Shown: piece by piece, positions 1 to 64,000 of the stretch
Position numbering within the stretch: the stretch's first letter is position 1
Layout: each line of letters starts with the position of its first letter
From: Microbacterium soli
Lineage (GTDB): Bacteria > Actinomycetota > Actinomycetes > Actinomycetales > Microbacteriaceae
Assembly: GCF_039539005.1 (NCBI RefSeq)
Contig: NZ_BAABCP010000002.1
Span: forward strand, 310,001 to 374,000
DNA: 64,000 bases
Direction: 5' to 3'
Program-made: the position numbers and the translations under genes
The notes under the pieces: model-generated
Database searches by the model: none
Seen by the model: the letters and a program-made list of their open reading frames with translations, nothing else
Told to the model about the DNA's origin: nothing

Positions 1-415
1 CGGACTTGAGCAGATAGAACTCGATCTCGGGATGCGTGTAGAACGTGAATCCGGCGTCCGCCGCCTTCGCGAGTGCACGGCGGAGGACATTGCGCGGGTC
101 CGACACCGCGGGGCGCCCGTCCGGCGTGGTCAGATCGCAGAACATGCGCGCGGTGGGATCGACCTCGCCCCGCCACGGCAGGATCTGGAACGTCGACGGG
201 TCCGGACGCGCGAGCAGGTCGGATTCGAACGTGCGGGTCAGACCCTCGATCGCCGACCCGTCGAAGCCGATGCCCTCTGCGAAGGCCCCCTCCACCTCGG
301 CCGGAGCGATCGCGACGGACTTGAGCGTGCCGATGACGTCCGTGAACCAGAGGCGGACGAACTTCACGCCGCGCTCCTCGATGGTGCGCAGAACGAAGTC
401 GCGCTGCTTGTCCAT
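1..415 (-). CDS. glnA2: Glutamine synthetase, GlnA2-type, N-terminal part
   Basis: This is the first ~138 residues of a type I glutamine synthetase; the rest lies beyond the left window edge. The enzyme makes glutamine from glutamate, ammonia and ATP in the cytoplasm. The sequence starts MDKQRDFVLRTIEERGVKF and contains RLWFTDV, FAEGIGFDGSAIEG and HPEIEFYLL, which are hallmarks of the GlnA beta-grasp domain and the start of the catalytic domain. The match to actinobacterial GlnA2 is from memory. The ATG at 415 lies 2 nt after the stop of the small upstream gene, so the two probably form one transcript. Confidence 0.9.
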   Translation of the reverse strand, partial: MDKQRDFVLRTIEERGVKFVRLWFTDVIGTLKSVAIAPAEVEGAFAEGIGFDGSAIEGLTRTFESDLLARPDPSTFQILPWRGEVDPTARMFCDLTTPDGRPAVSDPRNVLRRALAKAADAGFTFYTHPEIEFYLLKS

Positions 416-417
416 GC

Positions 418-642
418 TCACTCCTCGTCTCCGCTCTTCGGTGTGCTCTGCGCGCCCCAGGAGTCCTCTGCGGCATCATCGGCGGCCCACGCGCGCGAGC
501 GCTCGCGCAGCAGCTCCGGAGCATTCGCCGCCTCCTCGGCGCTGTCGAACGGTCCGACGCGATCCACCGCCGGCGACTGCATGCCGAACTCCACCTCTCG
601 GGTGCTGAGGTTGAACCAGTACTTCCCGTCACCGTCGGACAT
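418..642 (-). CDS. Small SPOR-like conserved protein
   Basis: A 74-residue acidic soluble protein beginning MSDGDGKYWFNLSTREVEFG. The pattern K-Y-W-F-N-L...G-P-F-D-S-A-E-E-A resembles the short SPOR-like proteins found next to glnA in Microbacteriaceae; this family match is recalled, not searched. No signal peptide or membrane segment is seen. Its stop is 2 nt from the glnA2 start, so the pair is likely co-transcribed. Function is unknown. Confidence 0.8.
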   Translation of the reverse strand: MSDGDGKYWFNLSTREVEFGMQSPAVDRVGPFDSAEEAANAPELLRERSRAWAADDAAEDSWGAQSTPKSGDEE

Positions 643-709
643 GCTCGCTCCTTCGTCGCGATCTGTCACGATCCTAATCGTGCATGGGGACCTGGATAGG
701 CTATTCCGC

Positions 710-1456
710 ATGGCACAGCAGGCAATCGGCGTCGACATCGGCGGCACCGGCATCAAGGCAGCAATCGTCAACCTCGAGCACGGCACGCTCGACTCCGAGC
801 GCATCCGGGTGGACACGCCGAAGGGTGCTCGCCCGGCGGATGTGCTGGATACCGTGCGGGAGGTGCTGGGCACCCTCGGCGTGACCGATTCCGAGCTGCC
901 CCTCGGTGTGGCCTTCCCCGCGATCGTCAAGCACGGCAGGACTCTGTCCGCCGCGAACGTCGCCAAGGACTGGGTGGACTTCGAGGCGGAGAAGTTCTTC
1001 GAGGACGGGCTGGGCCGTCACATCGCGTTCGTCAACGACGCGGACGCGGCCGGCGTCGCCGAGGCCCGCCACGGTGCGGCGAGGGATGCCAGGGGACTGA
1101 CCATCCTCACCACGCTCGGCACCGGCATCGGATCGGCCTTCCTGTACGACGGTGTGCTGATCCCCAACACCGAGCTCGGTCATCTCAACCGCAAGGGCGA
1201 ATCCATAGAACGCTGGACGGCGTACTCGGCGATGGACCGCGAGGACCTGTCCTGGGAGGACTGGTCCGCGCGTCTGCAGGAGTTCTACAGCCATGTCGAG
1301 TTCCTCTTCAGCCCGGACCTGTTCGTCGTCGGCGGCGGGGTCTCCAAGCATCCGGAGAAATTCCTTCCCCTGCTGGAGCTGAAGACCCCCATCGTCGCAG
1401 CGGTGCACCGCAACGCCTCCGGGATCATCGGCGCGGCCTCCCTGGCCGCGGACTAA
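710..1456 (+). CDS. ppgK: Polyphosphate glucokinase
   Basis: A 248-residue ROK-fold kinase that phosphorylates glucose using polyphosphate (and often ATP) in the cytoplasm. The N-terminal phosphate loop is DIGGTGIK, followed by the TPKGARP segment typical of PPGK, the sugar and catalytic region FVNDADAAG, and LTTLGTGIGSAF. The CxCGxxGC zinc motif of ROK regulators is absent, as expected for PPGK. The ATG at 710 is preceded by TAGGCT at 697-702, seven nt upstream, so the mRNA is probably leaderless; no Shine-Dalgarno is visible. A strong terminator follows. It is divergent from the SPOR/glnA2 pair. Confidence 0.93.
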   Translation: MAQQAIGVDIGGTGIKAAIVNLEHGTLDSERIRVDTPKGARPADVLDTVREVLGTLGVTDSELPLGVAFPAIVKHGRTLSAANVAKDWVDFEAEKFFEDGLGRHIAFVNDADAAGVAEARHGAARDARGLTILTTLGTGIGSAFLYDGVLIPNTELGHLNRKGESIERWTAYSAMDREDLSWEDWSARLQEFYSHVEFLFSPDLFVVGGGVSKHPEKFLPLLELKTPIVAAVHRNASGIIGAASLAAD

Positions 1457-1473
1457 GCAGCGGTCGTCGCACC

Positions 1474-1521
1474 GACGCGGAAGGGGCCCGTTCGAGAAAC
1501 TGAGCGGGCCCCTTCCGCGTC
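1474..1521 (+). terminator. Rho-independent-like terminator after ppgK
   Basis: A perfect 17-bp inverted repeat (1474-1490 and 1505-1521) with a 14-nt loop directly follows the ppgK stop. The stem carries the AAGGGGCCCG core. The T-rich tail is weak, as is common in high-GC actinobacteria. Confidence 0.8.
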
Positions 1522-1572
1522 CGCCGTTCGGGCGACCGGATATCGGAGACGGGACGCCGCGGCCCGGCTGTT

Positions 1573-1620
1573 TTGACACCGTGATCAAACCGGTTTATTC
1601 TTAAGGCTCAAACCGGTTCA
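1573..1620 (+). promoter_or_regulatory. Promoter with two LacI-type operators for the sugar operon
   Basis: A near-consensus promoter is visible: -35 TTGACA (1573-1578), 17-bp spacer, -10 TATTCT (1596-1601). Two copies of a palindromic LacI-family site flank the -10. AAACCGGTTT (1587-1596) lies in the spacer and touches the -10, and AAACCGGTTC (1610-1619) covers the start region. Both sit in the longer repeat TCAAACCGGTTYA. This predicts autorepression of the regulator and the operon behind it. Confidence 0.85.
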
Positions 1621-1652
1621 ACAGATCCGATGCACCGGTCGCAGGAGGTGCG

Positions 1653-2678
1653 ATGTCCCGTCCGACGATCGCCGATGTCGCTCGTGAAGCGGGCGTCACC
1701 AAGGCCACGGTCTCGCATGCCCTCAGCGGCAACCGACCGGTCTCCGAGGCGACCAGGGCGCGCGTGCTCGCGGCCGTCGAGCGGCTGAACTGGGTTCCCA
1801 GCCAGAGCGCGCGCTCGTTGGCGACCAGCCGCGCGAACGCCGTCGGTGTCGTCCTCGCGCGGGATCCGCAGGTCATCGCCAACGACTCCTTCTTCCCCGC
1901 TTTCATCGCCGGCGTCGAATCAGTGCTCGCCGAGACGGACACTGCGCTTCTGCTGCAGGTCGTCGCCGACCGTGATGCCGAGGAACGCGCGTACCGGGCC
2001 ATGTCGCACGGTCGCGCCGACGGTGCGATCCTGCTGGATCTGCGCGTCGAAGACTGGCGGGTCCCGTTGCTCACGGAGCTCGGCGTGCCCACCGTGATCG
2101 TCGGCGCCTACGACCAGGAGCACGACTTCTCCTGCGTGCGCACCGACGACGGCGCCCCCGTCCGCGAGATCATCGCACACCTGCACGAACAGGGCCACAC
2201 GAGGATCGCCCACGTGTCGGGCCCGCTGGACTACGTGCACTCCAAGGCCAGAGCGGATGCCTACGTCGACGCGATCGGCGACGCTTCGCTGCTCCGCGAG
2301 GGCGACTTCACGGCAGGCAGCGGCCGGGACCGCACCGCAGAGCTGCTCGCTCTGCCGCAACCGCCGACCGCCATCGTCTACTCCAACGACACGATGGCCA
2401 TCGCCGGACTGTCCTACGCGCGGTCGCAGGGCGTGGCCGTGCCCCGCGAGCTGGCGATCGCCGGCTTCGACGACGACCACCTCGCCGCACACATGTCACC
2501 CGCGCTGACGAGCGTGTCATCCGATCCGGCGGCGCGCGGTCGCGCCGCCGCCAGACTGCTTCGCGCCGACATCCTCGGCGCGCGGCCGAGGACCGAGCTC
2601 ATCGACTGCAATGTCGTGCACTTCAGGGCGAGCACCTCGGCACCCGCGAACCCTGACGCATCAAGGAGGAAATCATGA
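1653..2678 (+). CDS. LacI-family transcriptional regulator of the sugar operon
   Basis: A 341-residue repressor. The N-terminal DNA-binding domain reads TIADVAREAGVTKATVSHALSG (helix-turn-helix, residues ~4-25) followed by the hinge helix VPSQSARSLA. A periplasmic-binding-like effector domain follows, with the C-terminal signature AIAGFDDDHLAAHMSPALTSV. The ATG has a GGAGG box upstream. It is the first gene of the operon, and its stop overlaps the next start (ATGA), so it is translationally coupled to the binding protein. The operators lie just upstream. The inducer is likely a mannoside or related glycan (inferred from the GH130 gene). Confidence 0.92.
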   Translation: MSRPTIADVAREAGVTKATVSHALSGNRPVSEATRARVLAAVERLNWVPSQSARSLATSRANAVGVVLARDPQVIANDSFFPAFIAGVESVLAETDTALLLQVVADRDAEERAYRAMSHGRADGAILLDLRVEDWRVPLLTELGVPTVIVGAYDQEHDFSCVRTDDGAPVREIIAHLHEQGHTRIAHVSGPLDYVHSKARADAYVDAIGDASLLREGDFTAGSGRDRTAELLALPQPPTAIVYSNDTMAIAGLSYARSQGVAVPRELAIAGFDDDHLAAHMSPALTSVSSDPAARGRAAARLLRADILGARPRTELIDCNVVHFRASTSAPANPDASRRKS

Positions 2679-3949
2679 AGAGGATCCGCACCACCGCTGC
2701 CTTCGGAGCGGTGACGCTGCTGGCAACGGCTGCCCTCGCGGGCTGTTCGTCGGGAGGGGCCGACACCAGTTCCGCCGACGGCACCGGTGACATCACGATC
2801 TGGCTCTCCAACAACGAGCAGGAGCTCGCCTGGGGCAAGTCGGTCGTCGCCGCCTGGAACGACGAGCACCCCGATCAGCAGGTGACGGCGCAGGAGATCC
2901 CGGCCGCATCCTCCTCGGAGGAGGCCATCACGGCTGCCATCACCGCCGGGACCGCGCCGTGCCTGGTCTACAACATCGCCCCCGCCGCGGTCTCCGGCTG
3001 GGTCAAGCAGGGCGGTCTCGTCGATTTGAGCACCATGGACGGTGGAACCGACTACATCACCGCTCGCGGCGGCGATGTCTCGTCGTACCAGACCGACGGG
3101 TCGTTCTACCAGCTGCCGTGGAAATCGAACCCGGTCATGGTCATGTACAACAAGGATCTCTTCGCCAAGGCCGGGCTCGATCCGGACGACCCGAAGATGA
3201 ACACCTACGACGCCTTCCTCGACGGTGCCCGGGCGATCGTGGACTCGGGTGTGGACAGCGCGATCTGGCCCGCGCCGACCAGCGAGTTCTTCCAGCCGTG
3301 GTTCGACTTCTACCCGTTCTACCTGGCTGAGACCGACGGAACCCTCCTCGTCGAGGACGGTGCGGCGACGTTCGATTCGGACGCCGGCGCGAAAGTCGCC
3401 GATTTCTGGGCCACCGTCTACAAGGAGAAGCTCGCTCCGAACGAGAAGTCCACCGACGATGCGATGTCCGCCGGCACCACGGCGATGCAGCTGGCCGGTC
3501 CGTGGGCGATCCCCTCCTACGCCGACAGTGTGAACGTCGGGTTCATGCCGGTCCCCACGTCCGACGGCCGCGACGCCCCCATCACCTTCGCGGACTCGAA
3601 GAGCGTCTCGATGTTCACCACATGCGAGAACAAGGGCACGGCGTGGGACTTCCTGAAGTTCTCCACGAGTGAGGAGAACGACGGCGCGCTGTTGGAGGCG
3701 ACCGGCCAGATGCCGATGCGCACCGACCTCGTCGACACGTACGCGGATTACTTCGCCGCCAACCCGGACTACGTCGCCTTCGCCGACCAGGCGGAGCGCG
3801 TCGCCGACGTCCCCAGCATCCCGAACTCGGTGGAGGCCTGGCAGGCGTTCCGCGATGAGTACTCGGCGGCCGTGATCTTCGGCAAGGAGTCCACCGCCGA
3901 CTTCCTCAGCAACGCGGCCGAGAAGGTCGACGGCATCGTCGCGGAGTGA
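2675..3949 (+). CDS. ABC sugar transporter, lipoprotein substrate-binding protein
   Basis: A 424-residue extracellular solute-binding protein (family 1). The signal peptide MKRIRTTAAFGAVTLLATA ends in the lipobox LAGC, with Cys24 as the lipidated residue, so the protein is membrane-anchored outside the cell. The mature part has typical family features: ITIWLSNNEQE, YQLPWKSNPVMVMYNKDLFAKAGLDP, and a conserved aromatic stretch near FQPWFDFYPFY likely to contact sugar. It starts within the lacI stop codon, with AGGAGG upstream. It delivers the sugar to the two permeases that follow. No ATPase gene is in the operon, so a shared MsiK-type ATPase elsewhere is presumed. Confidence 0.92.
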   Translation: MKRIRTTAAFGAVTLLATAALAGCSSGGADTSSADGTGDITIWLSNNEQELAWGKSVVAAWNDEHPDQQVTAQEIPAASSSEEAITAAITAGTAPCLVYNIAPAAVSGWVKQGGLVDLSTMDGGTDYITARGGDVSSYQTDGSFYQLPWKSNPVMVMYNKDLFAKAGLDPDDPKMNTYDAFLDGARAIVDSGVDSAIWPAPTSEFFQPWFDFYPFYLAETDGTLLVEDGAATFDSDAGAKVADFWATVYKEKLAPNEKSTDDAMSAGTTAMQLAGPWAIPSYADSVNVGFMPVPTSDGRDAPITFADSKSVSMFTTCENKGTAWDFLKFSTSEENDGALLEATGQMPMRTDLVDTYADYFAANPDYVAFADQAERVADVPSIPNSVEAWQAFRDEYSAAVIFGKESTADFLSNAAEKVDGIVAE

Positions 3950-3953
3950 ACCG

Positions 3954-4850
3954 ATGACCAACCGCACGCGGCTGCGCACCCGGATTCTCGGGGCGCAGCC
4001 GCTCGGCGGGCTTTTCGCCCTGCCGTACTTCATCTTCATCATCGCGATCTTCGCCTACCCGCTGCTCTTCGCGATCTACATCGCGTTCCACGACTATTTC
4101 TTCACCGCTCCGGGCGTGCAGGTCGACCGGCCGTTCGTCGGCTTCGACAACTTCGTCGAGGTGCTCACGGATCCGAAGGTGCTCGGCGCCTTCCGCAACA
4201 CCCTCGTGTTCCTCGTCATCAACGTGCCGCTGACCGTCGTGCTCTCGCTGGTCCTCGCAGCCGCGCTGAACACCGGCATCCGCTGGGTGGCGGCCTACCG
4301 GGTCGCGTTCTACGTCCCGTACCTGACCGCCAGCGTCTCGCTGGTCGGTGTCTGGATGCTGCTGTTCTCCAGCGGTGGTCTGATCAACAGCCTCCTGGGG
4401 CCGCTGGCCCCCGATCCGTCATGGCTGGTCAACAGCGGCCTGGCCATGCCGATGATCGCGCTCTACGTGACCTGGAAACAGCTCGGCTTCTACATCCTGC
4501 TGTACCTCGCGGCCCTGCAGAACGTGCCCAAAGAGCTGTACGAGTCCGCCGAGACGGACGGCGCCGGTGCGTTCGCCCGCTTCATGAACGTCACCGTGCC
4601 CGGCGTCCGCAACGCGACCGCACTCGTTCTGATCCTCTCGATCATCACCGGAGCGAACCTGTTCACCGAGCCCTACCTGCTCACCAACGGCGGCGGTCCG
4701 GACGGCGCCTCCGTGACGCCCGTGCTGCTGATCTATCAGCAGGGCATCCAGCAGCAGAACCCCGACACGGCATCCGCGATCGGCATGATCCTCGTCATCA
4801 TCGTCGGCGCCCTGTCGCTGATCGCCAACCGAGCAACCCAGGAGCGATGA
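3954..4850 (+). CDS. ABC sugar transporter permease (MalF type)
   Basis: A 298-residue inner-membrane permease with about six hydrophobic segments (GGLFALPYFIFIIAIFAYP first). The cytoplasmic EAA loop is visible as ELYESAETDGAGAFARFMNVTVPGV, which contacts the ATPase. It starts 4 nt after the binding-protein stop and ends overlapping the second permease start. It forms the translocation channel with that protein. Confidence 0.92.
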   Translation: MTNRTRLRTRILGAQPLGGLFALPYFIFIIAIFAYPLLFAIYIAFHDYFFTAPGVQVDRPFVGFDNFVEVLTDPKVLGAFRNTLVFLVINVPLTVVLSLVLAAALNTGIRWVAAYRVAFYVPYLTASVSLVGVWMLLFSSGGLINSLLGPLAPDPSWLVNSGLAMPMIALYVTWKQLGFYILLYLAALQNVPKELYESAETDGAGAFARFMNVTVPGVRNATALVLILSIITGANLFTEPYLLTNGGGPDGASVTPVLLIYQQGIQQQNPDTASAIGMILVIIVGALSLIANRATQER

Positions 4851-5689
4851 TGCGCACCCGCAGAAGACTGCCGCGCGTGCTGAGCGCGGTCGCCCTCACG
4901 ATCGCCGCGCTGGCGTTCGTGTTCCCGTTCTACTTCATGATCGTCGGCGCGTTCCAGCAGAACCCGACGAACTCGCCCGACCGCCTGTTCCCGGTCGGTG
5001 GCTGGACGTTCGACAACTTCGCGAACATCGACTCGCGCATCGACCTGTTCGGCTCCCTGCTGAACTCGCTGATCTTCACCGTCGGCGTGCTGCTGGGCAC
5101 TGTGGTGTTCGGGATGCTGGCCGGATACGCCATAGCGCGGATGAGCTTCCGCGGCCGCGGTGTGCTCTGGGTCCTCATGCTGCTCGTGCAGATGGTGCCG
5201 TTCCAGTTGCTGATGATCCCGCTGTACGTGCAGATCACGAGCGGCTACGGTCTGGGCGACTCGTATCTGGGCATGATCCTCCCGTTCGTGATCAACACCA
5301 CGGCGGTGTTCATCTTCCTGCAGTTCTTCAAGGCGCTGCCGAACGAGATCTTCGAGGCCGCGCGCATCGACGGCGCCGGCGAGATCCGCCTGCTCGTGTC
5401 GGTCGCGGTGCCCCTGATCCGCCCGGTTCTGGTCACGGTCGTGCTGATCACGTTCATCGGCCCGTGGAACGAGTTCCTGTGGCCGTTCCTGATCACCAAG
5501 GATGCCGCGCTGCAGCCGCTGGCGGTCTCGCTGGCGAACTACATCTCGAATGTGGCGCAGTCCACCGCGAACCCGAACGGCGCGATCCTCGCCGGTGCGA
5601 CGGCGCTCGCGCTGCCCGTGGTCGTGCTGTTCATCGTCTTCCAACGGTTCTTCACCGCCACCGATCTCGGTGCTGCGGTCAAGGGCTGA
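4850..5689 (+). CDS. ABC sugar transporter permease (MalG type)
   Basis: A 279-residue inner-membrane permease with six predicted membrane segments (first: VALTIAALAFVFPFYFMIVGA). The EAA motif is EIFEAARIDGAGEIRLLVSVAVPL. Tandem ATGs exist at 4847 and 4850. The second is preferred because it leaves 5 nt from the GGAG box (4841-4844) and overlaps the upstream stop, although 4847 is possible. It pairs with the preceding permease. Confidence 0.92.
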   Translation: MRTRRRLPRVLSAVALTIAALAFVFPFYFMIVGAFQQNPTNSPDRLFPVGGWTFDNFANIDSRIDLFGSLLNSLIFTVGVLLGTVVFGMLAGYAIARMSFRGRGVLWVLMLLVQMVPFQLLMIPLYVQITSGYGLGDSYLGMILPFVINTTAVFIFLQFFKALPNEIFEAARIDGAGEIRLLVSVAVPLIRPVLVTVVLITFIGPWNEFLWPFLITKDAALQPLAVSLANYISNVAQSTANPNGAILAGATALALPVVVLFIVFQRFFTATDLGAAVKG

Positions 5690-5719
5690 TCCACCCCTGA
5701 AAACACGAAAGGCGCCTGC

Positions 5720-6691
5720 ATGTTCACCGGTGCATCCTTCCCCCTCGGCCCGTTCACGCCGTATGAGAACAACCCGATCCTGCGACCGCGCGGCGACAGC
5801 TGGGAATCCGCCAACCTCTACAACCCCGCCGCCCTCGTGGAGGGCGACGAGGTGCTGCTGCTGTATCGCGCCCACGCCGACGACATCGTCTCGCACATCG
5901 GTCTGGCCCGCTCCGGCGACGGGGTGAACTTCACCCGGGAGGATGCCCCGATCTTCTCGCCCGAGGAGGACTATGAGCGCTTCGGCGTCGAGGACCCGCG
6001 CATCGCGAAGATCGACGGGACCTACTACCTCACCTACACCGGGTGGGACCGGCACAGCGCGCAGCTGTGCCTCGCGACCTCGACGGATCTGCGCACCTGG
6101 ACCCGCCACGGCCCGCTGTTCGACGACTTCGACACGTTCAAGACCATGGATCCGCGCGGATTCAACTGGTCGAAGGCGGGCGTCATCGTTCCCGTGCGGC
6201 TGCACGGCAAGTGGTGGATGTACTTCGGCGAGGGCGGCATCTACTGGGCCACCAGCGACGATCTCATCCACTGGACGCCGGGCACGCCGGACACCGAGCC
6301 GATGTACTCGCCGACGCCGGGCACGTGGGATGAGTCGCTGGTGGAGATCGGCACCTCGCCGGTCCTCACCGACAACGGCCTGCTCGTGATGCTCACCAAC
6401 GGCGCGACGAGGACCGTGAACGCGGACGGTTCGGTGGATGTCGACTACCGCTGCGGCCAGATCGCCATCGACCCCGACGACCCGACGAAGGTCATCGCCC
6501 GTCTGCAGGAGCCGTGGCTGCGTCCGCAGACGTTCGAGGACTTCAACGGTCTGGTCTCGAACGTCACGTTCGTGGAGGGCCTGGTGAAGTTCCACGGGAA
6601 GTGGTTCGCCTACTACGGACAGTCGGACACGACGCTCGCCGTCGCGATCCACGATCCGGCCGAGCCCTGGGGACGCGCACTGCGCTCCTGA
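5720..6691 (+). CDS. Glycoside phosphorylase/hydrolase, GH130-type
   Basis: A 323-residue cytoplasmic enzyme with a five-bladed beta-propeller pattern. Family features include NPAALVEGDEVLLLYRAH, FGVEDPRIAKIDGTYYLTYTGWD (the EDPR element), KAGVIVPVRLHGKWWMYFGEG and WDESLVEIGTSPVLTDNG. These match GH130, whose best-known members phosphorolyse beta-1,4-mannosides. As the last gene of the operon it probably cleaves the imported oligosaccharide to sugar-1-phosphate plus a shorter sugar. The exact substrate cannot be read from the sequence. A GAAAGG box precedes the ATG. About 195 nt downstream hold nothing I can identify. Confidence 0.85.
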   Translation: MFTGASFPLGPFTPYENNPILRPRGDSWESANLYNPAALVEGDEVLLLYRAHADDIVSHIGLARSGDGVNFTREDAPIFSPEEDYERFGVEDPRIAKIDGTYYLTYTGWDRHSAQLCLATSTDLRTWTRHGPLFDDFDTFKTMDPRGFNWSKAGVIVPVRLHGKWWMYFGEGGIYWATSDDLIHWTPGTPDTEPMYSPTPGTWDESLVEIGTSPVLTDNGLLVMLTNGATRTVNADGSVDVDYRCGQIAIDPDDPTKVIARLQEPWLRPQTFEDFNGLVSNVTFVEGLVKFHGKWFAYYGQSDTTLAVAIHDPAEPWGRALRS

Positions 6692-6886
6692 GCCCGTCCG
6701 ATCTCGGGCGGCGGCCTGTCGACGCTCCCTCCGAGTCCATGACGGTGCGACTCCCGGGGTGGAACCGTGCCGGAAGAGTCACCATCGTGCCGCACCTTCG
6801 GCAGAGCCCTGCGGTGAGTGGGTGAGGACCGTTCAGAGCCGGCTCCGGCACAAGTCCGTCACCGCGACGCCGGACACCCGCCACAA

Positions 6887-6923
6887 AGCCCTCCTGACCG
6901 GGGAACACCTGGTCAGGAGGGCT
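6887..6923 (-). terminator. Terminator of the RNase P RNA gene
   Basis: A 13-bp perfect inverted repeat (6887-6899 and 6911-6923) with an 11-nt loop, followed on the minus strand by TTTGTGG. It begins directly after the 3' end of rnpB. Confidence 0.8.
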
Positions 6924-6927
6924 GAGG

Positions 6928-7295
6928 CGAGCGGGCCGGCCTGTACGCCGGGTTCTGTTCAGGAGCCTGCGCTCCCTTGACGGCCATCTCTCTCGGCGGC
7001 ACGTTGCCGTGCCGCTCCAGCGACCTACCCGAGGACTCGGCGGGCCGCGTCAACATCCTCTGTCTGGTCTTGCTCCGGGCGAGGTTTACCTGGCGGGGCA
7101 TGTCACCATGTCCCCCGGTGGTCTCTTACACCACCCTTTCACCCTTACCGCCGCCCGGAGGCGGCGGCGGTCTTCTCTCTGTGGCACTGTCTCGCGGATC
7201 ACTCCGGGTGGGTGTTGCCCACCGCCCTGCCCTGCGGAGCCCGGACGTTCCTCGGTGCGCTCTCGCGCCACGCGACCGTCCGGCCGACCCGCTCG
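6928..7295 (-). ncRNA. rnpB: RNase P RNA (class A)
   Basis: The catalytic RNA of RNase P, which trims tRNA 5' leaders. On the minus strand the 5' and 3' ends pair (CGAGCGGGTCGGCC with GGCCGGCCCGCTCG). The conserved bacterial blocks are present: GAGGAACGTCCGGGCTCC near the 5' end, the GGTAAGGGTGAAAGGG segment, AGAGACCACCGG, and GGTAAACCTCGCCCGGAGCAAG. Length of about 368 nt is normal for the type. A TAGACT -10 box (7303-7308, minus strand) lies about 8 nt upstream. Confidence 0.95.
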
Positions 7296-7319
7296 TGTGC
7301 CGAGTCTACCGCCGTCGCG

Positions 7320-9035
7320 TCACTTCCCCGCATCGTCGCCGATATGCACATCCAGCGGCACGTCGACGGCGAATCCGGGGAACAGGCGTGCGGTCGCCGC
7401 CGCGGCCGCGTCGCGCACGATCTGCGCGACGGCATCGGCCTGCTCGGCCGGGCAGTGCACGACCACCTCGTCATGCAGGAAGAGCGACAGATGCGGTCGT
7501 GTCGCGAACACGGGTCCCGAGGCCGGGGCGGGGACGGATGCGGGCGGCAGCGCCATCAGCCGGTGCCGGATCTCGGCGAGCCACACCAGCGCCCACTCGG
7601 CCGCGGTGCCCTGCACGATGAAGTTCCGCGTGAATCGCCCTCGGTCCCGCGCACGGGCCCGAGACTCGTCGCCCGGCGTCCCCTCCCCGATGCTCTGCGA
7701 GCCGTCCCGCGGCGCGCCGTCCACCCGTGACGAAGCGGGGCGGGGAGAACTGCGCCCCAGCAGTGTGCTGACGACCCCACCGGCCTCTCCGACGCGCGCG
7801 GCGGCGTCGACGAGTCCCATGGCCCGAGGGAATACCGAACGCAGGCGGGGTGCGAGCCGGCCGCTCTCCCCCGTCGTCGCCCCGTACATCGCACCGAGCA
7901 CCGCGTACTTCGCCTCCCGTCGGGTGGCGACCGCTCCCGACCGCACGACGCCCTCGTACAGGTCGGCGCCGCGCGCGGCATCCGCCATCGCGTCATCCCG
8001 CGCCATCGCGGCCAGCACCCGCGGCTCCAGCTGCGCCACGTCGGCGCTCACGAGGGTCCATCCCGGATCGGCGTGGACGGCGGCGCGCAGCAGCCGCGGG
8101 ATCTGCAGCGCCCCGCCCCCGGACGACGCCCATCGTCCCGTGACGACCCCGCCGGTCAGATACACCGGACGGAACCGGTCGCCGTGCACCCAGTCGTCCA
8201 GCCACGCCCACCCGTTGGCGGCGTGCAGCCGCGCGAGCCGCTTGTACTCCAGCAGGGGCGCGATGACGGGGTGATCGACCTCCGCAAGACTCCGCTTGGA
8301 GGTGGACTCGACGAACACGCCGACACGGTGCAGCGCGCGCAGCAGCCGGGGCGGGCTGTCCACGTTCACGGACTCGTCGTTCAGGTGCGCGGCGATCAGC
8401 GTCGCCAGCTCCGCCATCCTCGCCGGCCGCGCCCCGCGCAGCGGACGGGGGCCGAGCTCCTCCTCGAGGATGCGCTCATGGATGCGCCTGCTCCACGGCA
8501 CACCGGCCGCCGTCATCTCCTCGGCGACCAGGGCCCCGGTCGACTCCGCCGTGCACAGCAGCGCGAGTCGCCCATCGCGAGCGCGCCGGAGCGCGGCACG
8601 CTGGGCGCGCCACTGCGCGACCGCGTCGTCGAACCCGTCACCGTGCCGGCCGTCGGCCGGCACCACGTCGAACAGCCCGGGCTGCTCCCCCGCCTCAGGG
8701 ATCGCATCGGCACGCATCCAGGAGGCGGATGCCGTCAGCGGCGTGTCCAGAGCGTCGGTGTCACGAAGGATCGCATGACACAGCAGGAGATCCCACGCCC
8801 GACGCAGCCGGATGCCTCGCTCGAGCAGCGGCGGATAGAAGCTGCGCAGACTCCGCACGATCCAGCGCGGCGCATACCGCTCCTCGAGGTCGCGAATGCG
8901 CACTGCCAGCACGTCGTCCGGGACATGCTCCGCGACGATGTCCGCGTCGGGATCCTCGACCCGTGCGATCGACCAGCCCCGCCCATCCCCCGCACGCCCG
9001 ACGACGGCATGCGGAGGCGGCTCCGGCGGCGTCAT
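7320..9035 (-). CDS. Bifunctional 3'-5' exonuclease/DNA polymerase, family A-like
   Basis: A 571-residue stand-alone family A polymerase of the type common in actinobacteria besides PolA. The C-terminal polymerase half has motif A LVSADVAQLEPRVLAAMARDD, motif B RREAKYAVLGAMYGATTGESG and motif C LFLHDEVVVHCP. The N-terminal half resembles a degenerate 3'-5' exonuclease domain. The ATG at 9035 has no good ribosome-binding site. An out-of-frame GTG at 9067, overlapping the previous stop, opens 11 codons (VTGTRSIVVAP) that look like the expected N-terminal strand, so the true start or a frameshift is uncertain. Probable role is repair synthesis (family-level inference). Confidence 0.85.
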   Translation of the reverse strand: MTPPEPPPHAVVGRAGDGRGWSIARVEDPDADIVAEHVPDDVLAVRIRDLEERYAPRWIVRSLRSFYPPLLERGIRLRRAWDLLLCHAILRDTDALDTPLTASASWMRADAIPEAGEQPGLFDVVPADGRHGDGFDDAVAQWRAQRAALRRARDGRLALLCTAESTGALVAEEMTAAGVPWSRRIHERILEEELGPRPLRGARPARMAELATLIAAHLNDESVNVDSPPRLLRALHRVGVFVESTSKRSLAEVDHPVIAPLLEYKRLARLHAANGWAWLDDWVHGDRFRPVYLTGGVVTGRWASSGGGALQIPRLLRAAVHADPGWTLVSADVAQLEPRVLAAMARDDAMADAARGADLYEGVVRSGAVATRREAKYAVLGAMYGATTGESGRLAPRLRSVFPRAMGLVDAAARVGEAGGVVSTLLGRSSPRPASSRVDGAPRDGSQSIGEGTPGDESRARARDRGRFTRNFIVQGTAAEWALVWLAEIRHRLMALPPASVPAPASGPVFATRPHLSLFLHDEVVVHCPAEQADAVAQIVRDAAAAATARLFPGFAVDVPLDVHIGDDAGK

Positions 9036-9063
9036 GGCGCGACGACGATGCTCCGGGTGCCGG

Positions 9064-9798
9064 TCACAGCCCGGACTCCTCCGTGCGCACGAGGATCGCA
9101 CCGCACTCCGGGCACGAGACGACATCATCGGGCGCGGCTTTGCGGATCCGCGTCAGATCGGTGCCGGGCAGCACCATCCGGCATCCCTCGCACACGCCGG
9201 CGCGCAGCAGTCCCACGCCGATCCCGTCGCGCGCCGAGCGCCTCTCGAACTCGACGAGCAGCTCCGCCGCGACCGTCCCGGCCAGCGCAGCCCGGTCGCG
9301 TGCGAGACGTGTGCTCTCCTCTGCGGCGGCAGCCATCTCCGCCTTCGCCCGGGCCGTCAACGCGGCGCCCTCGGCCTGCGTCTGGTCGATCAGCGCCTGC
9401 TGCGTGTCGACGGCGGACTGCGCGTCCTCGACCCGTGCCATGACCTCCAGCTGCGTGTCTTCGAGCATGTCGATCCGTCGACTCAGGGCATCGATCTCGT
9501 TCTCCAGAGCCTGGGCCTGCTTCGGGTCGGTCGAGGACGTCAGGCGCTCCGCGTCGCGGTCGCGCCGCTGCGTCGCCAGCGCCACATCGGATTCCACCCG
9601 GCCGAGCTCGGCCCGTGCATCGTCCAGGGCCCCCGCCAGCACGGTCAGCTCGTTCAGCTGCTGCTTTCGCGCATCAGCGAGCTCATTGATCCGCGCGCCC
9701 TGAGGGGGCTGCGTGCGAGCGCGCTCGGCCTGCTGAATCCGACGATCGAGGTCGGCGATCGCGAGCAGGGTGCGCTGGTTCTCGGGAGAGGCTTTCAC
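9064..9798 (-). CDS. Coiled-coil protein with C4 zinc ribbon
   Basis: A 244-residue cytoplasmic protein. Residues ~5-170 form a long heptad-rich coiled coil (many E/A/R/L/D). The C-terminus holds a C4 zinc ribbon, CEGC...CPEC, as in the PF02591 family (Rv2229c-like). GTG at 9798 is chosen because TTGGAGAG precedes it at good spacing. It lies just upstream of the DNA polymerase on the same strand, so the two are probably co-transcribed. Molecular function is not established for the family. Confidence 0.9.
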   Translation of the reverse strand: MKASPENQRTLLAIADLDRRIQQAERARTQPPQGARINELADARKQQLNELTVLAGALDDARAELGRVESDVALATQRRDRDAERLTSSTDPKQAQALENEIDALSRRIDMLEDTQLEVMARVEDAQSAVDTQQALIDQTQAEGAALTARAKAEMAAAAEESTRLARDRAALAGTVAAELLVEFERRSARDGIGVGLLRAGVCEGCRMVLPGTDLTRIRKAAPDDVVSCPECGAILVRTEESGL

Positions 9799-9808
9799 GC
9801 TCTCCAAC

Positions 9809-10216
9809 CTACTGGTTGACGATGACGCCGTCGACGTACAACCAGGCCCGACCCTCCCGCAGGAATCTGCTCCGCTCGTGGAGAGTCCCGCGCACGCCGT
9901 CCTGCCGGTACAGCGCCACGAACTCGACGATCCCCTCGACATCGAACGGCCCGCCGCGCCGAACGTCCAGGACATCCAGCCTGCGCCATTCGATCCCGCC
10001 GTCCGGGTCGAGCACGGCGGGCCTCGTCGTGGGGTGCCAGGTGCGCAGCAGGTGCGCGGCATCCCCCAGAGCGAAAGCCGTGAACCGGGAGCGCATCAGG
10101 CGCTGCGCGGTCGGGGCGATACCGGTGGTGAGGACAGGGCGGCAGCAGGAGCCGAACACGTCACCGCTCGTGCACGGGCACCGGCTGTCGCCATCCGGCG
10201 AGGCGATGGGCTGCAT
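9809..10216 (-). CDS. YchJ-like protein (UPF0225, SEC-C/NTF2-like)
   Basis: A 135-residue protein. It opens with a cysteine-rich SEC-C-type motif CPCTSGDVFGSCC (zinc binding) and continues as an NTF2-like fold with LMRSRFTAFALGDAAHLLRTWHP and VEFVALYR, which is typical YchJ. It ends 10 nt before the zinc-ribbon gene start. The biochemical role is unknown. Confidence 0.88.
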   Translation of the reverse strand: MQPIASPDGDSRCPCTSGDVFGSCCRPVLTTGIAPTAQRLMRSRFTAFALGDAAHLLRTWHPTTRPAVLDPDGGIEWRRLDVLDVRRGGPFDVEGIVEFVALYRQDGVRGTLHERSRFLREGRAWLYVDGVIVNQ

Positions 10217-10276
10217 GCTCCCATCGTCGCAGGCGTCGCCGCGTAGGCTTGTCGGAGGACCGCAACGAGGAGAGCC

Positions 10277-11128
10277 ATGACCGATTCCGCGACCGATTCC
10301 ATCCGCTTCACAGCGCACAACGGCTTCACCCTGCCGCCCATCGGTCTGGGGACGTACCGTCTGCACGGAGAAGCGGGCGCGAAAGCCGTCGCCGAGGGCA
10401 TCCGGTTGGGATACCGACTCATCGATTCGGCTGTCAACTACGAGAACGAGGGGGCGGTCGGCGCCGGTGCGGCGGCATCCGGGATCGACGCCGGTGATCT
10501 CATCGTGACGACGAAGATCCCCGGACGGCACCATTCCTCGGCGAAGGCGCGCACGAGCATCGAGGAGAGCAGATTCCGGCTCGGCGCCCCGGCGACCGGC
10601 CTGCACCTGATCCACTGGCCGAATCCGAGCGTGGACCGGTACGTCGAGGCATGGGAGGCGCTCGTCCAGGCGCAGCAGCGCGGCACCGTGCGTCAGATCG
10701 GCGTCTCCAACTTCCTGGCCGAGCACCTGGATCGCATCGAGGGCGAGACGGGTGTCCGTCCCGCCGTCAACCAGATCGAGGTGCATCCGTACTTCCCGCA
10801 GGAGGAGGCCCTCGCCCTGCACGCCGAGCGCGGCATCCTCACCGTCGCGTGGAGCCCGCTGGGACGCGCCCGGGAGGTTCTGCAGGAGCCGGTCATCACC
10901 CGGACCGCCGCCGCGCACGGCATCACCCCCGCGCAGGTCGTGATCGCCTGGCACGTCGCACGGGGCGTCGTGTCGATCCCGAAGGCGTCCTCCGCGGAGC
11001 ACCAGCGCGAGAACCTCGCCGCGGCATCGGTCGTGCTGGACCCGGCCGAGGTCGAGGCGATCACCGCCCTGGGACGCCCGGACGGTAGGCTCTTCGACGG
11101 GAACCCCGCCACCCACGAGGAGATGTGA
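10277..11128 (+). CDS. Aldo/keto reductase
   Basis: A 283-residue NADPH-dependent oxidoreductase with a TIM-barrel fold. The catalytic tetrad is visible: Asp and Tyr in GYRLIDSAVNYENEGAVG, Lys in IVTTKIPG, His in LHLIHWPNP. The cofactor loop SIPKASSAEHQRENLAA is near the C-terminus. An AGGAGA box precedes the ATG. Its stop overlaps the GTG start of the next gene. The substrate cannot be predicted. Confidence 0.93.
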   Translation: MTDSATDSIRFTAHNGFTLPPIGLGTYRLHGEAGAKAVAEGIRLGYRLIDSAVNYENEGAVGAGAAASGIDAGDLIVTTKIPGRHHSSAKARTSIEESRFRLGAPATGLHLIHWPNPSVDRYVEAWEALVQAQQRGTVRQIGVSNFLAEHLDRIEGETGVRPAVNQIEVHPYFPQEEALALHAERGILTVAWSPLGRAREVLQEPVITRTAAAHGITPAQVVIAWHVARGVVSIPKASSAEHQRENLAAASVVLDPAEVEAITALGRPDGRLFDGNPATHEEM

Positions 11129-12078
11129 CCCTCACCGCACGGCTGAATGCCCGATGGGGGCGGGCGTACTTCGCTGTGCAGGCTGCTGCGGGAGCGTTCT
11201 GGTGGGCGGGCGTGGCGCTCTCCCCCGGCATCCGCTTCTCGACCCTCGGCGCTCTCCCCGTGGGAACGGTCGCCGTGCTCGATGTGCCGCTGTTCGTGAT
11301 CGCCTCCGCTCTCGCCGCGTGCCGCGTCCGCTTCGCCACCGGGGTGGCGGCCGGGTGGACCGTTCTCGCGACGGCCGCGACCGCCCTGTATGCGACGGCG
11401 TCGGGACTGGCCGGATGGGGCGCGGTGCTCATGATCGCGGCATCGGTGTGCTCCGTGGGCGCACTGCTGCTGATCCACCTGAACAGGATCCCCTCGGAGT
11501 GGCTGCTGATCGGTCCGTTCCGGGCCAGGGAGGCGGAATCCGCGCCCGCCCGCACGCACCTGCTGCGCACAGGTGCGCAGATCGTGGTGTTCTGGGGTGT
11601 CTGTCTCGTCATCCTCCCCGCCGTGATCGCTCTCCTCGAGCTGCGCTGGGGGCTGCGCCTCTCGTTCCCGACCGCCGTGACGATCGTCGGGATCGTGCTG
11701 CTGATCGCCGCCTCGGCGCTCGGCCTGTGGGCGGCGGTCGCAATGGCGGGCCGCGGCGACGGCACCCCGCTGCCGATCGCCACCGCGCGTCTGCTCGTGG
11801 TGAGCGGACCGTACCGGCTGGTGCGCAACCCGATGGCCGTGGCCGGCATCGCCCAGGGCGTGGCGGTGGGCCTCGTGTGCGGGTCGTGGCTCGTCGTCGT
11901 GTACGCGCTGTGCGGCTCGCTGGTGTGGAACGACCTCATCCGGCCGTGGGAGGAGGAGGATCTCGTCGCACGGTTCGGCAGCTCCTACGAGGCGTACCGT
12001 GAGCGCGTGTCGTGCTGGATCCCGCGGCGACCGCGCCGACGCCCCTCCGGTTCCGCTCGGGACCCTCTCGTATACTGA
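11125..12078 (+). CDS. Isoprenylcysteine carboxylmethyltransferase-like membrane protein
   Basis: A 317-residue membrane protein with about seven hydrophobic segments. The C-terminal half carries the ICMT/PEMT-type signature LVVSGPYRLVRNPMAVAG and RPWEEEDLVARFGSSYEAYRERV, which in this superfamily binds S-adenosylmethionine at the membrane. The natural substrate in bacteria is unknown. The GTG at 11125 overlaps the aldo/keto reductase stop (GTGA), indicating translational coupling. Confidence 0.82.
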   Translation: MTLTARLNARWGRAYFAVQAAAGAFWWAGVALSPGIRFSTLGALPVGTVAVLDVPLFVIASALAACRVRFATGVAAGWTVLATAATALYATASGLAGWGAVLMIAASVCSVGALLLIHLNRIPSEWLLIGPFRAREAESAPARTHLLRTGAQIVVFWGVCLVILPAVIALLELRWGLRLSFPTAVTIVGIVLLIAASALGLWAAVAMAGRGDGTPLPIATARLLVVSGPYRLVRNPMAVAGIAQGVAVGLVCGSWLVVVYALCGSLVWNDLIRPWEEEDLVARFGSSYEAYRERVSCWIPRRPRRRPSGSARDPLVY

Positions 12079-12083
12079 CCCGG

Positions 12084-13157
12084 ATGCCCGAGCACACCGA
12101 ATCCGCACCGTCCACGGGGCCCGCCACACGCGCCGGGGCACGACGCTCCGCCGCAGCTCGACGCGACGGCGTCGACATCAGTCGGGCGCTGGACCGACAC
12201 GACCGCCGCATCGGCTGGATGGATCTTCTTCGGGGCCTGTCGATCCTCCTGGTGATCCTGCATCACAGCACGCAGATCGTCGTCTACCGCATCGGTGAGG
12301 TGCCGGGCTTCTTCGAGTTCCTCAGCTCGTTCTTCGCGCCGTACCGGATGCCGATGCTGATGTTCCTCTCCGGCCTGCTGGTCGCCGGCTCCCTGCATGC
12401 ACCGACGGGCAAGTACGTGTGGGGCAAGGTGCGCCGCATCGTGTGGCCCATCATCGTGTGGACGGTGATCTACGCCGTCTCCGAGCGCATCGTCGGGCAG
12501 GGCGAGTACATGCCCTGGGAACTGGGATTCTGGAACACCTACCTGTGGTTCATGCAGTTCATCTTCGCGTACTACATCCTCGCGCTGCTGATGCGATGGG
12601 TGCCGGTGTGGATACTGGTCGCGGTGCCGTTCGTACTCATGTTCGTCATCCCCGCCGAGCTCGAGCTGTTGCAGCGGTTCTTCTACCTCATGCCGTTCTT
12701 CTTCCTCGGCGCGTTCATCGAGAAGCACTGGGACCATTACGCATCCCGCCTGAGCGTGCCGCTGGCGGCCGGGCTCTCGGTCATCCCCATCGCCGTCGCG
12801 CTGTACTCCGGTCTAGTCCAGCCGCTGTGGTACGAACCGCTCTCGGCGTTGCCTGCCATGCTCGGGATCATGATCCTCGTGCGGCTGACGGCCATCGCCC
12901 CGGATGCTCGCTGGCTGGCGCCGGTGCGCTTCGTGGGCCAGTATTCGCTCATCTACTACGTCGCGCACTACCCCGTCTTCGCGGCACTGGGGTGGCTGGC
13001 CCTGAAGGCGGGGATCACGAGCGCCGCGCTCGGCCTCCCGGTGATCTTCGTCGCGACCGTCGGCATCGCGACCGTGTTCGCGCTCTTGGGGCGACGGATG
13101 CCGGTGAGCCTGCTCTTCGAGCTGCCCCGGCGGATGTGGCCCGCGCGGCAGTGCTGA
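12084..13157 (+). CDS. Acyltransferase 3 family membrane protein
   Basis: A 357-residue integral membrane protein with about ten hydrophobic segments. It has the family start IGWMDLLRGLSILLVILHHST, with the conserved Arg and His pair, and PMLMFLSGLL. Such proteins transfer acyl groups to surface sugars or lipids. The ATG at 12084 is seven nt after a TATACT box (12071-12076), so the mRNA is probably leaderless and this gene has its own promoter inside the 3' end of the previous gene. The prophage junction begins about 20 nt after the stop. Confidence 0.87.
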   Translation: MPEHTESAPSTGPATRAGARRSAAARRDGVDISRALDRHDRRIGWMDLLRGLSILLVILHHSTQIVVYRIGEVPGFFEFLSSFFAPYRMPMLMFLSGLLVAGSLHAPTGKYVWGKVRRIVWPIIVWTVIYAVSERIVGQGEYMPWELGFWNTYLWFMQFIFAYYILALLMRWVPVWILVAVPFVLMFVIPAELELLQRFFYLMPFFFLGAFIEKHWDHYASRLSVPLAAGLSVIPIAVALYSGLVQPLWYEPLSALPAMLGIMILVRLTAIAPDARWLAPVRFVGQYSLIYYVAHYPVFAALGWLALKAGITSAALGLPVIFVATVGIATVFALLGRRMPVSLLFELPRRMWPARQC

Positions 13158-13177
13158 CGGCGCGCTCGGAGCGGCGG

Positions 13178-13215
13178 TGGGCCCTGCCGGGTTCGAACCG
13201 ACGACATCCACGGTG
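13178..13215 (-). pseudogene. 3' half of host tRNA-Val(UAC), separated by the prophage
   Basis: Read on the minus strand this is the 3' side of the anticodon arm (CACCG TGG), variable loop, complete T arm (GTCGG TTCGAAC CCGGC), the acceptor strand AGGGCCC and discriminator A. Joined to 51192-51226 it gives a complete 73-nt tRNA-Val with anticodon UAC. Its acceptor strand pairs with the far-away 5' strand (GGGCCTT), with one G-U pair. No promoter or 5' half is present here, so no functional tRNA can be made. Confidence 0.92.
13211..13215. other. attL core (CGGTG)
   Basis: The five bases shared with attR. Host tRNA sequence lies to the left and phage sequence to the right. Only five bases are identical, far fewer than the 20-50 usual for phages that restore the tRNA they enter. 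A GTGAAG/CTTCAC inverted repeat (13213-13232) overlaps the phage side and may be an integrase core-binding site. Confidence 0.85.
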
Positions 13216-13290
13216 AAGTCCGGGCGCTTCACGAGCCCCATCGTATCTCTCAGTGAGGCCCGCCAGCGTCGGACCGGAAAGGCCGCATAA
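13216..13290 (+). other. Detached 3' end of the repressor gene (viral-form tail)
   Basis: In the circular phage this stretch directly follows the repressor codon GTG that ends in the core. It continues the same frame for 24 codons, starting KSGRF and ending RRTGKAA, then TAA (13288-13290). The stop overlaps the ATG of the next gene (TAATG). In the prophage it has no start codon and is silent as a coding sequence. The open frame, its length and the tidy stop/start overlap argue that it is a real part of the phage repressor gene. Confidence 0.85.
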
Positions 13291-13493
13291 TGCCCACCAT
13301 CGACACGACCAAGGTGCTCAACGAGAGGATCGCCTACTGGGTCATGAGAGGCCGCATCGACATCGCGCGCGAGTTCGCTACCGAGCTTGCGAAGGACCGC
13401 GACAACAGGCCGACGCTCGCGGAGTCCGAAGCGGCCACCGAAGCCGTGCTCGCTCACCGCCATTTAGCGCATGCCGCGCTCGCCGCCGCGTGA
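13290..13493 (+). CDS. Small phage protein between repressor and integrase
   Basis: A 67-residue predicted helical protein, beginning MPTIDTTKVLNERIAYWVMRG and ending AHAALAAA. The family is not recognised. The ALAA-like C-terminus resembles ssrA degradation tags read by ClpXP, so the protein may be short-lived. In the phage genome its start overlaps the viral repressor stop, placing it in one operon with the repressor and integrase. Possible roles are a recombination directionality factor or a regulator of the lysis/lysogeny choice, by position only. Confidence 0.75.
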   Translation: MPTIDTTKVLNERIAYWVMRGRIDIAREFATELAKDRDNRPTLAESEAATEAVLAHRHLAHAALAAA

Positions 13494-13545
13494 ACGACTC
13501 GCACTCATTCGTAGGGCGGAATCTGGGCGGGTCGGTCATCGACCA

Positions 13546-13575
13546 GCATCCGAACCGATATATACGTTCGGATGC
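13546..13575. promoter_or_regulatory. Perfect 10-bp inverted repeat around TATATA, upstream of integrase
   Basis: The arms GCATCCGAAC (13546-13555) and GTTCGGATGC (13566-13575) flank a 10-nt AT-rich spacer containing TATATA (13559-13564). No T-run follows, so it is not a typical terminator. It lies 48 nt before the integrase ATG and is best read as an operator over a promoter -10 region. The -35 is not clear. Confidence 0.6.
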
Positions 13576-13623
13576 ATCAGGCGCCGATCACCCGAAGCCG
13601 GCGCCCACCTTCTTGGAGTCACC

Positions 13624-14487
13624 ATGCACAGTAATGACGATTTGCTGACCCTTTTCACCGAGTACCAGCGGTCGCAGGACTTGTCCGAGAACACGATCCG
13701 GAACCGCCGGTCAGTGTTGACCAGCCTCGCGAAGACTCTCCCGTCCACGCTTCATGAAGCAGACGTGTTCTCACTGCGCCGCTTCATGGGACAGGAGGGG
13801 ATCTCGAAAGCCACGAAGCGAACCTACCGGGTCGCGATCCGTGCCTTCTACCGCTTCCTGCAAGAGGAGGGCCTGCGGGATGACGACCCGTCCACGCGGC
13901 TGCCGATGATCCAGGTGCCGCGCGGTGAGGCTCGCCCCTTCACCCCCGACCAGGTGGATGCGATGCTCACGAGCGGCGCCTACAAGCGCACGCGGGCGAT
14001 GATCCTCCTCGGTTACCGTCAAGGGTTCCGCGTGTCACAGATCGCACGCGTCCACGGCGACGACCTCGACCTGCTCTCGATGACGATCGTCACGATCGGG
14101 AAGGGCAGGAAGGAACGCCGGCTGCCGCTCCATCCGGTGATCGCGGAACTGTCCGCATCGATGCCCCCACACTCGTGGTGGTTCCCCGCGAGGAAGGACC
14201 CGACCAGGCACATGCAGCCGTCTTCGGTGACGGGCCTGATCACGAAGGCGAAGCTGCGTGCCGGGATCACCGACCCGCACCTGACACCGCACTCCCTACG
14301 GCACAGTTTCGGGACCGAGCTTGTCGAGCACGGCGTCGACATCAGGGTCGTGCAGGAGCTGATGACGCACGAGGATCTTTCCACCACGCAGATCTACACG
14401 CGCGTGTCGGACCGGATGAAGACCGCCGGGATCATCGCCCTACCGTCGCGGCCTATCCCTCAGCATTCGGGTCGCCGGGCGGCGTAG
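13624..14487 (+). CDS. int: Tyrosine-recombinase integrase
   Basis: A 287-residue site-specific recombinase that inserts and excises the prophage. The N-terminal SAM-like core-binding domain spans residues ~5-90. All catalytic residues are visible: Arg136 (GFRVSQ), Lys160 (GKGRKERRLPL), His223 and Arg226 (HSLRHSFG), His249 (MTHEDLS) and the nucleophile Tyr258 (TTQIYTRV). The ATG at 13624 follows a TTGGAG box. It ends in GRRAA, reminiscent of an ssrA-like tail. It acts at the attP inside the repressor gene and at the tRNA-Val anticodon arm. The phage tRNA-Val starts 13 nt after its stop. Confidence 0.95.
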   Translation: MHSNDDLLTLFTEYQRSQDLSENTIRNRRSVLTSLAKTLPSTLHEADVFSLRRFMGQEGISKATKRTYRVAIRAFYRFLQEEGLRDDDPSTRLPMIQVPRGEARPFTPDQVDAMLTSGAYKRTRAMILLGYRQGFRVSQIARVHGDDLDLLSMTIVTIGKGRKERRLPLHPVIAELSASMPPHSWWFPARKDPTRHMQPSSVTGLITKAKLRAGITDPHLTPHSLRHSFGTELVEHGVDIRVVQELMTHEDLSTTQIYTRVSDRMKTAGIIALPSRPIPQHSGRRAA

Positions 14488-14493
14488 TAGGCT
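14488..14493 (+). promoter_or_regulatory. -10 box of the phage tRNA-Val gene
   Basis: TAGGCT begins one base after the integrase stop codon and ends seven nt before the first base of the mature tRNA. A poor -35 candidate, TTCGGG (14466-14471), lies 16 bp upstream. This would let the tRNA be made in the lysogen even when the integrase is off. Confidence 0.6.
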
Positions 14494-14500
14494 CTCGGGT

Positions 14501-14572
14501 GGCCGGTTGGCGCAGCGGTAGCGCAGCTCCTTTACACGGAGAAGGTCACCGGTTCGATCCCGGTACCGGCCA
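14501..14572 (+). tRNA. Phage-encoded tRNA-Val(UAC)
   Basis: A complete 72-nt cloverleaf. Acceptor GGCCGGT/ACCGGCC is perfect, the D stem is GCGC/GCGC, the anticodon stem CTCC/GGAG carries the loop TTTACAC with anticodon TAC (14533-14535), the T arm is ACCGG TTCGATC CCGGT, and the discriminator is A. The key valine identity bases A35, C36 and A73 are present; CCA is not encoded. It reads the same codon as the host gene destroyed by integration but differs from it in most stems, so it is not a copy left by integration. It probably supplies the missing tRNA in the lysogen. Confidence 0.95.
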
Positions 14573-14593
14573 CAGGATCGCCTACAACGCACG

Positions 14594-14633
14594 AAAACCC
14601 CCACCACGCCTCATTGGGCATGGTGGGGGTTTT
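14594..14633. terminator. Bidirectional terminator between integrase/tRNA and the late operon
   Basis: A perfect 13-bp inverted repeat, AAAACCCCCACCA (14594-14606) and TGGTGGGGGTTTT (14621-14633), with a U-rich tail in both directions. It ends the plus-strand int-tRNA transcript and the long minus-strand late transcript. Confidence 0.9.
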
Positions 14634-14659
14634 ATCGCGCCAGAACGCGTGTGGTGGGT

Positions 14660-14989
14660 CTAGTGGTTGACGCGGGCGATTGCGGCCTGAATGTCGGCGT
14701 TCTGCTCGTCCAGGTCGAGTTGCGCGAAGTCTGCGAGGATCTGGTCACGCGACGGCGCACTAACAGTGACAGCGTTTGCGGCGGCGAGTCCACCGACAGG
14801 GACGCCAAGGTATGCAGCGACAGCGAGTGCCACGGTCAGCCAGTCGGGTTGACCGACCTGCGCGGCGGCGAACCCAACCTGCACCGCACCGATGATGATG
14901 ATTCCCAGCACGTACACGGCGTAAATGGTTCTGCGTGCCCGTGCACTGGTGATGATGGACCCGAGCTGGTCAGGTGTGGGGGTAGACAT
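14660..14989 (-). CDS. Holin-like membrane protein
   Basis: A 109-residue protein with two hydrophobic segments (RTIYAVYVLGIIIIGAVQVGF and WLTVALAVAAYLGVPVGGLAA) and a charged C-terminus. Size, two membrane segments and position as the last gene of the lysis cassette fit a class II-like holin that opens the membrane for the endolysin. The ATG at 14989 has AGGAG upstream. No signature beyond hydropathy is seen, so the assignment is by context. Confidence 0.7.
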   Translation of the reverse strand: MSTPTPDQLGSIITSARARRTIYAVYVLGIIIIGAVQVGFAAAQVGQPDWLTVALAVAAYLGVPVGGLAAANAVTVSAPSRDQILADFAQLDLDEQNADIQAAIARVNH

Positions 14990-14997
14990 GGTGTCTC

Positions 14998-15237
14998 CTA
15001 TTCGTCTTCGAGCCACCCGGCAGGTGGTTCAGGTAGGGGGACCGCGCCGTGACGGTAGGCGTGGTCGATGAGACGCCGGATGTACAGCCAGGAGAGTTTG
15101 TCCCGGTGCTCCAACTTCTCGATGCGGGTTTTCTGGGCGGCGATCTCTTGGGAGAGTTGCCGCAGCCACCACATGACGAGCCCGCCGACGATGGTGACCG
15201 CCCCGCCGATGATCGCGACGATGATGCCTTCTGTCAT
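14998..15237 (-). CDS. Small membrane protein of the lysis cassette
   Basis: A 79-residue protein with one N-terminal membrane segment (EGIIVAIIGGAVTIVGGLVMWW) followed by a probable coiled coil (LSQEIAAQKTRIEKLEHRDKL) and a short C-terminal tail. Its start overlaps the stop of the upstream 28-codon gene. This architecture is common for accessory holin or spanin-like proteins beside actinophage endolysins; the function is inferred from position. Confidence 0.7.
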   Translation of the reverse strand: MTEGIIVAIIGGAVTIVGGLVMWWLRQLSQEIAAQKTRIEKLEHRDKLSWLYIRRLIDHAYRHGAVPLPEPPAGWLEDE

Positions 15238-15320
15238 AGGTGCCCCCGGATCTCGGCCTGCAACTGGATTCCGGCGAGGATGACCGCGAGCCCGCCGACA
15301 ATGATTGCCACGATGAGCAT
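15234..15320 (-). CDS. 28-residue membrane peptide, coupled to endolysin
   Basis: A very short gene encoding a peptide that starts MLIVAIIVGGLAVILAGIQL and is almost wholly one membrane segment. Its ATG overlaps the endolysin stop (TGATG), and its own stop overlaps the next start (ATGA). Tight coupling on both sides in the lysis cassette supports translation. It could be a third holin component or a holin regulator. Confidence 0.6.
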   Translation of the reverse strand: MLIVAIIVGGLAVILAGIQLQAEIRGHL

Positions 15321-16039
15321 CAGCGGGGCCGTACTGCGGCGGCGGCGTCACGTGCCGCGGCGAACATGGACGGGGTGACCTCGATCGCATCCCCGGTCTG
15401 GTAGGCGCGGGCGAGTTCGTTCATGGTCCCGGCCTGGTTGTCCACGAACTCGACCCACAGCCCGGAGACGTCGTTGGTGACCGCCGCACGGAACTTGTAC
15501 TTCGGGTCGGTGGTCTTGTAGATCACGTTGCGTGCCATGTCGTCGTCTTCTTCCTCCGGGTCTCCCGGATCAGTGCTGATAGGTCTTGCGTTGCCTGCCG
15601 TGGCGGGCATGCTGTACGGGGACCAGTCGATGATGTGCCAGGGCTCGTATGGCTTCCCGTTGCCGTCGAAATACCCGGCCTGGAACCCGTAGTCCTTGCA
15701 TAGGCGGGTGAAGTTCGACCAGCCGATGGCCGACCAGTTGGCGACGTCGATCGCGAGACAGTCGCGGCCCTTGTACTCCCCGCCGTGCGAGGACGTGCCC
15801 GGCCATGCGGCCATCCCACAGTTCCCCCGGGCGCACCAGTAGTCACGAGCCTGTTGCTGGTTCTGGATGGTGCGGTACCCGTTCGCCCCGCTGGATATGC
15901 GGAGGGTCACCCCGTGTCGGCGTTTCCCTTCCTTCACCATCGCCGCCCAGCGTGCCGCCGTCGCCCGGGTCAACACCTGTTCCGGGCCGACCGTGACGAG
16001 CATGCTCGACGGGATACGCCCGTTCGGATATCGGGCCAT
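15320..16039 (-). CDS. Endolysin, M15/VanY-type peptidase
   Basis: A 239-residue cell-wall hydrolase. The catalytic domain (residues ~1-160) has zinc-peptidase features of the D-Ala-D-Ala carboxypeptidase family: SSGANGYRT, a TSSHGGEYKGRDCLAID segment (His and Asp ligands) and the C-terminal ligand in EPWHIIDW. An acidic linker, DPGDPEEEDDD, leads to a ~70-residue C-terminal part that may bind the wall. No signal peptide is present, so release needs a holin. The ATG at 16039 is chosen for the GGAGG box 7 nt upstream. Confidence 0.88.
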   Translation of the reverse strand: MARYPNGRIPSSMLVTVGPEQVLTRATAARWAAMVKEGKRRHGVTLRISSGANGYRTIQNQQQARDYWCARGNCGMAAWPGTSSHGGEYKGRDCLAIDVANWSAIGWSNFTRLCKDYGFQAGYFDGNGKPYEPWHIIDWSPYSMPATAGNARPISTDPGDPEEEDDDMARNVIYKTTDPKYKFRAAVTNDVSGLWVEFVDNQAGTMNELARAYQTGDAIEVTPSMFAAARDAAAAVRPR

Positions 16040-16068
16040 GTCGGGCCTCCATTCCTGGGGTACGAGAA

Positions 16069-16089
16069 AGCCCCACACATGGCGGGGCT
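16069..16089 (-). terminator. Weak hairpin between tail genes and endolysin
   Basis: AGCCCC (16069-16074) pairs with GGGGCT (16084-16089) and is followed on the minus strand by TTTCTCG. It lies between the tailspike and endolysin genes and may partly separate tail and lysis transcription. Confidence 0.4.
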
Positions 16090-16124
16090 GAAATCAGGGT
16101 GGGGTGCGTCGATATGCTTCGGGC

Positions 16125-16664
16125 ATGCCGATAGCCACAAGGGGTGACCTTTCGCAGTACCTTCAAGCAGATCTTCAGGCGCTCGGGATTCCCCGCTACC
16201 GCTGGTACTTCCGCGTGACGGACCGCACCGCATACTTCGAACGGCTACTGAGACTCACGGAGTACCGCCTCGCGCACCGGCGGACACTGCTGGGCCGAGT
16301 GTGGGCGAAGATCAGCGTCGTCCGTCTGCGTCGGCTCGGTGAGGTCATCGGGGTGAGCATCCACCCGGGATGCTTCGGCCCTGGGTTGAGCATCGCCCAC
16401 CCGGGCGGGATCGTCGTCAACCCGCACACACGGATCGGTGCAGGGTGCCGCATCCACCAGAACGTGACCATCGGGAGCGTCAAGGACGCAGCCCCGGTCA
16501 TCGGAGACGACGCATGGCTCGGCCCCGGTGCGGTGCTCTACGGGGCTATCACCCTGGGCGACCACATCGCAGTCGGCGCGAACAGCGTCGTCGGAGACGA
16601 CTTCCCTGGCGGAGTCACCGTTGCCGGCGCCCCCGCCAGGGTCATCCGTGACAGCGGCTACTGA
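16125..16664 (+). CDS. Serine acetyltransferase-like hexapeptide acyltransferase (prophage cargo)
   Basis: A 179-residue enzyme with a left-handed beta-helix of hexapeptide repeats (residues ~80-175: IHPGCFGPGLSIAHPGGIVV, NPHTRIGAGCRIHQNVTIGS, VIGDDAWLGPGAVLYG) and the C-terminal GGVTVAGAPARVI of CysE-like O-acetyltransferases. It could acetylate serine or, more likely for phage cargo, a surface sugar. It runs against the late operon and converges with the tailspike gene, one base apart. TATGCT (16113-16118) lies six nt before the ATG, so a leaderless mRNA made in the lysogen is predicted. Confidence 0.85.
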   Translation: MPIATRGDLSQYLQADLQALGIPRYRWYFRVTDRTAYFERLLRLTEYRLAHRRTLLGRVWAKISVVRLRRLGEVIGVSIHPGCFGPGLSIAHPGGIVVNPHTRIGAGCRIHQNVTIGSVKDAAPVIGDDAWLGPGAVLYGAITLGDHIAVGANSVVGDDFPGGVTVAGAPARVIRDSGY

Positions 16665-16665
16665 C

Positions 16666-18810
16666 CTACCTCGAGTACCAGTTCGCGCCGTCGTTGAGTA
16701 CTTCGGCCCACTCATCGGCCGAGACCGACGTCTTGCCCTTCACAGACCCGCCAGCCGTAGCGATAGTGATCACACCGGTGCCACGGTTGAGGACACGGAT
16801 CGTGTGAGGGATACCGCCCAGGGTCGCCGGGGCCGGAAGGGTGACAGTGAACGTGCCGTCGCACAAGACCGTCTCGTCGAGGACACCCACTGTGATGTTC
16901 CCCGTGGCGACCTTGTTGCGCCGGTGCTGCAGAACCTGGTGGATGCCGTCCTTGTTGGCGACCGCCATAGTCCCGTCTCCCCTGGCGTAGAGCCCCACAG
17001 CCACTCCGGTTGGAGCTGCGGAGATGCTGGATGGGGTGAACCAGGCGATTCTGCGGGTAGATGGAGGGAGGGTGTACTGCGTAGGGTCTTCGCCCCCAAG
17101 CAACAGCCCTGACGACAGCGGAGAGCCTACCGGCCCGGTGATCCGAACCCCACGGAACCCTGACGGCCAGGCAGGCTTAGTGCCCTCTACGACGTCGTAC
17201 CCTAAGCCGTGCATGTGAGTGACCGCTTCCCACTGCCCGAACGACTCGACAAAAGAGGTCTGGTCGATGATTGTGGACCTCGACAGGTAAGACCCGAAGA
17301 TCGTTGCCTGCGACGTGTCGCCCTCGAACGCCTTCGCGAGGCGGGTCGTCGGTCCGCCTTTCATCGTCGTCCCGATCGCGACGAACGTCTGCCCGGAAGG
17401 CACCTTCACTCCCACACACGTGCCATCGGAGGGATACCCGCCGAGCACGTGGCAGGCGACCATGACCGTTCCGGAGCACAGCACGTTGGAGAAGTCGAAC
17501 CCGGCCTGTGTGGCGGAATCCGCGAAGCAGTGGGACCACCGGTTGCGGTGCCCGCCCTGGAAGGCGATAGCCAGAGGCTGATCTGCCGTGTTCCACACGT
17601 GCACGAATGCGATGTCGTTGTTCTCGCCGTCTACGCGCACACCAGTCGCAGCCCCGTTGATGAGCGCCTTGTGGAAGTGGGAATCAGAGACGCTGCGGTA
17701 CCAGACACCGACCGACCCGTCCGCCGGCTGGCCTTCGCCAGGGCCAGTGTTCCGGGTCTTCCAGGTGTTCAAGTTCCAAGACATGATCTCCCAGGAACGG
17801 TCAGCACCGGCCGTGCTATCGCGTCCGAACCAGAACCCGCCACCGTTCGCGCGGAAGTCACGAACGGTCAGATTCCCAACCCGGGCGGCGATCGCGTACG
17901 GGACGTACACGCCGACATCCGCGAGGCCCGCACAGTCGATCATGGCCGATTCGGCTTCACCCACGATGACCGTGTGGTACTGGGTGCGCTCTTCCAGATT
18001 CGGCGCGCGGACCACAGGCCCGGCGATCACCGCACCCGCCTTGATAACTGCGTTCGCGCCCATCACGATCGTCACCCGCTCAGGGACGTCGATCGTCGAG
18101 GTGACCCGGAGCGTGCCCTGAGGGATGTACACGCTGGGGTGCAGCGGCAGATCCGGCCATGGACCCCCCTCATTCCCAGACCAGTAGTTCTTCCGGTACC
18201 CGGTGACGACCGACTCGGCGTGCGCGAGCGCCGCGTTCATCGCAGCGGTGTCGTCGGCGACCCCATCGAGCTTTGCCCCGAAGTCGCGAGGGTCGATCCA
18301 GTTCTCCCCACGCGCCACGAACGTCGCGGACAGCTGCGAGGAGAACGCCGAGGTCTGGTCGGACGCCACTTCGGCCATGATGGAGTCGTTCGTGTCGCCC
18401 ACCGCCTGCGCTGCCGCTGCGGCCGCAGTCGCCTCATCAGCGGCGGTCGTCGCGAGTCCAGCGGCGTCTGATGCCACGGTCCCCGCGTCGATCGCAGCCT
18501 GCACCTGCTCCGGCCCCAGGCCGGCCTGCAGCACCGCCCCGTACACGGACGTGAGCGAGGTCACGAAGGTGCCCGACTTGATCAGCACCTGCGGCGGGTC
18601 ACCGGCGACACGGAAGTCGGGCAGCACACCCACGCTCGACGAACGCAGCTCGGTGATCGCCGCACCAGACCCCGGCTCGAACACGGCCAGCGGGGTGGAC
18701 ATGCTCTTGTCGTCGACCGCGTGGACCGTGAACACGGCACCGGCGACGAGGCGGTCCTGGGTGGGGTCGTATGCGATCGGGGTGCCGAAGTAGTCCTGAA
18801 ACTCGACCAT
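16666..18810 (-). CDS. Tailspike/tail fibre with pectate-lyase-like beta helix
   Basis: A 714-residue receptor-binding protein. The N-terminal ~100 residues probably attach to the tail tip. An Ala-rich coiled-coil region follows (~120-165). From DPRDFGAKLDGVADDTAAMNAAL (~175) begins the pectate-lyase-like right-handed beta-helix typical of tailspikes that bind or cut surface polysaccharide. A small beta-rich C-terminal domain ends WAEVLNDGANWYSR. It is the most downstream tail gene. Enzyme activity cannot be decided from sequence alone. Confidence 0.85.
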   Translation of the reverse strand: MVEFQDYFGTPIAYDPTQDRLVAGAVFTVHAVDDKSMSTPLAVFEPGSGAAITELRSSSVGVLPDFRVAGDPPQVLIKSGTFVTSLTSVYGAVLQAGLGPEQVQAAIDAGTVASDAAGLATTAADEATAAAAAAQAVGDTNDSIMAEVASDQTSAFSSQLSATFVARGENWIDPRDFGAKLDGVADDTAAMNAALAHAESVVTGYRKNYWSGNEGGPWPDLPLHPSVYIPQGTLRVTSTIDVPERVTIVMGANAVIKAGAVIAGPVVRAPNLEERTQYHTVIVGEAESAMIDCAGLADVGVYVPYAIAARVGNLTVRDFRANGGGFWFGRDSTAGADRSWEIMSWNLNTWKTRNTGPGEGQPADGSVGVWYRSVSDSHFHKALINGAATGVRVDGENNDIAFVHVWNTADQPLAIAFQGGHRNRWSHCFADSATQAGFDFSNVLCSGTVMVACHVLGGYPSDGTCVGVKVPSGQTFVAIGTTMKGGPTTRLAKAFEGDTSQATIFGSYLSRSTIIDQTSFVESFGQWEAVTHMHGLGYDVVEGTKPAWPSGFRGVRITGPVGSPLSSGLLLGGEDPTQYTLPPSTRRIAWFTPSSISAAPTGVAVGLYARGDGTMAVANKDGIHQVLQHRRNKVATGNITVGVLDETVLCDGTFTVTLPAPATLGGIPHTIRVLNRGTGVITIATAGGSVKGKTSVSADEWAEVLNDGANWYSR

Positions 18811-18820
18811 GATGCTCCTC

Positions 18821-19630
18821 TTATGCTGGCGACACGAACGCGCCGCCCTTGCCGACGAAAACCTGCGCCGCCGGGAACTGCCCGGCCTTGCCGACCGATG
18901 CGGCCCCGGTCACAAACTGGCCGCCCTTACCGACCCGCACACCGGGCAGGGTGCGAGCGTCCGCCCAATCGGACCACGCACCCGTCCCCGCAGACGACTT
19001 CGCCCGCACCCGGAAGAAGTAGCCGGTGTCTGCCGTCAGACCGCTGATGCTCTTCGACCGTGTCGTGCCCTGCGACTGGGTGGTCGCCCCCGACTCCGAC
19101 GCCGACGTGTTCCACTGCACGTCGTACCCGCTGATCGCCGCCGTCCCCGCGGACGGTGCCGACCAGGTCAGGTACACCGACGACGCGGTGACCGCCGACA
19201 CGGAAGGTTCCGGGGTCTTCCCCGGGGGGATGTTCTTCGCCGGCATCTTCGGGATCGTGATCGACCCGGACGGCAGGGTCTGGACGTTCCCATAGGACAG
19301 TTCCATGCGCAGCGGGTAGGTCGTTGACGTGCCAGCCCAGTAGCCGTCATCGTTCGCGTTCACCCAGAAGTCGTACGGGCCCTCGTTCCAGCCCGTGATC
19401 CCGGACGGCAGGAACGGGTCCCGCGTGAATCGGCCCTTCTCCGCGTTGTTGCCCCGCACCGTCTGATACCCGCCGCCACCATATGACGACCCGGAGGCCT
19501 TCGACATGCGCAGGTAGGCGCGCAGCAGCCACCGCCGGTTCGTGGTGTCCGTCTGCGCAATGTCACAGTCGAGGTAGAACGTCGCGTACGGAGACGGGCC
19601 CTGGCTGCTAGTGATCCTGTTCGTCGCCAC
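18821..19630 (-). CDS. Minor tail protein with fibronectin type III domain
   Basis: A 269-residue virion protein. The N-terminal ~135 residues look like a beta-rich tail-tip domain. Residues ~140-230 are a fibronectin type III domain (PSVSAVTASSVYLTWSAP... ISGYDVQWN... LTADTGYFFRVRAKSSAGTGAWSD). The C-terminus contains three short repeats (VGKGGQF, VGKAGQF, VGKGGAF). Such proteins decorate tail tips and help adhesion. Confidence 0.8.
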   Translation of the reverse strand: MATNRITSSQGPSPYATFYLDCDIAQTDTTNRRWLLRAYLRMSKASGSSYGGGGYQTVRGNNAEKGRFTRDPFLPSGITGWNEGPYDFWVNANDDGYWAGTSTTYPLRMELSYGNVQTLPSGSITIPKMPAKNIPPGKTPEPSVSAVTASSVYLTWSAPSAGTAAISGYDVQWNTSASESGATTQSQGTTRSKSISGLTADTGYFFRVRAKSSAGTGAWSDWADARTLPGVRVGKGGQFVTGAASVGKAGQFPAAQVFVGKGGAFVSPA

Positions 19631-19640
19631 GACCCACCCC

Positions 19641-20270
19641 CTACGGCTTCTTCACCCAGACGAGGTTCTCCGCCACCGGCGGCTGCGTGGACCCCACATA
19701 CACGCTGTCAGGCACCCAGGTCTGGTTCCCGGACGCGTCGAACCCGATCACCCAGGTGACACCGTTGATCCAGATGCGGGTGCCGATCCTGGTCAGGTAG
19801 TCGCGCACCAGCGGGTGCCGTGCGGCCAACCCGCCGTCACCGTGCCAGACCCGCAGGTCGATGACCTCCTGCACGCCCGTCTGCCCAGCCGAGAACCGCA
19901 CCAGCGCGATCGGCTGATCATCCTCCACCCCAGGCGATGTCGACCGGGCCGGGATCGACGCCGACGACCCGCCCTGGATCAGCACCAGTGTGGACGTCGA
20001 CGTGGACCAGTCCCGCCGCAGCGCCACCAGATCCCACCGGTTCCCCGACGCGACAGGGGCACCCGTCAGCGACTCGACCGCATCCGACGTGTCCAGGATG
20101 CCCTGCCCCGCCGCCGTGCCCGGCTGCACACTCACCACCCGGTCACCCGACCCGGCCGATACCGCGAAGCTGTCCTTGCCGGTGACACCGTACTGGGCGC
20201 CCATGTGCGAGGTGAGCGTCGCCCACTCCGCATAGTCGACCGTGCCCTCGAAGCCCGTCGAAGTGATCAT
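19641..20270 (-). CDS. Minor tail protein
   Basis: A 209-residue protein in the tail-tip cluster, beginning MITSTGFEGTVDYAEWATL. It has no motif I can name, but composition and place between two other tip proteins fit a baseplate or minor tail protein of actinobacterial siphoviruses. Its ATG abuts the stop of the preceding gene. Confidence 0.7.
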   Translation of the reverse strand: MITSTGFEGTVDYAEWATLTSHMGAQYGVTGKDSFAVSAGSGDRVVSVQPGTAAGQGILDTSDAVESLTGAPVASGNRWDLVALRRDWSTSTSTLVLIQGGSSASIPARSTSPGVEDDQPIALVRFSAGQTGVQEVIDLRVWHGDGGLAARHPLVRDYLTRIGTRIWINGVTWVIGFDASGNQTWVPDSVYVGSTQPPVAENLVWVKKP

Positions 20271-21364
20271 CAGCGCCTCCCAGCGTCTCTCAAGCCACGT
20301 GCAAGCCCAGCGACCTGCACACCGATCTCCGCGTCCGGGGAGTCATCCACCGACCCCAACACCGGGGTCACCAGCACGCCCTCACCCGGCGACTCAGTCA
20401 CCTTGACGAGCGTGATCCGCTCCGTCACATCCAGCGGGCCGACGACCACCCGCACCCGGTCACCGGCCAGGAACGTGCTCCCGAACCGGAACCGTTCCGA
20501 CTCGAGCAGCGACATAGACACGCTCGCTGTCGGTGCACCCTCGGCGAGCGTCTCGTCCGCGTCAATCGACAGGTCCGCGCCCTCGTCAGACATGCGGGAG
20601 TCCTTGAACGTCTCCACAATGTCGCCCCAGGACGCCTCGAGCGCCGCGTCGATCTTCTGGTACAGCCGGCGGTTCTCCTTCTCACCTTCACCGCCGACCA
20701 CCACCCGTGTGGTGGCGGGCGCGGTGCGGGACCAGTCGTAGTTCTCGAGCACACCCGTCAGATCCGACAGAAGCCCCGGAACAACCACGGCAGCCCGCAC
20801 GTCCACGACCGGGTCGGGACTGTAGGTGATGGTGACGATCAGGTCGTCCGCATCCAGGGCGGGGAGTGTCTTCTCCGCGAGCGGGTGGAACCGAAACTCC
20901 GCCCTCGCCGCACTCCCCCGCCCCTGCGACGGTGCGACCGTCCACGGCACGCCCAAACGGGTGAAGTTCGCCGCCAGGGCCGCCTTGAACACATCCTCCG
21001 AAGTGCCCGTGTAGCGGGCATAATCGACGTCCTGCCCAGTGACCGCAGCGGTGGGTTTCGGCCACCCCTGCCAGTCCCACAGCTTCCGGAAGTCGCCCTC
21101 CACACGGACGGTCGTCTGCCCCACAGGACCGGTCCCCTGCATCGTCGCGACCCGGCCCCGGAACCACTCGACGCCACGGAACCTGTACGCGCACCGCGCA
21201 CCCTCCACGCTGATCGCCGGCAACGCCTCATGGTCATCATCGAGGGTGAACTCCGCCCACGGGACACCGTTCGCGGGGATCTCCGCCGTCGACTCCAACG
21301 CCACCAGCCGCCGCTTGAACCCGTCCGACTGGTCGAAGATCACGAACTCTACGACGTCGTCCAC
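20270..21364 (-). CDS. Minor tail protein (Gp37/tail-lysin-like)
   Basis: A 364-residue tail-tip protein. The pattern DQSDGFKRRLVALES, WAEFTLDDDH and RFRGVEWFRGRV, with the later GDRVRVVVGPLDVTERI, resembles the siphovirus Gp37-like family that forms part of the tail hub. It lies between the distal tail protein and other tip proteins, the usual order. The family match is recalled. Confidence 0.72.
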   Translation of the reverse strand: MDDVVEFVIFDQSDGFKRRLVALESTAEIPANGVPWAEFTLDDDHEALPAISVEGARCAYRFRGVEWFRGRVATMQGTGPVGQTTVRVEGDFRKLWDWQGWPKPTAAVTGQDVDYARYTGTSEDVFKAALAANFTRLGVPWTVAPSQGRGSAARAEFRFHPLAEKTLPALDADDLIVTITYSPDPVVDVRAAVVVPGLLSDLTGVLENYDWSRTAPATTRVVVGGEGEKENRRLYQKIDAALEASWGDIVETFKDSRMSDEGADLSIDADETLAEGAPTASVSMSLLESERFRFGSTFLAGDRVRVVVGPLDVTERITLVKVTESPGEGVLVTPVLGSVDDSPDAEIGVQVAGLARGLRDAGRR

Positions 21365-21372
21365 GACACCCC

Positions 21373-22284
21373 CTAGAACGCTCGGAAGAACAGTGGTGTG
21401 AGCTCGGCGGTGATCCCACCAGCACCGGACGCCGACACGGTCAGCGGGACGGACCCACCGGACGGCACCGCGGCGAACTCCAGCAGCCCAAGCTGCTCGG
21501 TCACGTCGACCCCGTCCAGGCGTGCGGACACGTTCCGGGGGTCGGTGTCGATGCGCAGCGTCTGCCCGGCAGCGATCTCGAACGGCACGGTGGCGGTCAC
21601 GTTCCCGACACCGAGGACCACATCCGTGAGCGGCCCTTCAACCGTCCACGTCAACCAGGCGTCCACATCGCCCACGTTCGGGACTGTCGCCGACGCGAAC
21701 GTCGCCGCAGGGGACAGATGGAACGTGGGCGCCAGCCCTGGAGGAATGAAGTCCGACCCGGTCGGCGCCGAGTACGGGCCCCTCCGGACCGTCTTCCCTT
21801 CCCAGTACGGCTGTTCCGGTTCCATCTGCACGGGGATCACAGCCCACCCGGCCGCGTACGGGTCCCGGGGGAACTGGTGCTCCTCCCCGAACACGCCCGT
21901 CAGACGGAGAGTCCGCGTCTGCGTCCCCGCGGTGACCTCCCAGACGCCCGCCTTCTGCGGGTGGATCGTGTTGAAGAAGCGCGTGTAGACGTCCCGCCAC
22001 AGCTCGGACCCGTCACCGTACACGTACAACGGCCAGAACACGTCACGGGATGCGGTCCGCCACCCCCGGTTCCGGAAACCAGGCACCGCGCGCGACGTCG
22101 ACGTGAACTTGTCGATCGTCGGGAAATGCAGGCCCGTCACCCCGTCGACCATCAGGCAGACCCCAGCGCGCCAGTCGTTCAGATCCCAGACGGAACCATC
22201 ATGACCAGTCCACCGCATACGCAACCCGGTCGACACCCCACCAGGGGGCGGGGCGACCGGTGGCGCCGCAAGCACGATCGGCAT
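21373..22284 (-). CDS. Distal tail-like minor tail protein
   Basis: A 303-residue protein directly downstream of the tape measure gene, the standard position of the distal tail protein. It has an aromatic-rich N-terminal domain (WTGHDGSVWDLNDW, FWPLYVYGDGSELWRDVY) and a beta-sandwich C-terminus. It probably forms the ring joining tail tube and tip. The start is 5 nt from the tape measure stop. Confidence 0.75.
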   Translation of the reverse strand: MPIVLAAPPVAPPPGGVSTGLRMRWTGHDGSVWDLNDWRAGVCLMVDGVTGLHFPTIDKFTSTSRAVPGFRNRGWRTASRDVFWPLYVYGDGSELWRDVYTRFFNTIHPQKAGVWEVTAGTQTRTLRLTGVFGEEHQFPRDPYAAGWAVIPVQMEPEQPYWEGKTVRRGPYSAPTGSDFIPPGLAPTFHLSPAATFASATVPNVGDVDAWLTWTVEGPLTDVVLGVGNVTATVPFEIAAGQTLRIDTDPRNVSARLDGVDVTEQLGLLEFAAVPSGGSVPLTVSASGAGGITAELTPLFFRAF

Positions 22285-22288
22285 CCGA

Positions 22289-25200
22289 TCACCCCACCCT
22301 CACAAGAGCACCCGACCTGAAGTACGCGGCCCGCTGAGCGCGCTGCAACTTCCGGACCAGCTCGTCCTCATCCCGCGTGTACACGTCACCCGTGATGAGA
22401 ACCCCCGGTCCACCACTCGCCGTAGACGCCCCTAGTGATCCGCCCGCGGACGCAGACATCGCCGCCGAGAACGGCACCTGCAGTGACCGTTTCGCCGCGT
22501 CCACACCCGACTGGAACTGATCGACCAGGGACTCGCCACCCTCACGGACCCGGGTCCACCCGGCCCCAGAGAACGGGCCACGCTTCGCCGGGCTGTGCGG
22601 GAAGAATCCCTTCACGAAGTCCATGAGACCGCCGAAGGCTTCGCCCACCTTCCCGAACATGGACTTCACACCGTCGATCAGGTTCCGAATGATCGCCTTG
22701 CCCGCGTCGAGCAGCTTCGGCCCGATGGACTTCACCGCATCGACGATCCGCGGACCCATCTCTTTGACCGCCGCGATGAGCTTCGGGATGATCTCCGGGA
22801 TCGCCTTGATCAGCGCGGTGAACAACTCGATCGCTGCGACGAGCAATGTCGGGATGAGGCTGATCAGCGCCGACACGATCTGCGGCAGCATACCCACGAT
22901 CGCAGTCAACAACTGCGGCAGGATCACCGGGATCGCCAGTACGAGCCGGGTGAACAGGTCCACCGCGGCCGCGAGCAGCGTCGGGATCATCGAGACCAGC
23001 GACTCGACGATCGCTGGCAGCAGGTCGACGATAGCGGTCAGCAGATCCGGCAGGATCGTCGTCACCGCGTCGACCAGGCCCAGGAACAGCTGGATTCCTG
23101 CGTCGAGCAGCAACGGGATCGCGCCGACGATCGCTTCGAAGATCAGAGGCAGCGCCTCGAGCAGTGCCGTGATGATCTGCGGTATCGCGGCCACCAGTGC
23201 CGTGACCAGGCCGAGGAACAGGTTGATGCCGGATTCGATGATCTGCGGCAGGAACCCGAGGATCGTGGTCAACAGGGTCGGCAGCAGGTCGGTGATCGCC
23301 GTGATGATCATCGGCACCGCGGTCACGATGCCCTGGATCAGCCCCTGCATCATCTGCAGGCCCGCGTCGAGCAGCGCGGGGATCGCGGCCAACAGCGCGC
23401 CGACGAGGCCGGGGATGATCCCGACGAGCGCGTCGAGCAGTGCCGGCAGGGACGCGACGATCGCGTCCACGAGAGCCAGCACGAGGTCGGCGGCGCCCTG
23501 CACCAGGACTGGCAGGTTCTCCGTGAGCCTCTCGGCGATCACCGGGACGACCCGGCTGACGGTGTCTGCGATGCCCTCGATCAGCTTCGGGAGCATCGTG
23601 GTGACCCCGTCGACCAGCGACTGGATCCCGTTCGACAGGGTGTCCGGGCTGAACAGGGTCAGTGACCCCAGCAGGCCGATCACGAGCCCCAGGGGGCCAC
23701 TGAGGCCCGCGAACAGCTTCCCGATGATGGGGAGCCGCGCCATCATCCCGCCGAGCGCACCAGCCACAGCACCGATCACGGGCAGCAGTGGTGCGAACAC
23801 GGCGCCGATGTCCTTCAGACCCGAACCGTCGAACTTCCACCCCGACAGTGCGGCACCGATCCGCTCGAACACCGGGGCGACCTTCTCCCCCAACGTCGCG
23901 AACAACGGCTCGATAGCGTGCTGCACCTGCTTCAAGGCGTTGATCACGCCCGGCATCACAGTCTTCAGCCCCTCGAACGCAGGCCCGAGGATCACCGCAC
24001 CGATACGGCTGAGCGCGGCACCCACGTTGGATGCCATGCCCTTGAACGACGTGCCCATGACCTTCGCGGCATCACCGAGCTGCCCCGTGATCGCGACGAA
24101 GTCCTCGAAGGACACCTTGCCTTCGGAGACCATCTTCCGGGCTTCTTCACCGGTCACCTTGTAGTGCTCGGCGATCATCGGCAGGATCGCGACCTGGTGC
24201 TTCTGCAACTGCATCAACGTCGCGCCGTCGAGCTTGCCGGTCGCGGCGACCTTCGCGAAGATGTCGCCCATCGTCTGCATGTCCGTGCCCGCCACCGCCG
24301 CAGTAGCAGCAGTGGAGTTCAGCGCGGCACCGACCTTGTCGATCGGAACCTTCGCCGCAGCGAAAGCCGCCGCGGCGTTCGCCGCCTCATCCAGGCCGAA
24401 CGCGGTCCCATCGACCGAGTCGGTCGCCGCAGTCATCAGCTTGTCAACGTCCTCGACATTGTTCCCCAGCGCGGTCAGCTTCGTCCGGGCAGTATCGATC
24501 TTCTCAAGACGTCCGAACCCCTTCGTCAGAGCAATGCCCAGGGTCGCGGCGACCGCGGCACCCGCGGCCTTGAACGTTGACCCGACGAACTGTGCCGCGT
24601 CACCGGCGACACGCTTCACCCCGTCCATCGCGGTCGAGAACACACGCCCGATACCGGACGCGACCGGGCCCATCACAGCCCCGATCCCGCTGATCGCCTG
24701 CCCCGCGAGACCGAACGCGCCCTTGAACGCACGGCCGACCGGCGCGAGAGCACCCTTCAGCTTCTGAATCTGCGGACCAAACTTCGCCCGCAGAACGTTC
24801 TCCGCGTTCGCCAACGGCGACACAACCCGGTTGGCGACGTTCAAACCGAAGTCACGCAACCCCGACACCGCGGTGCCGATCGCGGACCGCATCGGCCCGG
24901 TCACACGCTTCGCGAACTCACCGACACTGCGCAGGACCGGTGTGAACGCCTTCGACGCCAGCCCACCGAGACCCTTCGAGAGGGCCGTCACCGGGGCCAT
25001 GAGATCGGCGAGGTTCTTCCGCACGGCCGCGAACCCGCGGCCCACCGCCGGCGCTGTCCCGGCGAGGCGCTGCTGCGCGGCCGCCAGCCTGTCAGAAGCG
25101 GAACGGGTAGCGTCCTGCGCGGCCTCCAACTTCCGGACCTCGGACGCGAGACGCTCCTCCGCCCGGATCACCTGCGACGAGTCCGCCGCATGCTTCTTGC

Positions 25201-25522
25201 GTGCCTCCGCGAGCTGCGCCTCAGCGACACGCACCCGCCCCGCTGCGTCCTGCTCCTTCAACCGGGCGGAGGACACGGCGCGGGCCGCTTTCGTGACGTC
25301 TGCCTGCACCTGCTTGCCGAGGTCAGCGTTCGCCGTTTGGAAGCCCTTACGGAACCCGACACCGGCGTCACGGCCCGCGGTCGTGGATGACTTCGAGAAG
25401 CCCTTACGGAACCGGGCAGATCCGTCCTTCTCGGCCCCCTCGATCTCCTTCATCACGCCGCGGCGGAAGCCCTTGAACGTGGGGAAGATCGCGACCTGAC
25501 CGTTGCCGACCTCAGAGGCCAC
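22289..25522 (-). CDS. Tape measure protein
   Basis: A 1077-residue tail-length ruler, the longest phage gene. It has a charged coiled-coil N-terminus (~80-180), a TMP core domain (~330-530, with AATAAVAGTDMQTMGDIFAKVAAT), and a hydrophobic region (~620-970) built of degenerate ~39-residue repeats such as LLDAGIQLFLGLVDA and LPQIIESGINLFLGLV. At about 0.15 nm per residue the tail would be roughly 160 nm long (inference). It lies downstream of the tail chaperone pair as expected. Confidence 0.93.
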   Translation of the reverse strand: MASEVGNGQVAIFPTFKGFRRGVMKEIEGAEKDGSARFRKGFSKSSTTAGRDAGVGFRKGFQTANADLGKQVQADVTKAARAVSSARLKEQDAAGRVRVAEAQLAEARKKHAADSSQVIRAEERLASEVRKLEAAQDATRSASDRLAAAQQRLAGTAPAVGRGFAAVRKNLADLMAPVTALSKGLGGLASKAFTPVLRSVGEFAKRVTGPMRSAIGTAVSGLRDFGLNVANRVVSPLANAENVLRAKFGPQIQKLKGALAPVGRAFKGAFGLAGQAISGIGAVMGPVASGIGRVFSTAMDGVKRVAGDAAQFVGSTFKAAGAAVAATLGIALTKGFGRLEKIDTARTKLTALGNNVEDVDKLMTAATDSVDGTAFGLDEAANAAAAFAAAKVPIDKVGAALNSTAATAAVAGTDMQTMGDIFAKVAATGKLDGATLMQLQKHQVAILPMIAEHYKVTGEEARKMVSEGKVSFEDFVAITGQLGDAAKVMGTSFKGMASNVGAALSRIGAVILGPAFEGLKTVMPGVINALKQVQHAIEPLFATLGEKVAPVFERIGAALSGWKFDGSGLKDIGAVFAPLLPVIGAVAGALGGMMARLPIIGKLFAGLSGPLGLVIGLLGSLTLFSPDTLSNGIQSLVDGVTTMLPKLIEGIADTVSRVVPVIAERLTENLPVLVQGAADLVLALVDAIVASLPALLDALVGIIPGLVGALLAAIPALLDAGLQMMQGLIQGIVTAVPMIITAITDLLPTLLTTILGFLPQIIESGINLFLGLVTALVAAIPQIITALLEALPLIFEAIVGAIPLLLDAGIQLFLGLVDAVTTILPDLLTAIVDLLPAIVESLVSMIPTLLAAAVDLFTRLVLAIPVILPQLLTAIVGMLPQIVSALISLIPTLLVAAIELFTALIKAIPEIIPKLIAAVKEMGPRIVDAVKSIGPKLLDAGKAIIRNLIDGVKSMFGKVGEAFGGLMDFVKGFFPHSPAKRGPFSGAGWTRVREGGESLVDQFQSGVDAAKRSLQVPFSAAMSASAGGSLGASTASGGPGVLITGDVYTRDEDELVRKLQRAQRAAYFRSGALVRVG

Positions 25523-25535
25523 AGGACCACCCCCT

Positions 25536-25952
25536 CTACCGGAACGCGCTGCGGCGCTCCAACTGCGCCTCGAGCTCGGCGCGACGCTCAGGCGTCACAT
25601 CCGCGTTCGTGTCGCGTTTCTCCCACATCTCGAAGAGCGTCACCGGTTTCGGGTGCTTCTTCTGGTCTCGGTTCGCGTTCAGGTACGACTCGGCGAGCAC
25701 AACCATCGCCATATCCGCCCAGGACAGGGCGCGTGTGAGGCCGGAGAGCTCCATCACGAGGTGGGAGCCGGTCTCCTTCATGAGTTCGACGATCAGTTCG
25801 ATCGCTTCACCCCAGGTGACCGGCCCACCGATGTCATCGACGGATAGGTGAAGCAGGTGTCGGAAGTCCCAGCGGATCGCCGACCGGTGCTCCTCTATGA
25901 ACGCGAGGAGCGCTGCGCTTCCCCCAGGCGTGCCTCGTTCTTCTCCTGCCAC
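25536..25952 (-). CDS. Tail assembly chaperone, frameshifted C-terminal part (GT)
   Basis: This frame (usable from GTG 25952) overlaps the end of the upstream chaperone gene and is in the -1 frame relative to it. A shift at 25919-25925 would join the upstream product at ...EARLG to GSAALLAFIEEHRS and give the long GT-type chaperone. It reads LIVELMKETGSHLVMELSGL and ends LERRSAFR, like actinophage T domains. It lies directly upstream of the tape measure gene, whose folding it assists. Confidence 0.82.
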   Translation of the reverse strand: MAGEERGTPGGSAALLAFIEEHRSAIRWDFRHLLHLSVDDIGGPVTWGEAIELIVELMKETGSHLVMELSGLTRALSWADMAMVVLAESYLNANRDQKKHPKPVTLFEMWEKRDTNADVTPERRAELEAQLERRSAFR

Positions 25953-26251
25953 GCCTGGAAGTACTTCTCCGCGACCTCGGTCGTGTCGAAGATGTCGAGC
26001 TCGTCCAGAGCCTCGGACGTGGCCTTGTCGCCCAGGCCGTCGAGCAGCGCGAACAGCTGGTCGATCTCGTCGGGCAGGTCACGGATCACGCGCAGCAGCT
26101 TCGTCTTGAACCGGAGCGGGATCCGCAGTTCCCCGTCCGGGGTCTGCGTGTAGAACGTGTCGCCGACGACCATGTGCTTCGGCTTCCGCGCCGGTGCCTT
26201 CGCATGGACGGGGATCGGCTCAACCTCTGCGGTCTCGTCTTCGGTGCTCAT
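25895..26251 (-). CDS. Tail assembly chaperone (G)
   Basis: A 118-residue protein with an acidic N-terminus (MSTEDETAEVEPIPVHAKA) and a helical body (LRVIRDLPDEIDQLFALLDGLGDKATSEALDELDI). It lies between the major tail protein and the tape measure, where siphoviruses encode the chaperones that coat the tape measure before tail assembly. The zero-frame product stops at 25895. Confidence 0.85.
   Translation of the reverse strand: MSTEDETAEVEPIPVHAKAPARKPKHMVVGDTFYTQTPDGELRIPLRFKTKLLRVIRDLPDEIDQLFALLDGLGDKATSEALDELDIFDTTEVAEKYFQAWQEKNEARLGEAQRSSRS
25919..25925 (-). other. Programmed -1 frameshift slippery site
   Basis: The minus strand reads GGGGGAA in the overlap of the two tail chaperone frames, with zero-frame codons CTG GGG GAA. 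Slipping one base back leaves GGG re-paired with GGG and leads into the second frame. Such G-runs are common at this position in actinophages (family knowledge). Confidence 0.7.
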
Positions 26252-26339
26252 GTGGGTGTCCTTTCGTGGGTGGTGTGGGTGGGATGTGGGTGAAGCGGGG
26301 CGCCGTGCCACCCACGGTCACAGCGCCCCGCAGTCGGGG

Positions 26340-26954
26340 TCAGTCGTCGTCGCCGGGATCGGTGCCGCCGCCGTTGCCGGGCTCCTCCGGGGGCAGCACC
26401 CACTCACCGAAGTGCTTGTTGTGCAGCACCGGCGAGGTGTGGATGTTGAACGTCAACGCGTTGCCCATGACCTCGCCACGGGTGTTCTGGTCCTCCTCCG
26501 AGGACGCCAGGGTCACATTCGCGGCGACACGGCGACGGATCGCACCGTTCTTGAAGATCTCCTCCGAGAACACGACCCACTGGGTCGCGTGCCCACCACC
26601 GTCGATCTCCAAGTAGCCGTGCGAGTCGGGCGCGATTCCCGCGATGATCTCCCGGACCCGGTCGGACAGTGTCTCGGCGGCGGTGATCGTCAGAGTGACG
26701 TTCGCGAGACCGGACGGGATCGAATAGCCCTCCTGCCAGAACGTGATCGGGTCACCGTCAGCAGCCCACGCGAACTGCGGGCCACCGTCCTCCTTGAGGA
26801 GCCCGATCTTCACGAACGAGGAATCGAGCGTCAGATCCGGGTCTGCGCCTTCCTCCGGCGTCGGGATCGTGGTTCCGAACGGGGCGAACCCGATCGAGCC
26901 GGTGACGGGGACGCCAACGGCGAGAATGTCATTTCCAGCGGCGTCTGCCACCAT
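26340..26954 (-). CDS. Major tail protein
   Basis: A 204-residue tube protein with a beta-rich composition (VGVPVTGSIGFAPFGTTIP, NVTLTITAAE, RRRVAANVTLASSEE) and a flexible C-terminal tail rich in P, G and D. Its place between the tail terminator and the chaperones is the standard one for the major tail subunit. Confidence 0.82.
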   Translation of the reverse strand: MVADAAGNDILAVGVPVTGSIGFAPFGTTIPTPEEGADPDLTLDSSFVKIGLLKEDGGPQFAWAADGDPITFWQEGYSIPSGLANVTLTITAAETLSDRVREIIAGIAPDSHGYLEIDGGGHATQWVVFSEEIFKNGAIRRRVAANVTLASSEEDQNTRGEVMGNALTFNIHTSPVLHNKHFGEWVLPPEEPGNGGGTDPGDDD

Positions 26955-26973
26955 GATTGCTCCTTCACGACAA

Positions 26974-26997
26974 AGGCCCCGCCGTGAGGCAGGGCCT
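26974..26997 (-). terminator. Hairpin just upstream of the major tail gene
   Basis: AGGCCC (26974-26979) pairs with GGGCCT (26992-26997), followed on the minus strand by TT. It sits between the tail terminator and the major tail gene, and might act as a partial terminator or as a 5' end stabilising the abundant tail mRNA. Confidence 0.35.
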
Positions 26998-27017
26998 GGG
27001 ATGGTTGTGGGTGGGTT

Positions 27018-27446
27018 TCAGAGCGGCCGACCAGCGACCGCAAGAGTGAGGGTGAAGTAGACCCGGGCACGCTCCTGCGCTTCCGGGACCATCACCGGGG
27101 CGGTGGAGTCGAGCACCGCCGACACCGGGTTCCCCGGGTCCGTGGACGGGATCTGCGACCTCAGCGCATACGCGATCCGTGCGAGCTCCTTCGCCGGGTA
27201 CGGATTCTCTCTGGTGCCTGCGAGAACCGACACGCCGACCGACCGTTCACCGGTCAGGACGGATGTTTCCGGGCCGCCGTCGTCACGGATGACGATCAGC
27301 TTCTCCGGTAGCGGCTCGAACTCGACACGATCGACTTGCACGCCCGTACAGACGGGCTCAGGACGCGTCAGAATCCGCGACCGGTACCAGGAGCACAGGA
27401 ACAGCTCAAGGTCGTCATAGGCGACGATGGGGTCACCGGCGGCCAT
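27018..27446 (-). CDS. Tail terminator-like protein
   Basis: A 142-residue protein, beginning MAAGDPIVAYDDLELFLCSWY. Its size and position between the HK97 gp10-like gene and the major tail gene match tail terminator/completion proteins. No named motif is seen, so the assignment is by synteny. Confidence 0.7.
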   Translation of the reverse strand: MAAGDPIVAYDDLELFLCSWYRSRILTRPEPVCTGVQVDRVEFEPLPEKLIVIRDDGGPETSVLTGERSVGVSVLAGTRENPYPAKELARIAYALRSQIPSTDPGNPVSAVLDSTAPVMVPEAQERARVYFTLTLAVAGRPL

Positions 27447-27711
27447 GACCCACGCTCCTCAATGCACGCGCGAGTACGCCCATCTTCGACTCGATCAGCA
27501 GCGACTTCGGATCCGTCGCGACGACGAGACCGACGTACCGCTTCTTCTCGACCTTCCCTGTCGCGATGATGCCCCGCTTGTAGTCGCCCGAATCGACCGG
27601 CGCTGACGCGCGAGCAGCCGCCGCGACCTGGTCACGCACCTGATTCACCAACGCGACGACCTTCGGCGACCGGCCAAGCTCCTCGAAGAACGTGTTGTTG
27701 ACCTTCGCCAC
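27433..27711 (-). CDS. HK97 gp10-like head-tail protein
   Basis: A 92-residue basic protein. The pattern ARASAPVDSGDYKRGIIATGK is the hallmark of the HK97 gp10/minor tail family (APVdTG.L..s). It overlaps the tail terminator gene start. It functions at the head-tail junction. Confidence 0.75.
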   Translation of the reverse strand: MAKVNNTFFEELGRSPKVVALVNQVRDQVAAAARASAPVDSGDYKRGIIATGKVEKKRYVGLVVATDPKSLLIESKMGVLARALRSVGHGRR

Positions 27712-27714
27712 GAT

Positions 27715-28101
27715 TCAGCCCTCCGACATCTCGAGCGGGATCTCCACGACCGGATGCCACCCCGTGAACGGGTTCACATCAGCCTCCGGCCGAGCATGCA
27801 CGTAGTAGGTCTCCGAGCCACGCCGGATGCGGTCACCGACCTTCACATCGGATGCCGGGTGGCAGTAGAGACTCTTCGCCGTCAGCACATCCGACCGGGT
27901 CGCATCCGCACTCCCCATCGATGACGACGACGCGACGAACGCCCCATCGACCGTGATCGTATCGACGTCGTCCCAAGAACCTGGCAGGGGCCGGTCAGGG
28001 TTCGCCGGGTTCGGCACCGGCCGCCGCCTGTCCCTGAACACAGACTCCCCAAAGGGGAACTCCATGGTGGGCCCGCCGGCGAGGTTGTCGAGCCACGACA
28101 T
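27715..28101 (-). CDS. Head-tail stopper-like connector
   Basis: A 128-residue protein of the connector cluster, beginning MSWLDNLAGGPTMEFPFGES. Its ATG overlaps the stop of the previous connector (TGATG). The beta-rich pattern with DVKVGDRIRRGSETYYVHARPE fits the small stopper proteins that close the head after DNA packaging. Assignment is by order and size. Confidence 0.68.
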   Translation of the reverse strand: MSWLDNLAGGPTMEFPFGESVFRDRRRPVPNPANPDRPLPGSWDDVDTITVDGAFVASSSSMGSADATRSDVLTAKSLYCHPASDVKVGDRIRRGSETYYVHARPEADVNPFTGWHPVVEIPLEMSEG

Positions 28102-28622
28102 CACGGCCCCCAGTTGAGCTTGTACGGTGCCAGGACGTCCTTCTCGGACTCCAACAGTGGAACACCCAGGGCGGCACCGTCCCGGCCCGTCGCGAGCCGC
28201 ACGGACGCGGGCCCGACCGCCTGCTGCACGACCGGCCCACCGGATGCGGCACGCTTCGTCAGCGTGACGATCAGGGCCGCAACGTCCGGGACCTCGTCGA
28301 GGTCGTACCCGTGCTGGATCTTCAGCTCGATGCTGCCGACCTCGCACGACCATCCCGACTCCAACGTGAGCACACCGGCACGGCGGGAGAACCGCACCTT
28401 GTCGGTGACGTCCCGCCCGTCACTGGTCGCGCTGATGATGCCGCGGACCCGTTTGGACGGCACGAGCAGCGTGGTGCCGCCCGGGCCGTCCAGAACGAGT
28501 TCTTCGGTGATGATGGGCGCGACGTGCCACCCGCACTCGGCCCGGACAGCCCGGTTCGCCGCCTTGAGCCAGAACCCAGGATCAACCTGGGTTGTCTCGC
28601 TGACGATGGGTTCGATCGCCAC
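28101..28622 (-). CDS. Head-tail adaptor-like connector
   Basis: A 173-residue protein. The helical N-terminus (WLKAANRAVRAECGWHVAP) and the beta-rich middle resemble the gp6/gp15 adaptor family of siphoviruses that binds beneath the portal. GTG at 28622 is preferred because AGGAGG lies 8 nt upstream; other in-frame starts lie 6-9 nt further up. Confidence 0.72.
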   Translation of the reverse strand: MAIEPIVSETTQVDPGFWLKAANRAVRAECGWHVAPIITEELVLDGPGGTTLLVPSKRVRGIISATSDGRDVTDKVRFSRRAGVLTLESGWSCEVGSIELKIQHGYDLDEVPDVAALIVTLTKRAASGGPVVQQAVGPASVRLATGRDGAALGVPLLESEKDVLAPYKLNWGP

Positions 28623-28634
28623 GCCCACCACCTC

Positions 28635-28781
28635 CTACTTCGTTGCCGGCGTTACCGCCTTCGACTTCGGCTGCTTGACCGCCGCGGGCTTCTTCGTCAC
28701 AGGAGTTGCCGCCTGCTTCTTCAGAAGACCGAGCCGATCAGCGTCCTCACGCCGATAGCGGACTCCGTTGACCGTAACCAT
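28635..28781 (-). CDS. Small lysine-rich protein behind the capsid gene
   Basis: A 48-residue protein starting MVTVNGVRYRREDADRLGLL, with a basic, low-complexity tail of K, A, T and P. It fills the gap between the capsid and adaptor genes on the same strand, and similar short basic proteins occur here in related phages. It might bind DNA or the capsid interior. A GTG four codons upstream is also possible. Confidence 0.6.
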   Translation of the reverse strand: MVTVNGVRYRREDADRLGLLKKQAATPVTKKPAAVKQPKSKAVTPATK

Positions 28782-28795
28782 CACGCCAGCCACGA

Positions 28796-30067
28796 TCAGT
28801 CGTCACCCTCGCCGGTGCCGCCCTCGACGGTGCCCTTGGTGCCGATGACGAGGCGCGACGGCTTCCAGATGACCTGGGCGGCGCGCAGCTCGGCACGCAC
28901 GTAGGTCATGTTCCGCTGGGCGTAGTCCTTGTGCTGGTTGAATGCCTGCACGGACAGGCCCTCACGGTCGAGGAGCGCGATCTGACGGAAGTCACCCAGG
29001 ATGAACTGACCCGACTCGAGCTGCTCCGACACGACGCGCGGGCGACCCCACAGCGTGGACGGACCAGAGTTGAACGGACCAGCACCGTAGAAGCGACCGT
29101 TGTCGTCCTGCATGAGGTCGATCTCTTCGTCGTCCTCCGGGCTGACGAGGATCGCCTGCACGGTGCCGCCCTGCTGACGGGTGACCTTCGTGATCGACCG
29201 GCGCGACGCCTTCACGAGGCCCATGGCGCCCGTCTCGGTGTACTCGGTCTCGAGCACACCGGTGGTGTTCAGGAGGCCCTTCGGCTGCCCGTTCGTGCCG
29301 GTGCCGTTGAGGAGGATGTCCTCGATGACCGCGTCGAGCGAGTAGCGAAGCTCCTGGTCCATGTAGGTCGCGAACGCGGGCGCGTCGGACAGCAGCTGGT
29401 TGGTGACGTCGTAGCCGTCCGCGTAGGTGAAGACCTTCGCGTCAGCGAGCGCCGTCGACAGCTCCGACACCGGCTTCAGTGCGTCGTCGTCGTCACCATC
29501 GGTCGCCTCGGGCACGATCGCAGCGTTGCGGGTGACCCCGACGACCTGCACGTACTCGAAGTTGCCCCCGGTCTGACCACGGCTGATCAGGTCGAGCAGG
29601 CTCAGCGCGGGACGGTCGACGAGGTCGACCATCGGGACACGGATGTCCTGCACGTGGGCCTGCGGCGACGTGAGCGCCTTGCGGTTGACGAAGAAGTCCT
29701 TCATCGTGCCGATGCGGACCGTGCCGATGTTGATCGGCGTGCCCTGCCCGACACCGGAGGGGTGCGCCTTCACGAACTCCTGGTACGGGGCGGACTTCAT
29801 GAACCGCTCACCGAGCGGCACGTCCTTGAAGTCCGCCGGGTTGTCCTCGGCGGAGTCGTCGGACTTGCCGAACTCGACGAGGTCCTTGAGCGCCTTCTCC
29901 GACGCTTCGATCCGCTCGATGCGGGTCTTCAGCGCGGTGATCTCGGCACCCTTGGCTTCGATCTCGGTCAGCTCCTCGTCAGTGAACTCGCGGCTCTCCG
30001 ACTTCGCCTTCGCCTGCATGCCGAGGAGCTCCTTCTGGAGCGCCGCGAGCTGTTCCTTGAGATTCAT
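28796..30067 (-). CDS. Major capsid protein, HK97 fold
   Basis: A 423-residue capsid subunit. The N-terminal ~100 residues are a charged coiled coil (LKEQLAALQKELLGMQAKAK; LTEIEAKGAEITALKTRIERIE), the scaffold-like delta domain removed by the protease. The remainder has HK97-family features: IPMVDL-type segment RVPMVDLVDRPALSLLDLI, DAVIEDILLNGTGTNGQPKGLLN and LDREGLSVQAF. The start is at 30067 with GAGAGA upstream. Confidence 0.93.
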   Translation of the reverse strand: MNLKEQLAALQKELLGMQAKAKSESREFTDEELTEIEAKGAEITALKTRIERIEASEKALKDLVEFGKSDDSAEDNPADFKDVPLGERFMKSAPYQEFVKAHPSGVGQGTPINIGTVRIGTMKDFFVNRKALTSPQAHVQDIRVPMVDLVDRPALSLLDLISRGQTGGNFEYVQVVGVTRNAAIVPEATDGDDDDALKPVSELSTALADAKVFTYADGYDVTNQLLSDAPAFATYMDQELRYSLDAVIEDILLNGTGTNGQPKGLLNTTGVLETEYTETGAMGLVKASRRSITKVTRQQGGTVQAILVSPEDDEEIDLMQDDNGRFYGAGPFNSGPSTLWGRPRVVSEQLESGQFILGDFRQIALLDREGLSVQAFNQHKDYAQRNMTYVRAELRAAQVIWKPSRLVIGTKGTVEGGTGEGDD

Positions 30068-30089
30068 CGATCTCTCGCTTTCTGCGGTC

Positions 30090-30806
30090 CTACTGGGCCG
30101 CGTAGATGTTGATGAGCCCCAGGTGCTGCGCGGACGGTCCGGACTTCTGCTCCTCGGCGTTGGCCCCGTCGGGCTCCTCAGCGTTGGCGTCGGTCGGCTC
30201 GTCTGCCGTTCCCTGGTCGTCCACAGACACCGACCCATCCGGGGTCAGTGCCGCGTCGTCCGCCTTCTGGCGGGCGTCTATGAGCGCCGCGACAGCCGCA
30301 TCACGTGCGGACTTCACGGCGAGGATCTCGGTCTCCTGGTTCGCACCGACCGGCACGATGGAGATCTCGTGGATGAGGAGCTTGCGCAGCTCGTAGTACG
30401 ACCCGCCGTCTTCGGGCTTCCGCTCGACCCATGAAGCCTCGAGGATGTCGTACGCGAACGACATCTGCCGGACCCGCCCCTCGAGAAGGAGCTTGTACGC
30501 GTACTTCGATGCCTCGTTCGTCAGATCGAGCTGCGACTCCGTCCAGAGTCCGTGCTCGTCTTCCCGGGCCTCGGTGGTCGCGCCAAGGTTCATGAACGGG
30601 TCGTCCATGCGGTGCCGCCAGTACAGCGGGATACCCTCGCCCTTCGCGCCATACTCCTTCAGCGCGTCGATGAACGCGCCGGGGACGACCATGTCGCCGT
30701 ACGAGTCGACGTTGTTGAACACGGACGCGTACGCCTGGAACAGTCCGGAGTCCTCGTCTCCGATCGCCTTCACCTCAACGTCGATCGTCTTCGTGAGCAT
30801 CGTCAT
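30090..30806 (-). CDS. Prohead protease, HK97 family (S78)
   Basis: A 238-residue serine protease that cuts capsid precursors. Family features are FQAYASVFNNVDSYGDMVVPGAF (N-terminal), IPLYWRHRMDDP with the catalytic His, and the catalytic Ser in RVRQMSFAY, followed by the usual HEISIVPVGAN. The acidic repetitive C-terminus (ADEPTDANAEEPDGANAEE) may act as an internal scaffold. The ATG at 30806 overlaps the portal stop. Confidence 0.92.
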   Translation of the reverse strand: MTMLTKTIDVEVKAIGDEDSGLFQAYASVFNNVDSYGDMVVPGAFIDALKEYGAKGEGIPLYWRHRMDDPFMNLGATTEAREDEHGLWTESQLDLTNEASKYAYKLLLEGRVRQMSFAYDILEASWVERKPEDGGSYYELRKLLIHEISIVPVGANQETEILAVKSARDAAVAALIDARQKADDAALTPDGSVSVDDQGTADEPTDANAEEPDGANAEEQKSGPSAQHLGLINIYAAQ

Positions 30807-32245
30807 GACGCGCTCCCTCCTGCGGAGAACTCCGCCTCCGCGTTGTCGTTCTGTCGGCGAGCCACTTCTGCGGCGAGCTCGGCATCCATCCCGGCCTTCG
30901 TGAGGTCGTCTACCAGCTCCCTGTCCCAGCGCTCCCGGTCCCACCATTCCGTGGAGCCGGCCAGCTTCTGCCGCCGCACAACGTCGCGCTGCCGCTGCTG
31001 GAATTTGAGCAGCACATCGTCGAGCGCCTTGCCGTCCTGCGGGGACGCCTGCCCACCGATGAGAACGTTCAGCGGCGTCACCAGCTCGTCGCCGCCCTCG
31101 ATGTGCGCCAGGTTGAGTCGGCTGCGCGCCTCGTTCCTGGTGAGCACCGGGGCACCGACAGCTGTCGAGATGTAGTCGATCTGCTCCTCGAACGAGCCGC
31201 GCATCTTCGCCTCGATGTTCGCCTCGATATAGACCTCATCCTTCGGAGCGAGTAGCGGAGGCAACGACGCGTTCAGTGCCTGCTCCCACGCCGTGAAGTA
31301 CGGGCCGAGGTTCGGACCGTACAGCATGTCCTTGAACGCCTTGATGTTCGAGAACGTGCCCTCCCGCGCGCCGATCAGCTCGGGGGCGATGTAGTACGCC
31401 GAGCACACCTCGATGTCGGTCAGCTTCCGGCCTTCCAGATCGAGCGTGTCCCGGGGCCGGAACGCAGTCACTTCCTTGACCGTCATCCCGTCCTCGAGTA
31501 TCGGGGTACCGCCTTCTTCCCCGCCGCCCTTGATGAACTTGCGCCAGGAGTTCTTGAACCGCAGGAACGCGGACTCCTCGAACTTCCCGGCAGCGACTGG
31601 GCGTTCGATGACCATCGGGACGCGGGCGCCGTTCTTCCAGATCGACCGGCGGTACTCGACTGCCTCTCGTGACTCGTCGAGGATCGCCTGCAGCGTGCGC
31701 AGTGGCGATGTGCCGTTCGTGCCCCGCTCCGAGTAGCCGACATCGAGGATGAAGTTCTTCGGGTCGGCATCCCACGTGGAGCCATCCTTCCGAGTGATCT
31801 TCACCTTCTCGATCCGGCCGAGCCAGTCACCCTCGAAGCTCACGCGCGATGCGGGGATGCGGACGAGCTCCCACCCGTCCTCATGCTGGACGATCTGTGC
31901 GCACCACTTGTCGTGCAGCAGCCCGTCGATGATCAGCCGTTCCCAAAAACGCATCGCAGTCATCGCCGGTGCGCGCGACGGGCGACGTAGCAGCTGTGCG
32001 AGCTCGCCCTCTCGGATGCGCTCCCGATCGAACTGGGCATTGAACTGGAACAGGTGCAGCGGTGTCGACGCGACGTTGCGGGCGATGAACCCGACGACCT
32101 TACGGACGGACGGCTGGTTCCGCCACGCCGGCCCGTACTCAAGCCGGTCATCCCAGTTCAGCAGGTCAACCGGCGGGTCCACGACCTCGATACCTCGGCC
32201 GCCGAGCCCTTCCGACAGGTCGGCGAGCGTCTCGAAGTAGGCCAT
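30803..32245 (-). CDS. Portal protein, HK97 family
   Basis: A 480-residue protein forming the dodecameric DNA channel. Typical features include VVGFIARNVASTPLHLFQ, LIIDGLLHDKWCAQIV, TSPLRTLQAILDESREAVEYRRSIW and AYYIAPELIGAREGTFSNIKAF. Its stop overlaps the protease start and its start overlaps the stop of the small upstream gene. Confidence 0.93.
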   Translation of the reverse strand: MAYFETLADLSEGLGGRGIEVVDPPVDLLNWDDRLEYGPAWRNQPSVRKVVGFIARNVASTPLHLFQFNAQFDRERIREGELAQLLRRPSRAPAMTAMRFWERLIIDGLLHDKWCAQIVQHEDGWELVRIPASRVSFEGDWLGRIEKVKITRKDGSTWDADPKNFILDVGYSERGTNGTSPLRTLQAILDESREAVEYRRSIWKNGARVPMVIERPVAAGKFEESAFLRFKNSWRKFIKGGGEEGGTPILEDGMTVKEVTAFRPRDTLDLEGRKLTDIEVCSAYYIAPELIGAREGTFSNIKAFKDMLYGPNLGPYFTAWEQALNASLPPLLAPKDEVYIEANIEAKMRGSFEEQIDYISTAVGAPVLTRNEARSRLNLAHIEGGDELVTPLNVLIGGQASPQDGKALDDVLLKFQQRQRDVVRRQKLAGSTEWWDRERWDRELVDDLTKAGMDAELAAEVARRQNDNAEAEFSAGGSAS

Positions 32246-32448
32246 CAGATCACCACCTGCACGTACTTGACCCGCCGGGCGGGGATGAGGACAGCACCAG
32301 CGATCGGCGCCGGGATCGGACGGTCAACGTCCTCGACGTCGACGAGGGTGACGAACGCCCGCGTGGCGGACTCGACGACGCCTCGCAGCGTCGCACCGTC
32401 CGTGCACACGACCACCGGTCGCCCGGTGAGCGTCTTCAGCTCGCGCAT
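32245..32448 (-). CDS. Small protein between terminase and portal
   Basis: A 67-residue beta-rich protein (MRELKTLTGRPVVVCTDGAT... FVTLVDVEDVD). The pattern, with VVCTDGATLRGVVESAT, is reminiscent of Sm/SH3-like barrels, but I do not recognise the family with certainty. The ATG at 32448 is chosen for GGAGG at good spacing. It is coupled to the portal gene. Confidence 0.7.
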   Translation of the reverse strand: MRELKTLTGRPVVVCTDGATLRGVVESATRAFVTLVDVEDVDRPIPAPIAGAVLIPARRVKYVQVVI

Positions 32449-32464
32449 GCTCACCTCCATGTGG

Positions 32465-34153
32465 TCACAGGACGAGCAGGTCGTGGTCCTCGTACGCGCT
32501 CGCCTGGGGTTCGGGCTTCTCGGTGGTTTCCAATGCGAGGACAGCGTTCGTCACCGCGACCGCCGGTGCCACATCCACGACGGACCCGGCACGGTCCCAC
32601 ACGTCCATCCCGGACAGTTGCTTCGCGACACCGTTCGCCATGGCCATGTCGAGGATCGGCTGCCCCCTGTGCCGCAGCAGCTCGTCCCGTACCCGGTCCT
32701 TCAACCGGCCCGCGGAGTTGAGCATGGTCGTGCCGAAGATCTCGACGACCTCGAGCCCGGCCTCTTTCAACGGTTGTACGAAGTCCGCCGCCGGGCAGCC
32801 TCGCGATTGGACGGCGACGTGCCGGATGCCCTGCGCCTCGGCGATCCGCTTCACCTCGGGGACCACCCACAGCATGCCCGCACGCATGCGGATGATCTCC
32901 ACATGGATCAGCCCGTCATCCCGGTACCCGGCGACGGACACGTAGGTCATTGACCGGTTCCACGACGTGTCGATACCGATCACCATGTGCGAGTCCTCGC
33001 TGATCTGCGACCCGGCCGCGACGAGGACGCCACGTCCGTCGACCTTCGGTGCATCCGCGAGGTCGCCCCACTTCGGATCCATGAACGGAGCCACCCGGGA
33101 CGTGACCCACTGGCACAGCACCTCCGTGCGGTACCCGGCATCCGTCATCCCGCGAATGTCAGCGAGCGCTGACGCGACAGTCATCGCCCCGTACCCGATC
33201 GAAGGGTTCGCCTGCAGGATCCCGGCGACGTCGTCCTTCTCGCACCCGTCCGGTGCCGACCACTCGAACAGGCCCAACGACACGTCATGCGAGTTCGCGT
33301 ACTCCTCAGCGGAAACGAAGCCCTTCTCAACGTACTCTTTCCACGCGTCACGGTCAGCGATCCCCGCGTCACGCTGCTGCCGCAGCACCACAGCCGTCGA
33401 GTCGCCAGCGTTCGACACCAGCCACAGCTGACCGTTCCAGAAGCTTTTCGTCGTCTGCGAGACTGCGTTCCAGCCCGACCAGTCCTTCTGCTCCCGGCCC
33501 TCATCCATGAGGACCTTCGCGGCCGGCTTACCGCGTGCGTTCTTCGCCGCCCGGATCTCATAGTGGGCGCGGGACCGGGCGGTGATCCGCTCCTTACCGT
33601 TCGTGTCCGTGACCTTCGCGGTCGCGTCCTGCAGCGACTCGATCGCGAGCTCGGCATCCTCCGCCGTCTCCGGCTTCGGGTCGCACCACAGCTTCACGAC
33701 ATCCCACGGTTCACGGGCGATGTCGAGCGTCTGCGCGACACCGACGACCTTGAACTTCATCGGAGGCACCCGGTCAGGGTGACGAGCCGAGTCGACGAAC
33801 AGCCACCACGCAGCCAGCACCCCGGCGAGCGTCGTCTTGCCCTGCTGCCGGGCGACGAGCACCACGATCCGCCGGAACCGGTACTCACCGTTCGGGAGCA
33901 GCTCGAGTGCACGGATCAGCAGCGCCCGCTGCCACGGGTACAAGATCACCTTCAGGATCTGCTCGGCGAACTCGATCACCTCGAACCCGAGCGACGTCTC
34001 CGGCGTCAACGGGCGCAACGGGGGAGTCCCGATCCGGGGCTCCGTGCACCCGACATGCTTCGCACCCTTGAGCGGCGCCACGGTGTTCACGACCGCCAGA
34101 TACTCGGGCGTCTGCCACGACTCCACCGCCGGCGCTTCGAGGACGAGAGACAT
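32465..34153 (-). CDS. terL: Terminase large subunit
   Basis: A 562-residue DNA-packaging motor. The N-terminal ATPase has a Walker A-like VARQQGKTT (~100-108) and the Walker B VLMDEGRE. The C-terminal RNase H-like nuclease has GIDTSWNRSMTYVSV with the metal-binding Asp, and a late DMAMAN segment. It lies directly after the small subunit and before the portal gene. Confidence 0.94.
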   Translation of the reverse strand: MSLVLEAPAVESWQTPEYLAVVNTVAPLKGAKHVGCTEPRIGTPPLRPLTPETSLGFEVIEFAEQILKVILYPWQRALLIRALELLPNGEYRFRRIVVLVARQQGKTTLAGVLAAWWLFVDSARHPDRVPPMKFKVVGVAQTLDIAREPWDVVKLWCDPKPETAEDAELAIESLQDATAKVTDTNGKERITARSRAHYEIRAAKNARGKPAAKVLMDEGREQKDWSGWNAVSQTTKSFWNGQLWLVSNAGDSTAVVLRQQRDAGIADRDAWKEYVEKGFVSAEEYANSHDVSLGLFEWSAPDGCEKDDVAGILQANPSIGYGAMTVASALADIRGMTDAGYRTEVLCQWVTSRVAPFMDPKWGDLADAPKVDGRGVLVAAGSQISEDSHMVIGIDTSWNRSMTYVSVAGYRDDGLIHVEIIRMRAGMLWVVPEVKRIAEAQGIRHVAVQSRGCPAADFVQPLKEAGLEVVEIFGTTMLNSAGRLKDRVRDELLRHRGQPILDMAMANGVAKQLSGMDVWDRAGSVVDVAPAVAVTNAVLALETTEKPEPQASAYEDHDLLVL

Positions 34154-34165
34154 GACCCTCCTCGG

Positions 34166-34492
34166 CTACGCGCTGATGCCCTTCCGCTGCTTGAACGCGG
34201 CCAGGTCATTCGGCTTAGGCTCCGGATCCGGCTTCTCGTCCATCTCCGGCTCTGACACATCCGGCGCCTTCCGCACAGGAGAACGAACCGTCGAGTTCAG
34301 AACCGCGCGCGCGTCCCGCAGCGCATTCCGGTACTCGATCCGAGGACGCGAACCGCCCCCGTTGTCCAGCTCGTCAGCAAGCGACCGGAGAAGCTCGACG
34401 AGGGGAGCTTCCTCCGGCACATGCGCGAGCCCAGTAGCCCGCAACATCCGCGTCAACGCGGCCCTGTGCGGCCGCGGCGAGGCCTTCGCCAT
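34166..34492 (-). CDS. terS: Terminase small subunit
   Basis: A 108-residue protein just upstream of terL. The basic helical N-terminus (KASPRPHRAALTRMLRATGL) probably binds DNA, and the C-terminus is charged (EMDEKPDPEPKPNDLAAFKQRKG). Assignment rests mainly on position and size. About 145 nt lie upstream before the next gene end. Confidence 0.75.
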   Translation of the reverse strand: MAKASPRPHRAALTRMLRATGLAHVPEEAPLVELLRSLADELDNGGGSRPRIEYRNALRDARAVLNSTVRSPVRKAPDVSEPEMDEKPDPEPKPNDLAAFKQRKGISA

Positions 34493-34638
34493 GACGGGTC
34501 ACCCCCTGGTAGTTTCAGGCCCCCACAATCGGGGGGAGAGGAAGAGGCCGGGCGGGAGGTGTGCCGTGTGTTGGGCCTTCTGGCGATGTTGACGCCCCTC
34601 CCCCTCGTGGGGTGGTGCTGGAAGGCTCTGTGCGTGCC

Positions 34639-34770
34639 TCAGAGCGCGGTTGCGAGCCAGAGACCGACCGGGATACCCACCGCGCAGGCGATGAGCGCAG
34701 CGGAGGCGACGAGGGTAGGCACGACGACCCACGCGGGGGCATCGGCTATCCATAGTTCGAGGCGGTTCAT
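34639..34770 (-). CDS. Small membrane protein
   Basis: A 43-residue protein starting MNRLELWIADAPAWVVVPTL and consisting mostly of one long membrane segment (VVVPTLVASAALIACAVGIPVGLWLA). Its ATG overlaps the upstream stop (ATGA). Function is unknown. Confidence 0.6.
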   Translation of the reverse strand: MNRLELWIADAPAWVVVPTLVASAALIACAVGIPVGLWLATAL

Positions 34771-34943
34771 GATGACCCCTCGCTGGCGAAGCTCATGCCA
34801 CGGCGTGGTGTCCATTCCTTCGCTGCCTCGGCGTCTTCCTTCTCGATGCGTTCGAGGGCTTGGAGGTGCAGCTCGGCGCGGCCGATGGCGGTTTCCGCTC
34901 TCTCGCGCTGGCGGCGCTTGCGGACCCATGCGGGAGTGGCCAT
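34767..34943 (-). CDS. Small charged phage protein
   Basis: A 58-residue helical, highly charged protein (MATPAWVRKRRQRERAETAIG... ERIEKEDAEAAKEWTPRRGM). AGGAGA precedes the ATG. It is coupled to the small membrane protein that follows. No family is recognised. Confidence 0.65.
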   Translation of the reverse strand: MATPAWVRKRRQRERAETAIGRAELHLQALERIEKEDAEAAKEWTPRRGMSFASEGSS

Positions 34944-34966
34944 GTCGTCTCTCCTGCCCGAGCATG

Positions 34967-35005
34967 CGAAAGACCCCGGTGCACAAGGCGACACGGGGTC
35001 TTTCG
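34967..35005 (-). terminator. Strong terminator after the HNH gene near the packaging genes
   Basis: A 12-bp perfect inverted repeat, CGAAAGACCCCG (34967-34978) with CGGGGTCTTTCG (34994-35005). The downstream stem half carries the TTTC run. It lies between the HNH gene and the two small genes before the terminase. Confidence 0.75.
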
Positions 35006-35018
35006 GAGGTGAGGCTGG

Positions 35019-35576
35019 CTACGCGATGCGAGCCAGGTAGTCGAGGTCGAAGCGCTTGTGACACGGCACGCAGCGCGCTTCGTAGTGAGCCGGGTCGAGA
35101 CTGTACGGACCGCGCTTGTCGTCGATCCGCTCGTTCTCGTCTCGGTGGTCGTACGACCAGTGCGCTGCAAGGCCGCCGCAGTCGACGCATCGGTGCTGGC
35201 TCGCACTACCATGCATCCGCTTCACGCGGTCGTGCGCACCACCGATCCCGATGACGTCTTGGTACCGGTGATGCGCGCCGCCGCAGGACTGCGCCGAGCC
35301 GCGCCGAAGGTCGCCGGTACGCACCCGCGTGACTCTTCCGCAGTCGCATCGGCAAAGCCACAAGCTCCCGCCTTCGGACCGCTTAGCGGGGATGTACTCG
35401 GCCACTACCAATGCGCCGAACCTCTCCCCCAGGAGATCATGCTTCGGCTTGAACGGCACGTGGAGCGGATCGCCGTAGCGCCACTGCTTCATGTAGTGGC
35501 CGTAGCAGAGCGCCTTGCGCTTCACCGGCTTTTCGCATCCGTCGATGGTGCAGATGGTGGGTTCGGTAGACTGCAT
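35019..35576 (-). CDS. HNH endonuclease with N-terminal zinc finger
   Basis: A 185-residue nuclease. The N-terminal cysteine module CTIDGCEKPVKRKALCYGHYM is followed by a second cysteine cluster (WLCRCDCG) and the C-terminal HNH motif (CVDCGGLAAHWSYDHRDEN... YEARCVPCHKRFD). HNH proteins beside terminase genes often assist packaging; others are homing enzymes. The 5' leader is strongly structured. Confidence 0.88.
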   Translation of the reverse strand: MQSTEPTICTIDGCEKPVKRKALCYGHYMKQWRYGDPLHVPFKPKHDLLGERFGALVVAEYIPAKRSEGGSLWLCRCDCGRVTRVRTGDLRRGSAQSCGGAHHRYQDVIGIGGAHDRVKRMHGSASQHRCVDCGGLAAHWSYDHRDENERIDDKRGPYSLDPAHYEARCVPCHKRFDLDYLARIA

Positions 35577-35587
35577 CGCAGCCCTCC

Positions 35588-35662
35588 AATCGAGTTCAGT
35601 TCGATTCAGGGTCAGGCCCCGGCAGGTGTTCCACCACCTGGTTTGGGGCCGTTCTCATTCTA
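35588..35662 (-). promoter_or_regulatory. Promoter and structured 5' leader of the HNH gene
   Basis: On the minus strand a TAGAAT -10 box (35657-35662) lies just before a two-part hairpin: outer GGCCCC/GGGGCC (35615-35620 with 35645-35650) and inner CAGGTG/CACCTG (35623-35628 with 35635-35640). A second hairpin, AATCGA/TCGATT (35588-35593 with 35601-35606), abuts the GGAGGG ribosome-binding site. The arrangement could control translation of the nuclease. Confidence 0.5.
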
Positions 35663-35971
35663 CCAATCACGGCTCAGAATCCCGATGCCTGGCATCGGCG
35701 CATCCTTGCCTCGCCGCACATTACAGTCCTGATGGCTGTGTCGGGCGTTCGCGGGGTCGTGCTGCAGGTTGGGGTGGGAGGCGACCGGGTAGAAGTGGTC
35801 GAGGTTGTGGGAGTCGGGCGTCGAGTTCGGTGGGACGGTGTAGTCCACGCGCTGCCCACAGAGCCAGCAGTTCGCGGCTGGATCTCCGGCCTCGTCGAGC
35901 GTCTTCCCTTGCTGGAAGAACTCGCGCTTGAACTTCGCCCATGCCCTGGTGTTGACGCGTTGGGTGCTCAT
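35660..35971 (-). CDS. HNH endonuclease (packaging-associated type)
   Basis: A 103-residue nuclease with CWLCGQRV... DSHNLDHFYPVASHP... NARHSHQDCNVRRG, a compact HNH fold with two zinc-ligand pairs. Small HNH proteins next to the terminase commonly cooperate with TerL in cutting at cos (family knowledge). The ATG overlaps the upstream stop. It ends inside the -10 region used by the next HNH gene. Confidence 0.85.
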   Translation of the reverse strand: MSTQRVNTRAWAKFKREFFQQGKTLDEAGDPAANCWLCGQRVDYTVPPNSTPDSHNLDHFYPVASHPNLQHDPANARHSHQDCNVRRGKDAPMPGIGILSRDW

Positions 35972-36183
35972 GACAGGCGGGAGAGGATGTCGGTCTTGCG
36001 TCGGACGCCGGTGAGGTCGACGCCACGCTGGTCTGCGAGTGCCCGTAGCTCGCGGATGGTGAGCGTCTCGAGCGTGGGTGCTGGGGTGCCTGGGCGGGAC
36101 CAGCCGCGGCCCGTGTAGGAGTCGGCGACGTCGTCGGGGACGTGCACGGTGAGCCCGGTTCGTGGGTTGGTGATCGCGGCCAT
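35968..36183 (-). CDS. Small protein with Rho-N/SAP-like C-terminus
   Basis: A 71-residue protein. The N-terminal part (TGLTVHVPDDVADSYTGRGW) resembles head-fibre/packaging accessory proteins. The C-terminal LTIRELRALADQRGVDLTGVRRKTDILSRL matches the short helix-extended-loop-helix of Rho-N or SAP motifs, which bind nucleic acid. A GGGGAGG box precedes the ATG. It is coupled to the HNH gene. Confidence 0.7.
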   Translation of the reverse strand: MAAITNPRTGLTVHVPDDVADSYTGRGWSRPGTPAPTLETLTIRELRALADQRGVDLTGVRRKTDILSRLS

Positions 36184-36230
36184 GCGGTCCTCCCCTGGTC
36201 AACGTCGGTGGGTGCCGATAGTGTGCGGGC

Positions 36231-36419
36231 ATGGGCAAGAACATGCGCGACCCGTACCTGATCGTCACGAAGAACTTCGTGGTCTCCGACCGGCGAGGCC
36301 GGAAGTACATGGCGAAGATGCTGAACGACGAGTACGAGGTTGTCGCTGAGCACAAGAACGCGTTGTCGCGGGCGTCGACGGTGACGTTCCGGAAGACGAA
36401 CCCCGACTACCAGGGTTGA
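36231..36419 (+). CDS. Small plus-strand phage protein
   Basis: A 62-residue basic protein (MGKNMRDPYLIVTKNFVVSDRRGRKYMAKML...). No family is recognised. It is divergent from the minus-strand packaging genes. TAGTGT (36219-36224) lies six nt before the ATG, predicting a leaderless mRNA. Counter-orientation to the late operon suggests expression in the lysogen. Confidence 0.6.
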   Translation: MGKNMRDPYLIVTKNFVVSDRRGRKYMAKMLNDEYEVVAEHKNALSRASTVTFRKTNPDYQG

Positions 36420-36470
36420 TACACCCGCGCTCGCTCCCACGTCGGCGGCCCCTCGTATTCTCGATAGGCA

Positions 36471-36491
36471 CGTCCTGCATTCAGCAGGACG
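36471..36491. promoter_or_regulatory. Interrupted palindrome before a plus-strand gene
   Basis: CGTCCTGC (36471-36478) and GCAGGACG (36484-36491) are perfect 8-bp arms around a 5-nt centre. A TATTCT (36456-36461) that could be a -10 box lies just upstream. It may be an operator or the first hairpin of the transcript for the gene at 36501. Confidence 0.5.
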
Positions 36492-36500
36492 ACCGACGAG

Positions 36501-36734
36501 ATGGGAGTGGAGATGAGCGCAAGTGGGTTTGGGGACTTCGCCAAGGACCTGAAGAACATGTTCATGGAGACGACTTACGAGGAAACAGCGCAAGCGGTAG
36601 CCGAGCAGCTGCGTGAGCAGGGACTCGATACAGCAGACGCGGTCGAGCTCGATCTGTCGACGGACTCTGACGATGTTCATCTGGATGTTGAGCGTGTGCG
36701 AGCGCGGGTAAACGAGATCCTCGCCGAGGGTTGA
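36501..36734 (+). CDS. Acidic plus-strand phage protein
   Basis: A 77-residue (or 73 if started at 36513) acidic helical protein: MSASGFGDFAKDLKNMFMET... VERVRARVNEILAEG. The start at 36513 has GGAGTGGAG close by; 36501 is the upstream alternative. No family is recognised. It follows the other plus-strand gene by 81 nt, with a palindrome between, so it has its own control region. Confidence 0.6.
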   Translation: MGVEMSASGFGDFAKDLKNMFMETTYEETAQAVAEQLREQGLDTADAVELDLSTDSDDVHLDVERVRARVNEILAEG

Positions 36735-36741
36735 GCCTGTG

Positions 36742-36769
36742 GGGCGGCCGGACTGGGAACCGGCCGCCC
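36742..36769. repeat. GC-rich hairpin after the plus-strand pair
   Basis: GGGCGGCCGG (36742-36751) and CCGGCCGCCC (36760-36769) form a perfect 10-bp stem. There is no T-run on either side, so termination would need another factor. It separates the plus-strand genes from the convergent HNH gene. Confidence 0.5.
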
Positions 36770-36799
36770 GAGGGGTGGGGACCCACAGGAAACGACGAT

Positions 36800-37228
36800 C
36801 TAACGAGAGCCGACTCGAGCACGGTGTCGACGCAATGCCTCGCGCGCGCAATCCCGACAGACGAGCGACTTGAACCGCTTGTCCACCCTGGTGTTCGCGG
36901 ACGTTCGAACGTGCCCTGATGGGCACTTGGACTCGACATCACCTCGGCCGCGCGACTGCATGCCGCGACGAATGTTCTCGCGGTGGGTAACCGGCTCCAG
37001 ATGATCCGGGTTCACGCAGCGACGATTCCGGCAGAGGTGATCGAGATCCAGCCCAGTCGGTATGGGGCCGACGAGCGCTTCCCATCCCCACCTGTGGGCG
37101 GAGCGGTACGCGCCATCGAAGAAGAACTTGCCGTAGCCGCCGCCCCCGAGCGATGCCGCCCAGATCCAACAGCCGTCGTCGTTCTTCTCGATCTTCGAAC
37201 GCCACCTATTCAGTGCGCTATCGTTCAT
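36800..37228 (-). CDS. HNH homing-type endonuclease
   Basis: A 142-residue nuclease of the HNH_3 type: DGCWIWAASLGGGGYGKFFFDG, AHRWGWEALVGPIPTGLDLDHLCRNRRCVNPDHLEPVTHRENIRRG, followed by a C-terminal cysteine cluster (CPSGH... LVCRDCAREA). ATG at 37228 fits the GGAG box better than the in-frame GTG at 37231. Closely similar HNH cores occur at 38696 and 41582, consistent with a spreading homing family. Confidence 0.88.
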   Translation of the reverse strand: MNDSALNRWRSKIEKNDDGCWIWAASLGGGGYGKFFFDGAYRSAHRWGWEALVGPIPTGLDLDHLCRNRRCVNPDHLEPVTHRENIRRGMQSRGRGDVESKCPSGHVRTSANTRVDKRFKSLVCRDCAREALRRHRARVGSR

Positions 37229-37304
37229 CACATCGACTCCTTCCCGAGTCGGTCATGCTCCCGGCCTGTTACCAGCAGGTGCGGGAGTTTCTCGTTAGAA
37301 CTGA

Positions 37305-37337
37305 AGAAGCGCCCGGTCGCGTGACCTGGGCGCTTCT
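37305..37337. terminator. Strong bidirectional-looking hairpin
   Basis: A long stem: AGAAGCGCCC (37305-37314) pairs with GGGCGCTTCT (37328-37337), with an inner GGTC/GACC stem. On the minus strand it separates the helix-turn-helix gene from the HNH gene. Confidence 0.7.
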
Positions 37338-37370
37338 GTCATTCCTGTCTGATCATCAAGGTACGGGGGT

Positions 37371-37637
37371 TCAACGGGAGCTTGGCAAATCGTGGTTCCG
37401 GCGTGTCGCTTCCTCGCGTTCTCGCCGCATCTTGCGTAGTCGTGCCTGCCAGACGGGGTCCGCGGTCATCCGCTCACGCCACCACGTCTTGAGGATGCGT
37501 TCGTCGACGACGCGGTGTCGTTGGCCGTCCCGCATCTCCCAGCCCATCGGCATGCCGTTGCGGCGCCAGCGTTTGATGGTGACGACCGATCGGCGTGTGA
37601 CCTTCGCGGCTTCCCGGTAGGTGAGGTACTCAGCCAT
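37371..37637 (-). CDS. Excisionase-type helix-turn-helix protein
   Basis: An 88-residue DNA-binding protein: MAEYLTYREAAKVTRRSVVTIKRWRRNGMP is a MerR/excisionase-like winged helix, and the tail is very basic (WQARLRKMRREREEATRRN). It could be an excisionase or a regulator of late genes. It ends just before a strong terminator. Confidence 0.8.
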   Translation of the reverse strand: MAEYLTYREAAKVTRRSVVTIKRWRRNGMPMGWEMRDGQRHRVVDERILKTWWRERMTADPVWQARLRKMRREREEATRRNHDLPSSR

Positions 37638-38034
37638 CTGGAGGCTCCTGTTCGTGAGCGGGTGCGGTATTCCGCAAGATTTGCTCAAGATGCTGCCTTG
37701 AGGCTTGCTGGATGCCGGGCTCTGACGCATCCTGATGTTCCTGCCTCCGGAGGGTTGGCAGATGGGGGGTCCAGACCCCAGGGGGTCTCACGATCGGGGG
37801 ATGTGAGACCCCCACTCCGTTCGGGCCCCTGTGGTGGACAGTGCGCATGCAATCTCCGTCGCACGACGGATGCTGGGTGTGGGAATCGGTCTCGCCGCGG
37901 GGTCGGGTGTCGGGAGCATCATCGACATCTTTCGCTCCCGTTCTCGCCGTTGATGCACGTCGCCCAGATACGTGCAGGACGTCGACCGAATCCCGACTGT
38001 GAACGCACACATGTTCGGCGCGTACGATCAGGAG
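37638..38034. other. Intergenic region of about 400 bp with nested hairpins
   Basis: No convincing conserved gene. It contains a strong 10-bp stem GGGGGTCTCA/TGAGACCCCC (37781-37790 with 37804-37813), preceded by GGGGTC/GACCCC, in a G-rich context with no T-run. A 40-codon plus-strand frame from GTG 37831 to 37953 encodes a glycine-rich hydrophobic centre (LGVGIGLAAGSGVGSIIDIF) and an RSRSRR end; it may be a small peptide gene. A structured non-coding role (cos or origin-like) is possible but unproven. Confidence 0.4.
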
Positions 38035-38286
38035 ATGAACAGACACTCCCCGTCCGATGATGACTCGGACAGACGCGCAACAGACCGGTGGGCTGACGAC
38101 GGGGGAACCCCGGCGTTCGCCGTGATCCCGCCGGAACCGTCCACGAGCTGGGTGCGAGCAGTCGCGAGGCACTGGCATCCATACGCGCCCACTCAGGCCA
38201 CCCAGGACCGTGCTGCTGAGGTGAAGCGTGCACGGGCGTTGAAGCCACGCGATATCCCCTCCCAGAGCCCCGACCCTCGCGGGTGA
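38035..38286 (+). CDS. Hypothetical plus-strand phage protein
   Basis: An 83-residue protein (MNRHSPSDDDSDRRATDRWADDGG... STSWVRAVARHWHPYAPT). No family is recognised. TACGAT (38023-38028) lies six nt before the ATG, and the same stretch contains CAGGAG, so either leaderless or very short-leader translation is possible. Confidence 0.5.
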   Translation: MNRHSPSDDDSDRRATDRWADDGGTPAFAVIPPEPSTSWVRAVARHWHPYAPTQATQDRAAEVKRARALKPRDIPSQSPDPRG

Positions 38287-38354
38287 ACGGCAGCGCCAGG
38301 TGACCTTCGGCGAACCGGTATCTATCCGCGGCGGATGCGCGTAGCGTGACCAAC

Positions 38355-38525
38355 ATGTGGACAGTCCTCGTCATCTTGCTCGTGGTGTGGGCCGTGCTGG
38401 CGGTCACTGGGTTCGCCATCAATGGCCTCCTCTGGCTTGCGATCATCGGTGTGATCCTGTTCGTCGGCACCTTGATCTTCGGGTTCGTGCGGAACCGCAG
38501 CCGCAGGGACCACTTACGGCCTTGA
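38355..38525 (+). CDS. Small plus-strand membrane protein
   Basis: A 56-residue protein with two hydrophobic stretches (WTVLVILLVVWAVLAVTGFA and GLLWLAIIGVILFVGTLIFGF) and a basic tail (NRSRRDHLRP). TAGCGT (38342-38347) is seven nt before the ATG, predicting a leaderless mRNA. As a solitary membrane protein against the operon direction it could be a lysogenic moron, for example a superinfection-exclusion factor (inference only). Confidence 0.6.
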   Translation: MWTVLVILLVVWAVLAVTGFAINGLLWLAIIGVILFVGTLIFGFVRNRSRRDHLRP

Positions 38526-38570
38526 AATGCGCACGGGTGCGGGGCAGCGCGATCTCCATAGCGTCCTCAC

Positions 38571-38699
38571 TCATGAATTGACTCCTTCGCTTCCATACAC
38601 CTGCCCACACACCCGGCACGCCGCCACCTGCCGCGGCCTCGGACCACCCTTCGGGTCATCCACCCACCGCACCCTCACAGCCCGCTCAGAAGCCCTCAT
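38571..38699 (-). CDS. 42-residue zinc-ribbon protein, partial paralogue
   Basis: A short protein with one CxxC pair visible (VAACRVCGQVYGSEG). It is clearly related to the C-terminal ~40 residues of the protein at 39208-39867: RVRWVDDPKGGPRPRQ here against RVRARWIDDPAGGLRPIQ there. Its ATG overlaps the HNH stop. It may be a remnant or duplicate produced when the HNH gene arrived. Confidence 0.65.
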   Translation of the reverse strand: MRASERAVRVRWVDDPKGGPRPRQVAACRVCGQVYGSEGVNS

Positions 38700-39211
38700 G
38701 CACGTGCCCTTCGAACGTTCTCCGCTTGGGTCACGGCTTCGAGATGCGCGGGGTTGGCGCACTTGCGATTGCTGCACAGATGGTCGATCACAAGCCCGTC
38801 CGGGATGGGGCCCACGTGCAATTCGTACGACAGTCGGTGAACCGCCACGTGCCTGCCGTCGATCTTTACCTGGCCATAGCCCGTGCTGCTGATGGTCCCT
38901 GACCACTCCCAGCACCCTGGACCTCGGACGATCCTCGCTTCGAAGCGCTCGCGCGCTGTGCCAAACACAAATCTCCGGATGGGCGACAGCTCCGCGCCCC
39001 GGTCGCTCTGGGCGCGGTGAGATCTGCACATCCCCTGACTGTCGTGCGGACGGTCGCAGCCGGGGAATCTGCATCCCTGCGTTCCGTCACCGATTGGGCG
39101 ATCCGCCTGGACGTCGTCGTGGCGGCGAAAGCGTAGGTAGTGGGCGTGGCAGAGGCCTCGTGCTTCATGCGCTCTGCCGCATCCTTCGACTGTGCACGAT
39201 GGCCTGGTCAT
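38696..39211 (-). CDS. HNH endonuclease with two zinc-finger modules
   Basis: A 171-residue nuclease. Two N-terminal copies of a CxxxGC...GLCxxHYLRF-like module (CTVEGCGRAHEARGLCHAHYLRF and CRFPGCDRPHDSQGMCRSH) are followed by an HNH_3 core (GCWEWSGTISSTGYGQVKIDG... VGPIPDGLVIDHLCSNRKCANPAHLEAVTQAENVRR). It is overlapped at both ends by neighbouring genes carrying related zinc-ribbon tails. Confidence 0.88.
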   Translation of the reverse strand: MTRPSCTVEGCGRAHEARGLCHAHYLRFRRHDDVQADRPIGDGTQGCRFPGCDRPHDSQGMCRSHRAQSDRGAELSPIRRFVFGTARERFEARIVRGPGCWEWSGTISSTGYGQVKIDGRHVAVHRLSYELHVGPIPDGLVIDHLCSNRKCANPAHLEAVTQAENVRRARA

Positions 39212-39867
39212 GACTCCTCCGACTCTGATCTGTAGACATATCCGCATGCACCACACGTGACGATCTGGATCGGCCTGAGGCCTCCTGCGGGGTCGTCAAT
39301 CCACCTCGCGCGGACTCGTCGTTCAGCCGCACACCCCGGGTATTCAGCATCGCCAAGGCAGTCCCGGGCATGCTGCGGAAGCCCGTCCCACGACGGCAGA
39401 TACCGGTACTGCTGCCGCCGCACCTCACGGAACATCTCCTGCTCGAAGTCCTCGAGCACCCTGTGCTCCCAGATCTCGGTCGCATGGTCGATCAGCACCC
39501 CCACGATCAGCAGGGCCGTGTCGTGCGCGGCCTGCGACGACCCCGGGCACTTGCCCGGGATGCGGGTGCCAGCGCCGAGCCATTCCGACACGGACTCGGC
39601 GTACTCGGCGAGCAGTGACCACAGGTACACGGCATCCGCCGCGGCCCGGTCGTCGACGTTCGCTGTCGGGGTGCTGTCGTAGTACCCGCCGCCGGTGATC
39701 TGCGGCCGGTCGAACTGTGAACCGCCCCTCGACACCCCCACGGACGGGGCCGCGAGGGCCAGCATCGCACCCAGCAGCTTCGGCACCACACCCAGGTGGT
39801 ACTCCAGGCGGCGCTCCCAATGGCGGCGTGCGGCGTCCGGGTCGATCGCCATGCTGATATCGGTCAT
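39208..39867 (-). CDS. Hypothetical phage protein with C-terminal zinc ribbon
   Basis: A 219-residue protein. The N-terminal ~170 residues are helical (WERRLEYHLGVVPKLLGAMLALAAP; DHATEIWEHRVLEDFEQEMF). The C-terminal ~40 residues carry a zinc-ribbon-like CGACGYVYRSE. It is overlapped with the WhiB gene upstream and the HNH gene downstream. Similar early genes occur in actinophages; function is unknown. Confidence 0.75.
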   Translation of the reverse strand: MTDISMAIDPDAARRHWERRLEYHLGVVPKLLGAMLALAAPSVGVSRGGSQFDRPQITGGGYYDSTPTANVDDRAAADAVYLWSLLAEYAESVSEWLGAGTRIPGKCPGSSQAAHDTALLIVGVLIDHATEIWEHRVLEDFEQEMFREVRRQQYRYLPSWDGLPQHARDCLGDAEYPGCAAERRVRARWIDDPAGGLRPIQIVTCGACGYVYRSESEES

Positions 39868-40124
39868 GCTGCTTTCCCCTTCAGTCGTCGGCGTTCCCTC
39901 TCCGACAGGCCACCCCAGATGCCGAAGCGCTCATCGTGTTGCAGCGCGTACTCCAAGCACTCGGCCTGCACAGCGCACCCGGCGCAGATGCTCTTCGCGT
40001 CCTTCGTGGATCCGCCCTTCTCCGGGAAGAACGCGTCCGGGTCGACGTCGGCACACGACGCCCACTGCATCCACGGCTCCGGATGGAGCAGAGTCTCTGT
40101 GAACACTGGAATCGGGTGGGTCAT
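39864..40124 (-). CDS. WhiB-family iron-sulfur transcription factor
   Basis: An 86-residue regulator. The four iron-sulfur ligands are Cys24, Cys47, Cys50 and Cys56 (CAGCAVQAEC), followed by the turn GIWGGLSERERRRLKGK, which contacts sigma factor and DNA. WhiB proteins are restricted to actinobacteria and their phages. The phage copy may retune host or phage promoters. Confidence 0.95.
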   Translation of the reverse strand: MTHPIPVFTETLLHPEPWMQWASCADVDPDAFFPEKGGSTKDAKSICAGCAVQAECLEYALQHDERFGIWGGLSERERRRLKGKAA

Positions 40125-41149
40125 GCTGCCTTCCCCCAGAAGTGACGGGCGAGGTCTACCCTCCCGTGACGTTCCGCGAGCTTCGCGATCGCGTCGAGCC
40201 GCCGACCCACCGCCTGCGCTATCTGCGTCACCGGCTCCCCGGCATCCAGCAGCCACTCGACGTCCTCCAGCACCCGTTCGCCCTTCGTTGTCTCGTCCGC
40301 CTCGACCACGGCGGGTGCCGGGTCGGTGTCGATGTCGTCCCACGCGAGTGCGGGAAGCCACCCGCGGGCCTGCGCGTAGCGCTTCGAGCGTGAGTAGGCG
40401 GTCTTGTCGTGCCAGTCGGCGTGCGGCGGCTCCTGATCCCACAGCTCGACGAACAGGTCACGCACCGCAATCCACGTCGACACGAGCACTTCATCCCGCT
40501 CCATGAGCGACCCGAAGTTCGACGGCGACAGGTCCAGACGCTGTGCGAGCTTCGACATCGACCATCCGGCATGAACGAGCGCCTGCAGACGGCGGATCGC
40601 GCCGACAGATGCGACCTTCTGCCCGGGTGCGAGGTTCTCGATCACCGGCTGGATGGCAAGGATCTTCTCCGCCGTCTCCCGCTTCACCCGCTTCTGCATC
40701 TCCCCGAACCTCGGGCCCGGGTCCATCCGGCCCCAGATGATGGTCCGCACGGGCGTGGAGGACTTGAACCCGGCGAGCTGCGCGACACGCTTGTAGCCGA
40801 TGCCGTACTCGCCCAGCATGAGAACGTGCTCCCGAACCGGGGTCACGTCGACGAGGCCGTTGTCGTACCGGCCGTACGCCTTGTCCTTCTTCCGCCGCTG
40901 GTCAGCCTCACCGCGGTGCTCAACGCACGGCACGCACCTGCACTGGTGTAGGTTGTAGCAGACCAGCGACCCGGCGTGTTTGTGCTCCGGCGGGCAGACC
41001 TTCGGGTCCTTCACGCGCGGTGGCAACTTCTTGTGCACGCCGAGCTCGTCGGCCTTCCATGCGGCCTGGTAGTGCTTGCGGCACAGGCGACGGGCGACGG
41101 GCTTCCGGTCGCATCCGTGATGCGTGCAGACTTGCGGCTTACCGGTCAT
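40121..41149 (-). CDS. Helix-turn-helix DNA-binding protein with N-terminal zinc module
   Basis: A 342-residue early protein. The N-terminus has the same CTHHGCDRKPVARRLCRKHY zinc module seen in the HNH proteins, then a cysteine-containing stretch (CYNLHQCRCVPCVEH). Two probable helix-turn-helix regions follow (GIGYKRVAQLAGFKSSTPVRTI and WSMSKLAQRLDLSPSNFGSLM), and a third near the C-terminus (EPVTQIAQAVGRRLDAIAKL). Common in actinophages; target unknown. Confidence 0.82.
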   Translation of the reverse strand: MTGKPQVCTHHGCDRKPVARRLCRKHYQAAWKADELGVHKKLPPRVKDPKVCPPEHKHAGSLVCYNLHQCRCVPCVEHRGEADQRRKKDKAYGRYDNGLVDVTPVREHVLMLGEYGIGYKRVAQLAGFKSSTPVRTIIWGRMDPGPRFGEMQKRVKRETAEKILAIQPVIENLAPGQKVASVGAIRRLQALVHAGWSMSKLAQRLDLSPSNFGSLMERDEVLVSTWIAVRDLFVELWDQEPPHADWHDKTAYSRSKRYAQARGWLPALAWDDIDTDPAPAVVEADETTKGERVLEDVEWLLDAGEPVTQIAQAVGRRLDAIAKLAERHGRVDLARHFWGKAA

Positions 41150-41421
41150 GACATCTCCTCGCATGTGCACCAGTCGACGAGGACGACGCCGGCGGCGGTG
41201 TGGTGGTGGTGGCTGATCGCGGCGGTGCAGCCGATGACCCGGCAGGGCATCCGGCGGGTGCAGTCGGCCTCGAAGCCGTGCACGCGGCGCATCTCCTCGA
41301 CGGCAGTCTTCGTGAGTTGCGGTGTGCGGACGACGTCCTGCCCGCAGGTGCGGCAGGTGGCGGTCCAGCGCTTCACACCGTCGATGACGACCGGGCGGAT
41401 GGGTGGGTATGAGAGCGGCAT
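41146..41421 (-). CDS. Cysteine/histidine-rich small protein
   Basis: A 91-residue protein with likely zinc ligands: CRTCGQDVV near the middle, and C-terminal CRVIGCTAAISHHHHTAAG and WCTCEE. It is coupled by overlaps to both neighbours. No family is recognised. Confidence 0.7.
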   Translation of the reverse strand: MPLSYPPIRPVVIDGVKRWTATCRTCGQDVVRTPQLTKTAVEEMRRVHGFEADCTRRMPCRVIGCTAAISHHHHTAAGVVLVDWCTCEEMS

Positions 41422-41585
41422 CAGCGTGCCTCCTCGTCTGCTCGTCGTGCAGCAGCACAGTTCGGGCACGTCACGAAACGCCAGTCCTCGGTGACGTTCA
41501 ACAGGTCGGTCGTCCCGCAGTACCCACGGTTCGGGTACGCGGATGGGGCGTGGACGCGGTCCTTCACCGCGATCTGCTTGCTCAT
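41421..41585 (-). CDS. Small zinc-ribbon protein
   Basis: A 54-residue protein (MSKQIAVKDRVHAPSAYPNR...) with zinc ligands in YCGTTDL and CPNCAAARR. Its ATG overlaps the HNH stop (ATGA), and its stop overlaps the next ATG (TGATG), so it is translated within the operon. Confidence 0.65.
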   Translation of the reverse strand: MSKQIAVKDRVHAPSAYPNRGYCGTTDLLNVTEDWRFVTCPNCAAARRADEEAR

Positions 41586-42139
41586 GACGCCTTCTCCCAC
41601 GTGCCATCGGTGCGCCGCGACATCCGCAACCGTTCCCGGCGCAGGTTCTCGGCCTGGGTCACGGCTTCAAGATGTGCGGGGTTCACGCAACGGCGAACGA
41701 AGCACAGATGATCGACCTGGTAGCCATCAGGGATGGGTCCGATGTAGACCTCGTGGGAGATGCGATGCGCGTACTCACTACCGATGCGGCCATACCCCGC
41801 TGTCGAGATCGGACCACCCCAGAGCCAGCAGCCGTCTCGTGAGGCGATCCCCTCGTCGAGACGTTCCGCCAGCGTGAGCGGCGCCGGTAGCGCCGTATCC
41901 CCGTGATTCCAGATCCGCAGGTAGTGCGCATTGCACAGCCGCTTCTTCCGGTACTTCGCAGGACTCTCACAGCCCTCGACCCCGCACGCAACTGGCTCAA
42001 GCTCGGGACGGTTCTCGGAGAAGCGCAGGTCGCGAACCACCGACCCGTTAGCGTGAGCTTCGGCCAGGTGCTTCCAGCAGAAGCCGCCGCTCCGGTACGC
42101 GAGGCGGCACCCATCGACCGCGCATGACTTGGTGCTCAT
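41582..42139 (-). CDS. HNH endonuclease with two zinc-finger modules
   Basis: A 185-residue nuclease with two N-terminal modules (CAVDGCRLAYRSGGFCWKHL and CGVEGCESPAKYRKKRLCNAHYLRIWNHGD) and an HNH_3 core (GCWLWGGPISTAGYGRIG... YIGPIPDGYQVDHLCFVRRCVNPAHLEAVTQAENLRR). Very similar in layout to the gene at 38696, so the two are probably paralogues. Confidence 0.88.
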   Translation of the reverse strand: MSTKSCAVDGCRLAYRSGGFCWKHLAEAHANGSVVRDLRFSENRPELEPVACGVEGCESPAKYRKKRLCNAHYLRIWNHGDTALPAPLTLAERLDEGIASRDGCWLWGGPISTAGYGRIGSEYAHRISHEVYIGPIPDGYQVDHLCFVRRCVNPAHLEAVTQAENLRRERLRMSRRTDGTWEKAS

Positions 42140-42384
42140 GGTTCCTCCACGTCGGTCGGCTCCGGCCCCAGCAGCATGTCGAACCCGGCCGGCGGCACGT
42201 CACGGTGCAGGAGGTCGTCCGCCGCGCGGGATGCTTCCCCGATCGCGACGTCCAGTTCACGGCGGAACGCACGTGCCTCCGGGACGGTCATCGTGGTGCG
42301 GCGCTTGCGCAGCTGCACCGACACCCGGCAGTCGTCCGTGAAGTCCGCCGCGGCCAGGAACTTGATCTCCTCACGCTCGATCAC
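42136..42384 (-). CDS. Hypothetical early phage protein
   Basis: An 82-residue soluble protein (MIEREEIKFLAAADFTDDCRV... ARAFRRELDVAIGEASRAAD). Overlaps both neighbouring genes by 4 nt, so it is translated in the operon. No family is recognised. Confidence 0.65.
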   Translation of the reverse strand: MIEREEIKFLAAADFTDDCRVSVQLRKRRTTMTVPEARAFRRELDVAIGEASRAADDLLHRDVPPAGFDMLLGPEPTDVEEP

Positions 42385-42632
42385 TTCCCGCTCCCCTCTG
42401 GGGCGAAGAAGCCCCGCTTGATCCGATCCGCCAGACCGGCATAGATCGCCGCACCCATCGGCGATTTCATGCGCTCCGCCCGCTCCCGGCAGAACGCCTC
42501 CGCTGCGTCCCCATCGATCAGACGCGCCCTGCGCGCCGCTGACGGCCCCGAATCGTTCGGAGCGGTGCGAACCACACCCATGTCATTCGGAGCGCTCAGC
42601 GTGCGCTCCTGCCCTTCCTGTCCCATATCCAT
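42381..42632 (-). CDS. Hypothetical early phage protein
   Basis: An 83-residue protein (MDMGQEGQERTLSAPNDMGV... AAIYAGLADRIKRGFFAPEG). The start is ambiguous: ATG codons exist at 42638, 42632 and 42626, and 42632 gives the best spacing to GAGGA. It follows the helicase gene by about 9 nt. Function is unknown. Confidence 0.6.
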   Translation of the reverse strand: MDMGQEGQERTLSAPNDMGVVRTAPNDSGPSAARRARLIDGDAAEAFCRERAERMKSPMGAAIYAGLADRIKRGFFAPEGSGK

Positions 42633-42641
42633 CCCCATTCC

Positions 42642-43886
42642 TCAGAAGCTCGGTTCCCACGGGAAGATCTGCCCGCGGACCAGACGGTCCGGCCAGTCGC
42701 GCCGGTCACGGTCCCCACGCCAACGCACCAGCGAGAAAGTCGGATGCCGGCCCTCGACCTTCTTGTCGCGGCGCAGGCCAAGACCGAACTCGGGCCAGCC
42801 GAGCAGCGCGGACGATCCACGCGGCCGCAGTTCACGCTCACCCGACGTCGAACGTGCATGACCGGCGTGGACCTCGAGGAGCATCGCCACGCCCCGTTCA
42901 CGGATGCTGTCCAGTGCGGCCAGCAGCGGGGCGACGTCCTCGTCCGTGTTCAGCGACGACCCGCCCGCGACCCTGTAGAGCGGGCCCAGCAGCATTAGGG
43001 CGGGCTCGCACTCGTCGATCCACCTGTGCAGCTGGCCCAGGTCGTTCGCCCGGGTCACGTCCATCACAGGCACGCAGTGCAGGGCCAGGTGATTGCGTGG
43101 ATCACGGCGGCCGCGCTGCGCTGCAGTGTCAGCCAGGCCTCGGGCTGCCCGCCGCCACTGCCGCTCCGAGTTCTCCGCGTCGACGACGAGCACGTTGACC
43201 GGGTCGATCTGGTTGAACTGGAACGGGTGAATCCCAGCGGCCGCGAGGATCGCGATCTGCCGCAGCATCGTCGACTTCCCCGATCCCTCGGCCGCCGACA
43301 GCATGAGCCGGTCCTGCCGTTCCAGGAGGTCCGGGATCACCCAGTCGTACGCGTCGGCCTCCTCCGGCACGTCGAGCACGTCTCGCAGCCATCGGACCGA
43401 CTTCCCGCCGGCGGACTGCATGTCGGTGATCGTGCGGAGGTCCTGCTGTGCACGGGCGAGTGCGACTCCCGGGTCGGTGTCGGGGTGCTGCAGGCGCTGG
43501 CCCACGTCGGCGAGCAGGCGCCGGACGGATGCTTCACGGACGAGCCCGGCCCAGTACACGCCGTCGCCTGTGGTGTCGTCCTGCCAGCGGGACAGGTCGT
43601 TGAGTTCGATGCCGCGCACGTCCCACGACTGCAGGCGGTCGTACACGGCGAGGTAGTCGGTCGGCGCGCCGGTCGCGTGCAGGCCGATCAGCCCGTTGAA
43701 GATCGCGCCGAGCCGCAGGTCGTGGAAGTCGCCGCCTGTGACCGCGCGCTGCATGTCGGGGATCTGGTGCGGGTGCCGCATCGCCGCCCCGATCACACGC
43801 TGCTCGATCAACACGGCCGTGTCGACCGGCGCCGGTGTCGTCGCGTAGGGGTCCTCGGGCGGGGCCTCGTCGACGTACTCGGACAT
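42642..43886 (-). CDS. DnaB/RepA-like replicative helicase
   Basis: A 414-residue ATPase. The N-terminal ~20-130 region is DnaB-N-like (LIEQRVIGAAMRHPHQIPDM... YDRLQSWDVRGIELNDL). The RecA-fold C-terminal part has Walker A GSGKST (201-206) and Walker B ALMLLGPLYRV, followed by a glutamate/histidine sensor region (MLLEVHAGHARS). It probably unwinds phage DNA. It is coupled to the small gene upstream (TGATG). Confidence 0.88.
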   Translation of the reverse strand: MSEYVDEAPPEDPYATTPAPVDTAVLIEQRVIGAAMRHPHQIPDMQRAVTGGDFHDLRLGAIFNGLIGLHATGAPTDYLAVYDRLQSWDVRGIELNDLSRWQDDTTGDGVYWAGLVREASVRRLLADVGQRLQHPDTDPGVALARAQQDLRTITDMQSAGGKSVRWLRDVLDVPEEADAYDWVIPDLLERQDRLMLSAAEGSGKSTMLRQIAILAAAGIHPFQFNQIDPVNVLVVDAENSERQWRRAARGLADTAAQRGRRDPRNHLALHCVPVMDVTRANDLGQLHRWIDECEPALMLLGPLYRVAGGSSLNTDEDVAPLLAALDSIRERGVAMLLEVHAGHARSTSGERELRPRGSSALLGWPEFGLGLRRDKKVEGRHPTFSLVRWRGDRDRRDWPDRLVRGQIFPWEPSF

Positions 43887-44206
43887 CACGATCCGATCTC
43901 CTTCCGCCCCGAGACCGCACACCGATACGCCGCGAGGGCGACGGCATCCGGTTCGATCCGGTTCCCCCACTCGTCCTCCCGCTCACCCAGGCTGGCGAGC
44001 AGCATCCGCTCCACACCCGCCCGGACATGCGCCGGCGTCAGATACGCCGTGCTCTCCCGCTGGTGCAGCTTCACCGCCTCCACAGCCATGCCGTAGTCGA
44101 GGTCCCCGACGAGCTCATGCCAAGCGATGACCGTCGAATCCCCGATCTGCCGGTTGTCGATCACCTGGATCCGGATGAGCAGCTGGTTCGTCTCCTGGAT
44201 GTTCAT
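43886..44206 (-). CDS. Small replication-module protein (possible helicase loader)
   Basis: A 106-residue helical protein (NQLLIRIQVIDNRQIGDSTVIAWHELVGDLDYGMAVEAVKLH... YLTPAHVRAGVERML). The pattern resembles short loader-like proteins (compare the replicative helicase inhibitor/loader family) encoded between the initiator and DnaB genes. Assignment relies on context. Confidence 0.65.
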   Translation of the reverse strand: MNIQETNQLLIRIQVIDNRQIGDSTVIAWHELVGDLDYGMAVEAVKLHQRESTAYLTPAHVRAGVERMLLASLGEREDEWGNRIEPDAVALAAYRCAVSGRKEIGS

Positions 44207-44961
44207 CCGAGGGCCTCCTGCCCGACCATCGCGGCCAGACGCGCACCACGATCGATGCCATCCCGAACCCGGTCATCCGGACTCGGCCGGCCCTGCCTCG
44301 GCAGGCTCCACCGGTGCGCCTTGCGCATCCAGTTCCGCCACGTGCCGAGCCAGTCGAGCTTCGTGGCCTTCGCGCCCGACTCGGCACGCCAATAGTCCAC
44401 GAACTCGCGGGTGTGCGCGTCGACGTCGAGACCGGGCACTTCGGCTGCCGCCCACGCCCTCATCTCGGCTGTGAGCATGAAGGGTTCCGGGATGCGGGAG
44501 CCGCGCTTGCGCGGCGCTACCTCACCGGGTTCTACCTCTACGGGTTCTACCTCTATAAGAAGAGTGCCTTGCAGCTCCTTGCCGGTTGCATGCCCTTCGG
44601 TTGCCGGTTGCACGTCCTCGTCTTCCGGTTGGAAGTTGCTACCGGCAGAATCTGCCGCCAGGTCGATACGGCCATTCGGATGCAGCGTGTACCCATCCGG
44701 AAGCCTGTTCCCGCGACCCCGGCTACCGGTGGTGCGGCGCATCCTCTGGATGACCCCGAAGTCCTCGAGCTCACGGAGCATGCTGCGCACCGTGCGCTCG
44801 CTCAGCCCCGACTCCGCCGCGATCGTCGCCTGCGAAGGGTGGATGCCGCCCAGCCCCGACCGCGACGCCAGCGACGCGTACACGAGGACGGCGTTCCGCG
44901 GCACCCGCTTGTCGCGGATCATCCAGTTCGGCACGGCCGCGAACCCCTCAGCCCTACTCAT
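44203..44961 (-). CDS. Replication initiator-like winged-helix protein
   Basis: A 252-residue protein. The N-terminal winged helix (AVLVYASLASRSGLGGIHPSQATIAAESGLSERTVRSMLRELEDFGVIQR) is of the replisome organiser/RepA type. A low-complexity linker, rich in VEVEPVEVEPGE and encoded by short DNA repeats near 44520, leads to a C-terminal helical domain (WAAAEVPGLDVDAHTREFVDYW... WRNWMRKAHRW) typical of DnaD-like initiators. It lies directly upstream of the loader and helicase. Confidence 0.82.
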   Translation of the reverse strand: MSRAEGFAAVPNWMIRDKRVPRNAVLVYASLASRSGLGGIHPSQATIAAESGLSERTVRSMLRELEDFGVIQRMRRTTGSRGRGNRLPDGYTLHPNGRIDLAADSAGSNFQPEDEDVQPATEGHATGKELQGTLLIEVEPVEVEPGEVAPRKRGSRIPEPFMLTAEMRAWAAAEVPGLDVDAHTREFVDYWRAESGAKATKLDWLGTWRNWMRKAHRWSLPRQGRPSPDDRVRDGIDRGARLAAMVGQEALG

Positions 44962-45374
44962 CGCCCCATCCCTTCTTCGCACTCCACGGCCAGGCCGCCG
45001 CTCGTGAGCAGCCACCACGTGCCGTCCAACCTCTTGACCCGGATCCCCGCCGGGCTCCGTTCGATCCCCAGGCGGAGGATCAGCAGCCCGTGATCCCGGG
45101 CGAGTTCCCTGTGCGCCTCGACCCACCCGTGGCATCCGGTCGTCCCGGACCCGCAGAGGATCAGGCAGTTCGCGATCCCCGAGATGAGCAGCTCGTACGG
45201 GCTGCCCTTCTTGGCCCCGATCCCGCCAGACCCGCGCGGGATCCGGTGATGGGCGGACCACCCGATGCCGCGGTCCTCGAACCGGAGCGGGCGCCGGCAT
45301 CGGAAGCACGCCTCCCGCTCTCGTTCGAAGAACGCATGCCGGACGGTCTTCGCGGCGAACTCCCCCGCCCTCAC
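44958..45374 (-). CDS. HNH endonuclease
   Basis: A 138-residue nuclease: CFRCRRPLRFEDRGIGWSAHHRIPRGSGG, then NCLILCGSGTTGCHGWVEAHRE carrying the second zinc-ligand pair and final His. GTG at 45374 overlaps the previous stop. It belongs to the recombination/replication cluster and may resolve DNA or act as a homing enzyme. Confidence 0.85.
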   Translation of the reverse strand: MRAGEFAAKTVRHAFFEREREACFRCRRPLRFEDRGIGWSAHHRIPRGSGGIGAKKGSPYELLISGIANCLILCGSGTTGCHGWVEAHRELARDHGLLILRLGIERSPAGIRVKRLDGTWWLLTSGGLAVECEEGMGR

Positions 45375-45637
45375 AGCGGCACCACCTTGTACGCCTCGTC
45401 GAACGACATCGCAGGCCGGCCGCAGAACGCGCACCGCGGGATGAATATCCCCGCCCGAACGATGTCCTCCACCCTGCGGCGGACGTTGGCCAGGTGACGG
45501 GCGCAGAGGTTCCCGGCGTTCAGGTCGCACCCGCGGCACTTGACGAAGAACTCGGCGTCATGACCGCCGCGCGCGCACGGGATCTCGAAGTCGAGCGCGT
45601 CGAGGACCACCGTCTCCTCGTCCAGCAGCGTGCTCAC
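45371..45637 (-). CDS. Small zinc-binding phage protein
   Basis: An 88-residue protein with cysteine pairs KCRGCDLNAGNLCARHL and CAFCGRP, predicted to bind zinc. GTG at 45637 overlaps the upstream stop (GTGA). No family is recognised. Confidence 0.7.
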   Translation of the reverse strand: MSTLLDEETVVLDALDFEIPCARGGHDAEFFVKCRGCDLNAGNLCARHLANVRRRVEDIVRAGIFIPRCAFCGRPAMSFDEAYKVVPL

Positions 45638-46092
45638 GACACACCCCCATGCCGGTACGTCAGCTCGACCTGCTTCCCGATCGACTGCACCCGGCCGGTG
45701 TAGTCCGAGAGGAGGTTCCCCACACGGCGGGCCTTCTCGAACGCGACGACCGCCCGGTCGTACGCTTTCCGCTGCTCCATCGTCGCGAGCCGCACCCTCG
45801 ACGCCTGCTCCCGGACGGGAAACCCCGCCGCGTCCAACACCGCCTGAGCGCGTGCATCCGCGAGATCGGCGGACGCCTGCCGCTTCAACGTCTCCGCGTT
45901 CTCGATGATCAGCACCATCCGCGACGCCCACCGGGACACGTCCGCAAGGGACGCAATCACCCAGTCGGGCGTGCGGATCGTGCCGTCATCGAGCGGGTGC
46001 GCGACCAAGCGCGCCTCCTCCGCGTACGCCTCGATCGACTCGACATCGACGACCTCACCGTTCGGCCAGGTCATGATCTCCTGCCCGGTCAC
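45634..46092 (-). CDS. Hypothetical phage protein, helical
   Basis: A 152-residue protein with an alpha-helical middle (WASRMVLIIENAETLKRQASADLADARAQAVLDAAGF) suggesting a coiled coil. GTG at 46092 overlaps the upstream stop; the ATG at 46074 has a closer AGGAG box and is the alternative start. It lies in the recT/exonuclease operon. Confidence 0.65.
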   Translation of the reverse strand: MTGQEIMTWPNGEVVDVESIEAYAEEARLVAHPLDDGTIRTPDWVIASLADVSRWASRMVLIIENAETLKRQASADLADARAQAVLDAAGFPVREQASRVRLATMEQRKAYDRAVVAFEKARRVGNLLSDYTGRVQSIGKQVELTYRHGGVS

Positions 46093-46454
46093 AGCACACC
46101 CGCCGGAGTGAACGCGCCCACGCTGACGACCTCGACCCGGTCGAACGGACGGACCTCGAACGCGATCTCGCAGCCCGCCGCGGTGCGGCAGATCAGATGC
46201 CCGGAGGCGGTGGGGGCCGCGCCGCCACGAATGCGCAGCACGGTCACCACCTCCCGACCAGCACGGATCCCGTCCCCGGGGAGCACGGCGTGCACCGGGA
46301 TCCGGCCCGGCACCCGCACCTCGGGCGCCGCCAACGGTGATTGCCGGTAGTCGATCCCGAGGACCTCACCGCTAGAGCCGTAGACCAGCGGAGTGCGTGC
46401 CTTGACAGCGGCCGGGATCCGGTGCTGAATCGGAAGATCTCGCTCGGTGATCAT
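46089..46454 (-). CDS. Hypothetical phage protein
   Basis: A 121-residue beta-rich protein (MITERDLPIQHRIPAAVKART... VRPFDRVEVVSVGAF). It directly follows recT with overlapping codons. No family is recognised. Confidence 0.65.
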   Translation of the reverse strand: MITERDLPIQHRIPAAVKARTPLVYGSSGEVLGIDYRQSPLAAPEVRVPGRIPVHAVLPGDGIRAGREVVTVLRIRGGAAPTASGHLICRTAAGCEIAFEVRPFDRVEVVSVGAFTPAGVL

Positions 46455-47260
46455 GCCTGCTCACCGCCATCCATGCCGTACTCGGCGATCTCCTCCGGCG
46501 TCAGCCGCATCGGGTTGTCCGGCAGAACCTCCCGCTCCTCCGGCGTGGGCTCCGGCTCAGGTGCGTCGACCGGCGCCGACGTGCGCGACTTCCGCGCGAC
46601 CGTCCGCGTCGCCTTCGGCTTTTCCACCGGCGCCGACGTCGACTCCGGCACGACGCCGTCCTCGAGCTCCTCGATCGAGTACGCCATGCCGAGCAACGCA
46701 TCCGCCGCGATCAACCGGCCGACCTCCGCCGTCGCGCGGGCGACGAGCATCGCCTCCGGCTGCGCCTTCCAGTTCGTCTTGTTCGTGAGGCCAAGACGCC
46801 GCGCACGGTCCATGTCCCACATCGACGTGACCACATTCGCGTCACCCCGACGCCTGCCCTTCACGATCGCGCGCTGCTGGGTCGACTCCTCCACCCAGAT
46901 CTCGTGACCATGCGACTGCACGACGGCCCGGATCGTGATCGCCCGGAACGCCGGCGTCCCCTGGATGACGTCCATCGACCGCAGCGACGCGAGAGGGTCA
47001 AGGCCAAGGCCCTGCCCGGTGACGATCGCGGCTGCCGCTTCGGTCGGCTTCCCGTTGTACGAAGCCGGGACGAATGACGTGCCGACGAGCATCGTCGCCG
47101 CCTGGTACGCCAGCTTCAGATCACGAACGAACCGCAGCAGGCTCTCCGAGCCCCACTCCTGACCGTCGTCACCGGTCGGATGTGCAGGTGCGATCTCCGT
47201 CGCCTGCGTCGAGATCTCGACATCGGTTCCCGGCTGCTCCGGGGCCTCTTCGGCGTTCAT
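46451..47260 (-). CDS. recT: RecT-like single-strand annealing protein
   Basis: A 269-residue recombinase. The core reads ESLLRFVRDLKLAYQAATMLVGTSFVPASYNGKPTEAAAAIVTGQGLGLDPLASLRSMDVIQGTPAFRA, typical of actinophage RecT/annealing proteins. The C-terminus is charged and flexible. It works with the exonuclease whose gene overlaps its start. Confidence 0.88.
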   Translation of the reverse strand: MNAEEAPEQPGTDVEISTQATEIAPAHPTGDDGQEWGSESLLRFVRDLKLAYQAATMLVGTSFVPASYNGKPTEAAAAIVTGQGLGLDPLASLRSMDVIQGTPAFRAITIRAVVQSHGHEIWVEESTQQRAIVKGRRRGDANVVTSMWDMDRARRLGLTNKTNWKAQPEAMLVARATAEVGRLIAADALLGMAYSIEELEDGVVPESTSAPVEKPKATRTVARKSRTSAPVDAPEPEPTPEEREVLPDNPMRLTPEEIAEYGMDGGEQA

Positions 47261-48063
47261 GCCGCCACCCCCGGCAGGTACATCGCGTCGCCGCGCAGCG
47301 ACCTGATCCGATCCGAGTCCCGCGTGTTCCGCGCATTCTGGATGATCGTCTTCGCGATCCTCCAGACCTGCTCGCCCCGCTCCATCGGGTACACGGTGTA
47401 GCCGTCCGAACGGATATGGATCGCGACATGATCGGTGATCCCGAGCGCCGCCATCGACTGCTCGTTGCCGTCCGCGTCGAGATAGAAGTCCGACCGGCCG
47501 TAGCACTCCAGCTGGAACGCGACCTCACCGTAGATGTCCTTCGACGTCTTCCAGTCCGCGAGGAACACACGACCCGGGAACAGCGGCGACCGGAAGATGA
47601 GATCCAAGGTCCCGCCGAGTCGCTCGTCGATGTTGCAGCACGACGCCTCGGTGACGATGTGCTCGACCTGCCACTCGTCCATGAACCGGACCGCGGACTC
47701 GACATGCCCGGCGAGCTCATCCGGGACCGCGACCTCGTCCCCCTGCACGGTGAGCTCAGCCAACCGGTGCACCTCCGTGCCACGGCGGGCAGCCGCATCG
47801 CGAACCTCGTAACGGGCCTTCTTCAGCGTTGCCAGACGCTGCGAGAACGGCATCTGAGCGAGCTCGTCCCAGTGGTCGACCGCGTAGTCGGCGGTGACGT
47901 TCCCCGCCCACTCCTCGAGGGCCTTCTTCCGGACGCCGTCGCCGAGCATCGTCGTGACGCCGTCAAGCTTCTCCCCGTCGAGGTAGTAGGCGTGACCGCG
48001 CCCGAACTGCCGGCGGCGGAACCTACCAGCGGCGATGCCCTTCATCTCTGCCTGCGCGCCCAC
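47257..48063 (-). CDS. PD-(D/E)XK exonuclease, RecE/Cas4-like
   Basis: A 268-residue nuclease that probably makes single strands for RecT. The PD-(D/E)XK core is visible: GGTLDLIFRSP followed by VFLADWKTSKDIYGEVAFQLECY. GTG 48063 is used here; ATG 48045 (MKGIAAGRF) is an alternative with its own GAG box. It overlaps recT by 4 nt. Confidence 0.85.
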   Translation of the reverse strand: MGAQAEMKGIAAGRFRRRQFGRGHAYYLDGEKLDGVTTMLGDGVRKKALEEWAGNVTADYAVDHWDELAQMPFSQRLATLKKARYEVRDAAARRGTEVHRLAELTVQGDEVAVPDELAGHVESAVRFMDEWQVEHIVTEASCCNIDERLGGTLDLIFRSPLFPGRVFLADWKTSKDIYGEVAFQLECYGRSDFYLDADGNEQSMAALGITDHVAIHIRSDGYTVYPMERGEQVWRIAKTIIQNARNTRDSDRIRSLRGDAMYLPGVAA

Positions 48064-48066
48064 GGA

Positions 48067-48375
48067 TCAGCCTTCGACTTCCGGAAGGTCCAGCTGCTCC
48101 ATACCAGTGCGCGCCTTCAGCGCCGCGTCCCGCAGCTTCACCGCGGCGGCGATCGCCTCCGGCGTGTGCAGGGGCTCGATGCTGAACGTCTCGACCACCG
48201 GGTACGTCTCCCCCGCGATCGCCTTCGACACGACCTCGTCCAGTCGGTACGTCACGATCGCGACGATCGGGGCCGCGTCCTGAGCGTTCTCGATCAGGTC
48301 TTCCTCGAGACCGTAGAAGCCGTTGCGCTCCTCCGGCGGATTCCCCCGCTTGAACGCCGTCGCCTTGATCTCCAT
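48067..48375 (-). CDS. Hypothetical early phage protein
   Basis: A 102-residue protein (MEIKATAFKRGNPPEERNGF... IVAIVTYRLDEVVSKAIAGETYPVVETFSIEPL). It precedes the exonuclease gene by a few bases. Similar proteins sit in recombination modules of actinophages, but I cannot assign a function. Confidence 0.68.
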   Translation of the reverse strand: MEIKATAFKRGNPPEERNGFYGLEEDLIENAQDAAPIVAIVTYRLDEVVSKAIAGETYPVVETFSIEPLHTPEAIAAAVKLRDAALKARTGMEQLDLPEVEG

Positions 48376-48376
48376 G

Positions 48377-48982
48377 TCAGATCCCCATTCCTGCGGGCGA
48401 CCGCCCGCTGTCCACCGGCCACGCGACCCTCGCGTGAGCCGCCTCCTGCTTCGCCGTGTAGGGCATCCGCAGCCCCAGGCGGTGCGCGCCAGCCGCGGCC
48501 AGCGCGACGGCATCCGCCACGTTGTGATCGGGCACGTTCGCGCCCGGCACCATCGCCTGCACCGACGTGAGCACCAGACGCTTCCGCACCGTCGACGTCG
48601 TGCCACGCGGGACGGGGTCGGAGTGCGCGAGCACCTGCCGTGATGTCGGTGCGACGAGCACCACCGGGCCACGCGCCATCAGCTGGTCGATGAGCATCCA
48701 CCGCAGCCCCGCCCGCTCATCAGCCAGGGGCGTGTACTTGGATCCCATCGACGGGCCCTCCACGACCGACAGGGCGAGCCGTGCCGGGACGAAAGCGAGG
48801 ATCTCGGTCAGCATCAGCCGGATGCGGCCCCGATTCGTCTCGGCTGACTCGACCTCCGGCTTCACGCCCCGGCCCCGCCACGTGTCCCACGAGGGCTCCG
48901 GGAAGTCCGTCCCCGGGTGCCACGACACCAGCGCGACGCCGGACACCGTCAGCGACGGGTCGACACCCAGCACGGCGGTCAC
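48377..48982 (-). CDS. RuvC-like Holliday-junction resolvase
   Basis: A 201-residue nuclease with an RNase H fold. The acidic active site is visible: Asp in LGVDPSLTVSGVALV, Glu in LSVVEGPSMGSK, Asp in PDHNVADAVALAAAG. GTG 48982 overlaps the preceding stop (GTGA). It likely resolves branched recombination or packaging intermediates. Confidence 0.85.
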   Translation of the reverse strand: MTAVLGVDPSLTVSGVALVSWHPGTDFPEPSWDTWRGRGVKPEVESAETNRGRIRLMLTEILAFVPARLALSVVEGPSMGSKYTPLADERAGLRWMLIDQLMARGPVVLVAPTSRQVLAHSDPVPRGTTSTVRKRLVLTSVQAMVPGANVPDHNVADAVALAAAGAHRLGLRMPYTAKQEAAHARVAWPVDSGRSPAGMGI

Positions 48983-49290
48983 AGCGTCGCCCCGAAGATC
49001 AGCGCGCCGAGCGCGGTCACACCGGTGATCGTCGCCACCAGACCCCACCCCGAGAACACGATCCGGGAGCCAGGCAGCAATGCCGGGACCGGCCCGGTCA
49101 TCGCGTCCACCGGAGGGAACGGCGGGTCCGTCACGACCTCCTCGATCGCGAACACCTTCCCGTCGTCGAACTCGTCGACGACGTCGGCGGCGTCGGTGAA
49201 GTCATCGACCAGTCGCCGACGCCCGCCCAGGTGCGGGACACCCTCACGGGTTTCGAGTACGACAGCGACCGGTGTCGTCTCGGCGTTCAC
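48979..49290 (-). CDS. Hypothetical protein with C-terminal membrane segment
   Basis: A 103-residue acidic protein (MNAETTPVAVVLETREGVPHL...) ending in one hydrophobic segment (IVFSGWGLVATITGVTALGALIFGA). Overlaps both neighbours. Function is unknown. Confidence 0.65.
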   Translation of the reverse strand: MNAETTPVAVVLETREGVPHLGGRRRLVDDFTDAADVVDEFDDGKVFAIEEVVTDPPFPPVDAMTGPVPALLPGSRIVFSGWGLVATITGVTALGALIFGATL

Positions 49291-49868
49291 AGCGCACCCC
49301 TGATGGATGCGAGGCCCGCCTGCGACGACGGCTCCGAGACGACCAGTTGCACGGCGCCTGTAATCGACGGGTGCGTGACCGGCATATCCACGTGCGTGCC
49401 CCCACCGTCCACACCGCGGAACCGGTACCGCTCGTTGACGTCATCGACACGGCACGTCTCCACCAGGCCCATGTGCTCGACCCGCCAGAACTGGCCGGGC
49501 TCGGCCTCGTGCCACGGCTTGGGCACCGGGTGCGCGAGCAGGAAGTCACGCGCCGCGCGCTGCATCGCGGTGGGGCGGGTGATGTCGAGCACCCGGTCGT
49601 TGAGGTGGTCCGCCACGAACGTGTCTTCGTCGACCACCTTCACCGTGCGTCGACCATCCCGGCCCGCCGGACCCTCGACGCAGACCATGTGCGGATCAGC
49701 CGGTGACCGCCACCACCCACGCTCTTCGTCGCGCAGCATCTCGAAGAACTCGGCAGCGTCGAACGCCGCCTCACGCGACAAGTAGCCGCGCTTCTGACCG
49801 ATCGAGATCGACCCGTCCTCGTACTGCGTCACCGTCCGGCCACTCTTGGCCACCATCGTTTTCACCAT
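49287..49868 (-). CDS. Hypothetical early phage protein
   Basis: A 193-residue soluble protein (MVKTMVAKSGRTVTQYEDGS... FWRVEHMGLVETCRVDDVNERYRFR). The ATG at 49868 is preferred over 49880, which directly abuts its G-rich box. No family is recognised. Confidence 0.65.
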   Translation of the reverse strand: MVKTMVAKSGRTVTQYEDGSISIGQKRGYLSREAAFDAAEFFEMLRDEERGWWRSPADPHMVCVEGPAGRDGRRTVKVVDEDTFVADHLNDRVLDITRPTAMQRAARDFLLAHPVPKPWHEAEPGQFWRVEHMGLVETCRVDDVNERYRFRGVDGGGTHVDMPVTHPSITGAVQLVVSEPSSQAGLASIRGAL

Positions 49869-49891
49869 CAGGATCCCCATCCCTCGAAACG

Positions 49892-50143
49892 TCAGCGCCG
49901 AGCCCGGCGCCCACTGCATGACCACGCGAACACCGCGCAGAAGATCGTGGCGAGCAGCAGAACACCGTTCGCCCTCATCGACACCCACACGACGACGAGG
50001 CACAGCACGGTCAGCAAGAGCGACGCGTACTGGATGACGACTAGGGCCGATCCGGTGCGCAGGGGCTGATCCCCATCAGTCCCCTGCGCACGGACGCGGA
50101 ACTCCCCAGTCCGCTGCCCGGGCTCCCCAACCCGGGAGATCAT
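49892..50143 (-). CDS. Small membrane protein near the immunity region
   Basis: An 83-residue protein with two hydrophobic segments (LVVIQYASLLLTVLCLVVVWV and GVLLLATIFCAVFAWSC) and a basic end. GAGGGGG lies before the ATG. It is divergent from the plus-strand gene at 50168, with only 24 bp between. It could be a superinfection-exclusion protein, by location only. Confidence 0.6.
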   Translation of the reverse strand: MISRVGEPGQRTGEFRVRAQGTDGDQPLRTGSALVVIQYASLLLTVLCLVVVWVSMRANGVLLLATIFCAVFAWSCSGRRARR

Positions 50144-50167
50144 CGCCCCCTCGGTAGGCTCAGCCAC

Positions 50168-50503
50168 ATGGCCCGCTACCTCGAACTCCACGGCGGCACG
50201 AACGATGTCGCCGTCAAGGGCACGAACTTCCGTCAGAAGCACGTCCCCCCGGTCGGCACGTACTGGTTCGTGCTCGAAGCCGAACCCCTCAACCGCGCGG
50301 ATCCGAACGCCGTGCAGGTGGTGGCGAAGAAGCCAGTCGGCTACCTTCCGGCTGGCATCGCGCCAGCGTGGAGTCCGCTGTGCCAGAGCATCGGCCGGCG
50401 ACGCTTTACCGTCGAGGGTGAAGTCCGACTCACCCCGGATGGTCGCGCCCGCTGGGTTCTGCTGTGGCTTCCTGACCCGGAAGCCGTGGCGAGTCTCCTG
50501 TAG
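50168..50503 (+). CDS. HIRAN-like domain protein (plus strand)
   Basis: A 111-residue protein. The stretch FVLEAEPLNRADPNAVQVVAKKPVGYLPAGIAPAWSPL resembles the HIRAN domain, which binds DNA ends or stalled forks in other proteins. TAGGCT (50155-50160) lies seven nt before the ATG, so a leaderless mRNA is predicted. It converges with the excisionase-type gene and may be expressed in the lysogen. Confidence 0.7.
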   Translation: MARYLELHGGTNDVAVKGTNFRQKHVPPVGTYWFVLEAEPLNRADPNAVQVVAKKPVGYLPAGIAPAWSPLCQSIGRRRFTVEGEVRLTPDGRARWVLLWLPDPEAVASLL

Positions 50504-50508
50504 CGAGA

Positions 50509-50736
50509 TCACGATGCAGCCTCGCTGTGCTCCGTGTGCTTCGCCGCTTCACGGAGTCGCTTCGAGATGATCGCGACGATGTCTGCTTCACGGAAGACAT
50601 ACGCGCCCCGCTGGCCGGGCATCTTCTGGGCCGGGTACTCGCCGCGCTCGGCCTTCCGCTGCACAGTGCGCGGATGCTCGATGAGCAGACTGGCGGCCTG
50701 ATTCGTAGAAATCAGCTTCTGTCGGTTTTTCGGCAT
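50509..50736 (-). CDS. Excisionase/Cro-position helix-turn-helix protein
   Basis: A 75-residue DNA-binding protein: STNQAASLLIEHPRTVQRKAERGEYPAQKMPGQRGAYVFREADIVAIISKRL is the HTH_17 excisionase-type winged helix. It is divergent from the repressor, where phages place Cro or Xis, so it probably controls excision and early transcription. The mRNA appears leaderless (-10 TAGTCT six nt upstream). Confidence 0.82.
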   Translation of the reverse strand: MPKNRQKLISTNQAASLLIEHPRTVQRKAERGEYPAQKMPGQRGAYVFREADIVAIISKRLREAAKHTEHSEAAS

Positions 50737-50742
50737 GTGTTG

Positions 50743-50770
50743 AGACTAGCGGGAAGTCGAATATCCGCAA
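50743..50770 (-). promoter_or_regulatory. Early leftward promoter
   Basis: On the minus strand: -35 TTGCGG (50765-50770), 16-bp spacer, -10 TAGTCT (50743-50748), predicted start at the ATG of the excisionase-type gene (50736). It is the likely start of the early operon. Operator O1 abuts its -35. Confidence 0.6.
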
Positions 50771-50771
50771 G

Positions 50772-50787
50772 TGTCGGTTCCCCGACA
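50772..50787. promoter_or_regulatory. Operator O1, TGTCG-N6-CGACA
   Basis: The 16-bp inverted repeat TGTCGGTTCCCCGACA lies directly upstream of the early promoter -35. It shares half-sites and spacing with O2 in the repressor promoter, so both are probably bound by the phage repressor. Confidence 0.6.
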
Positions 50788-50826
50788 TGTCTGGCTTATG
50801 ACGCTTTCTGCCGCATAATCTCGCTA

Positions 50827-50860
50827 TTGCGGTATCTCCAAAGTTGTCGTAGCATCGACA
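50827..50860 (+). promoter_or_regulatory. Repressor promoter with operator O2 over its -10
   Basis: -35 TTGCGG (50827-50832), 17-bp spacer, -10 TAGCAT (50850-50855). The -10 is exactly the six-base centre of TGTCG-TAGCAT-CGACA (50845-50860). Repressor binding here would block its own promoter, predicting negative autoregulation. Confidence 0.65.
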
Positions 50861-50900
50861 CATGTCGACCTAGGGAGGTCGCCGACCGGCAGGGGGAATC

Positions 50901-51194
50901 ATGAGCAAGCACGCAATCGAACAGACGCCCGCGTACGAGAACCCGTTTCACTCGGGAGACCGCATCCGCAAGGCGCGCGAGCACATCGGTCAGGACCGGC
51001 AGACGTTCGCGGCGACGGTTGGACTGCACCGCGACACCCTGGCTAAGTACGAAGACGGCGGCAAGGCGAAGCGGTCTGCGCTGATCAGCATCGCGTGGGC
51101 GACGGGGACGCGTCTTGAGTGGCTCGAAGACGGCGTACTGCCCTGGCTGGCGACGGACGCACCCGGGCCTGAAGTGCCTACACCAGCGGTGTAA
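50901..51194 (+). CDS. Immunity repressor, prophage (truncated) form
   Basis: A 97-residue XRE-type repressor. The helix-turn-helix region is GDRIRKAREHIGQDRQTFAATVGLHRDTLAKYEDGGKAKRSAL (residues ~19-61). AGGGGG precedes the ATG. The last phage codons, GCG GTG, hold the attachment core, and the stop TAA (51192-51194) is host tRNA sequence. In the phage genome the frame continues for 24 more codons (13216-13287). By analogy with BPs-like mycobacteriophages the short form would be the stable, active repressor, and the long form unstable or inactive. It probably binds the TGTCG-N6-CGACA sites. Confidence 0.9.
   Translation: MSKHAIEQTPAYENPFHSGDRIRKAREHIGQDRQTFAATVGLHRDTLAKYEDGGKAKRSALISIAWATGTRLEWLEDGVLPWLATDAPGPEVPTPAV
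51187..51191. other. attR core (CGGTG)
   Basis: The second copy of the five-base core. Phage sequence (repressor 3' end) lies to the left; host tRNA-Val 5' half lies to the right. Exchange with attL restores both the host tRNA and the full-length phage repressor gene. Confidence 0.85.
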
Positions 51195-51226
51195 ACGTGG
51201 CGCTCTACCAGCTGAGCTAAAGGCCC
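51187..51226 (-). pseudogene. 5' half of host tRNA-Val(UAC), interrupted by the prophage
   Basis: On the minus strand it gives the acceptor strand GGGCCTT, a complete D arm (GCTC AGCTGGTA GAGC), and the 5' anticodon stem and loop (CCACG TTTACAC), then runs into phage DNA. The 3' half is 38 kb away at 13178-13215. Its promoter is intact: a TAGACT box (51237-51242, minus strand) lies about 10 nt upstream. The transcript would therefore be read antisense into the repressor gene and cannot fold as a tRNA. Confidence 0.92.
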
Positions 51227-51390
51227 CAGGCCTCCGAGTCTACCGGGGCGGGGCGCTGCCCCGAATGCGGCACGGCGATCGTGAACGGATATAGGCTGAG
51301 CACAGGACGTGCTGTGCCGAGCTGACAAGGCTCCCCCACGTCGCATCCCGTTTCCTTGGCAAGACCTGCCAGTAAGACGAAAGGCTCCAC

Positions 51391-54117
51391 GTGACTGTTC
51401 ACGATCAGGATCCGTACTCCCAGGGCCCGCTCGACAGCGATCCGGAGGAGACCGGCGAGTGGCAGCAGTCGCTCGACGAGCTCGTCGATGCGAAGGGCCA
51501 CGGCCGCGGGCGAGAGATCATGCTCAGCCTGCTCAAGCGCTCGAAGGATCTGCACCTCGGCGTCCCGATGGTCCCGACCACCGACTACATCAACACGATC
51601 GCCCCCGAGAACGAACCCGAGTTCGGCGGCGACGAGGAGATCGAGCGCCGCTACCGGCACTGGATCCGATGGAACGCCGCCATCACCGTGCACCGCGCGC
51701 AGCGCCCCGGCATCGGCGTCGGCGGGCACATCTCCACCTACGCCGGCGCGGCCTCGCTGTACGAGGTCGGCTTCAACCACTTCTTCCGCGGCCAGGACGC
51801 CCCCGGCGGCGGCGACCAGATCTTCATCCAGGGCCACGCCTCCCCGGGCATCTACGCCCGCTCCTTCCTCGAGGGCCGGCTGACCGAGGCCGACATGGAC
51901 GGATTCCGTCAGGAGAAGTCCCACCTCGGGCATGCTCTTCCGTCGTACCCGCACCCGCGCTCGATGCCGGACTACTGGCAGTTCCCGACCGTGTCGATGG
52001 GCATCGGCCCGATCAACGCGATCTATCAGGCCCAGGCCAACAAGTACCTCGCCAACCGCGGCATCAAGGACACCGGTGACCAGCACGTCTGGGCCTTCCT
52101 CGGCGACGGCGAGATGGACGAGGTCGAGAGCCGTGGTCAGCTGCAGGTGGCCGCCAACGAGGGTCTGGACAACCTGACCTTCGTCATCAACTGCAACCTG
52201 CAGCGCCTGGACGGCCCGGTCCGCGGCAACGGCAAGATCATCCAGGAGCTGGAGTCGTTCTTCCGCGGCGCGGGCTGGAACGTCATCAAGGTGATCTGGG
52301 GCCGTGAGTGGGACGACCTGCTCGCCCGCGACACCGAGGGCGCGCTGCTGAACATCATGAACACCACCCCCGACGGGGACTACCAGACGTACAAGGCCGA
52401 GTCCGGCGCGTACATCCGCGAGCACTTCTTCGGCAAGGACGAGCGCGCCGCCGCCCTCGTCAAGGACTACACCGACGAGCAGATCTGGCAGCTGCGGCGT
52501 GGCGGTCATGACTACCGCAAGGTGTACGCCGCATACAAGGCCGCATTGGAGCACAAGGGCCAGCCCACCGTCATCCTCGCCAAGACCGTCAAGGGCTATG
52601 GCCTGGGTCCGCACTTCGAGGGACGCAACGCGACCCATCAGATGAAGAAGATGACGCTGGACAACCTCAAGACGTTCCGTGACACCATGCAGATCCCCAT
52701 CACGGACGCGCAGCTCGAGGCCGACCCCTACCTGCCGCCGTACTACCACCCCGGCGAGAACGATGAGACCATCCAGTACATGCTGGAGCGCCGCCGGGCC
52801 CTGGGCGGCTTCATCCCGGAGCGCCGGACCGCGCACACCTCGATCACCCTGCCCGAGGATTCCGCCTACGCCCTGGCGAAGAAGGGGTCCGGCACGCAGG
52901 AGATCGCCACGACCATGGCGTTCGTGCGGCTGCTGAAGGATCTGCTGCGCTCCAAGGACTTCGGCAACCGCATCGTGCCGATCATCCCCGACGAGGCGCG
53001 CACCTTCGGCATCGACGCGTACTTCCCCACCGCGAAGATCTACAACCCGAACGGTCAGCATTACACCTCCGTCGATCGCGAGCTGCTTCTGGCGTACAAG
53101 GAGAGCCCGCAGGGCCAGATCGTGCACGTCGGCATCAACGAGGCCGGTGCCGTGGCCGCGTTCACCGCCGCGGCGACCTCGTACTCCACGCAGGGCGAGC
53201 CCCTCATCCCGATCTACATCTTCTACTCGATGTTCGGCTACCAGCGCACGGGCGATGCACTGTGGGCGGCGGGCGACCAGATGTCCCGCGGCTTCGTGAT
53301 CGGAGCGACGGCCGGGCGCACCACGCTGACCGGCGAGGGCCTGCAGCACGCCGACGGCCACTCCCCGCTGCTGGCGTCCACCAACCCCGGCACCGTCGCC
53401 TACGACCCCGCGTACGGGTACGAGATCGCACACATCGTGCGCTCGGGTCTGGAGCGGATGTACGGCGGTCAGCATCCGGACCCGAACGTCATGTACTACA
53501 TCACGGTGTACAACGAGCCTCTGGTCCAGCCGGCCGAGCCCGAGGACGTCGACGTGGACGGCATCGTCCGCGGCCTGCACCGCATCTCGGCGGGCACCGG
53601 CGAAGGCCCCAAGGCCCAGCTGTTCGCCTCCGGCGTCGGCGTTCCCTGGGCTCTGGAGGCCCAGGCGCTGCTGCGCAAGGACTGGGGCGTGAACGCCGAC
53701 GTGTGGTCGGTCACCTCCTGGGGCGAGCTGCGCCACGACGGACTCGCGGCCGACGAGCACAACTTCCTGCACCCGGAGGAGGAGCCGCGCACGGCCTACC
53801 TGACGCAGAAGCTGCAGGGCGCCGAGGGTCCGGTCATCGCGGTCAGCGACTTCATGCGCGCCGTGCAGGACCAGATCCGTCCCTGGGTGCCGAACCCGTA
53901 CTACACGCTGGGCGCGGACGGTTTCGGATTCTCCGACACGCGTGCTGCCGCACGTCGCTTCTTCAAGATCGACGGCCCGTCCATGGCTGTCCGCACCCTG
54001 CAGGCGCTGGCCGATCAGGGCGAGGTCGATCGCTCCTCGGTCGCCGAGGCCATCCGCAAGTACTCGCTGCACGATGTGAACGCGGGTGCCAGCGGGAACG
54101 CGGGTGGTGAGAGCTGA
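51391..54117 (+). CDS. aceE: Pyruvate dehydrogenase E1 component, homodimeric type
   Basis: A 908-residue thiamine diphosphate enzyme that decarboxylates pyruvate and passes the acetyl group to E2 for acetyl-CoA. The TPP-binding motif is [38 protein letters not shown]. The usual E1 blocks follow ([56 protein letters not shown]). Length matches AceE. The start is GTG at 51391, with GAAAGG upstream. It lies just before the fatty-acid regulator and fab genes. Confidence 0.97.
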
Positions 54118-54121
54118 GCCT

Positions 54122-55339
54122 GTGACAGGATCCTCGAAACCGGTGATGGACAAGACCGCGACCCTGGCCTGGCTGCGCCGGATATCCGGCGACATCGCCA
54201 CGGTGACCATCAAGCGTCTCGAGGACACGCTGCCCTGGTACGCCGACATGCCGCCGGCCCGACGCTCCGCCGTCGGGCTGGTGGCGCAGGCCGGCATCAC
54301 CTCGTTCATCCAGTGGTACGAGGACCCGACCTCGACCCCGTGGATCGCGGCGGACATCTTCGCGACAGCCCCGCGCGAGCTGCTGCGCAGCGTCAGCCTG
54401 CAGCAGACGCTGCAGCTGATCCGAGTGACCGTCGAGGTCACGGAGGAGCGCGTCGCCGGTCGCGGCGACGAGCTGCGCGAGGCGATCCTGCTGTACTCCC
54501 GTGACGTCGCCTTCGCGGCGGCCGACGTGTACGCCCGCGCGGCGGAGGCCCGCGGCCTCTGGGATGCCAGGCTCGAGGCGCTCGTCGTGGACTCCATCCT
54601 CACCGGCGAGGCTGACGAGGAGCTCCCCAGCCGCATCGCGGCGCTGGGCTGGCACGGCCATGGCGAGGTGTGCGTGCTGGTCGGCACGACCCCGCCGCAG
54701 TTCGACGTCGACCAGGTGCGCCGCACGGCGCGCAGGCTCTCGGTCGACGTGCTCATCGGCGTGCAGGGGTCCCGTCTCGTACTCGTCATCGGCCGTGCCC
54801 GGGTGCCGGGCAAGGAGTCCGACGACACGGACGCGCTTCCTTTCCCCGAGATCGCCCAGCGGCTCGAACCGTCGTTCGGCGCCGGGCACATCGTCCTCGG
54901 TCCGCCCGTCGCAGCCCTTGTGGACGCCGGTCAGAGCGCCAGGGCGGCGCTCGCCGGCTTCGCCGTCGCGCGGGCATGGCGCGGTGCTCCGCGGCCTGTC
55001 GAAGCCGACGATCTGCTGCCCGAGCGCGCACTCGCCGGCGACACGCTGGCCAAGCACACCCTCATCGAACGGATCTTCCGCCCTCTGCAGACGCACTCCC
55101 CCGACCTCGTCACCACGCTGTGGAGCTACCTCGACAACGGCCGCTCGCTGGAGGCCACCGCGCGGGAGCTGTTCGTGCACCCCAACACGGTGCGGTACCG
55201 GCTCAAGCGCGTCAGCGAGGTCATCGGATGGGACGCGACAGGCCCCCGTGAGGCGCTGATCCTGCAGACCGCGCTCATCCTCGGCTCGATCGGCACGACG
55301 GATCCGGTTCGTCGCCGGCCCGTGGCGCGCCGCCGCTGA
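54122..55339 (+). CDS. fasR: FasR-like regulator of fatty-acid synthesis genes
   Basis: A 405-residue PucR/CdaR-type regulator. The N-terminal part is a ligand-sensing region. The C-terminal helix-turn-helix reads LEATARELFVHPNTVRYRLKRVSEVIGW. Proteins of this type upstream of fabD in Streptomyces activate the fabDHPF operon, and the same order is seen here. GTG 54122 is just after the aceE stop; later in-frame starts (54143, 54146) are possible. Confidence 0.85.
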   Translation: MTGSSKPVMDKTATLAWLRRISGDIATVTIKRLEDTLPWYADMPPARRSAVGLVAQAGITSFIQWYEDPTSTPWIAADIFATAPRELLRSVSLQQTLQLIRVTVEVTEERVAGRGDELREAILLYSRDVAFAAADVYARAAEARGLWDARLEALVVDSILTGEADEELPSRIAALGWHGHGEVCVLVGTTPPQFDVDQVRRTARRLSVDVLIGVQGSRLVLVIGRARVPGKESDDTDALPFPEIAQRLEPSFGAGHIVLGPPVAALVDAGQSARAALAGFAVARAWRGAPRPVEADDLLPERALAGDTLAKHTLIERIFRPLQTHSPDLVTTLWSYLDNGRSLEATARELFVHPNTVRYRLKRVSEVIGWDATGPREALILQTALILGSIGTTDPVRRRPVARRR

Positions 55340-55445
55340 GTCTCCCGCACCGCCACGCGATCACTGTGCGCCACGCACAAACGGATCCAGGATTCTTGTG
55401 ATGATCCATCCACCGTGCCGCGGGAATCATTGGCAAGATGGATGA

Positions 55446-56366
55446 GTGATCGTCGTCGCCTGCCCTGGACAGGGCTCTCAGACCCCCGGTTTCCTCGCAC
55501 CCTGGCTCGAGTTGGACGGCGTCGCCGAGCAGCTCGCGGCCTACTCGGAAGCCGCGGAGGTCGATCTGGTCCTGCACGGCACCCGGTCGGATGCCGACAC
55601 CATCCGCGACACGCGTATCGCCCAGCCGCTCATCGTCGCCGCGTCGATGATCGCGGGCGGACAGCTCGTGCTGCGCGCGGGTCGACACCCCGACGGTCTC
55701 GCGGGGCACTCGGTCGGTGAGCTCGCAGCCCTGGCGGCGGCGGGCGTCATCCCCGGCCTCGACGCGATGCGGCTGGTCGGCATCCGCGGTCGGGCGATGG
55801 CGGATGCTGCGGCCCACGCCGCCACCGGCATGAGCGCCGTCCTCGGTGGCGACGCCGATGCGGTGCTGGCGCTGCTCGATGAGCTCGGCCTCGCACCCGC
55901 CAACTACAACGTCGCCGGGCAGGTCGTGGCAGCCGGTGCGCTGGAGGGGCTCGCGAAGCTCGCGGAGAGCGCACCTCGCGGAGTCCGCGTCATGCCGCTG
56001 CAGGTCGCCGGTGCGTTCCACACTTCATACATGGCCGCAGCCGTGGACACGCTCCGCGCGGCCGTCGACGACCTCACCCCGCATGATCCGACCCTCACGC
56101 TCTGGTCGAACCGCGACGGCGCCGTCGTGACCGACGGGCGCGATGCACTGGACCGCATCGTCACGCAGGTGTCCTCGCCCGTGCGCTGGGACCGGTGCAT
56201 GGACTCCATGAAGGATGCCGGCATCACCGGCTTCATCGAGGTCGCTCCCGCAGGCGCCCTCGTCGGCCTCGCCAAGCGCGGGCTGAAGGGCGTCCCCACC
56301 GTCGCCGTGAAGACCCCGGACGATCTCGACGCAGCCGCAGCGCTGCTGAACGGAGAAGCAGCATGA
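55446..56366 (+). CDS. fabD: Malonyl-CoA:ACP transacylase
   Basis: A 306-residue enzyme that moves malonyl groups from CoA to acyl carrier protein. The active-site serine is Ser89 in GHSVGELAAL, and the partner histidine is His192 in GAFHTSYM. The nucleotide entry motif PGQGSQTPGF is at the N-terminus. GTG at 55446 is used. The upstream 106 bp lack a clear promoter but are the expected place for FasR binding. Its stop overlaps the fabH start (ATGA). Confidence 0.95.
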   Translation: MIVVACPGQGSQTPGFLAPWLELDGVAEQLAAYSEAAEVDLVLHGTRSDADTIRDTRIAQPLIVAASMIAGGQLVLRAGRHPDGLAGHSVGELAALAAAGVIPGLDAMRLVGIRGRAMADAAAHAATGMSAVLGGDADAVLALLDELGLAPANYNVAGQVVAAGALEGLAKLAESAPRGVRVMPLQVAGAFHTSYMAAAVDTLRAAVDDLTPHDPTLTLWSNRDGAVVTDGRDALDRIVTQVSSPVRWDRCMDSMKDAGITGFIEVAPAGALVGLAKRGLKGVPTVAVKTPDDLDAAAALLNGEAA

Positions 56367-57361
56367 CCATGCTCAAGCAGGCGACCGGCGCCGCCCACAC
56401 CCGGCTCTACGCGGTCGGGGCGGCTCGCGGAGAGAAAGCGGTCCCCAACGACGATCTGATCGGACCGATCGACTCCAGCGACGAGTGGATCCGTCAGCGC
56501 ACCGGCATCATCACACGCACCCGTGCAGTACCCGAGACCACCGCGATCGACCTCTCCTCGGCTGCAGCCGCAGAGGCCGTGGAGCGCTCCGCTGTCGATC
56601 CGGCCGACATCGACCTCGTCATCGTGGCGACCATCAGCAATCCCAAGCAGACGCCCTCGGTGTCGGCGATCGTCGCCGACCGGATCGGCGCGAACCCGGC
56701 CGCGGCGTACGACATCAATGCGGCCTGCGCCGGCTACGCGTACGCCGTCGCGCAGGCCGACGCCCTCATCCGTGCGGGGGCGGCGCACTACGCCGTCGTG
56801 ATCGGAGCCGAGAAGCTGTCCGACATCGTCGACCCGACCGACCGCAGCATCTCGTTCCTGCTCGGAGACGGTGCGGGCGCCGTCGTCATCGGTCCCAGCG
56901 AGACACCCGGGATCTCCGCCACGGTGTGGGGCTCCGACGGCTCCAAGGCGGACCTCGTGGGCATGAACCACACACTCACCGAGTTCCGCGACGGCAAAGC
57001 CCCCTGGCCGACCCTCCGCCAGGAGGGTCCGAGCGTGTTCCGCTGGGCCGTGTGGGAGATGGCCAAGGTCGCCAAGGAGGCGCTCGATCGCGCCGGCATC
57101 GAGGCATCCGACCTCGCCGCCTTCATCCCGCATCAGGCGAACCTGCGGATCGTGGAGCAGTTCGCCAAGCAGCTGAAGCTCCCCGAGACCACCGTCATCG
57201 CCCGCGACATCGAGACGACGGGCAACACGTCGGCCGCCTCCATCCCTCTGGCCACCCACCGTCTGCTCGAAGAGCACCCCGAGCTCAGCGGCGGTCTGGC
57301 GCTGCAGATCGGCTTCGGCGCAGGGCTCGTCTTCGGCGCGCAGGTCGTGGTGCTCCCCTGA
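56363..57361 (+). CDS. fabH: 3-oxoacyl-ACP synthase III
   Basis: A 332-residue condensing enzyme that starts fatty-acid chains from acyl-CoA and malonyl-ACP. The catalytic triad is Cys122 (NAACAGYAYA), His257 (IPHQANLR) and Asn288 (TGNTSAAS). Actinobacterial FabH often prefers branched starters, fitting their iso/anteiso lipids (family knowledge). It is translationally coupled to fabD. Confidence 0.96.
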   Translation: MTMLKQATGAAHTRLYAVGAARGEKAVPNDDLIGPIDSSDEWIRQRTGIITRTRAVPETTAIDLSSAAAAEAVERSAVDPADIDLVIVATISNPKQTPSVSAIVADRIGANPAAAYDINAACAGYAYAVAQADALIRAGAAHYAVVIGAEKLSDIVDPTDRSISFLLGDGAGAVVIGPSETPGISATVWGSDGSKADLVGMNHTLTEFRDGKAPWPTLRQEGPSVFRWAVWEMAKVAKEALDRAGIEASDLAAFIPHQANLRIVEQFAKQLKLPETTVIARDIETTGNTSAASIPLATHRLLEEHPELSGGLALQIGFGAGLVFGAQVVVLP

Positions 57362-57422
57362 GGGGAGCGCCTTCCCTAGACTGTTCACCGGTTCGAAACC
57401 ATTCCGAGAAAGAGGAAACACC

Positions 57423-57671
57423 ATGGCTCTCACCAACGACGAGGTCCTCGCAGGTCTTGCTGAGCTGGTCACCGACGAGACCGGCATCGACGCTTCCGAG
57501 GTCGCGATGGAGAAGTCGTTCACCGACGACCTCGACATCGACTCCATCTCGATGATGACGATCGTCGTCAACGCCGAGGAGAAGTTCGGCGTCACCATCC
57601 CCGACGACGAGGTCAAGAACCTCAAGACCGTCGCCGACGCCGTCAACTTCATCGTCGCCGGCCAGGAGTGA
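57423..57671 (+). CDS. acpP: Acyl carrier protein
   Basis: An 82-residue acidic protein that carries growing acyl chains. The phosphopantetheine attachment site is Ser41 in DDLDIDSISMM. AGAGGAAA lies before the ATG. It sits between fabH and fabF in the standard actinobacterial order. Confidence 0.97.
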   Translation: MALTNDEVLAGLAELVTDETGIDASEVAMEKSFTDDLDIDSISMMTIVVNAEEKFGVTIPDDEVKNLKTVADAVNFIVAGQE

Positions 57672-57752
57672 TCCCGCGGATGCCACCCCCGTTCCGCACG
57701 GGGCGTGGCATCCTCCTTCCCTGAACCACACCCATCCTCACGAAGGACCTTC

Positions 57753-58988
57753 ATGACCAAGCGCATCGTCGTCACCGGTATCGGCGCCACGTCCGCTCTG
57801 GGCGGTACGGCCCCCGACAACTGGGCCGCGCTGCTCGCGGGGACGTCCGGCACTCGCACGCTGCAGCACGACTGGGTCGAGAAGTACCAGCTCCCCGTCC
57901 GTTTCGCCGCAGAGGCGATGGTCCGTCCGGAGGAGGTGCTCCCCCGCCACGAGGCGAAGCGGCTCGACCCGTCGACGCAGTTCGCACTCATCGCGGCCCG
58001 TGAGGCCTGGGAGGATGCCGGCTCCCCCGACGTGGCCCCCGAGCGCCTCGGCGTGGACTGGGCGACCGGGATCGGCGGCGTGTGGACGCTGCTGGATGCC
58101 TGGGACACCCTGCGGGAGAAGGGCCCCCGGCGCGTCATGCCGCTGACGGTGCCGATGCTCATGCCCAACGCGGGTGCGGGGAACCTCTCCCTGCACTTCC
58201 ACGCGAAGGCCTTCGCCCGCACGGTCGTCAGTGCCTGCGCTTCCAGCACCGAGTCGATCGCCAACGCCTACGAGCACCTGCAGGACGGTCTGGCCGACGT
58301 GGTCATCGCCGGTGGTGCGGAGTCCGCGATCCATCCGATCACGATAGCCTCGTTCTCCTCAGCGCAGGCGCTCTCCCGTCGCAACGACGATCCCGCGACG
58401 GCATCGCGTCCCGGTGCCATCGACCGTGACGGCTTCGTCATGGGCGAAGGCGGTGCGGCACTGGTGCTGGAGACCGAGGAGCACGCGAAGGCCCGCGGCG
58501 CGAGGATCTACGCGTACCTCGCCGGCGGCGGCGTCTCGGCCGACTCGTACCACATCACGGGGAACGACCCGGAGGGCGCCGGAGCGGCGCGCGCCGTCGA
58601 AGCGGCCCTCGCGCAGGCGGGTGCCGCACCGCACGAGGTGTCGCACATCAACGCGCATGCCACATCCACCCCGGTGGGCGACCCCAACGAGTTCGAGGCC
58701 CTCCAGCGCGTCTTCGGCGACCGCATCACCGAGATCCCCGTGTCGGCGACCAAGGCGTCGACCGGCCATCTGCTCGGCGGCACCGGTGCGCTCGAGGCGG
58801 TGTACACGGTCCTGGCCCTGCGCGACCGCGTCGCCCCTCCGACCATCAACATGACCGAGCCGGACCCGGCCGTGCCGTTCAGGCTGTCGACGTCTCCGCA
58901 GCCTCTGGGCGACGGCGACCTGCTGGCCATCAGCAACTCGTTCGGCTTCGGCGGGCACAACGCCGTCGTCGCGTTCCGCAGCGCCTGA
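57753..58988 (+). CDS. fabF: 3-oxoacyl-ACP synthase II
   Basis: A 411-residue condensing enzyme for chain elongation. The catalytic residues are Cys162 (VSACASSTES), a His in NAHATSTPVGDPNE and a His in ATKASTGHLLGGTGALEAV. It ends with the typical NSFGFGGHNAVVAF. GAAGGA precedes the ATG. A strong terminator closes the operon. Confidence 0.96.
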   Translation: MTKRIVVTGIGATSALGGTAPDNWAALLAGTSGTRTLQHDWVEKYQLPVRFAAEAMVRPEEVLPRHEAKRLDPSTQFALIAAREAWEDAGSPDVAPERLGVDWATGIGGVWTLLDAWDTLREKGPRRVMPLTVPMLMPNAGAGNLSLHFHAKAFARTVVSACASSTESIANAYEHLQDGLADVVIAGGAESAIHPITIASFSSAQALSRRNDDPATASRPGAIDRDGFVMGEGGAALVLETEEHAKARGARIYAYLAGGGVSADSYHITGNDPEGAGAARAVEAALAQAGAAPHEVSHINAHATSTPVGDPNEFEALQRVFGDRITEIPVSATKASTGHLLGGTGALEAVYTVLALRDRVAPPTINMTEPDPAVPFRLSTSPQPLGDGDLLAISNSFGFGGHNAVVAFRSA

Positions 58989-59017
58989 CATCGCCTCCCG
59001 GTCATCCCGGGCAGGAC

Positions 59018-59047
59018 GAAGCCCCCTGCTTCCCCGCAGGGGGCTTC
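59018..59047 (+). terminator. Terminator of the fab operon
   Basis: A perfect 12-bp stem (GAAGCCCCCTGC at 59018-59029 with GCAGGGGGCTTC at 59036-59047), 6-nt loop and a TGTCTT tail, 29 nt after the fabF stop. Confidence 0.85.
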
Positions 59048-59152
59048 TGTCTTCGGCGGAGGATTCGCCTTCCCCGCGTCCGGGACGATTCACCGGATGC
59101 CGGTACCGGGGCCTCCTCCGCGTGTCTTCTCCGCCATGCGCCGACCCGGGCC

Positions 59153-59656
59153 TCAGCCGACCTTGTGCAGCCAGACCACCCGCACGTCGTCCCCCGCATG
59201 CCGGAACGGCTCGAGCTCCTCGTCCCAGGCTGCGCCGAGCGCGATGTCGAGTTCGCGCTGCAACTCGTCGACGTTCCCTGCGGCGATCTCCATCGCATAG
59301 CGGATGCGGTCCTCGCCGATCACGACGTTGCCCACGGTGTCCGTCTGCGCGTAGTGGATGCCGAGGTCGGGCGTGTGCAGCCAGCGTCCGCCGTCATTGC
59401 CGGGGCTGGGGTCCTCGGAGACCTCGAAGCGCAGATGCTCCCATCCGCGGATGGCCGTCGCTATCGCCGACCCGCTGCCGACCGGGCCGTCCCAGGCGAA
59501 CTCGGCTCGGCGCGTGCCGGGTTGCACCGGCTGATCGATCCAGTCGAAGCTCACCGCACGACCGATGGCGCGCCCCACCGCCCATTCGAGGTGCGGGCAG
59601 AGCGCGCGTGGTGCGGAGTGGATGTACACCACTCCGCGTGCGTATCCCGTCGCCAT
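59153..59656 (-). CDS. DUF3145 protein
   Basis: A 167-residue actinobacteria-specific protein: RGVVYIHSAPRALCPHLEWAVGRAIG, FDWIDQPVQPGTRRAEFAWDG and GWEHLRFEVSEDPSPGNDGGRW are typical of DUF3145. It is often encoded beside fatty-acid synthesis genes, suggesting a link, but its function is unknown to me. It converges with fabF. About 170 bp upstream, to the permease gene, holds only promoter-size DNA. Confidence 0.9.
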   Translation of the reverse strand: MATGYARGVVYIHSAPRALCPHLEWAVGRAIGRAVSFDWIDQPVQPGTRRAEFAWDGPVGSGSAIATAIRGWEHLRFEVSEDPSPGNDGGRWLHTPDLGIHYAQTDTVGNVVIGEDRIRYAMEIAAGNVDELQRELDIALGAAWDEELEPFRHAGDDVRVVWLHKVG

Positions 59657-59827
59657 GATCTCTCCGTTTCATCAGGTGCGTCTTCCCCTACGACCTGATC
59701 CGAGGATCCTGCTCCGACGAGCACGGTGAACTATGCGGTTGTACGGCGATTATCACTCAGATTCCACGGAATGACAAGCACGCGACGAGACTCACCAGGG
59801 GGAACGAGCCGTTGACCACGCCTGGCC

Positions 59828-60592
59828 TCAACCGCCGATCGGGTTGAATGCGAGATACGCCATGACCACGGCGACGAGCGTTCCGAACACCGCGATGAAG
59901 ATGCGGAAGACCCGGGCGGGCAGCCTCCTCGCGAGCCGGTAGCCGACGAGCGCACCGAGCACGGCACCGATGCCGACCCAGAGAGCCCAGGTCCACGCGA
60001 CGTGGCTGAACGCGGCGAAGTAGATCGCCGCGACCACGTTCACCAGGCACTGGAGCAGGTTCTTCAGCGCGTTCTGCACCTGCATGTCCTCCGCGAGGTA
60101 CAGACCGAGCACCGCGAGCAGGATCACTCCTTGTGCCGCGGAGAAGTATCCCCCGTACACGGATGCCGCGAACACCGCGCAGAGCAGAGGCAGCCAACGG
60201 GTGCCGTGCGAGGGGTTGACGGCATCGATGATCCGGCGTTGGAAGAAGACGAGCAGGGCCGCGCCGAGTATGAGCACCGGCACGACGAATTGGAACAGAG
60301 CCGGAGGCAGGACGGTGAGCAGCGTCGCGCCGATCATGGCGCCCGCCGCGGACGCCGCGCCGAGTCGGAGCAAGAGCGGTCGTATCGTCCGCAGTTCCCT
60401 TCGGTACGCCCAGGCTCCGGCGACGGAGCCCGGCACGAGTCCGACCGTGTTGGCGATGTTCGCGGACACCGGAGGCAGACCGAGCAGCACCATCGCCGGG
60501 TAACTGATCAACGATCCCGAACCGATGACGGTATTGATGACACCGGCACCGAATCCCGCAGCGACGAGCGCGAGTGCTGAGGCCAGGGACAT
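59828..60592 (-). CDS. TauE/SafE family permease
   Basis: A 254-residue membrane protein with about eight hydrophobic segments (LVAAGFGAGVINTVIGSGSL first; the conserved GSGSLISYPAMVLLGLPPVSANIANT signature). The family exports organic anions such as sulfite or sulfoacetate; the substrate here is unknown. It is divergent from the GntR gene and may be controlled from the same intergenic operator region. Confidence 0.88.
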   Translation of the reverse strand: MSLASALALVAAGFGAGVINTVIGSGSLISYPAMVLLGLPPVSANIANTVGLVPGSVAGAWAYRRELRTIRPLLLRLGAASAAGAMIGATLLTVLPPALFQFVVPVLILGAALLVFFQRRIIDAVNPSHGTRWLPLLCAVFAASVYGGYFSAAQGVILLAVLGLYLAEDMQVQNALKNLLQCLVNVVAAIYFAAFSHVAWTWALWVGIGAVLGALVGYRLARRLPARVFRIFIAVFGTLVAVVMAYLAFNPIGG

Positions 60593-60621
60593 TCGTCCTC
60601 CTCTGTTCGGAAAGCCTACCC

Positions 60622-60659
60622 TTGACGATGTGGTATACCACGAATACCATGCATACCAT
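60622..60659 (+). promoter_or_regulatory. GntR promoter with palindromic operator
   Basis: -35 TTGACG (60622-60627), 17-bp spacer, -10 TACCAT (60645-60650). The spacer holds the perfect palindrome GTGGTATACCAC (60630-60641), a typical GntR/FadR-subfamily site, with ATACCAT half-sites repeated at 60644 and 60653. Transcription would begin at or next to the ATG at 60658 (leaderless). Confidence 0.8.
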
Positions 60660-61362
60660 GAAGATATCGGCGGGCCTGTACCGCAACGGACTCAGCGCAT
60701 CGGATTCGGTCTATCTGCAGCTCCGAGATGCTCTGATCCATGGCGAGTTCCCCCCTGGCGCGGTCCTGAGCGAGCGCCGGCTGAGCGAGAAGTACACGGT
60801 GAGCCGCACTCCCGTGCGGGAGGCGCTTCGGAAGCTGCAGGACGACGGGCTCGTGCAGGCATCGGGCCGGAATCAGATCGTCAGCGTTCTCTCACAGAAG
60901 GAGGCGCGCGATGTGTATCGGGCCCGGAGCGCCTTCGAGGCCCTCGCTGCCAGCCTCGCCGCCGAGCGCATGCGAGACGGGTATCTCGCACCGGTTCAGA
61001 TCCAAGAGCTCAAACGGCTCGCCCAGGAGGTGGATGCCGCAGCAGCGGAGGGGGACGCACGCCTCGCCGCCCTCCAGAACCTGCGGTTCCACAAAGCGGT
61101 CGCCGAGATGGGCGACAACTGGGTCGTCATCGACGCGCTGAACCGCGTGTGGGACCGTATCGCGGTCGCGAGTCTCAGCAACCTCACCGACCAGGCCTGG
61201 GACAGCGAGGTTCATCGCCATCACGAGAGCATCATCAGGGCCATCAGCGATGGCGACCCGGTTCTCGCCGCGGGGCGGATGCGGAATCACATCGACCGAG
61301 CCGCGACCGTCTACATCACCCACGAGACAGAGGAGGACTACGGTGCATCGTCAACCGATTGA
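60658..61362 (+). CDS. GntR-family regulator, FadR/FCD subfamily
   Basis: A 234-residue repressor. The N-terminal winged helix has the GntR signature VYLQLRDALIHGEFPPGAVLSERRLSEKYTVSRTPVREALRKLQDDGLV. A helical FCD ligand-binding domain follows, with metal-ligand histidines in FHKAVAEMGDN and HRHHESIIRAI. ATG 60658 fits the leaderless promoter. The next gene starts inside its 3' end. Confidence 0.92.
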   Translation: MKISAGLYRNGLSASDSVYLQLRDALIHGEFPPGAVLSERRLSEKYTVSRTPVREALRKLQDDGLVQASGRNQIVSVLSQKEARDVYRARSAFEALAASLAAERMRDGYLAPVQIQELKRLAQEVDAAAAEGDARLAALQNLRFHKAVAEMGDNWVVIDALNRVWDRIAVASLSNLTDQAWDSEVHRHHESIIRAISDGDPVLAAGRMRNHIDRAATVYITHETEEDYGASSTD

Positions 61363-62011
61363 TCTGAGCGTGCCGATCGGGCCGGACACCTTCGGGCCGC
61401 CATCGACGAATCAGCAGCTTCAGATGGAGCATCATCACAAGGGCCCCGGATTCTGGCAGGTCACGCACGTCAGTCACAGTGTGCACACGGGCACTCACTT
61501 CGACACCCCGTGGCACGTGTACGAAGACGGCGCGAAGACCAGCGATGTCTCCCTGAACGACGTCTGCGGACGTGCCGCGCTGTTCGAGCTCACCAAGGGG
61601 CCGGGGGAGGCCGTCACGGAGGACGATCTCGGGCGAACCGACCCGGGACTCCAACCGGGACAGCTCGCGGTGCTGCACACCGGCTGGTCGGATGAGATGT
61701 GGGGGAAGTTCCCCGACTACTACACGCAGTCGCCCTGGCTGCACGAGTCGGCCGCGCACTGGCTGGCCGCGCGGAAGCCGAAGGCGATCGTCTTCGACTT
61801 CTTCGAGGAGTACTGCGCGAGGCAGCCCGACTTCACCTCCGAGGAGTTCATCGTCCACCGGATTCTGCTGGGCGCGGGCGTCTTCCTCATCGAGCAGGGC
61901 ACGAACTTCCACCTTCTCAGGGGGAAGAACGCCTTCCTGTACCCCGCCTTCTACAAGCTGCAGCAGAGTGACGGGGCTCCTGCTCGGCTGTTCGCCCTCA
62001 CAGAGGACTGA
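61343..62011 (+). CDS. Cyclase/kynurenine formamidase-like hydrolase
   Basis: A 222-residue metal hydrolase of the cyclase family. The metal-binding signature HTGTHFDTPWH is present, with ISHSVHT-like surroundings and a C-terminal EGTNFHLL-type segment (QGTNFHLLRG). Members hydrolyse amides or cyclic compounds, including N-formylkynurenine. GTG 61343 is used because AGGAGG precedes it; it overlaps the regulator by 20 nt. Confidence 0.85.
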   Translation: MHRQPIDLSVPIGPDTFGPPSTNQQLQMEHHHKGPGFWQVTHVSHSVHTGTHFDTPWHVYEDGAKTSDVSLNDVCGRAALFELTKGPGEAVTEDDLGRTDPGLQPGQLAVLHTGWSDEMWGKFPDYYTQSPWLHESAAHWLAARKPKAIVFDFFEEYCARQPDFTSEEFIVHRILLGAGVFLIEQGTNFHLLRGKNAFLYPAFYKLQQSDGAPARLFALTED

Positions 62012-62013
62012 CC

Positions 62014-62886
62014 ATGCGACTGGCGACCATCAGCCAAGATGGGCAGCCGACGGCAGCGCTCGTCACGGATCACGGTGTCGCACCGGTCTCGGCGCTTCGC
62101 GGGAGAGACGCTGCGCACACCGTGCGGGACATCATCCGGCATCCTTTGCAGGATGCCGAGGTCCGACTTCTCTCAGCGCAGGCACGGGAGCTCGGGGACA
62201 TCGAGTGGCTGCCCCCGGTCATCCCCCCGAAGAACATCTTCTGCGTGGGGAAGAACTACTTGGAGCATGTGCGAGAGGGCGCGAAGGCGGAAGGCGTCCC
62301 CGCGAAAGTGCCCGAGCATCCGATCTGGTTCACGAAGGCGCACACCGCGCTGACCGGTCATCGACAGCCGATCCTCCTCGATCACGATCTGACGGACCAC
62401 CTCGATTACGAGGCCGAGCTCGCCGTGGTGATCGGCAGACCGACCTTCCGGGTGAGCGTCGAGGACGCACTGTCGCATGTCTTCGGATACACACTGCTCA
62501 ACGACATCACCGCACGGAACATTCAGCAGCAGCGGAATCAGTGGTTCCTGGGCAAGTCTGCGAACACGTATGCGCCGTGCGGACCATGGATCGTGACCGC
62601 CGATGAGGTTCCCGATCCTCAGAAGCTCCGCATCACGAGCGCGGTCAACGGCGAGGAGCGGCAGAACGGCGTCACTCGAGACATGCTGTTCTCCGTCGCC
62701 GAGCTCATCAGCGATCTCTCCCGGTCGATCACCCTCGAACCCGGAGACATCATCGCCACAGGAACCCCTCAAGGAGTGGCGTGGGGCATGGACGCCCCAC
62801 GATACCTCGAAGTCGGCGACAACGTCAGCGTTGACATCGTCGGCCTCGGGCAGCTCCAAAACCCAGTGGTGGCCGCGACTCGGTGA
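62014..62886 (+). CDS. Fumarylacetoacetate hydrolase-family enzyme
   Basis: A 290-residue FAH-fold enzyme. The C-terminal catalytic domain shows PPKNIFCVGKNYLEHVREG, DYEAELAVVIG (metal-binding Glu residues), GYTLLNDITARN, and ATGTPQGVAWGM. Family members hydrolyse or decarboxylate 2-oxo acids from aromatic catabolism. It starts 2 nt after the cyclase stop, so the two probably act in one degradation pathway. Confidence 0.92.
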   Translation: MRLATISQDGQPTAALVTDHGVAPVSALRGRDAAHTVRDIIRHPLQDAEVRLLSAQARELGDIEWLPPVIPPKNIFCVGKNYLEHVREGAKAEGVPAKVPEHPIWFTKAHTALTGHRQPILLDHDLTDHLDYEAELAVVIGRPTFRVSVEDALSHVFGYTLLNDITARNIQQQRNQWFLGKSANTYAPCGPWIVTADEVPDPQKLRITSAVNGEERQNGVTRDMLFSVAELISDLSRSITLEPGDIIATGTPQGVAWGMDAPRYLEVGDNVSVDIVGLGQLQNPVVAATR

Positions 62887-62926
62887 GTCGGGTCGCGCAA
62901 CCCCACGAACACAAGGATGTGACAAT

Positions 62927-64000
62927 ATGCATGCGCAAACGTCGTCCGCAAACAAGTCCGATGGGACGCTGGTCGACAAGAACACCCTCGTCATCCTCGG
63001 CATATTCACCGTTCTGATCATCGGATACGTGATCAACGCCATCGACCGCACCTCCTTCCCGGTGTTCATCTCGGACATCCTGCACGAGTACGGTTTCGGG
63101 CTCAGCGACGCGGGATTCATCTCGACGATCTCGTACCTCGGGATGGGGCTGACCGGCTTCCCGGTCGGGTACCTGCTGCACCGGTACTCGAAGAAGCATC
63201 TGTTCAACATCGGTCTGTTCATCTTCTCGGCAGGCACGCTGCTGACCATCTGGTCGGTGCAGTACTGGGACATGGCCGCGTATCGCGTGCTGAGCGGCAT
63301 CGGAGAGTCGTTGCAGCTGACCGCGCTGTTCGCCATCGCGGGCGTCATGTTCAGCCGTTACCGCGGTGCGGCCATGGGCGCGGTCAACTCGGCCTTCGCG
63401 ATCGGATCCTTCGTCGGTCCGTACCTCGGCGGGGTGATGCTCGAGGCGAGCGGTGCCTGGCGAGTGCCGATGATCGTCTTCGCCGTGGTGGGCTTCGTCG
63501 CCTTCATCGGGACGTTGCTCCTGCCGAAGCGGATCATCGACGGGCACCTCCACCTCGAGGACGAGTCGGCCAAGGTCATCGGGGGCGCCGACAGTCTGTG
63601 GAACCACAACACGTACCTCCTCATCCCGGCGACCGCCCTCGGAGGCCTCGTGACATTCGGATTCCTCGGCATGTACCCCACGTTCCTGCGCGAGCACCTC
63701 GGTTACGAGGCCCTCTCGGCCGGCTTCATCTTCAGCCTGTCAGGGCTGGGATCGCTCGCTTCTCTCATCGGCGGCTATCTCGGTGACTGGTTCAACATGC
63801 GATGGGTCCTGGTGGCCTCGAATGTGGCGACCGCGGTGATCGGATTCCTGATGTTCCTCGGGCCGACGGACCCGATCAGCCAGGGCATCTTCTCCTTCGC
63901 CCTCGGCGTGACCTTCAGCGGAGTCGTATACGTGAACCTCGTCAGCGGGTTCGTGAAGTCCCTCAATCAGAGGCTCTCGGGGCTCGCCTCAGGACTGTTC
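62927..64000 (+). CDS. MFS transporter, partial
   Basis: The first ~358 residues of a major facilitator permease; the 3' end lies outside the window. Membrane segments are clear (LVILGIFTVLIIGYVINAIDRTSFP; GMGLTGFPVGYLLHRYSKKHLF with the conserved loop). The pattern resembles anion:cation symporters that import aromatic or carboxylic acids. As the last visible gene of the GntR operon it likely imports the substrate degraded by the two enzymes. Confidence 0.9.
   Translation, partial: MHAQTSSANKSDGTLVDKNTLVILGIFTVLIIGYVINAIDRTSFPVFISDILHEYGFGLSDAGFISTISYLGMGLTGFPVGYLLHRYSKKHLFNIGLFIFSAGTLLTIWSVQYWDMAAYRVLSGIGESLQLTALFAIAGVMFSRYRGAAMGAVNSAFAIGSFVGPYLGGVMLEASGAWRVPMIVFAVVGFVAFIGTLLLPKRIIDGHLHLEDESAKVIGGADSLWNHNTYLLIPATALGGLVTFGFLGMYPTFLREHLGYEALSAGFIFSLSGLGSLASLIGGYLGDWFNMRWVLVASNVATAVIGFLMFLGPTDPISQGIFSFALGVTFSGVVYVNLVSGFVKSLNQRLSGLASGLF

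Follow-up and report, generated by a model that had tools for sequence, protein, structure and literature searches.

The repressor gene of a prophage in Microbacterium soli ends inside a host tRNA gene, which raises the question of what one insertion does to the repressor on one side and to the tRNA on the other. The window (the whole stretch of 64,000 nucleotides that was analysed) holds both junctions of this prophage, and our answer, which we consider very probable, is that insertion supplies the repressor frame with a stop codon from the host tRNA-Val(UAC) anticodon loop and breaks that tRNA, with the predicted consequences that a degradation tag is removed from the repressor and that the cell comes to depend on a tRNA-Val brought by the prophage. 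In what follows G000 is the window's own genome, other G numbers are genomes of relatives, L numbers are loci or contigs and P numbers are protein homologues. The junctions are made up of these features:

13176..13215, minus strand: attL, the 3' half of the disrupted host tRNA-Val(TAC), recognised by ARAGORN on the joined flanks
13211..13215: attL copy of the core CGGTG, the 5 bp common to both junctions, with no rightward extension
51187..51191: attR copy of the core CGGTG, from the junction comparison
51192..51226, minus strand: attR, the 5' half of the disrupted host tRNA-Val(TAC), from the joined flanks, matching the tRNA-Val 5' half near the same host gene in relatives
51391..54117, plus strand: aceE-type host gene adjoining attB, which we take to be pyruvate dehydrogenase E1

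Joining both host flanks restores an intact tRNA-Val(tac) of 75 bases on the minus strand, and ARAGORN finds no tRNA at attL or attR of the window prophage, where none of the genome's 47 tRNAs matches either. The 5' half of the host tRNA-Val(TAC) occurs once, at attR, and comparison of attL with attR leaves CGGTG as the only common core. The host tRNA is cut by the insertion and is rebuilt at neither junction. The attB overlaps the host tRNA gene, and the integrase is of the tyrosine type. As far as the scanned ORFs go the prophage looks complete, the nine large ORFs scanned between the junctions including terminase, portal, major head protein, tape measure, replication and RecT-like proteins. 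That the prophage ends were mis-joined during assembly and the tRNA is really intact seems to us barely credible: draft assemblies can fail at att sites, and attR of one relative (G065) reads N, but another genome (G297) has the same 5-bp junctions adjoining the same host gene, and three further prophages (G254, G094 and G258) repeat the design at other tRNAs.

The repressor is divided between the two ends of the prophage in the following way:

50901..51194, plus strand: prophage form of the repressor, 97 aa, with a stop TAA from the host tRNA anticodon loop (phrog_2328 transcriptional repressor, 1.1e-13)
13216..13290, plus strand: phage-side continuation of the repressor frame, 24 codons and TAA, with similar in-frame tails in 14 other prophages at tRNA-Val

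The original prediction held that the repressor frame crosses the core to a TAA belonging to the host tRNA, and that phage DNA beyond the core keeps this frame open for 24 codons, up to a TAA that overlaps the ATG of the following gene. Both points were borne out, the first by the ORF, which ends GTG TAA at 51189-51194 with its TAA (51192-51194) inside the host tRNA-Val anticodon loop on the joined flanks, and the second by translation, in which 13216-13287 reads KSGRFTSPIVSLSEARQRRTGKAA and is followed by TAA at 13288-13290, overlapping an ATG at 13290-13292 (TAATG). The two predicted forms of 121 and 97 residues likewise agree with the count (97 + 24 = 121), and both forms occur in homologues. 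The attP of the window phage, as reconstructed from attL and attR, would thus lie within the repressor frame, and the phage would encode a putative long form of 121 residues; the prophage form is the shorter at the C-terminus, with its stop supplied at the host junction. In the window repressor the Pfam HTH hits fall below the cut-off, while HTH domains above the curated cut-off are present in the repressors of G297 and G002 (BetR), and HTH in the remaining repressors was judged by eye.

A protein search with the repressor covered 295 genomes of the genus and gave no homologue at E<=1e-8 in the 294 besides its own, and relatives were therefore sought through the integrase and the tRNA site. 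Related integrases turned up in 15 genomes out of 366 searched in the genus (E<=1e-80) and in 6 out of 398 from a family sample (E<=1e-70), both counts including the window's own. Fifteen prophages from three genera have attL in tRNA-Val by its 3' half, and in all 15 attL an in-frame tail of 17-38 codons with a common pattern follows CGGTG (e.g. KSGRFTSPIVSLSEARQRRTGKAA, KSQHFERPIVSLADERERRLKQTAVTA and ESQRLAPITDIFTARAS). These tails end in -AS (9), -VA (3), -AA, -TA or -GL (1 each), A or S being the last residue in 14/15; that of the window ends in -KAA. An open frame is by itself weak evidence in this GC-rich DNA, since beyond the core the repressor frame averages 22 codons in the 15 prophages, fewer than the 48 and 45 of the other two frames (cut at 66). 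However, the similar peptide in every attL, the overlap of its stop with a start codon in 13/15, the codon-position differences in the tails (0.467/0.400/0.592 over the 15 prophages) and the occurrence of both forms in homologues argue that the frame is more than chance.

Homologues point the same way. Searching 5.8 billion proteins turned up 36 repressor homologues besides the window's own. Two of these, P0027 (96 aa) and P0030 (112 aa), are identical over residues 1-96, after which P0030 continues for 16 more, KSGRLAEILPFERKSA. The tRNA-encoded segment, searched as a motif of our own, is present in 13/36 homologues, of which 4 end there and 9 continue for 14-21 residues, so that relatives appear to possess both repressor forms. 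P0030 has no Pfam domain at 0.01, and its AlphaFold model (mean pLDDT 64.8) has helices between residues 17 and 76 and falls below 50 at residues 80-97; Foldseek with this model returned nothing at E<=0.001, the best match being 434 Cro at 9.7e-3. A further homologue, P0012, ends in VDPAEIESSTESV, which resembles a decayed tRNA-encoded segment and may be an intermediate between long-core and short-core types. Viral contigs yielded no relative with the window integrase as single query, while an alignment of 12 integrases led to 285 contigs with one; the best 80 of 285 were taken and 38 of these examined. In three of the 38 (L198, L213 and L215) a repressor-like frame, with HTH judged by eye, runs uncut through a tRNA-type segment into a tail, with the core 124-145 bp before the integrase match (145 bp before the integrase in L198). 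A pattern of integrase end plus tRNA-Val matched none of the viral contigs.

What the tail does can be approached through mycobacteriophage BPs, in which the 136-residue repressor is degraded, the substitution A135E stabilises it and a 103-residue form represses (PMC4557955). The BPs repressor ends in -AS, as implied by a printed reverse cloning primer (PMC4557955), and this is the ending of 9/15 tails; by analogy with the behaviour of BPs we infer that the tail serves as a degradation tag, with the short form as the active repressor. Counting against this explanation, -KAA is no full ssrA tag, and one relative's tail ends in -GL. The competing view, in which the tail is read-through with no effect and the two forms are equivalent, we regard as improbable. 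It would fit with a repressor frame that is not longer than the other two after the core, with the low confidence of the P0030 model over most of residues 80-112, as expected of a floppy end, and with the finding that long and short BPs forms bind DNA alike (PMC4557955), but it sits poorly with the inactivation of the BPs long form through its C-terminal tag (PMC4557955), with protein-level conservation and stop/start overlaps across prophages of three genera, and with in-frame tails that appear again at tRNA-Lys and tRNA-Arg.

The remaining features at the two ends concern the integrase and its neighbours, among them a tRNA gene:

13290..13493, plus strand: 67-aa ORF between repressor tail and integrase, without a family match
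13624..14487, plus strand: tyrosine integrase, 287 aa, C-terminus ...SGRRAA (PF00589, 6.9e-33)
14501..14573, plus strand: prophage tRNA-Val(TAC), just after the integrase, the only intact one in the assembly
14609..14628, plus strand: terminator-like hairpin after the prophage tRNA, weak, 1 found vs 0.9 expected in shuffles
50509..50736, minus strand: divergent HTH_17 or excisionase-like protein, 75 aa, in the cro/xis position
50856..50867: palindrome CGACACATGTCG, one base from the BPs operator, candidate operator, the sole exact match in the window

The integrase start at 13624 was picked by likeness to relatives (the ORF opens at 13471), and given this start the SAM-like domain begins at about residue 11, leaving no room for an arm-binding domain. 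The protein is of the Brujita kind, about 38% identical, and its C-terminal -AA is found in 15/15 prophages at tRNA-Val and in 0/6 relatives without a tRNA-Val attL within the 3.8-11 kb scanned (G207, G307, G437, G505, G221 and G274). The palindrome is a candidate operator only, since the looser BPs-type motif (<=2 mismatches) is rarer in the window than in shuffles (14 vs 22.7). Promoter scans recognised no promoter at either prophage end.

In a genome rated 99.97% complete, the prophage copy carries the sole TAC anticodon among the 47 tRNAs, the other valine tRNAs being CAC and GAC. It is 79.5% identical to the host Val-GAC, 77.0% to Val-CAC and 69.3% to the broken Val-TAC, and its anticodon stem differs from attB; from this stem and the low likeness to the host Val-TAC, it is probably no target of its own integrase. 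Among 15 genomes searched, tRNAs like it (>=88% identity) were found only in G000, G297 and G065. By standard decoding, a TAC anticodon is the only reader of GUA among the anticodons found in this genome, and we consider that tRNA-Val(TAC) would be essential to the cell and that the prophage copy likely replaces the broken host one. GUA is rare, however, at 5/500 Val codons in sampled long ORFs and 0/48 in the aceE-type gene, and for this reason the loss of the host tRNA might be tolerated.

Combining these observations, we propose that in the free phage the frame would run 24 codons further, that the resulting repressor of 121 residues would probably be targeted for proteolysis by its -KAA end, and that the integrase would recombine the 5-bp attP core with the tRNA-Val(TAC) anticodon loop, giving the products seen at both junctions. 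The 97-residue repressor present after insertion is predicted to be stable and active, while the host tRNA lies cut and the prophage tRNA-Val, as the only intact copy assembled, would probably substitute for it. A single crossover would in this way set immunity and lock the prophage in, and immunity and loss of the host tRNA would be inseparable, as the host anticodon loop supplies both the cut and the stop codon.

Prophages of related integrases differ in how much of the tRNA they carry. At tRNA-Val attR could be read in 11 of the 15 prophages, two of them short-core and nine long-core (G208, G002, G204, G218, G314, G100 and G300 in the genus, G553 and G472 in other genera; in G100 the two junctions are on different contigs). 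The long-core repressors translate all of the tRNA 3' half, as VGPAGIEPTTSTV or something close to it, before ending at the same TAA; their core is 39-40 bp in 8/9 (in G300 it is 13 bp to the first mismatch), and tRNA-Val is intact at attR in all nine. Because the repressor is encoded through the tRNA 3' half, the tRNA is rebuilt in these prophages and no phage tRNA stands beside the integrase. G000 and G297 lack the tRNA part, with a 5-bp core and no tRNA at attR, and in both a tRNA-Val(TAC) lies beside the integrase. G065, which is identical to L098 of Microbacterium sp. 69-10 over the integrase region, also has a tRNA-Val(TAC) there; in the integrase tree it makes up a single clade with G000 and G297 (support 100/99).

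The design recurs at other tRNAs, in prophages whose integrases are more distant members from the genus. The prophage of G254 sits in tRNA-Lys(TTT): its core measures 6 bp, its repressor stops at a TAA within the anticodon loop, the tail is 23 residues long with -SA at the end, and a tRNA-Lys(TTT) of its own adjoins the integrase. Two more, G094 (7-bp core, -AAS at the tail end) and G258 (6-bp core, -SIA at the tail end), sit in tRNA-Arg(TCT); the stop in the loop is TAG, and each carries a tRNA-Arg(TCT) of its own next to the integrase. In all three an intact tRNA is obtained from the joined flanks and from neither junction alone. The long-core counterpart at tRNA-Lys is G165, in which the tRNA is rebuilt with the repressor frame reading through it, no second tRNA-Lys was found in 60 kb, and the integrase groups with those of G254 and G232 (100/100).

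Over the 15 prophages with both junctions read, the window's included, core length and phage tRNA go together: all five short-core prophages (5, 5, 6, 7 and 6 bp; Val-TAC twice, Lys-TTT, Arg-TCT twice) have a tRNA of the same anticodon beside the integrase and none at attR, and all ten long-core prophages have an intact tRNA at attR and none of that kind beside the integrase (ARAGORN scans covered 11 kb around the integrase in seven, about 3.8 kb in two and 60 kb in one). The rows are related, and the association therefore amounts not to 15 independent tests but to two contrasts between related prophages, at Val and at Lys. Outside it stand G065, with its N at attR, G232, whose attR was not found in 38 kb, G772, G742 and G724, as well as G700, which lies at another tRNA and in which the Val pattern finds no attR; the distant integrases of G235, G197, G021 and G273 were used in the tree only. 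This association bears on a further alternative, namely plain integration-dependent immunity with a prophage tRNA-Val that is used in lytic translation and agrees with the broken host tRNA by coincidence. Many phages carry tRNAs with proposed roles in lytic growth (PMC10865867), and with GUA as rare as in the host sample the host might manage without tRNA-Val(TAC); but coincidence would have to produce the anticodon of the broken tRNA in 5/5 short-core prophages and in 0/10 long-core ones, and in the window it would have to fall on the one anticodon that reads GUA, and we think it unlikely.

In one tree the short-core clade falls together with six long-core prophages and a further integrase (98/96) while G300 branches off outside them, which suggests that the long core may be ancestral. 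A second tree with other rows does not separate the three tRNA-Val groups and fits two changes, one origin also being possible; we therefore claim neither a direction nor a number of origins.

Returning to our preferred reading, in which one crossover would both truncate the repressor and break the host tRNA, we think that the prophages at Val, Lys and Arg sites probably represent a recurrent class of temperate phages that merges two systems, integration-dependent immunity and tRNA-dependent lysogeny. A single crossover within an anticodon loop would write the stop that activates the repressor and destroy an essential host tRNA that only the phage replaces; each case has a short core and a phage tRNA of the same anticodon, and long-core sisters exist at Val and Lys. 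Mycobacteriophages are the known setting of integration-dependent immunity, which has also been reported or predicted in phages of Gordonia, Bifidobacterium and M. abscessus (PMC8092301) and has been claimed for a Streptomyces phage with a serine integrase; other literature drawn on in part comprises PMC5559632, PMC5513430, PMC13313380, PMC12160441, PMC9030533, PMC12699233, PMC6109161, PMC9862828, PMC12429752 and PMC12243558. As in BPs, Brujita and M. abscessus, attP would lie in the repressor frame with a tyrosine integrase downstream and -AA ends, the repressor being shortened by 24 residues here, by 33 in BPs and by 20-35 in M. abscessus (PMC4557955, PMC8092301). The lack of room for an arm-binding domain, which is shared with Brujita, is in line with a review stating that such systems need no arm-type sites (PMC9262239). 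Unlike the BPs and Brujita layout, a small ORF separates the repressor tail from the integrase. The same review has attB in a tRNA gene in all integration-dependent immunity phages and a 35-bp core that must hold the tRNA 3' end, keeping the tRNA functional in the lysogen (PMC9262239), and cores at prophage tRNA sites of M. abscessus are typically 25-76 bp (PMC8092301). In contrast, the window prophage has a 5-bp core, leaves the host tRNA destroyed and supplies a tRNA itself, and the five short-core prophages break the review's rule that the core keeps the tRNA working.

It is tRNA-dependent lysogeny, described in 2024 with short-core cases of 8-17 bp at lysine, isoleucine and leucine tRNAs among others (PMC10865867), that would account for the loss and replacement of the tRNA. 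For Fionnbharth, integration plasmids lacking the phage tRNA are reported to give no transformants unless that tRNA is provided (PMC10865867). Similar to Fionnbharth, LeBron and Gaia, attB is in a host tRNA, the core is short and no functional tRNA is present at the junctions, and the phage tRNA is of the same isotype and not a close copy of the host's (69.3% here) (PMC10865867). The cores are shorter in our prophages (5-7 bp), Val and Arg tRNAs, both found here, are absent from Table 2 of that paper, and the Fionnbharth-type integrases have the arm-binding domain for which the window integrase has no room (PMC10865867). Moreover, the consulted parts of that paper describe no attP inside a repressor and cite integration-dependent immunity as a contrast. 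The nine long-core relatives at tRNA-Val share with the window related integrases, the same site, the same frame and tails of the same kind, and G165, at tRNA-Lys, has a related integrase; these long-core prophages differ in the repressor running through the tRNA 3' half (...VGPAGIEPTTSTV and variants at Val), the rebuilt tRNA and the absence of a phage tRNA beside the integrase.

The original prediction had carried the integration-dependent immunity logic over to a phage of a different host. Of this the layout stands, with attP placed in the repressor frame and a Brujita-kind integrase downstream, the tag and the activity of the short form being suggested by analogy; the host is indeed different, but the layout had already been reported or predicted for other hosts and is not new in itself. 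That reading was incomplete, as it overlooked the new part, namely that the host tRNA is destroyed, that the core measures 5 bp and that the prophage has a tRNA-Val of its own. What is new is the combination of two known kinds. We found no description of both systems in one phage, in literature that took in little of the subscription journals, and none in Microbacterium in literature passages on related terms; a search for both terms together gave PMC10865867, where they stand as a contrast, and one paper naming both solely in its reference list. The induced Microbacterium prophage vB_MoxS-R1 was considered as a precedent and set aside, as in 36,000 of its 42,563 bases the integrase lies at one end with no repressor just before it and the one annotated tRNA (Ala) is far from the integrase.

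Two ties of lysogeny to integration that were described separately would thus meet on one 5-bp crossover, and an immune cell would also come to depend on the prophage tRNA. The relation of tRNA-dependent lysogeny to tRNA-rebuilding systems was called unclear in PMC10865867, and the related short- and long-core prophages at tRNA-Val and tRNA-Lys make it directly testable. With a phage tRNA present, the tRNA 3' half of attP, which also codes for repressor, would be free to change, while the frame and tail stay. As the repressors vary and the end formed by attP, tail and integrase is kept, these prophages offer a natural domain-swap series.

Several smaller observations accompany these results. 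The HTH part seems to have been swapped, as repressors vary widely at the same site with the tail and integrase end kept (L103 11998-12336, L014 1210-1503, L101, L132, L134 and L136-L140). In G207 tandem pairs of integrase relatives (L122 and L126), with C-termini lacking -AA and no tRNA-Val attL, look like multi-recombinase elements rather than phages of this type, and at the empty tRNA-Val site of the same genome (L135) the frame of a hydrolase-like host gene continues without a stop into the tRNA and would reach the same TAA in the anticodon loop, open frames being common here. Two viral contigs have a tRNA-Lys(ttt) directly after a related integrase on the opposite strand (L229 5832-5905 and L230 832-905), and in L229 a repressor-like frame upstream of the integrase ends in a tRNA-like segment. 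Arthrobacter phage Popper, with two integrases, has a complete tRNA-Arg(tct) beside an integrase (L130 4415-4488) and may be a further case of tRNA replacement. Lastly, the promoter side of the cut host tRNA-Val (51192-51226, minus strand) faces the repressor 3' end in the lysogen, and a truncated tRNA transcript could be antisense to the repressor.
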